A DNA stretch of 23,863 bases, taken from the IMG/VR virus record IMGVR_UViG_3300020474_000112, positions 1 through 23,863 of that record. One strand, given 5' to 3'. Numbering within the stretch: the first letter of the stretch is position 1; each line of letters starts with the position of its first letter. Positions 1 to 23,863 of the stretch are shown in pieces. The notes beneath the pieces are model-generated. The model searched no databases and had not been told where the DNA came from. It saw nothing but the letters and a program-made list of their open reading frames with translations. The translations under genes were made by a program, and so were the position numbers. This DNA comes from a virus.

Positions 1-1
1 T

Positions 2-148
2 GAACGAGATGCTACGACAGTGCGAGTCCTTAAAAATCGCTATTCAGGCGAGCTGGGTGAAGCATGCCAACTGAAGTACGACTTAGAAACTTGTAAGTTT
101 AATGAAACAGCATCAACAGCAGACTTTAACGCCGAAACAGATTTCTGA
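2..148 (+). CDS. Primase-helicase, C-terminal end (partial, T7 gp4-like)
   Basis: An open frame enters from the left edge and ends at TGA 146-148, giving the last 48 residues. It contains RDATTVRVLKNRYSGELGEA, which matches the end of the RecA-like helicase domain of T7 gp4-type replicative helicases. The tail is acidic and ends in ...NAETDF. In T7 the acidic tail with a terminal phenylalanine docks the helicase onto the DNA polymerase, and the same layout is visible here. The gene lies directly upstream of the DNA polymerase, as in T7-like cyanophages. The 5' part is outside the window, so the primase domain cannot be assessed. The last 47 nt overlap the next small gene. Identification is by remembered family sequence, not by a search. 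Confidence 0.8.
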   Translation, partial: ERDATTVRVLKNRYSGELGEACQLKYDLETCKFNETASTADFNAETDF

Positions 149-311
149 TTACCAAGCGATGAATGAAGAATTTATTAATGAAGGTACAGCATTTCGTATA
201 CAACTACCTATTCAAAAACCTAACCCACCTACAGCTGAAGCAGTAAAAAAAGCACAGTTTGTTGACAAAACCTACCACTGGACTAATGCTCGTATTCGAT
301 CTGGAGAGTAA
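102..311 (+). CDS. Small unknown protein between helicase and DNA polymerase
   Basis: This 69-residue frame starts at ATG 102 inside the end of the helicase gene and ends 26 nt into the DNA polymerase gene, so it fills the gap between them. It is hydrophilic, with a Gln-rich start (MKQHQQQTLTPKQ) and a PIQKPNPPTAEAVKKAQ stretch. There is no membrane segment and no motif I recognise. T7-like genomes often carry small genes in this position. The lack of any other gene between 149 and 285 supports it as real. No convincing Shine-Dalgarno sequence precedes it, so translation may be coupled to the helicase gene. Function unknown. Confidence 0.55.
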   Translation: MKQHQQQTLTPKQISDYQAMNEEFINEGTAFRIQLPIQKPNPPTAEAVKKAQFVDKTYHWTNARIRSGE

Positions 312-813
312 CGGACTCTTAGATGATGTTACCAAGATCCACTGCCTTGTTATTTATGACAGCGAAACTGACCAAACACTTGCTTACAACGACGAAGGCA
401 AAGAAGAACCAATTGTAAGAGGTATTCAAAGGTTAGAAGATGCAGAGGTAATTACAGGTCACAACGTAATCGGATATGACATTCCCTGTATCCAGAAACT
501 CTTTCCTTGGTTTGAACCGAAAGCACTTGTAATAGACACATTACTTTTGTCTAGGTTGTACCACACTAATCTCCTTGAACGAGACCATCAAAGAAAGAAA
601 GAAGGGAAACTACAAAACCTACCTTTACAAAATTATGGGAGACATTCACTTGAAGCTTGGGGTCACAGATTAAATGTGTACAAAGGAGCATTCGGTAAGG
701 ACAGTGATTGGAAAGAGTACTCAGAAGAAATGCAGGACTACTGCAAACAAGATGTAAACGTCACCAAAGAACTATGCGACCATTTCCACCCTTACCTGAG
801 TGGGTTGCGTTAG
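286..813 (+). CDS. DNA polymerase, 3'-5' exonuclease part (separate frame)
   Basis: The 175-residue frame carries the proofreading domain of a T7 gp5/family A polymerase. Exo I is FDLESNGLLD (Asp and Glu near residues 4-6). Exo II is ITGHNVIGYD (near residues 60-70). Exo III is the YCKQD motif (near residues 151-155). ATG 286 is chosen because MLVFDLE is the usual start of cyanopodovirus polymerases; a TTG 27 nt upstream is open but unneeded. The frame stops at TAG 811-813, just after HFHPYL, where the family continues into the polymerase domain. That domain is found in another frame starting around 780. The break is therefore either a real split, a -1 ribosomal frameshift, or a one-base deletion (biological or from sequencing). 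Confidence 0.85.
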   Translation: MLVFDLESNGLLDDVTKIHCLVIYDSETDQTLAYNDEGKEEPIVRGIQRLEDAEVITGHNVIGYDIPCIQKLFPWFEPKALVIDTLLLSRLYHTNLLERDHQRKKEGKLQNLPLQNYGRHSLEAWGHRLNVYKGAFGKDSDWKEYSEEMQDYCKQDVNVTKELCDHFHPYLSGLR

Positions 814-2099
814 AGCACCAAGTTGCTCAATTACTTACTAAACAACAACTACATGGATGGTATTTTGATGAACGCGCTGCATGGGAACTTGCATCGTCTC
901 TCAGAAAAGAGCTTGAAGAAACTCGTAAATTACTACTTGAAAGGCACCCTTTCGTTGCCGGACCAATATTCACTCCTAAACGAGATAATCGGACCCAAGG
1001 CTATGTCGCTGGTACTGGCTATACCGAAAAACACAAACACTGCGGTGAGCTGATTGAAATACAACAATGTTCATTTACTCGACTACGAGACCTTAATACT
1101 TCATCACGAGATCATATTGCATGGATCCTGAAAACTTTTCACAACTGGAACCCGATCCAGATGACTGCTACTGGCAAGGCCATTATCGACGAGGTGATTC
1201 TGAACGACATAGGCACGCCGACTGCCCTTGCATTCCAGAAGATTTTGACGATAACGAAGATGCTTGGAATGATATCCGAAGGCGCGAACGCGTGGCTCAA
1301 GCTATGTACGAGTGCTAGTCGGGTACATCATTCTTGCTCTACAAATACTGCAACTTTTCGATGTAGTCACCGAAATCCAAATTTAGCTCAGACGCCAAGT
1401 GACATTAGATTCAGAGAATTGTTCAAAGCCACACCCGGAAAGGTGATGGTCGGAGCAGATTTAGCGGGCGTAGAATTAAGAATGCTTTCGCATTACTTAA
1501 GCCGTTACGATTCTGGCCGATATGCAGACATTCTTTTGAATGGAGATATACATCAAGTGAACGCTGACAAGATAGGCGTGTCAAGATCTCAGGTCAAAAC
1601 TATTAGCTATGCCTTCCTATATGGGGCCGGAAATATAAAACTAGGACACAGTTATGACAAACAGCTTTCCGAGAACAAGGCAAAGGCAAAAGGTAAAGAG
1701 ATTCGTGAAGCATATATCGCAGCTATTCCTGGCCTTGCGGAACTACTTAAAGCCGTAAAGGGAAGAGCTAACGACGGTTTCTTAAAAGCAATTGACGGAA
1801 GGAAAGTATATCTTACTTCACCTCATTGCGCCCTTAATTACTTACTTCAATCATCTTCCGCAATTTTAGCTAAGCGGTGGTTATTGATAAACCAACAAAC
1901 TATTAACTCCACTGAGTTGTGTGCAACACAGCTCGCATTTATACATGACGAATTACAATTTGAGTGCAGCCCAGAGCACGCAAGAGACCTATCAACATCC
2001 TTGGTATACTCAGCAGCTGCAGCTGGAGAATACTACAAACTCAGATGCCCAATTGCAGCAGAAGCAAAACAAGGGGAAAACTGGGGACAAGTACATTAA
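774..2099 (+). CDS. DNA polymerase, polymerase domain (family A, T7 gp5-like)
   Basis: This frame holds the complete polymerase domain. It begins at PEWVALEHQVAQLL, which normally follows the exonuclease domain. Motif A is GADLAGVELRM (catalytic Asp codon at 1458). Motif B is RSQVKTISYAFLYGAG (Lys codon at 1596). Motif C is HDE (codons 1944-1952). RKVYLTSPHCALN and the C-terminal NWGQVH also match T7 gp5. If translated separately, ATG 774 is the likely start, preceded by a weak AAAGAA and overlapping the exonuclease frame by 40 nt. That gives 441 residues; with the exonuclease the total is near 600, normal for cyanopodovirus polymerases. All catalytic residues seen are intact, so the enzyme is under selection or the break is very recent. 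Confidence 0.9.
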   Translation: MRPFPPLPEWVALEHQVAQLLTKQQLHGWYFDERAAWELASSLRKELEETRKLLLERHPFVAGPIFTPKRDNRTQGYVAGTGYTEKHKHCGELIEIQQCSFTRLRDLNTSSRDHIAWILKTFHNWNPIQMTATGKAIIDEVILNDIGTPTALAFQKILTITKMLGMISEGANAWLKLCTSASRVHHSCSTNTATFRCSHRNPNLAQTPSDIRFRELFKATPGKVMVGADLAGVELRMLSHYLSRYDSGRYADILLNGDIHQVNADKIGVSRSQVKTISYAFLYGAGNIKLGHSYDKQLSENKAKAKGKEIREAYIAAIPGLAELLKAVKGRANDGFLKAIDGRKVYLTSPHCALNYLLQSSSAILAKRWLLINQQTINSTELCATQLAFIHDELQFECSPEHARDLSTSLVYSAAAAGEYYKLRCPIAAEAKQGENWGQVH

Positions 2100-2445
2100 C
2101 AAATACTCACCCAACCGTTTAGGTGATATTTGTGAGCACTTTGTAGTCTACGAAGCTCTGAAGAGGGGGGCAGAAGTATACGCAAACACTTCTTGTAAAG
2201 GTAAAACAGATCTGATTATTGGATTCTCAGAAGGCGAGATTTATGAGTTTGACGTTAAAAGCGGGAATCTGAAACAAAATAAAAATGGTGATTGGACCTG
2301 GCGAGCTAATAATGCTGCGAGGGTTAGCGGTCCAAGGTGGCCAATCGTGGTAGAGCTTTGGGAAGAAGGGTGGAAAGTCCGCTGGGCTCTTAATACTAAA
2401 AGGATCCCGAAATGTCCAAACGGACTAGAGGGGTTCTGGGATTGA
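1945..2445 (+). CDS. PD-(D/E)XK endonuclease
   Basis: The 166-residue product has a nuclease core at residues 58-108: RLGDICEHFVVYEALKRGAE, then TDLI (Asp89) and YEFDVKSG (Asp103-x-Lys105), the D...(D/E)xK pattern of the restriction-endonuclease fold. Genes of this type follow the DNA polymerase in T7-like cyanophages and may resolve junctions or cut host DNA; the exact role here is inferred. The sequence does not resemble T7 gp3. The start is uncertain. ATG 1945 lies inside the codons for the polymerase HDE motif and would give a 155-nt overlap with a low-complexity Gln-rich leader. GTG 1921 and TTG 2053 are alternatives. The conserved part begins only near the polymerase stop codon. Confidence 0.75.
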   Translation: MTNYNLSAAQSTQETYQHPWYTQQLQLENTTNSDAQLQQKQNKGKTGDKYINKYSPNRLGDICEHFVVYEALKRGAEVYANTSCKGKTDLIIGFSEGEIYEFDVKSGNLKQNKNGDWTWRANNAARVSGPRWPIVVELWEEGWKVRWALNTKRIPKCPNGLEGFWD

Positions 2446-3203
2446 AACTACTAGTAGATGCAGACTACATTGTCTACAAGTGCTGTGCCAGCGCAGAAGA
2501 TGAGATCAACTGGGGTGACGATGTAATTACCGTGATCAGTAAGTTCTCTGATGCGATGAGCAACGTTACAAGAGAATTAAACAAGATCAAAACCCACTTC
2601 ATGTGGGACGTACCTGAGATGATCTTGTTTTTCAGTGATGCAAAGAACTTCAGGAAACAGATCTACAGCTCATACAAGGGGCATAGGAACCGTAAGAAGC
2701 CGTGCGGTTATCGAAGGGTGATCAACGAACTAGCAAATCATTATGAGGTCATCAGGCTTCCAGAACTAGAGGCTGACGATGGTATGGGAATCTATGCAAC
2801 AAAACATCCAGGCAATATAGTTGTAAGTCCAGACAAAGATCTGAGACAGATCCCAGGAAGGTTGTACGACTTCAATGAAGTTGTAGAGATCACCAAAGAA
2901 GAAGGCGACAACTGGCATTTGATCCAAACACTGGCTGGGGATTCAACTGATGGATACTCAGGATGTCCTGGGATTGGAATCAAACGTGCTGTCACACTAT
3001 TTGAAGAGCACGGATACACCTGGGAAACTGTAGTTGACACATTTAAAACCAAAGGTCTAACAGAAGAGGACGCTTTGATGAATGCACAACTAGCCAAAAT
3101 TTTAACAACAGAAGAATATGACTGGGAATCAAGAAGCATCATTCCCTGGAATCCCACCAGGACCAGTAATGGAATTGACGATGGAGCAATCATTCAAACT
3201 TAG
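2412..3203 (+). CDS. 5'-3' exonuclease (T7 gp6-like)
   Basis: This is a 263-residue FEN/5'-nuclease-family protein. Landmarks in order: LLVDADYIVYK (metal-binding Asp16/Asp18), SSYKGHRNRKKPCGY (arch region), LPELEADDGMG, VVSPDKDLRQIPG, and AGDSTDGYSGCPGIG (helix-hairpin-helix DNA-binding part). LTEEDALMNAQLAKIL and YDWESRSIIPW match the end of T7 gp6. In T7 this enzyme removes RNA primers and degrades host DNA to nucleotides for phage synthesis, which fits the nucleotide-metabolism genes that follow. ATG 2412 overlaps the upstream endonuclease by 34 nt, in a different frame. All expected acidic metal ligands appear present. Confidence 0.92.
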   Translation: MSKRTRGVLGLKLLVDADYIVYKCCASAEDEINWGDDVITVISKFSDAMSNVTRELNKIKTHFMWDVPEMILFFSDAKNFRKQIYSSYKGHRNRKKPCGYRRVINELANHYEVIRLPELEADDGMGIYATKHPGNIVVSPDKDLRQIPGRLYDFNEVVEITKEEGDNWHLIQTLAGDSTDGYSGCPGIGIKRAVTLFEEHGYTWETVVDTFKTKGLTEEDALMNAQLAKILTTEEYDWESRSIIPWNPTRTSNGIDDGAIIQT

Positions 3204-3369
3204 ACGACTAGAAGATCTGCTTCCTGAGGCAGACAAGAAGGACATCGTCACTTTGTTCATGGCTTTACAACGTCAGAACTTCGCACTAGTCAATACCGTA
3301 ACCAACCTAGTAAAACAATGGCCCAATCCAATACAATCGGACCTTCACATTACAGACGGGGAGAAATAG
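3169..3369 (+). CDS. Small helical protein, NblA-like layout
   Basis: The 66-residue product starts at ATG 3169, six bases after AGGA (3159-3162); ATG 3181 is an alternative. The core reads LTMEQSFKLRRLEDLLPEAD, then KDIVTLFMALQRQNF and a third helix ending VKQW. It is all-helical with no membrane segment. The order EQ-F-LR, a short acidic linker, then LF-ALQRQ resembles NblA, the adaptor for phycobilisome degradation carried by some cyanophages. The resemblance is short, and such helices can arise independently. Small proteins of this appearance are common in cyanophages, so I trust the gene more than the function. It overlaps the exonuclease by 35 nt and the DUF3310 gene by 52 nt. Confidence 0.65.
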   Translation: MELTMEQSFKLRRLEDLLPEADKKDIVTLFMALQRQNFALVNTVTNLVKQWPNPIQSDLHITDGEK

Positions 3370-3611
3370 AAGTCTGGGATTTCATTAGAGACCAGGCACT
3401 TAGCTACCACTTAGGTAATGTAATTAAATATGTATGCCGAGCAGGCTACAAAGGCAATAAAAAAGACGATTTAAAAAAAGCAATCCACTACTTACAAAAT
3501 GAGCTCGATAACCTTCCAGACTTTACTGGACCAAGCGGAGGAATTCCGTTCAGCTTACAATCTATCGACGATTGGGAATGGCGCGAAGAAGGTACAAAAG
3601 TCACTGATTGA
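3318..3611 (+). CDS. DUF3310 family protein
   Basis: The 97-residue product contains the full DUF3310 signature: SHYRRGEIEVWDFIRDQ, then LGNVIKYVCRAGYKG and KKDDLKKAIHYLQNEL (residues 10-60). These small proteins are widespread in tailed phages, often near nucleotide-metabolism genes; their molecular role is not established. ATG 3318 overlaps the preceding small gene. Everything after NEL (residues 60-97) is encoded by DNA that also encodes the start of MazG in another frame, a 113-nt overlap. The family core ends about where the overlap begins, so the tail is probably a read-on extension rather than a conserved domain. Confidence 0.85.
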   Translation: MAQSNTIGPSHYRRGEIEVWDFIRDQALSYHLGNVIKYVCRAGYKGNKKDDLKKAIHYLQNELDNLPDFTGPSGGIPFSLQSIDDWEWREEGTKVTD

Positions 3612-3897
3612 TGAGGAATGGAGTGAATTCCATGAAGCCTTTCATCGTGAAACAGAAGAATCACAGCTAAAAGAACTAGCTGATCTGGTATACGTTTGCT
3701 TTCAATTTGCAGCATCTCAAGAATGGGATCTAGACGAAGCGATGCGACGTGTACATAAATCTAATATGTCCAAGTTAGGTGAAGATGGAAAGCCTATCTA
3801 TAGAGCAGACGGAAAGGTATTAAAGGGACCAAATTATAAACCACCAAAACTAGTTGACTTAGTAAATGTAAAACATGCCGGAGTACCATATGCCTAA
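3499..3897 (+). CDS. mazG: MazG-like nucleotide pyrophosphohydrolase
   Basis: The 132-residue protein has the all-alpha NTP pyrophosphatase pattern: EEFRSAYNLSTIG, then DEEWSEF (the EExxE-type Mg2+ site), KELADLVYV (the ExxD site), and RRVHKSNMSKL. The C-terminal part (GKVLKGPNYKPP) is typical of phage MazG proteins. The enzyme hydrolyses (d)NTPs to monophosphates. Cyanophage MazG has been reported to prefer dGTP and dCTP, which would help shift host nucleotides toward phage composition. ATG 3499 is supported because the MazG-like N-terminal helix begins right after it, even though this lies inside the DUF3310 gene. The gene ends overlapping the lysozyme start. Confidence 0.88.
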   Translation: MSSITFQTLLDQAEEFRSAYNLSTIGNGAKKVQKSLIDEEWSEFHEAFHRETEESQLKELADLVYVCFQFAASQEWDLDEAMRRVHKSNMSKLGEDGKPIYRADGKVLKGPNYKPPKLVDLVNVKHAGVPYA

Positions 3898-4513
3898 AAT
3901 TTATAAGGTAGGAATCAACGACAAACGAAGAGACGAAATGATCAAGTTCTTTGAGGAGAGCGGGAGATTTAGTCCAAATGCATACTTAGACACAGAAGGA
4001 CTACCAACAATTGGCTGGGGAAATAGATTCCATGCTGATGGTAGGGAAGTAAGAATGGGTGACACAATCACCAGGGAAGATGCTGATAGGCTCTACAACC
4101 AAGAAGTCACTAAACATGTAGCAGCCTTACGAGGTACTAAGAACTACGGAATGTTTAACCCTAACCAGCAGGCAGCGTTGGAATCATTTGCTTACAATGC
4201 TGGCCCATACTTTCTGGAGTCAGATGGTTGGAAAACAATTTCAGCAGCTATTAAATCAGGCGACGCTGCAGGCGTAGCCAAAGCACTACCTATGTACAAC
4301 AACGGTGGTGTATTAAGCAATCGAAGAGCCCAGGAATTAGAAGAATTCAACAAACCTTACGACGAACCAAAACCAGTACGAACTGAATTAGCAGTTCCTA
4401 AACCACCTACACCCGATAGGAGCCGACTGAAAGTACCTCAAAAACAAAGTAGCAATCCGCTACAACAGTTGATGATCAACATGGGCTCTTTCATAAAAAA
4501 GTTTTCATTTTAA
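3890..4513 (+). CDS. Phage lysozyme (GH24 endolysin)
   Basis: This is a 207-residue muralytic enzyme. The catalytic region FFEESGRFSPNAYLDTEGLP followed by TIGWG corresponds to the E...D...T triad of T4/P22-type lysozymes, with about two more residues than usual between Glu and Asp. NPNQQAALESFAYNAG and a late NGG-x5-RRAQE also fit GH24. After the catalytic domain (to about residue 155) comes a Pro/Lys-rich linker and a hydrophobic, basic tail ending SFIKKFSF, which might contact the membrane or envelope (inference). ATG 3890 has GGAG (3880-3883) at good spacing and overlaps the mazG stop. No signal peptide is seen, so a holin is needed for release. T7 instead uses an amidase (gp3.5). Confidence 0.88.
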   Translation: MPKIYKVGINDKRRDEMIKFFEESGRFSPNAYLDTEGLPTIGWGNRFHADGREVRMGDTITREDADRLYNQEVTKHVAALRGTKNYGMFNPNQQAALESFAYNAGPYFLESDGWKTISAAIKSGDAAGVAKALPMYNNGGVLSNRRAQELEEFNKPYDEPKPVRTELAVPKPPTPDRSRLKVPQKQSSNPLQQLMINMGSFIKKFSF

Positions 4514-4529
4514 TATTTAGCAACCACCT

Positions 4530-5906
4530 ATGACAGATTTAATTTCCCGTACAGGACGAGTCGAATCCTGGATGAAAGATCCTGCAGGACGCCTACCAGT
4601 TTCGTGTACGGTGTTCAATGTAGATAACTCAATGACCGGACCTGAGGGTATTGAGGCTAGCTGGATTTTTGCCAGTCATGCCCTGAGGTATGGCGCAGGT
4701 TGTGCTATCCACCTGTCTAAATTAGATCCGAAAGGATTTGTACGTCCTTCGGGAGTGGTAGCTTCAGGCCCTACGTCATTTGGACAGATATATTCTAAAC
4801 TAAATGAAATTCTACGCAGAGGTGGCCAATTCCGTAATGGTGCGATTGTGCTGCACCTCGATTTACTGCATCCTGATGCTCTTGAGTTTATTACTACACC
4901 TAGAGCACAATTACCTTGGGTTAAACGATGCATCAACATTACCACCGGTTGGTGGAAGAAATGCACGTTCAAAGAAGAGCTACTACAAGCGATCAAAGCT
5001 GGAGATGTCTGGCTAAACAAAGTACGACGTGATGAAAATGGTAAGAGAATTCGAGGCAATGTATGTCTGGAAGTATATCTACCTAGTCGAGGTACATGCT
5101 TACTTAGTCACGTAAATTTGGGCGCATGTGAACTAGAACAGATCCCTCAGGCATTTTTACAGGGGATGACTGAACTATGCGAACTACATGGGGAAACAGG
5201 TGTAGGTGATGACGGGCATTATCTCAAACCAGAAGATGACAGACAAGTCGGACTAGGGATGCTTGGTCTAGCCAATCTGCTAAAGCGACTTGGCATTACA
5301 TACAATGAATTTGCACAAGGTCTAGAAGATTACATTGCAAAGAAAGAGGCAGACACAGATGCTTACGATTTGGCAGCAAAGCTAGATAACGGCATTAAAT
5401 CAGCAGCCTTTCTGGCACGAACACATAATATGGTACGTGCATTCGCGATTGCCCCTACAGCTTCATGCTCCTACAGGAGTAAAGATAAAGAAGGATTTAC
5501 CTGTACACCAGAAATCGCACCCCCGATTGCACGTACTGTAGATAGGGATAGTGGAACCTTAGGAGTAGAAACTTATAATTATGGTGAAGTAGAAATTGCT
5601 TCAGAGGTAGGCTTTGAAGATTATACCCGTGTAGCAAACGGGATCATGCGCCTACTACAAGAGACGGGACTTGCACATGGTTATTCGTACAATTCATGGA
5701 GTGACTGCGTTACTTACAACGAAGAATTTATTGAGCAGTGGTTAGATTCACCCCAGACTTCCCTTTATTATTCCCTTCAAGTGATGGGAGACACTCAAGA
5801 TAAAACAGATGCCTATGCTGCTTTAGAAGAAGCAGAAGTAGATGATTATCTGGCAGAACTATTTAACGAAACACCTTTAGAACCAGAATGTGATTGTGCA
5901 GAATGA
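4530..5906 (+). CDS. nrdA: Ribonucleotide reductase class I, alpha subunit
   Basis: The 458-residue protein reduces ribonucleotides to deoxyribonucleotides. Active-site residues are visible: Cys26 (PVSC), Asn177/Cys179/Glu181 (GNVCLEV), and Cys190 (GTCLLSHVNLG). A Tyr pair at 413-414 (SLYYSLQ) matches the E. coli radical-transfer tyrosines, and the C-terminal CDC matches the reducing cysteines. The Tyr pair and the adjacent beta gene make this class I rather than B12-dependent class II, in line with the published reannotation of the similar cyanophage P60 enzyme. It is much shorter than E. coli NrdA (about 760), with no N-terminal ATP-cone, so activity regulation by dATP is likely absent. It overlaps nrdB by ATGA. 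Confidence 0.93.
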   Translation: MTDLISRTGRVESWMKDPAGRLPVSCTVFNVDNSMTGPEGIEASWIFASHALRYGAGCAIHLSKLDPKGFVRPSGVVASGPTSFGQIYSKLNEILRRGGQFRNGAIVLHLDLLHPDALEFITTPRAQLPWVKRCINITTGWWKKCTFKEELLQAIKAGDVWLNKVRRDENGKRIRGNVCLEVYLPSRGTCLLSHVNLGACELEQIPQAFLQGMTELCELHGETGVGDDGHYLKPEDDRQVGLGMLGLANLLKRLGITYNEFAQGLEDYIAKKEADTDAYDLAAKLDNGIKSAAFLARTHNMVRAFAIAPTASCSYRSKDKEGFTCTPEIAPPIARTVDRDSGTLGVETYNYGEVEIASEVGFEDYTRVANGIMRLLQETGLAHGYSYNSWSDCVTYNEEFIEQWLDSPQTSLYYSLQVMGDTQDKTDAYAALEEAEVDDYLAELFNETPLEPECDCAE

Positions 5907-6616
5907 ACCCTTATCAGAAACTACTAAACAGAAAAAGAAAATGGACACCAGTACAGACGACTGCTGGTACATGCAGGGAAGGTGCTCAGGAGACTCTCCT
6001 CCGTGCGCTTGCGTTGCGAAATATGGAACTACCTGTGGGAGATTTTATTGAAGATGCTTTGGCCAATGAAGTACCAGAGTTGGCACGGGAAGTGCTCACT
6101 TCCAATGTCACAGATGAAGAGAACCACGACTTGGCACTTGGTTACATTGCCAATGCTTACGGGACTGATCCAACTGCTGAGAAAGAAGCATTGGCGCTCC
6201 GAAATGCTTGGACGGCGCATCGAGATCACACGATCCTCAAAGCAATGGTGGCCGAACGTGCAATTTTCTTCGTTCTACTACCCTTCTTTAGGGCTAATGG
6301 TGACGCTGCATTTAGAACAGTCAGCGCAGATATAAGTAGAGATGAACAAATTCATGTTGCTACCAATAGCCTTGTTTGTCGGGAGCTGGGGCTTACTGTC
6401 AGCCCTAGTCTTGATAAACTCCGCAAGGCAACTATCAATTGGGTAATGCAACCATTAGGTAGCAATGCCAATAAATATTTAGACAAAAAATTCTGGCTAG
6501 ATTCTAGTGATCGATTGATGTACGAAGGGAAAGCGCCCGAATTGTCATTTACAAAATCAGCAAGAATGCCAGCATTTTTTGAACATAGCAATGTCAACCT
6601 CCCAAAATATGCTTGA
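5903..6616 (+). CDS. nrdB: Ribonucleotide reductase class I, beta subunit (compact)
   Basis: The 237-residue product is far shorter than typical NrdB (about 350), but has the ferritin-like metal site. VPELAREVLTSNVTDEENHD carries Glu72/His75 (ExxH), VAERAIF carries Glu118, and RDEQIHV carries Glu148/His151. The first carboxylate is probably Glu42. Aligned with E. coli, the radical tyrosine (four residues after the first His) falls on Leu79 in HDLALGY, so the subunit may lack a tyrosyl radical, as in the metal-only subclasses Ic/Id. A nearby Tyr81 leaves some doubt. ATG 5903 is chosen for the ATGA overlap with nrdA, which suggests coupled translation and matched subunit amounts. Confidence 0.88.
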   Translation: MNPYQKLLNRKRKWTPVQTTAGTCREGAQETLLRALALRNMELPVGDFIEDALANEVPELAREVLTSNVTDEENHDLALGYIANAYGTDPTAEKEALALRNAWTAHRDHTILKAMVAERAIFFVLLPFFRANGDAAFRTVSADISRDEQIHVATNSLVCRELGLTVSPSLDKLRKATINWVMQPLGSNANKYLDKKFWLDSSDRLMYEGKAPELSFTKSARMPAFFEHSNVNLPKYA

Positions 6617-6788
6617 AAGTGTACTCGGACCAAACCTAGAACAAGTAGTGAAGGAAGTAGATGAATTCTTCCCAGCAGTTAACCCCACACCCTCTTGGAC
6701 AGAAAACGAGATCTTTTATCGGTCTGGCCAGAGGTCTGTAGTGGAGTGGCTTGTAAACCGTATCTCAAAAGAAGAAGATGTGCTTTAA
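6591..6788 (+). CDS. Small conserved pre-portal protein, function unknown
   Basis: The 65-residue product starts at ATG 6591 (26 nt inside nrdB) and ends 11 nt inside the next gene. It is acidic and soluble. Features include LEQVVKEVDEFFPAVNPTP and a C-terminal YRSGQRSVVEWLVNRI. I recall small proteins with this YRSGQRSVVEW motif in the same position in other T7-like marine phages, which supports it as a real gene, but I know of no assigned function. The position between the nucleotide genes and the head genes gives little extra clue. There is no membrane segment or cysteine. Confidence 0.7.
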   Translation: MSTSQNMLESVLGPNLEQVVKEVDEFFPAVNPTPSWTENEIFYRSGQRSVVEWLVNRISKEEDVL

Positions 6789-7035
6789 CAGATCAAAACC
6801 TCAGGCTCCAAAACCTCCGCAACCAATTGCAGTACCACCTACTCCACCTCCCCCACCACCACCAAAGCCTCTGCAACCACCTAAACCCGTAGATAAAGAA
6901 ACAAAGCCAAACGTCCAATATGGCTCAAAGAAAAAGCCAACAAAGCCAGGTCAACGAACAGGGGTAAGTTCACTTCGAATCCCTCTAAACGTACCAACAG
7001 CTTCAAAGAATGGAGGACTAAATGTCAAGGGCTAA
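6778..7035 (+). CDS. Proline-rich protein, T7 gp7.3-like tail end
   Basis: The 85-residue protein begins MCFNRSK and is dominated by a Pro-rich stretch (residues 9-40, including a run of seven prolines), then a basic segment, and ends TGVSSLRIPLNV...NGGLNVKG. The ending resembles the SLS/SLR...GGxNI C-terminus of T7 gp7.3 and gp6.7, small virion proteins needed for adsorption and ejection. Its position just before the portal gene matches T7 gene 7.3. The extended Pro-rich part probably acts as a flexible linker. The gp7.3 assignment rests on position and the short C-terminal motif. ATG 6778 follows GAAGAAG, and the gene overlaps the portal start by 14 nt. Confidence 0.6.
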   Translation: MCFNRSKPQAPKPPQPIAVPPTPPPPPPPKPLQPPKPVDKETKPNVQYGSKKKPTKPGQRTGVSSLRIPLNVPTASKNGGLNVKG

Positions 7036-8587
7036 TGCAAGAGAGGCATATGACCGTCTCTCAGGTGCCCGTAGTCAGTTTCTAAATACAGCTGTTGAAT
7101 GCGCAGAGTTGACACTGCCTTATCTAATTACAGACGATACACATACAAGCAACTCTAGGAAAGTACTAAAACAACCTTGGCAATCAACTGGAGCCAAGGC
7201 TGTAGTAACCCTAGCAAGTAAATTAATGTTAGCTCTGTTGCCACCACAGACAACATTTTTCAAACTTCAAGTAAGGGAAGATAAGCTAGGCGAAATGGAC
7301 TCGCCTGAAATCAGAAGTGAACTAGACCTGTCGTTCTCTAAGATCGAACGGACCATCATGGATTTCATTGCTGCTTCTAACGATCGAGTTGTTGTACACC
7401 AAGCAATCAAACACTTGATTGTATCTGGTAACTCATTAATCTTTATGGGTAAAGAAGGGCTGAAGAACTTCCCCCTTAATCGTTATGTAGTCAATCGTGA
7501 TGGAAATGGTAATGTCATTGAGATCGTAACCAAAGAGCTGATTAGCCGTGAACTTCTAAAAGATGTTTTGCAGACTGATGATCCACTAAAGGTCACGGAC
7601 GGGAAACAAATGTTAGAAGATGATGTAGAAGTATACACCCACGTAAAACTAGAAAAAGAGAAGTGGGTATGGCATCAAGAAGTACAAGATAAAATAATCC
7701 CTGGAAGCAGAAGCACAGCACCTAAGAATGCTAATGCTTGGCTACCATTGAGATTCAATTCTGCAGATGGTGAAGATTACGGACGCGGAAGGGTAGAGGA
7801 GTTTCTAGGAGATTTCCGATCTTTAAATGCTTTGAGTCAAGCCTTGATCGAAGGCAGCTCCGCAGCAGCAAAAGTAGTATTTCTACTTTCACCGTCAAGT
7901 ACAACCAAGCCAGCTGCTTTAGCCAAAGCTGGTAATGGAGCTATCATTCAAGGTAGGCCAGAAGATGTAGCAGTTGTTCAAGTTGGTAAAACTGCTGACT
8001 TCACAACAGCTGCAAACATGGCACAATCAATTGAACGTAGGATTGGTGAAGCATTCCTTCAACTGAATGTACGACAAAGTGAAAGGACTACAGCTGAAGA
8101 AGTACGACTAACGCAACTTGAACTGGAACAGGGATTAGGCGGATTGTTCTCCCTACTAACTGTTGAGTTTCTTGTGCCTTACTTGAATAGAATTCTTTTG
8201 GTTCTACAACGTAACGGACAACTACCTAAGATTCCAAAGGAGTATGTACGTCCAGCAATCGTTGCTGGTGTCAATGCTCTTGGACGTGGTCAGGACAGAG
8301 AAAGCCTGACAGCATTCATGACCACCATTGCACAAACGTTAGGTCCAGAAGCATTGCTGAAATACATTAACCCCACAGAGGTAGTAAAGCGATTAGCTGC
8401 TGCTCAAGGTATTGATGTATTGAACCTAATCAAAACAGAAGAACAACTTGCTGGTGAGAAGCAGCAACTACAACAGGAGCAAACACAACAATCACTAGTA
8501 GGCCAAGCAGGACAACTAGCCAAATCACCAATCGTTGAACAAGCAATGATGGGTGAGGAGGGAGAAGAACCACAACCACCAATGTAA
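7022..8587 (+). CDS. gp8: Portal (head-tail connector) protein
   Basis: The 521-residue product matches the T7 gp8 portal family in sequence feel and length (T7: 536). Recognisable parts are the N-terminal NAREAYDRLSGARSQFL, PWQSTGAKAVVTLASKLM, LLPPQTTFF, and later QLNVRQSERTTAEEVRLTQL. The portal forms the dodecameric ring at one vertex through which DNA is packaged and ejected. The last ~50 residues are Gln-rich (EKQQLQQEQTQQS), followed by acidic GEEGEEP, and are variable in this family. It sits directly upstream of the scaffold gene, as in all T7-like phages. No break or unusual start is seen. Confidence 0.95.
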   Translation: MSRANAREAYDRLSGARSQFLNTAVECAELTLPYLITDDTHTSNSRKVLKQPWQSTGAKAVVTLASKLMLALLPPQTTFFKLQVREDKLGEMDSPEIRSELDLSFSKIERTIMDFIAASNDRVVVHQAIKHLIVSGNSLIFMGKEGLKNFPLNRYVVNRDGNGNVIEIVTKELISRELLKDVLQTDDPLKVTDGKQMLEDDVEVYTHVKLEKEKWVWHQEVQDKIIPGSRSTAPKNANAWLPLRFNSADGEDYGRGRVEEFLGDFRSLNALSQALIEGSSAAAKVVFLLSPSSTTKPAALAKAGNGAIIQGRPEDVAVVQVGKTADFTTAANMAQSIERRIGEAFLQLNVRQSERTTAEEVRLTQLELEQGLGGLFSLLTVEFLVPYLNRILLVLQRNGQLPKIPKEYVRPAIVAGVNALGRGQDRESLTAFMTTIAQTLGPEALLKYINPTEVVKRLAAAQGIDVLNLIKTEEQLAGEKQQLQQEQTQQSLVGQAGQLAKSPIVEQAMMGEEGEEPQPPM

Positions 8588-8588
8588 T

Positions 8589-9374
8589 ATGAGCGAAACA
8601 CTTACTTACGACAATACACCAGACGCTGAAGTACTGACTGCTGATGAACAAGATTCATTGGCAGTAGGCGAACAGCTAGAAGAACAACAAAACGAACTAC
8701 TAGCTGGTAAGTACAAAAGTGCAGAAGAGCTTGAAAAGGCTTATGTAGAACTGCAAAAGAAACTAGGTGAAACGGACAACGAAGCGGAGGAGACCGAACC
8801 AGAAGAGCCCGAAGAGTCAGAAGAACCTGCTGAGCAATCAGCCGCTGCTGAACTGATTAGTAATGCTTCTGCTGAATATGCAGAGAGCGGTGAACTAACT
8901 GCAGAAACAAAGCAGAAGTTTGCTGAGATGAGTAGTCAAGAGCTAGTAGAGGCTTACATTGAAATGCAAGCCAATGCACCAGTAGAGGAGGCCGTACAAG
9001 AAGCACCAGAGATTACTGAGAGTGAGATCAATCAGATCAAAAACTCAATCGGTGGTGATCAAGCTTATGGCAGAGTCATGGAGTGGGCTTCACAGAACCT
9101 GGAGCAAAACCAGATTGATGCTTATGACAACATCGTTGCTACAGGTAGTGCTGATGCAATCCAAATGATGATTGCTGGCTTGAATGCACAGTACGAAGCA
9201 AGTAACGGCTATGAAGGTCGCATGCTGTCTGGTAAAGCAGCTATCCAAAATAGTGATGTATTCCGTAGTCAAGCAGAACTAGTGAGTGCCATGAGTGATC
9301 CACGTTATGAAAACGACGCTGCTTATCGAAATGATCTACTTGAGAAACTAGATCGATCAGACCTTAACTTCTAA
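8589..9374 (+). CDS. gp9: Capsid assembly scaffold protein
   Basis: The 261-residue product is strongly acidic and mostly helical, with an N-terminal Glu/Gln-rich region, a very acidic run of Glu/Pro around residues 65-90, and a conserved C-terminal region (AYGRVMEWASQNLE, then NAQYEAS and SGKAAIQNSDVFRSQAELVSAMSDPRY). The last part is the typical capsid-binding end of T7 gp9-type scaffolds. The protein directs procapsid assembly and leaves before DNA fills the head. ATG 8589 lies just after the portal stop; the open frame extends upstream, but only within the portal gene. Size and position match T7 gp9 (307 residues). Confidence 0.93.
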   Translation: MSETLTYDNTPDAEVLTADEQDSLAVGEQLEEQQNELLAGKYKSAEELEKAYVELQKKLGETDNEAEETEPEEPEESEEPAEQSAAAELISNASAEYAESGELTAETKQKFAEMSSQELVEAYIEMQANAPVEEAVQEAPEITESEINQIKNSIGGDQAYGRVMEWASQNLEQNQIDAYDNIVATGSADAIQMMIAGLNAQYEASNGYEGRMLSGKAAIQNSDVFRSQAELVSAMSDPRYENDAAYRNDLLEKLDRSDLNF

Positions 9375-9378
9375 ACAC

Positions 9379-9528
9379 ATGGCTAAACAAGGACTATACG
9401 CAAACATCCATGCCAAGCGTAAAGCTGGTAAGAAGATGAGGAAGGCCGGAGCACCTGGAGCACCGACTGCAAAGGATTTTAAAAACTCAGCTAAAACAGC
9501 TAAGAAAAAGCCAACCAAAAAATACTGA
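9379..9528 (+). CDS. Small basic MAKQGLYANIHAKRK-type cyanophage protein
   Basis: The 49-residue protein is very basic, about one third Lys/Arg. It begins MAKQGLYANIHAKRKAGKKM and continues GAPGAPTAKDFKNSAKTAKKK. Short proteins with this exact pattern are common in cyanophages of both the T4-like and T7-like groups and in marine metagenomes. The function is unknown; nucleic-acid or DNA-packaging association is only a guess from charge. It lies four bases after the scaffold gene, and its TGA overlaps the next ATG (TGATG), so it is probably co-translated with the peptidase gene. Confidence 0.85.
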   Translation: MAKQGLYANIHAKRKAGKKMRKAGAPGAPTAKDFKNSAKTAKKKPTKKY

Positions 9529-10190
9529 TGCTTCTACTAGAAGATGCTGCTAAGTACTACAAAGGTTATCATCACCAACGTGGGGCTTGGCAGTGGTTAC
9601 AAAAAGAACTAGATGAAAAAACACTAGAAAAATTTGCAGCCAAATACAGAGATACAAAAACTCAAAAGAACCCACTCAACGTAACCTGGCAATCCCAGAA
9701 CGACAACAGTAGCCAAACCGGTTATAGGGAGTGCTTCTCTTCAAGCATGGCAATGATCGCCATGTACTACGGCAAAGTTAAAAACGATGATGAGTACAAT
9801 CTACTTCGTGCTATGTATGGTGATACCACCAGTGCTGAAGCACAGCTAGCAACGTTGCGACATCTAGGTTTATTTCCTAGGTTTGTAACTGATGCAAGTG
9901 TAGAAGATCTCAAACAAGAAATCGACAACAACAGACCTGTAGGTGTTGGATGGCTACATAAATCACATGTCTCAAATCCGAGTGGAGGTGGGCATTGGAG
10001 TGTAGTTGTAGGTTATAACTCAAGAGGAGTTATTATGTCGGATCCAAATGGAGAAGCCGATCTAATAAATGGAGGATATACTCCAAATAAAAATGGGGAC
10101 AAAATTTTGTACTCATATAAAAACTGGGAACCCAGATGGAGCTTTCCTTCTTACACAGATGGTTGGTGCATGATCGTAAAACCAGATTAA
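9528..10190 (+). CDS. C39-like cysteine peptidase
   Basis: The 220-residue protein has a papain-like peptidase C39 domain from about residue 60. The Cys is at 69 in YRECFSSSMAMIAMYYG, the His at 156 in GGGHWSVVVGY, and the Asp at 172 in SDPNGE, so the catalytic set is complete. The first ~45 residues form a separate helical module (DAAKYYKGYHHQRGAWQWLQ) that resembles short modules I associate with phage cell-wall enzymes; that link is inference. There is no signal peptide or ABC-transporter part, so this is not a bacteriocin exporter. Located between scaffold and capsid, it could be a peptidoglycan endopeptidase acting with the lysozyme, or a virion-maturation protease. T7 itself has neither here. 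Confidence 0.78.
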   Translation: MLLLEDAAKYYKGYHHQRGAWQWLQKELDEKTLEKFAAKYRDTKTQKNPLNVTWQSQNDNSSQTGYRECFSSSMAMIAMYYGKVKNDDEYNLLRAMYGDTTSAEAQLATLRHLGLFPRFVTDASVEDLKQEIDNNRPVGVGWLHKSHVSNPSGGGHWSVVVGYNSRGVIMSDPNGEADLINGGYTPNKNGDKILYSYKNWEPRWSFPSYTDGWCMIVKPD

Positions 10191-10194
10191 AACA

Positions 10195-10302
10195 ATGATT
10201 AGATGGAGCCTTATATTTGTAGTTTGGATATTAATCTTTATCCAAGCTAAACATGTGTGTTACTTGTACACACAACAAGCGGCCCCCTCAGAGGCCAAAT
10301 AA
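10195..10302 (+). CDS. Tiny single-span membrane protein (holin/spanin-like size)
   Basis: The 35-residue frame starts at ATG 10195, four bases after the peptidase stop. It has a short basic start (MIRW), one strongly hydrophobic segment SLIFVVWILIFIQA (residues 5-18), and a polar tail ending SEAK. The layout is that of a small single-span inner-membrane protein. Beside a putative wall-degrading peptidase, a role in lysis is a reasonable guess, but no holin family is recognised. It could also be a chance frame, because it is short and has no clear ribosome-binding site. Confidence 0.5.
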   Translation: MIRWSLIFVVWILIFIQAKHVCYLYTQQAAPSEAK

Positions 10303-10403
10303 TATCTGATTTTTCCTTGTACACTCCCAAGGATTGGTTACGGATCTAGGACTGGAAAAACCTAGAGCCAACACCTTGCACACGTCAGTTCACCCATTTA
10401 TTT

Positions 10404-10586
10404 ATGCAACAATATGAATTAGTAGTAAATGATTCTTGGATTCGTTTAGTACATAGTGCAGTATCTAATTCTTTAGAAACCTGGCCTGGAGGCGACCCTT
10501 CAGAGCAAGTAGCACTTATGACATTAAAAACTGACCTAGATAGATTAATGCTAGAAGTATCGTTTAACGAAGCAATGGGCACATGA
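10404..10586 (+). CDS. Small acidic helical protein before the capsid gene
   Basis: The 60-residue product (MQQYELVVNDSWIRLVHSAV..., ending EVSFNEAMGT) is soluble, with a predicted helix-loop-helix around WPGGDPSEQVALMTLKTDLDRLMLE. I recall similar small frames before the capsid or in accessory positions of cyanophages, but cannot assign a function. It stands between two stretches without other genes (10303-10403 and 10587-10750). Amino-acid composition looks protein-like rather than random. The 101 nt upstream contain CCTTG...CAAGG and CTAGG...CCTAG inverted repeats but no recognised element. Confidence 0.6.
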   Translation: MQQYELVVNDSWIRLVHSAVSNSLETWPGGDPSEQVALMTLKTDLDRLMLEVSFNEAMGT

Positions 10587-10715
10587 TATGTGCAAAGTGA
10601 GATAGATCTAACAGAGAGGTGCAATTCCTCTCTTCACTATTGGCATTGGCCCCTTACGAGGGATACCCTTTGCCGTCTAGACGGTGGGAATAGACCACAA
10701 AAACTGAACGTTCGG
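10579..10715 (+). promoter_or_regulatory. Structured leader upstream of the capsid gene
   Basis: The region upstream of the capsid start has no other gene but holds a row of strong inverted repeats. These are GCACAT/ATGTGC (10579-10593, across the stop of the small gene), AGAGAGG/CCTCTCT with a 7-nt loop (10613-10633), CCCT-TACG-AGGG with a UNCG-type tetraloop (10651-10662), the perfect palindrome CCGTCTAGACGG (10673-10684), and CTGAACGTTCGG (10704-10715). An AT-rich spacer then leads to ATG 10751 with no Shine-Dalgarno sequence. In T7 the gene 10 leader holds a strong late promoter and an RNase III site. This leader could play a similar role: processing, mRNA stability or promotion. No promoter consensus can be derived from the window alone. 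Confidence 0.4.
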
Positions 10716-10750
10716 AATGGCAATACAAACACTTTTTATTTTTAATTTAA

Positions 10751-12101
10751 ATGGCACAACAATCTTCGGTTAATCCCGCTCAGCTAACTCAACTAGGCCA
10801 GTCTAATCTGGCTGGTGATAAGCGAGCTTTGTATCTTAAACTCTTCTCAGGAGAGATGTTTAAAGGCTTCCAGCATAACACGATCGCACGTGATTTGGTG
10901 ATGAAGCGTACACTTAAGAACGGCAAATCATTGCAGTTCATCTACACTGGACGCATGAGTTCAGAATTCCATACGCCTGGAAATAGCATCTTGGGTAACA
11001 CCGATGGCGCACCTCCAGTAGCTGAGAAAACAATCACCTGTGATGATTTGTTAATTAGTTCAGCGTTTGTTTATGAATTAGACGAGACACTTGCGCATTA
11101 TGAATTGCGTGGAGAAATCTCTAAAAAGATCGGTTATGCACTTGCAGAAAAGTATGATCGCTTGATCTTCCGTGCAGTTGCACGTGGAGCACGTCAGGCA
11201 TCCCCTGTAAGCGCAACGAACTTCGTTGAGCCCGGTGGTACTCAGATCCGTGTCGGCTCTACTGCAAACGATTCTGATGCGTTTAACGCTGACAATCTGA
11301 TTGCAGCCTTCTACGACGCAGCTGCTGCTATGGACGAGAAAGGTGTTTCAACTGATGGCCGCTGCGCCGTGTTGAACCCACGTCAGTACTACGAATTGAT
11401 CCAAGCTGTTGGTTCCAACGGTCTGGTCAATCGTGACGCTCAAGGTTCCGCACTGCAAAGTGGTAACGGCATCATCGAGATCGCTGGTATCCACATCTAC
11501 AAGTCAATGAACATCCCGTTCCTTGGCAAGTACGGTACTAAGTACGGCGGCACTACAGGCCAAGTATCTCCTGGTAACACTGGAGATTTCGTTGGACCTA
11601 CCATGGAAGATGCCTCTGGCGCTTCTACAGGCATCAACAATGACTACGGCACAGCTACCGAATTCGGCAGCAAGTCCTGTGGCCTTATCTTTCAAAAAGA
11701 AGCAGCTGGTGTTGTCGAGGCAATCGGACCTCAAGTGCAAGTAACCAGCGGTGACGTAAGTGTCATCTATCAGGGTAAATAACATTGCCCCTCTAATTGG
11801 CAACAGTTAGATAAACATCGGATGAATTCAGGGAAACCTAAGGCGAAAGCTATGGCAATCCTGAGCTAAGCCTCTCAAGCGTGAGAGGAAAGTGCATCGA
11901 CTAGGTGGTGTGACACGCTTGTCACGTAATACACCGATAGCGTCCGACAACCTTAAAGGTTGAAGATATAGTCAGTGCCATCAGAAATGATGGAATAACA
12001 CGGATGTCCTCCTGGGCCGCATGGCTCTGGGTGCTGACTACTTGAACCCTGCTGCAGCTGTTGAGCTGTACGTTGGTGCAACTGCACCTTCTTCCTTCTG
12101 A
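10751..12101 (+). CDS. gp10: Major capsid protein, two exons split by a group I intron
   Basis: The coding exons are 10751-11776 and 12003-12101; joined they give 374 residues. Exon 1 encodes the HK97-fold T7 gp10-type capsid protein (LAGDKRALYLKLFSGEMFKG, then TGRMSSEFHTPGNSILG, DGRCAVLNPRQYYELI). It ends ...GDVSVIYQG, where the frame would read Lys-stop. Exon 2 encodes DVLLGRMALGADYLNPAAAV, the conserved C-terminal end of cyanopodovirus capsid proteins, in the frame that continues exactly from exon 1 after removal of 226 nt. Hundreds of copies form the icosahedral shell. Unspliced mRNA would yield a 343-residue protein lacking the last 32 residues. Third codon positions are C/G-richer than in neighbours, as usual for highly expressed phage genes. 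There is no Shine-Dalgarno sequence. Confidence 0.95.
11777..12002 (+). ncRNA. Group I self-splicing intron (subgroup IA-like, no ORF)
   Basis: About 226 nt with the complete group I core. P1 pairs exon GGGU (11773-11776) with GCCC (11787-11790), with the U-G pair at the 5' splice site. P10 pairs ACAUU (11782-11786) with exon 2 GAUGU (12003-12007). P2 is UCUAA/UUAGA (11792/11807). P3 is UCGGA/UCCGA (11818/11943). P4 is UCAGG/CCUGA (11828/11860). P5 is capped by GAAA. P6 is CCUCUCA/UGAGAGG (11871/11882). P7 is GACUA/UAGUC (11899/11969), with the S-element text GAAGATATAGTC. P8 is CAACCU/AGGUUG (11948/11957). P9 is CCAUC/GAUGG (11978/11989). An extra GGUGU/ACACC hairpin between P7 and P3' suggests P7.1/7.2 and subgroup IA. 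The last base, 12002, is G. No homing endonuclease is encoded. Confidence 0.94.
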
Positions 12102-12119
12102 TAATAAATATCAAACTTT

Positions 12120-12149
12120 AAGGGGTCTCTACGGAGGCCCTTTTTTTTT
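12120..12149 (+). terminator. Intrinsic terminator after the capsid gene
   Basis: A 10-bp stem (12120-12129 with 12134-12143) contains AAGGGGTCTC opposite GAGGCCCTTT, with two G-U pairs, closed by a UACG tetraloop. The T-run at 12141-12149 partly forms the base of the stem. It lies 18 nt after the capsid stop and 22 nt before the gp11 start. This is the position of T-phi in T7, which separates very abundant capsid mRNA from the tail genes. It is the only strong intrinsic terminator I see in the window. Confidence 0.9.
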
Positions 12150-12170
12150 ATCCAATCATATCGGTCTCCC

Positions 12171-12776
12171 ATGACAACGATTACACTCGATACCGAACTA
12201 TCCGCAGTTAACTCAATTCTGGCGAGTATCGGTCAAGCACCAGTAGCAAGTTTAGACTTTACAAATCCAGAAATCGCAATCATTCATGGACTACTCCGAG
12301 AAGTAAACATTGATGTACAAAGCGAAGGATGGTCATTCAACACTGAGGAGCACGTAAAATACATACCGGACTCAAACGGACACTTCGTCATACCGATAAA
12401 TGTGATTAGGTATGATGTAACAGATGGACAATCAAATAGAAACACAGATGTAGTAACAAGAAACGGTAAGCTGTATGACAAGGTAAAACATACATACATC
12501 TTTGAAGGAGAATTATACCTCGACTTAGTGACTCTATATGAGTTTAACGATCTCCCAGCAGTATTTAAAAGATACATCATTCATAGGGCAGCAGGAAGAG
12601 CAGCAACTCAACTAGTTGTAAATCCAGAAGTTGTACAACTGCTAGCAAGTCAAGAAGCTCAAGCTAGAGCATCCTGCATTGATTTCGAATGTGATCAAGG
12701 TGACCACTCATTTATGGGATGGGAAGCAGGAAGCACATATCACGCATTTCAACCAAGTAACGCACTACGTCGCTAA
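12171..12776 (+). CDS. gp11: Tail tubular protein A (T7 gp11-like)
   Basis: The 201-residue product matches T7 gp11 (196 residues): an N-terminal LDTELSAVNSILASIGQAPV, then VQSEGWSFNTE, a central strand-rich part, and FKRYIIHRAAGRAATQLV. It forms the dodecameric adaptor ring between portal and nozzle. It is the first gene after the terminator. Its TAA overlaps the ATG of the next gene (TAATG), indicating coupled translation of the two tail-tube proteins. The final 30 residues (DFECDQGDHSFMGW...) are typical of the marine versions. Confidence 0.94.
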   Translation: MTTITLDTELSAVNSILASIGQAPVASLDFTNPEIAIIHGLLREVNIDVQSEGWSFNTEEHVKYIPDSNGHFVIPINVIRYDVTDGQSNRNTDVVTRNGKLYDKVKHTYIFEGELYLDLVTLYEFNDLPAVFKRYIIHRAAGRAATQLVVNPEVVQLLASQEAQARASCIDFECDQGDHSFMGWEAGSTYHAFQPSNALRR

Positions 12777-15700
12777 TGCCAAGTATTTCTCAAAAAATAA
12801 GCAGCTACATCCAGGGCATTTCTCATCAGCCAGATGACATGATGACACCTGGACAGGTAAGAGATTTAGAAAATGGTCTACCAGATGTAACAACCGGTTT
12901 GATAAAAAGGAATGGTACAACCTTTATTACAAGCTTGGACTTCATTGACGAAGTTAGTTCAGCATTAAAACATGGAAACCAAGGTAACTGGTTTTCATAT
13001 TATAGAGACAAGAATGAGGGAGGATACATTGGTGTAATCGAAGATAACGGACAAATAGCTTTATGGGATCTACAGGGAAACAGGCAAACAGTATATAATT
13101 TTGACATCTCAGGTTGGAATACAATAGACGGAAACCTGTTGACAACTAGACAGTATCTAACAAATGATGGGAATAGTACTGCAGAAGATCTGAAATTCAC
13201 AACGATCAATGATTACACATTCGTCACCAATCCAAAAGTTACAGTCAAAGTAGACACAGGCTTAAATCTTGGGTCTAATATGCCTTGGAAACCGACGTAC
13301 TATTGGACAGATACTGGGTTATGGGCATACGGGAGTCAGCATGACTATGTGAATAGAAGAAGTCACCCCTCTATGCCTGTAGACCCAGAAGCCTACAGGA
13401 ACATAACAAAGAATGAATTCCCAAACAAAAAGTTTGTACAAATCAAACAGCTCAAACAGGGAGCAGAATATGGGTTAAGGATACTACCAACACCAAATGA
13501 TAGTCCCAACATTTGGGGTGATCAGAAGGTGTATTATGTTGGAAGAACAAACACAGCTACAAGAGTCAGTGTAGAAGTAATTGATGCTGGAAATGACGAT
13601 GGCGATTGTCCGACTGTAGGGACTGGTATTTATAGATTCGATTCAATTGCAGGATCTGGTGTTCCAAGTAAAGAGGAGCCTATCTATGTGAGGATCACTC
13701 AAACAGGTCAATCACATATTAATCCCCTATCTACAGACATTGACAGTGGAGCAGATTATAAATGCACATACAATTTCAACCATGAATTACTGTATGGTGG
13801 TAGGGGATGGAACTTTGGAGAACAAACACACACACTATTTGGACCAGCATCAGTAGGAAGTAGTGACCAAGCGGAGTTCAGACTTAAGATTGAAGAGACA
13901 ACATCCGATGAAAAACACACTACAGATTGGGGTGGAGAATACGACCTATTTGTAAAAGCACCTCCTGTTTCATTTGAAGCCAGTACACCAGTTAGTGCCA
14001 GAGCTATCTATCAACACCTAAAATATAAGCTAGAAGATAGAGGATTTAGCTGTGACCTACAAAGCAACGGGTTAGTAGTTTGGACTTTGAATGAGGAACC
14101 TTTTGATCTAACATCAATTGACGAATCATTGATGACTGTTTCAGGAACCAATATCAGTAACATCACAGAGTTGCCAAGAGAAGGTCCATCAGAATTTCCA
14201 GACTGGTTTGTAAAAGTTTCTAATGCGTCAGAAAGAGAAACTGATGATTATTACCTTAGATGGGATAACACAGAAAAACCAGGCCGATGGGTTGAAACAC
14301 TTGGGGATGATATATCCTTTAGATTGGACCCATTCACCATGCCCCATGTCCTGTGGAGGCAAGCTAACGGCACATTTGTGTTTGATCAGTACCGTGGTGA
14401 AAGAAAAGGGCCACACAAAGATGAATACATCGGTAGCTCGGCTGTAAGTGATCTAACGTGGAGTTATGACTATCACAGAGGACAGTCTGGATGGGAACAT
14501 AGAAAGGTAGGTGATAATGTCACGAACCCATTCCCAAGTTTTGTTGGCAAGAAAATTACCAACACATTCTTTCATAGAAATAGACTTGGATTTCTACATG
14601 ATGGAAGCGTATCATTAAGCGAAGCTAATACAATCGGTAACTTCTTTAATACTAGTGCGCTGACAACCACTGCGAATGATCCGATTAATCTTGATGCAGG
14701 AAGTACTGAACCAACAACATTCATTAGCTCAATAGAAACAAATACAGGGCTAGTGGTATTTGGCGAATCAGAGCAATACCTATTGCATACAGATAGTGAT
14801 TCACTAACAAATGAGACAGCTAAACTATCTAACATATCAACATATAATTACAGCCCAGCAACTGAGCCTCTTCCTTTAGGAACAACAATCTCGTTTGTTG
14901 ATTCAACAGGAACCAACGGAAGGTTCTTTGAGATGTTTGACATCAAACGAGAAGGAGAACCAAGCATCATTGAACAAAGCAAGATTGTTCAAGATCTCAT
15001 TCCAAGCGATATTGATATCACAGCAAACAGTAGAGAAGCTAGCACTGTATTTTTATCTAAGGCTGGACAACAATATGTCTGGGGTTATAGATACTATAAT
15101 CAAGGTCAAAAAAGGATTCAGTCGTCATGGTTTAAATGGAAGATGGCCTTCAACGTAAGGTATATGACTGTCATCGAAGGTTTGCTGTACTTTGTTTCCA
15201 CAAAAGGGAAACTGTATTCAATGAATCTAGATACAAATGGGTATTCAATTACTGGAGGAGCCAATAATCCTTGGGGTCAACCAGGGACGCTTAATGTACA
15301 TCTAGATTGTTCTGAAACTCATGACTTATCAGGCGTGAACTACGGAACAGATACAACCACTGTGTACCCAAAGATGCATCTATTCTCAACGTTTGGTCCA
15401 AACACGGAAGATGTTGGTGGAGAGCCGTATGCAATTGGTGCAGACGGAGTAATCGTCCAGGGTACAAATAACTTAGTAACTGATGTTTCATGGACATTCC
15501 CTGGAATACTGCAAAAACCAGTTACAACAGGATATGCATATGATCTAAAAGTCAAGTTCCCTAAGATCTTTTTAAAAAAACAAGAAGGAGAAGCATTTGT
15601 ATCTGATGTGACTGCTTCACTAACAGTTCAAAGAGTGAAGCTACACTTTGGGCCAATTGGACATACCAGTGTTGATATCAGCAGACAAGGCAAACCAAAC

Positions 15701-15907
15701 TACACGATAGAAAATAACGTGACATTTGCTGATTGGATTGAGTCAGACGGTACGCCAGTAGTTACTGAAAGAGTAGTAGAAACTCCGATCTATGAAAAGA
15801 ATACTAATTTTGAGATCGAACTTAAGTCAACCTATCCTGGCCCAGCATCATTACACTCAATGACTTGGGAAGGAGAATATTCAAGTAAACACCACAAGCG
15901 TGTCTAA
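12776..15907 (+). CDS. gp12: Tail tubular protein B / nozzle (T7 gp12-like)
   Basis: The 1043-residue product is clearly larger than T7 gp12 (794). It begins ISQKISSYIQGISHQPDDM with MTPGQVRDLENGLPDVTTGLIKRNGT, the standard start of the family, and contains the conserved FFHRNRLGFLHDGSVSLSEA followed by SEQYLLHT. The composition is beta-rich with no membrane segments. Six copies form the nozzle closing the tail tube, and in T7-like phages the fibres attach at the gp11-gp12 interface. The extra ~250 residues lie mostly in the first half (roughly 180-460), where similarity to T7 is hardest to see, so inserted domains are likely. The gene overlaps the next by 8 nt. Confidence 0.93.
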   Translation: MPSISQKISSYIQGISHQPDDMMTPGQVRDLENGLPDVTTGLIKRNGTTFITSLDFIDEVSSALKHGNQGNWFSYYRDKNEGGYIGVIEDNGQIALWDLQGNRQTVYNFDISGWNTIDGNLLTTRQYLTNDGNSTAEDLKFTTINDYTFVTNPKVTVKVDTGLNLGSNMPWKPTYYWTDTGLWAYGSQHDYVNRRSHPSMPVDPEAYRNITKNEFPNKKFVQIKQLKQGAEYGLRILPTPNDSPNIWGDQKVYYVGRTNTATRVSVEVIDAGNDDGDCPTVGTGIYRFDSIAGSGVPSKEEPIYVRITQTGQSHINPLSTDIDSGADYKCTYNFNHELLYGGRGWNFGEQTHTLFGPASVGSSDQAEFRLKIEETTSDEKHTTDWGGEYDLFVKAPPVSFEASTPVSARAIYQHLKYKLEDRGFSCDLQSNGLVVWTLNEEPFDLTSIDESLMTVSGTNISNITELPREGPSEFPDWFVKVSNASERETDDYYLRWDNTEKPGRWVETLGDDISFRLDPFTMPHVLWRQANGTFVFDQYRGERKGPHKDEYIGSSAVSDLTWSYDYHRGQSGWEHRKVGDNVTNPFPSFVGKKITNTFFHRNRLGFLHDGSVSLSEANTIGNFFNTSALTTTANDPINLDAGSTEPTTFISSIETNTGLVVFGESEQYLLHTDSDSLTNETAKLSNISTYNYSPATEPLPLGTTISFVDSTGTNGRFFEMFDIKREGEPSIIEQSKIVQDLIPSDIDITANSREASTVFLSKAGQQYVWGYRYYNQGQKRIQSSWFKWKMAFNVRYMTVIEGLLYFVSTKGKLYSMNLDTNGYSITGGANNPWGQPGTLNVHLDCSETHDLSGVNYGTDTTTVYPKMHLFSTFGPNTEDVGGEPYAIGADGVIVQGTNNLVTDVSWTFPGILQKPVTTGYAYDLKVKFPKIFLKKQEGEAFVSDVTASLTVQRVKLHFGPIGHTSVDISRQGKPNYTIENNVTFADWIESDGTPVVTERVVETPIYEKNTNFEIELKSTYPGPASLHSMTWEGEYSSKHHKRV

Positions 15908-16340
15908 ATTTATACACAAGATAACGATGCAGGCTGCTTATGAAGTGGCCTGTAATTTACTACCAGAAGATCGTAAAGAGGTTGAGGAAGGTCATGGACA
16001 TGATCCTAAAATCAGCCTGCCAATGGGTGCTAAGTACGGAGACTCCGTTTACTTCACAGTACCTAACGGTGAGCTTGCTGGATGCGCAGGAGTGAGTCCT
16101 GAAGGAGCTATATGGATGCTTTGCACACCTTCAATACATAAGTATCCGATTACTTTTGCAAGAGAGGCAAAACGATATGTTGAAAGTAGGCCAGAGAAGT
16201 TACTTTGGAATATAGTTGACAAACGAAACAAAACACATCTAAAGCTTTTAAAATATCTAGGTTTTAAATTCCTGAGAGAATTGCAATATGGACCTAACAA
16301 TCTGACCTTTATAGAATTTTGCCGTGTGCGAACCAATTAG
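15900..16340 (+). CDS. gp13-like internal virion / acetyltransferase-fold protein
   Basis: The 146-residue protein starts at GTG 15900, overlapping the end of gp12. It is similar in length to T7 gp13 (138) and in the same place. The sequence (NGELAGCAGVSPEGAIWML, then FAREAKRYVES and the LKLLKYLGFKFL ending) looks like a GNAT-type N-acyltransferase fold, as noted for several phage gp13 homologues. Whether it binds acetyl-CoA is not clear; the usual Q/RxxGxG/A loop is not evident. In T7, gp13 is needed for virion assembly although it is not in the mature particle. Its stop overlaps the gp14 start. Confidence 0.8.
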   Translation: MSKFIHKITMQAAYEVACNLLPEDRKEVEEGHGHDPKISLPMGAKYGDSVYFTVPNGELAGCAGVSPEGAIWMLCTPSIHKYPITFAREAKRYVESRPEKLLWNIVDKRNKTHLKLLKYLGFKFLRELQYGPNNLTFIEFCRVRTN

Positions 16341-16983
16341 CCTAGGATTAATGAGTGCCGGTACTGGAGTACTTGGAGCAGTAGGAGCCAATGAAGCTGC
16401 TAACGCACAAGTAGATGCACAGAACCAGCAAATAGCTACAAACTACAAACAAAAACAAGAACAAACACGCCTAGCCAACCTTCAAGGATTATCAAACTAC
16501 AACAATGAAAAGGCGACAGTCAGTCATCAAATGGATGAGGCTGGATTGGCCGCTACAAGGGCTCTGAATGCAGAAGAGCTGCGAATGGATGATCTAATCA
16601 GAGAAACAAGATTAGCCCAACAGGAGAACTACATACAGACCGCAGAAGCTGCAGAAGCAAATGAAGGTGGAAGAGCAAGAGGATTTGACACAAACAGGCT
16701 CAAGAAGTCTGGAAGAGCTGAGTCACTGATGCTTTCAAATCTACGCCGACAAAAAATTGCTAGTTCTATGCGAGTAAAAGATGCGTATAGAAACGCTGGT
16801 CAAGAGCAACGTAATTTGTACGCGAAAGTTGCTGCACCATTCATCCCAACAACATTAGGTCTACCAAAACCAAGGTTCCAAGCTAAACCTTCTGCTACCT
16901 CAATGATGGGGAATATCGTACAAGCTGGGATTGGTGGATATCAAACATATAAAGATCTAAAAGCACCTAACCCATTTGTTTAA
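16324..16983 (+). CDS. gp14: Internal virion protein (T7 gp14-like)
   Basis: The 219-residue product starts at GTG 16324 with MCEPISLGLM, the usual MC(D/E)P start of gp14, followed by a small hydrophobic segment (LMSAGTGVLGAVGA, residues 9-22) and a long Gln/Ala-rich helical region (VDAQNQQIATNYKQKQEQTR, onward to about residue 150). In T7, gp14 leaves the capsid first and forms the outer-membrane part of the ejection conduit. It is slightly longer than T7 gp14 (196). It overlaps gp13-like by 17 nt and is followed 10 nt later by gp15, so the ejection proteins form one translation unit. Confidence 0.9.
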   Translation: MCEPISLGLMSAGTGVLGAVGANEAANAQVDAQNQQIATNYKQKQEQTRLANLQGLSNYNNEKATVSHQMDEAGLAATRALNAEELRMDDLIRETRLAQQENYIQTAEAAEANEGGRARGFDTNRLKKSGRAESLMLSNLRRQKIASSMRVKDAYRNAGQEQRNLYAKVAAPFIPTTLGLPKPRFQAKPSATSMMGNIVQAGIGGYQTYKDLKAPNPFV

Positions 16984-16993
16984 AATTAATTAA

Positions 16994-19501
16994 ATGACAA
17001 ACTCATACCAAGGTATTAGTGATGGAAGAACACGCACCGGTCGAAGGGAAACACCTGACTACGCAGCTAGTGCTAGACGAAGCGATCAACTACAGCAACA
17101 AAGTCTAGCTAACTACTTCAGTGCGCTGAATCTAAATGCAGATACCGCCGTTAAAGATGCACAGAACAGCAGAAGCACTCTGAAGCAGTTAGGAGAACTA
17201 TCCAAAACCCTGTCAGATGGATTAGTTGAACGCCAAAAAGGTATCAACGAAAATGAAATGCTTCGTGGTATCAACGATGCATATATGAACGGTGTAAGGG
17301 CCACAGACGCTGCTGAGGCAGAACAGACTGAACTAGCTAACAAGGAAAGTGAAACTTTAGATAGGGCGGTGATGTCAAAGGTCGATGGCTTTACTGGAGA
17401 ACGTATCAGGAAAAATAGCACTTGGTATGAATATGGCCTACATGTTGGCAAGATTCAAAATGGAGGAAGAGATTACGAAGGGTATATGGCTTCTGCAGCT
17501 TCTGCAGGGCCTATAAGCATAAACGGCACTTTAATTTCACCAGACACAACAGACCATGGACAGAGAAATGCATGGGTCGCATACCATCGCTCTAGGTTTC
17601 TTGCTCAATTTAGTCAGTACAAACCAGGCCTACTAGCAAAGCATTTGTTTCCAGAAATGCAGAAAACAGATGCCAGGCTTGCAACACGATGGAGTACGAA
17701 AGCAACCAGCGGTATTAAAGAAGAAAGAAAAGCGGCTGCCGAACAAAGAATGTTTGCTGCTATTAAAACAAATACTGCTGGCGAAACTTTCATGTCAATC
17801 CTAGACAACAAGGATTTGTCTAGAAGTGAAATGAAAACTTTCCTTAAAGAAATTGGAGAAAGTGAGCAGTACACTATGACTGATCTAGAAAAACTAGGAG
17901 CATATAAATTTATACATAGAGGGACAAAGAAGCTAACGCGCATTGACGATCCAGTTTATGGATACGGAAGAGAGCTAGGAGTTGCGAAGCTAGCCTTAGT
18001 GAAGAAAAGAAACGCAGAGTTTAACAGAAGGCAAGAAGATAAAAAAATATTTGCAGAAACTTTAGTACAAGAAAGTATGAAAGAACTGCTAAATGATCCA
18101 GATGGATTTACAGCAGCCAATGTAGAGAAGTTTCAAAAGGCACTTGAAGAGCAAGGCCTACCTAGAGATCAAAGGCTAACAAGGCTGGCCACTGCAGAGA
18201 GTATCGGCGCAAAGCAGCTAGCTCAAATGAAAGACGAAGCAGCACGCCTGATTCAAGGTGGACTAATAACTAGAGACGAACTACGTGAAAGGTATCCCTA
18301 TGCTGTTTATTCATCGCTTCAGAGTCTATTAGAGTCAGATGAAAGCAAAAAGGCGAGTGCGTTAGTTCAATCTCAAATCGAAGGGATTGAGAAATTAGTC
18401 AAAAAAAGGATGAACTTTGTACCACTTCAAGCAAACAGCCATTTAATTGGTTTTACGGTATACAGGCTAACAGACGATTTCAACACACTTGTTAATCAAG
18501 GCGTTGACCCAACGGAAGCTTTCGCGTTAATCAAAGAAAGATTTCAGACAGAAGTAGAAAACAAAGCAGGTGCGACTGGAAGTTTGACAGAACGAATGGA
18601 GAAGAAATGGTTGCAAGAATTTCCACGACAAGGCAGAGAAGAACTTGAATCTATTCAGCAGAGATACACTAACGCGAAGCAAGAAATCTCCAAAAACAGA
18701 AGCACGGCCTTAGATAGTGCTGGAGTATTTTATAATAGTGAGCAGCTGAAAGCAGCTGTAAAAGGAATTGGTAATAAGGAGTGGAGACCAGACCCTATCG
18801 GCAGACTGTTAGCTAAGGAGTACAACATGACTCCAATTAGCGTATACAACAACCAAATTAAACTTCACAACAAAGCAAATCCTGACGATAAAATCGAAGA
18901 GATTAAGCTTCCAGAAATGGAAAAGGTGATACAACAACTAACGCCAGAACAGACAAAAGCCATTACAAAGTTCGGTGCTTCGATGAAAGGATTAGAACGG
19001 TCATTCCTTAACCCGGATCAATTACCAGTCCGTACAAACATGACTACTTCTTCGAAAGGGTCAGCTTTAGATGCATTCAGCAAACAAGTATCTTCAATAA
19101 CATTTGACAGTGGACAGCCTGGAATTGATGTTTTCTTTGAAGATCATAATTTTCCGGCAGTATTACCTGGCAAAGTGAAAGATATAGGGTATCAAGTAAA
19201 TCCCAATGGATCGGGTTATGGTCATTACTTAGTTATTGAATCTATTGACCCCAGTACTGGAGCACCTGTCGATGTTTTATATGGACATCTTCCAACTAAG
19301 CCTATTCAATCAATAGGACAAAACATTAAGTTGGGTGAAATAATTGGCAAGCAAGGGGGTACTGGTAGCGTTCAAAGTTATGACGGTACTATTGCATCAA
19401 TTGATTTCTTAGCACCTGCTCCTCCTGGAAGTGGATCAATGACAGCGTACTCAAATTATCGACAACTTAGACAAACTATAGCATCCCAACTAAAAGGGTA
19501 A
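16994..19501 (+). CDS. gp15: Internal virion protein gp15-like with degenerate M23 domain
   Basis: The 835-residue protein is in the position of T7 gp15 (747) and is mainly helical (residues 20-690, Lys/Glu/Gln-rich, many coiled-coil-like stretches). In T7, gp15 with gp16 builds the periplasmic channel and drives DNA entry. Residues 704-808 look like an M23/LytM peptidase fold: SGQPGIDVFF, GSGYGHYLVIES, VLYGHLP, and IGQNIKLGEIIGKQGGTG. The metal site is altered. The first zinc His is Gln708, the HxH pair is Ser802/Asp804 (SIDFL), while Asp712 and His765 remain. The domain is therefore probably a wall-binding or structural relic rather than a normal zinc peptidase. The family assignment is by pattern. 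Confidence 0.87.
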   Translation: MTNSYQGISDGRTRTGRRETPDYAASARRSDQLQQQSLANYFSALNLNADTAVKDAQNSRSTLKQLGELSKTLSDGLVERQKGINENEMLRGINDAYMNGVRATDAAEAEQTELANKESETLDRAVMSKVDGFTGERIRKNSTWYEYGLHVGKIQNGGRDYEGYMASAASAGPISINGTLISPDTTDHGQRNAWVAYHRSRFLAQFSQYKPGLLAKHLFPEMQKTDARLATRWSTKATSGIKEERKAAAEQRMFAAIKTNTAGETFMSILDNKDLSRSEMKTFLKEIGESEQYTMTDLEKLGAYKFIHRGTKKLTRIDDPVYGYGRELGVAKLALVKKRNAEFNRRQEDKKIFAETLVQESMKELLNDPDGFTAANVEKFQKALEEQGLPRDQRLTRLATAESIGAKQLAQMKDEAARLIQGGLITRDELRERYPYAVYSSLQSLLESDESKKASALVQSQIEGIEKLVKKRMNFVPLQANSHLIGFTVYRLTDDFNTLVNQGVDPTEAFALIKERFQTEVENKAGATGSLTERMEKKWLQEFPRQGREELESIQQRYTNAKQEISKNRSTALDSAGVFYNSEQLKAAVKGIGNKEWRPDPIGRLLAKEYNMTPISVYNNQIKLHNKANPDDKIEEIKLPEMEKVIQQLTPEQTKAITKFGASMKGLERSFLNPDQLPVRTNMTTSSKGSALDAFSKQVSSITFDSGQPGIDVFFEDHNFPAVLPGKVKDIGYQVNPNGSGYGHYLVIESIDPSTGAPVDVLYGHLPTKPIQSIGQNIKLGEIIGKQGGTGSVQSYDGTIASIDFLAPAPPGSGSMTAYSNYRQLRQTIASQLKG

Positions 19502-19510
19502 CTAAATCAA

Positions 19511-22500
19511 ATGTATAGCAATCCAACTAATGAGATTTTAAATGGTAAGCCAGATCTTGAGGATGACGGAGTAAACAGCTTTGAAGAACCTGCAAAGGTA
19601 TTAGATCAGTACATAACTCCAGAGGAATCAAGTGAAGTAGAATCTCCATCAGAGGGTGAACAGACTTCTAAGGAAGTAAGTTCCGACACGCAACAGACTA
19701 CAGAACAGCCAAAAGAGGAGAAACCTCAAGGAAATTTATTTGAATGGCCTGATTGGCTAGACCCTAATAACGCTCCTCTGGATTTAGAAATAGAAGCTTC
19801 AGCATTAGCAGGAGTAGCAGATACAGCAATTGGTGGTGTGAACTGGATTGCAGACAAGTTCGGAATACCAAAAATCCCTACGCTAACAAGATATCAAGAG
19901 CAAGAATTACAAGCAATTAGAGATATAAGCGCACAAGTACTTCCGACAATGGCGCTGGGAGGAGCTTTATCATGGGCTGGCAAAGGTCTACAAGGCCTAA
20001 ATGTTGCCAACAAAACCAACAAAATAAGCAGAGTATTAGCAAAACTAGGAAACGATTCTGCTGTCAAGTTTATTTCTAACGCTGGTATAACCACAGGCTC
20101 AGGCCTAATGGTCGATACTGTGGCCCCATCACTAGAACTTGATCATAATAGTTTAGGTGCACTAAAAGATACTTGGCCTGAAACATATTCGTTTATTCCA
20201 GATAGCTGGGCAACATTAGAGTCTGATACACCAGAAGTAAAAAGAGAAAAAAACAAAAGGGAGGCAGCTGTTCTCGGTTTCGGGCTAGATCTATTTGCAT
20301 CAGCAGCCAAGCTTAGAATAGCTAAAAAGAGTATCCCATTTTATGTGCCAGAAAACGAAATGGCAAAAGCAGCAGCGGAGAGGCTAAACAAAACCCTGGA
20401 TGACATTAAAACACCAGAGGATGTACTGCTACACGAAGCTGCGAAAAGAGAACAAGCATTAGACTTGCTTGGTGAGTACAATCTAAAAAAAGCTAAAGAA
20501 GAAGGAATTACCGAACCTTTACTTGGCTATCACGACTCATTCACAGCAACTGAAAGTGGCCTAAGAACAGTTGATGACGGTGGTATCGTTTCAGCAAGCG
20601 TAGACCTGTTGAAAACAACTAAAAATATTGACTCTTACAACGGAAGAGTTGCAAGTGTTTTACCAGATGCAGTTTTAAAAGAAGCATTAGGATACCCTAA
20701 AGGAGTACGAAAAGTTGTACTTGAAGAAGCAGATAAATTAAGAAATGCTGGCAGGTATGGAGTAAATACATCACAGGGGTACAAACCATTTAGTGAAATT
20801 GAAGCAGCAGCTGAACCAATCACAGCAGATCTGCTAAGGATGTCAGTAGATGAGATGAAGGAGTACTTCAAACCAATCCGAAATGCCGATGGTTCAGTAA
20901 GCTCTAAGTCATTAACTTATACCGATGATAATAACGCTACTGGAGCATTGCTACTACGGGACGAACCAGGAGCATATGTAGCCAGTGTAAAAGCCCTTAA
21001 TCAATACATAGGTGAATTTGCTAGCTGGGATGAAGCAAAAGCTGTTACATACCTTTCTACTTCACTTGGTGGGCAGATCTCTGATATGGCATGGACAGCT
21101 AGGCAGATGACCGGTTCTGATGCGTTAGAGCATATCCACGAAATGATCATTGATCGTATGTCATTCCTTATGACCATGATTGGTCAAACAAGATATGTAG
21201 CAGGCCGAACTCTAAACTTAAAAAATATATTTAAGAGACTGAGTAAAGGTGACGCATCTTTTCTAAAAGGGGCTAAACACGAAAGGAATGAGACATTAAA
21301 AGGCTTGCAGCGGATACAGGACGAAACAAAGAACTCGATGCAAACTCTCAGAAACATCAACAAAGAAAGGCCTGAGTTATTAGGACCATTCATGTTGGCT
21401 CATGAAATAAGTGATGGTGACATAACAACCATTACGAAGATGAATGAGATGTATAAGCATCTGACTAGAACGGCTTCTAGCGCAGTTGTAGACCTTAATC
21501 CAGACATGCCAAGTCTGATTAATCAAGGTATATGGGGAAATATCTATAATTCTACTTTTAGCCTTGGCACTCCATTAGCAGCTGGAATTGAGAACGCAGT
21601 AACACTGATTGAAAAGCCGGTAGCTCTGCTTGCAGGAGCAGCTGCACATTTACCATCTTCATCAATTAGAGGCACCTCTGAAGCCCCAGTAAAGGCAATA
21701 CGAAGAGGCTGGGTTCAGTATACAAAGTTGCAGGACACAATGGACAAAGCTGCTAGGCACATGTCCAAAGTATTTAAGATGGCTTCAACTGACCCATCAT
21801 CCGTCGAGTACATCATGCGAGACGATATTTCTCGAATGAGTGAAGATAGAATGGCCTTTGTTAGAAGTTTTGCAAATGCACAGGAGGAAATAGGTGAATA
21901 TGGAGCTTCACATGTAGCTGATGTAATTGAAACTTTGCGTGGTTTAGAGACCCATCCAGTTCTAAGAGTTGCAGCTAATGGCTTAACTGCATCAGACGGC
22001 TTTTCAAGGGCAGCATTAGCAAACTTAGAGGCTTATGCACATGCCTACGATGAGATTAACATCTCAGGAGGGAAACTTAATCCAGACATGCTGGAAACTA
22101 TTGCAGACCAAGCCTATAAAAAGATGTTCAACAAGAAAGGGTTTTTGAAAAACGATCAGATTGAATTTCAAGCCAGAGAGTTGACAATGCAAACTAATAA
22201 TGTTGCGATTAGAGCAGTAAATCCAGTCCTGTCTGTTGTACCGGCATTAAGAATCGGCTCAATGTTTCCACGTACAGGCTTTAGCATACTCCAATATTTT
22301 GGAAGCCACAGTCCTGTAGGTTTATTCGTAGAAACATTCAATAAGTTTCCAAAACCATTTCATGAAATGCCATTTGAAAAGGTGAAAAAATTGTTGGAAG
22401 AAAGAGGTATTAAGCCTACTCAACATATCGAGGCTCAATACAACGAAATCTACTATGAACTTAAAGGGCGAAAAGTGATTGGTGGGCTTCTTACAGGTTT

Positions 22501-23575
22501 AGGGCTAACAGCTGCAATGCATGACAGATGTAGAGGGTATGGTCACTACGATAAAGGTGTTCAAAAAACAAGGACAGATAACAACTGGAAACCGTTGACT
22601 TGCAAAAACCCTTTTGGTGGATATACCTCATACAATGGCTATGGGCCTATTACTGATTTTATTGCTTTAACTACAACAATCTACGACAATGCAGACCTCC
22701 TAGAAGAACATACTCTGCAAAATTTAACTGAAAAATTACAGTACGTTGTTAGTGCAGCCATAATCAACAAAACGACACTTAGAGATATGGCAGGTATGAT
22801 TGATGCCCTTACGGGTAATGTCGCGGAACTGACAAAGTTAGGCACAGAGTTTAGTAACAAATTTGTCCCACTAAGTGGTGACCGTAAAAGGTTTGCTGAA
22901 ATTATGGACAATGGCATTAAAAATGTAAAGCAAGAGTTTGACGATATCCTTGCCAAGAGAAATCCAGGATTAAGGGAAACACTGCCAGATGCTTATAACT
23001 ATATGACCGGCAAGAAAAAAACAAAAGGCCCCGCTGGAACTAAACCTCTAGATTGGTTAGGAAGAGTTATTCACGCATATACAGGATTCAGAAGCTTTGA
23101 CGCACCTACAGAACACCAACAGTATCTTATTGACATTGAGTACGACGGCAGGGCAATTGTAAGTACTGATGTAAATGGAATTGAATATCCAAAAGATATG
23201 CAGTCTGCCATTTTCAAAAAGATGGGTGAACTTGGAACTTGGGATGAAGCAGTAGAGGAAATGATGAAGGCTATTTCTGCAGATGAGCTTAGAGCAACCT
23301 ACAGACGTGAACAAAAAGAAAACGTTGCTCCACAAGATAAAAATGCAATGTTAGCTGTGACATACAGACTTGACAAACATCTAAGGGCTGCTGTTGATGA
23401 AGCAGAATACGCTTTATATGGTGACAATAACCCGCTCCTTCAACAAGCATATGATGAAAAAACAGAAAAAGTACGTCAACAGGGTCAATACGTGAAAGGC
23501 TCTTCAATGTACACTTTAGATAAAATCAGAGAGGAAAAGAAGAGGAAGGAACTAAAAAAAGGAATTAGAAAATGA
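19511..23575 (+). CDS. gp16: Internal virion protein gp16-like
   Basis: The 1354-residue product matches T7 gp16 (1318) in length and position, the last ejection protein before the tail fibre. The first ~75 residues are acidic and Glu/Ser/Pro-rich, then GNLFEWPDWLDPNN. Hydrophobic segments occur near residues 138-155 (VLPTMALGGALSWAGKG) and 675-715. The last 400 residues (INKTTLRDMAGMIDALTGNV, PLDWLGRVIHAYTGFRSF) resemble the conserved C-terminal part of marine gp16 proteins. T7 gp16 has an N-terminal lytic transglycosylase domain; I see no E-S-x-F/GLMQ-type transglycosylase motifs here, so wall opening may fall to other proteins. It ends in an ATGA overlap with the fibre gene. Confidence 0.88.
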   Translation: MYSNPTNEILNGKPDLEDDGVNSFEEPAKVLDQYITPEESSEVESPSEGEQTSKEVSSDTQQTTEQPKEEKPQGNLFEWPDWLDPNNAPLDLEIEASALAGVADTAIGGVNWIADKFGIPKIPTLTRYQEQELQAIRDISAQVLPTMALGGALSWAGKGLQGLNVANKTNKISRVLAKLGNDSAVKFISNAGITTGSGLMVDTVAPSLELDHNSLGALKDTWPETYSFIPDSWATLESDTPEVKREKNKREAAVLGFGLDLFASAAKLRIAKKSIPFYVPENEMAKAAAERLNKTLDDIKTPEDVLLHEAAKREQALDLLGEYNLKKAKEEGITEPLLGYHDSFTATESGLRTVDDGGIVSASVDLLKTTKNIDSYNGRVASVLPDAVLKEALGYPKGVRKVVLEEADKLRNAGRYGVNTSQGYKPFSEIEAAAEPITADLLRMSVDEMKEYFKPIRNADGSVSSKSLTYTDDNNATGALLLRDEPGAYVASVKALNQYIGEFASWDEAKAVTYLSTSLGGQISDMAWTARQMTGSDALEHIHEMIIDRMSFLMTMIGQTRYVAGRTLNLKNIFKRLSKGDASFLKGAKHERNETLKGLQRIQDETKNSMQTLRNINKERPELLGPFMLAHEISDGDITTITKMNEMYKHLTRTASSAVVDLNPDMPSLINQGIWGNIYNSTFSLGTPLAAGIENAVTLIEKPVALLAGAAAHLPSSSIRGTSEAPVKAIRRGWVQYTKLQDTMDKAARHMSKVFKMASTDPSSVEYIMRDDISRMSEDRMAFVRSFANAQEEIGEYGASHVADVIETLRGLETHPVLRVAANGLTASDGFSRAALANLEAYAHAYDEINISGGKLNPDMLETIADQAYKKMFNKKGFLKNDQIEFQARELTMQTNNVAIRAVNPVLSVVPALRIGSMFPRTGFSILQYFGSHSPVGLFVETFNKFPKPFHEMPFEKVKKLLEERGIKPTQHIEAQYNEIYYELKGRKVIGGLLTGLGLTAAMHDRCRGYGHYDKGVQKTRTDNNWKPLTCKNPFGGYTSYNGYGPITDFIALTTTIYDNADLLEEHTLQNLTEKLQYVVSAAIINKTTLRDMAGMIDALTGNVAELTKLGTEFSNKFVPLSGDRKRFAEIMDNGIKNVKQEFDDILAKRNPGLRETLPDAYNYMTGKKKTKGPAGTKPLDWLGRVIHAYTGFRSFDAPTEHQQYLIDIEYDGRAIVSTDVNGIEYPKDMQSAIFKKMGELGTWDEAVEEMMKAISADELRATYRREQKENVAPQDKNAMLAVTYRLDKHLRAAVDEAEYALYGDNNPLLQQAYDEKTEKVRQQGQYVKGSSMYTLDKIREEKKRKELKKGIRK

Positions 23576-23863
23576 GTGCATTTAACATCTATAATGGCAA
23601 TGGAGTTCAAACACAATTCCCGATAACATTTGATTACTTTGATGATGATGACATTGAAGTATGGCTATGGAATGAAACGCTCAGAAAATGGCAATTATGC
23701 ACTGAGGGAGTTAATTACAACATTGTCGGCAACAACGTTGAATTTTTAAGTACAACAGTTGGATTAGGCGGTGGACTAGGCCCTAGCCCAACTCCAGATC
23801 CAACTCCAGATCCAACTCCAGATCCAACACCGAGTCCAACACCGGACCCAACACCTGATCCAT
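23572..23863 (+). CDS. gp17: Tail fibre protein, N-terminal part (partial)
   Basis: The frame starts at ATG 23572 (ATGA overlap with gp16) and runs off the right edge after 97 codons. The first ~60 residues (NIYNGNGVQTQFPITFDYFD, IEVWLWNE, LCTEGVNYNIVGNNVEFL) match the T7 tail-fibre N-terminal attachment domain, which docks to the tail tube. After GLGGGLG comes a repetitive PTPDPTPD linker from residue 73 to the window edge. The distal receptor-binding part is outside the window, so the host receptor cannot be judged. Its place after gp16 is as in T7 gene 17. Confidence 0.88.
   Translation, partial: MSAFNIYNGNGVQTQFPITFDYFDDDDIEVWLWNETLRKWQLCTEGVNYNIVGNNVEFLSTTVGLGGGLGPSPTPDPTPDPTPDPTPSPTPDPTPDP
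23788..23863 (+). repeat. 12-bp tandem repeat coding for a PTPD linker
   Basis: Three exact units of CCAACTCCAGAT (23788-23823) are followed by three diverged units (CCAACACCGAGT, CCAACACCGGAC, CCAACACCTGAT), and the next unit is cut by the window edge. They encode repeated Pro-Thr-Pro-Asp, an extended, inflexible linker. Identical neighbouring units suggest recent expansion by slippage, while the diverged ones are older. The full copy number is not visible. Confidence 0.93.

Follow-up and report, generated by a model that had tools for sequence, protein, structure and literature searches.

Structure and spread of a compact group I intron in the major capsid gene of uncultured cyanopodoviruses

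The major capsid protein (MCP) gene of an uncultured S-TIP37/P-SSP7-like cyanopodovirus is interrupted by 226 nucleotides which very probably constitute a complete, self-splicing intron of subgroup IA that carries no ORF and has been mobile recently. The sequence analysed (the window, a whole virus record of 23,863 bases and a metagenomic fragment) encodes a T7-like gene set comprising DNA polymerase A, 5'-3' exonuclease, ribonucleotide reductase, portal, scaffold, MCP and tail tube.

Intron boundaries and the restored capsid frame

The MCP frame (10751-11782) stops early, after 343 codons in the ORF list, and translation of the window shows that the conserved C-terminus of the protein picks up again at 12003. 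Joining 10751-11776 to 12003-12101 gives an in-frame MCP of 374 residues, and in tblastn searches this spliced product aligned in one piece and end to end with the uninterrupted MCPs of S-TIP37 (84%), S-B28 and P-SSP7. The interruption lies after MCP codon 342, between G342 and D343. An Rfam search (cmscan), which the initial annotation had put forward as a check on the intron, matched RF00028 (Intron_gpI) at 11767-11994 with 107.4 bits (E=2.4e-27; curated cut-off 50 bits) over the full model, and this was the only Rfam family matched within the window. The early stop, the resumption of the frame and the RF00028 match agree with the boundaries 11777-12002 first proposed for the intron. The folded intron RNA was 4.1 s.d. 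more stable than dinucleotide shuffles, and none of 200 shuffles was as low.

Table 1. Positions of the capsid exons, intron elements and related features. Positions with no locus prefix are those of the window.
Feature	Position	Strand	Basis or remark
Exon 1, major capsid gene, codons 1-342	10751-11776	+	PHROG major head protein families; tblastn to cultured cyanopodovirus MCPs
P1: exon GGGU 11773-11776 with guide GCCC 11787-11790, U-G at 5' splice site	11773-11790	+	Pair counts; exon-guide compensatory change in L115
Group IA intron, 226 nt, no ORF, final G, in-frame stop as its second codon	11777-12002	+	RF00028, 107.4 bits; same-site homologues; pair counts
P10, guide half ACAUU; partner is exon 2 GAUGU 12003-12007	11782-11786	+	Hand-drawn structure, pair counts
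P2, GCAA loop (GUAA in others)	11792-11811	+	Compensatory changes in 5/8 pairs
P3 (11818-11824 with 11941-11947), enclosing P4, P5 (GAAA-receptor motif), P6 and P6a	11818-11947	+	Rfam, structure, pair counts
P7, guanosine-binding helix (11899-11903 with 11969-11973); 3' part within GAAGATATAGTC 11962-11973	11899-11973	+	Invariant throughout
P7.1 and P7.2, insert between P7 and P3	11904-11935	+	Compensatory changes in 7/10 pairs
P8	11948-11962	+	Pair counts
P9, GAAA loop	11978-11993	+	Compensatory changes in 4/6 pairs
Exon 2, major capsid gene, codons 343-374 and stop	12003-12101	+	Spliced frame; tblastn alignment
MCP intron near codon 35	L254		Site cut by contig end
MCP intron in codon 73 (site A)	L335, L338, L254		Guide-exon pairing test supports position
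MCP intron at 115/116	L155, L231, L266, L300, L281, L307		Guide-exon pairing test supports position
MCP intron at 211/212	L133		Guide-exon pairing test supports position
MCP intron in codon 213	L343		Guide-exon pairing test supports position
MCP intron at about codon 338 (site D)	L333		Junction hand-placed from sequence and expected protein
Glutamine-II riboswitch matches	L133:1830-1885, L120:3431-3483, L112:142-194, L121:1482-1567, L110:186-240		Rfam

A structure running from P1 to P10, with P6a, P7.1/P7.2 and the P3/P7 pseudoknot, was drawn by hand and its pairs were counted on 13 distinct sequences of the intron from the window and its relatives. Of 907 cells for the 70 named pairs, 99.4% were paired, and 29 of these pairs showed compensatory (two-sided) changes, as compared with 11.9 in shuffles and at most 5 when the structure was slid. 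Covariation was seen in P2, P3, P5, P6, P6a, P7.1, P7.2, P8 and P9, while P4 and P7 were invariant. The P3/P7 pseudoknot is present together with P4-P6, P8 and P9, which is the architecture of a group I intron. The U-G pair at the 5' site, a guide forming P10 and a terminal G occur in 13 of 13 distinct sequences, with P10 shortened in L157; these features and the element GAAGATATAGTC had been read from the window in the initial annotation, and all were borne out by the drawn structure and the pair counts of the relatives. In L115 the exon codon is CAA rather than CAG and the opposite guide base has changed from C to U, an exon-intron compensatory change in P1. A 4-bp P1 with a U-G pair is not in itself above chance, being reached by around 50% of shuffles, and the helix is significant because it is conserved and covaries across relatives.

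Beyond the features first described, P5 contains the 11-nt GAAA-receptor motif, and P2 and P9 carry GNRA loops; by analogy with established group I architecture, the P5 receptor may dock with the GAAA loop of P9. The intron was assigned to subgroup IA because P7.1/P7.2 lie between P7 and the 3' strand of P3, an insert which is typical of that subgroup.

In the late transcript, P1 and P10 would line up both exons on the internal guide, P7 would bind exogenous guanosine, and two transesterifications would join G342 to D343 and so restore the 374-residue capsid protein. Translation of unspliced mRNA would end at the second intron codon and give a product of 343 residues. Splicing itself is predicted from the sequence, and the conservation of pairing together with the compensatory changes is strong comparative evidence of selection for it. 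The anatomy of the gene and this selection on pairing strongly imply that the capsid mRNA would depend on splicing.

Two further features of the window were observed. Just 5' of the MCP start, a leader (10592-10700) is conserved in cyanopodoviruses with and without the intron. It contains a hairpin resembling a tRNA T-arm, with compensatory changes in 5 of 6 pairs in 12 sequences, followed by UUGGC...GCCGUC..GACGGUGGGAUAGACCACA; no Rfam or tRNA match was found for the leader. In several relatives, though not in the window, Glutamine-II riboswitch matches precede the MCP gene by a few hundred bases. At 259-2099, DNA polymerase A is divided between two frames, one for its exonuclease part and one for its polymerase part, which meet near 800 (790-813); this one-base offset is either a sequencing error or a real frameshift.

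Distribution at codon 342/343 and at other sites

Eighty MCP relatives from IMG/VR were compared at the insertion site. The gene was uninterrupted in 76, and continuous in L026 and L028, which have a motif match elsewhere in the locus. Of the remaining two, L033 is cut short near the site and L055 is interrupted between the same two codons by an equally long intron, which matches that of the window at 215 of 226 positions although the exons are only about 80% identical. Pattern scans found 20 loci besides the window, the 13 distinct sequences (222-227 nt) including that of the window, and an additional same-site intron of 228 nt in L337 brought the total to 21 further IMG/VR loci (222-228 nt). 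Every one of these introns has CA(G/A)GGT immediately before it and G as its last base, and its removal restores the same frame; exon 2 is conserved and in frame in every carrier. RF00028 was matched above the cut-off in the records of 20 of 20 other carriers. GGT at the 5' site was partly required by the search pattern; a core-only scan and a GGN scan again recovered capsid carriers with GGT only.

The first codon of exon 2, which formed no part of any pattern used for finding carriers, is GAT in all 21 intron-bearing genes and in 41 of 80 intronless ones, and the excess was also seen in independent phylogenetic pairs (5.7 to 0 on average, median p 0.03). A tyrosine codon three positions upstream, intended as a control, was likewise skewed (18/21 against 24/80), so the exon codon signal extends beyond the paired bases. 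This skew would also be explained by co-conversion of a short stretch or by preference for a target. The cultured cyanopodovirus MCPs examined were uninterrupted, with no intron. Two other candidates were rejected: the two-piece match to the MCP of P-SSP2 (L159:1435-2748) is due to an in-frame protein insertion of around 64 residues relative to the window MCP, and a weak intron match in L156 was judged to be chance.

The distribution at this single site is patchy and the intron has spread horizontally. Its presence requires 12 changes on the MCP DNA tree, with 11 of the changes forced by well-supported branches. L002 is intronless though its exon-1 protein is 98% identical, and its DNA about 91% identical, to that of the window, and it is otherwise collinear at the site. 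One piece of a BLAST match had hinted at a recombination boundary at the intron, but this was rejected, as identity to L002 is 86-92% through exon 2 and drops only after around 12300. The introns of the window and L092 are 99.6% identical whereas their exon-1 flanks share 78% identity, and horizontal spread is concluded because such near-identical introns sit in genes with this level of divergence. The MCP of L157 is only 51% identical, yet a long identical core is shared. Intron and exon distances correlate (r 0.63), and therefore both vertical descent and transfer have occurred, in addition to selection on the core; the high conservation of the intron may in part be due to ribozyme selection instead of transfer. 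An exact match to the core, a narrow test, was found in none of 84,980 cellular genomes.

A core pattern independent of the gene was also run over 2.9 million viral contigs and matched 26 stretches, 20 of them in T7-like MCP genes; five of these 20 were new, four of the five being at other sites. Such other-site introns, found with the core pattern, a covariance model and Rfam, are given in Table 1, and the MCP genes of L133, L155 and L254 each have two introns. The introns cluster by site, and those at A (73), D (338) and E (342/343) lie close together, the pattern that would result if introns seldom reached a new site and then spread there. An MCP intron elsewhere was present in 6 of 100 loci chosen for an intact site E, a rough figure and not an estimate of prevalence. 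It seems likely, on these data, that one small endonuclease-free group IA lineage has colonised about seven sites of the cyanopodovirus MCP gene (near codons 35, 73, 115/116, 211/212, 213, 338 and 342/343), sometimes two per gene, and that, in the wild, a minority of cyanopodoviruses depend on splicing of the capsid mRNA, with no trace of this in cultured relatives.

Route of movement and alternative readings

The frequent gain and loss of the intron, its movement between diverged cyanopodoviruses at 342/343 and the sister introns at other MCP sites suggest an element which is mobile now or was so recently. No ORF of at least 50 aa is present inside the 226-nt window intron. HNH_3 and GIY-YIG were not found in the carrier records, which are mostly fragments, and no member of the three families searched for, HNH_3, GIY-YIG and HNH, was found near the MCP in these records. 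Two of the longest carrier records (G010 and G024) encode an HNH gene far from the MCP. It was rejected as a private homing enzyme of the intron, since isolates that lack the intron, S-TIP37 among them, have close homologues of it. Since the intron encodes no endonuclease, we infer that it most likely spreads via an endonuclease acting in trans or by recombination in mixed infection.

A different route, in which movement occurs mainly by RNA reverse splicing into the capsid mRNA followed by reverse transcription and recombination, is unlikely but deserves consideration. The lack of an ORF in the introns and of HNH_3 and GIY-YIG in the carrier records would be consistent with it, as would the clustering by site with A, D and E akin, and guides which match the local exon at several sites. 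The flanking exons also diverge within a few bases of the insertion; as this is so close to nearly identical introns, co-conversion was short or absent, which again fits reverse splicing. However, reverse transcription in cyanophage infection is not established, and since most carriers are fragments a free-standing endonuclease may lie elsewhere in their genomes. Furthermore, an endonuclease acting on the site of a cyanophage psbA intron is known (Zeng, Bonocora and Shub 2009, as cited in PMC9860041). A trans-acting endonuclease or recombination is accordingly the route favoured here, and the question concerns only how the intron moves.

Whichever route was taken, the interruption could be read in other ways. 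Splicing might be deliberately incomplete, with the 343-residue form having a function of its own as a minor capsid protein, in a loose parallel to T7 gp10A/10B. The unspliced frame does stop early in the intron and would give a capsid protein of near-full length, but its tail is not conserved, ending immediately in the window and running for several more residues in L094 and L337, and the closest relatives (L002) manage without it, which makes this role very improbable. Slightly less probable still is a degenerate group I intron which does not splice, so that a truncated capsid protein of 343 residues is made or the allele is defective, as all helices are intact, the compensatory changes across relatives include the exon-guide pairing, and exon 2 has not decayed in any carrier. 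That the insertion arose in assembly, as an artefact or a chimera, is scarcely credible even for a metagenomic fragment such as the window, and is refuted for the family: 21 other contigs, drawn from many samples, have it at this codon too, with differing sequences and compensatory changes.

Significance and comparison with known phage introns

A self-splicing group IA intron in this position would make ribozyme splicing a step in the production of virions by wild ocean viruses. The capsid gene is also used as a marker for cyanopodoviruses, and the introns break up gene calls in it and can cause surveys based on this gene to miss carriers. With many close pairs of intron-plus and intron-minus genes, several sites, and guides matched to local exons, the family amounts to a natural experiment on the spread of introns which have no endonuclease.

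Group I introns are known from the psbA genes of cyanophages S-PM2, S-CBWM1 and S-SRM01. That of S-CBWM1 has a core in common with the window intron (74% over 78% of the intron), but these introns interrupt a photosystem gene of myoviruses, and those of S-CBWM1 and S-SRM01 contain endonuclease ORFs (PMC8557907). The nearest DNA matches among cultured phages are compact group I introns of Vibrio and Klebsiella phages (e.g. vB_VpaM_R16F and phiKp_21; 77-78% over 68% of the intron); these phages are unrelated, the matches involve no annotated capsid gene, and the intron ends are unmatched. In T7-like podoviruses, group I introns occur in DNA polymerase genes (e.g. phiL7, as cited in PMC10580990), which is another gene and another site. 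Ribonucleotide reductase introns have also been described (PMC3653736).

Two observations on other genes were made in the present data. A group I intron is present in the ribonucleotide reductase gene at L211:2640-2870, on the same record as L120, a virus with a capsid intron; the counterpart of this gene in the window is at 5894-6616. Group I introns with a similar core also occur in another gene of other viruses (L334, L336, L339, L340 and L341); upstream is an ORF resembling a homing endonuclease, and around 2 kb away there is a further, partial match to an intron.

The initial annotation cited no earlier case of an intron in a cyanopodovirus capsid gene, and no published description was found in the literature searched, which was largely that outside subscription; the invasion of one gene at several sites by small introns in uncultured cyanopodoviruses appears to be undescribed so far. 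Capsid introns are known from other phages: that of mycobacteriophage LittleE (Cluster J) was shown to splice by RT-PCR and N-terminal protein sequence (PMC3706429), and the same paper cites one in Tuc2009. As in the window, the LittleE element is a probable group I intron in a phage major capsid gene with U before it and G at its end, and it splices efficiently late in infection (PMC3706429). In contrast, it is 819 bp long with an endonuclease ORF, is found at a single site, and belongs to an unrelated phage of a high-GC Gram-positive host. Because phage capsid introns of this kind are known, a single intron in the window is less surprising than the initial annotation held, and the larger surprise is the family at several sites of one gene, which lay beyond its view.
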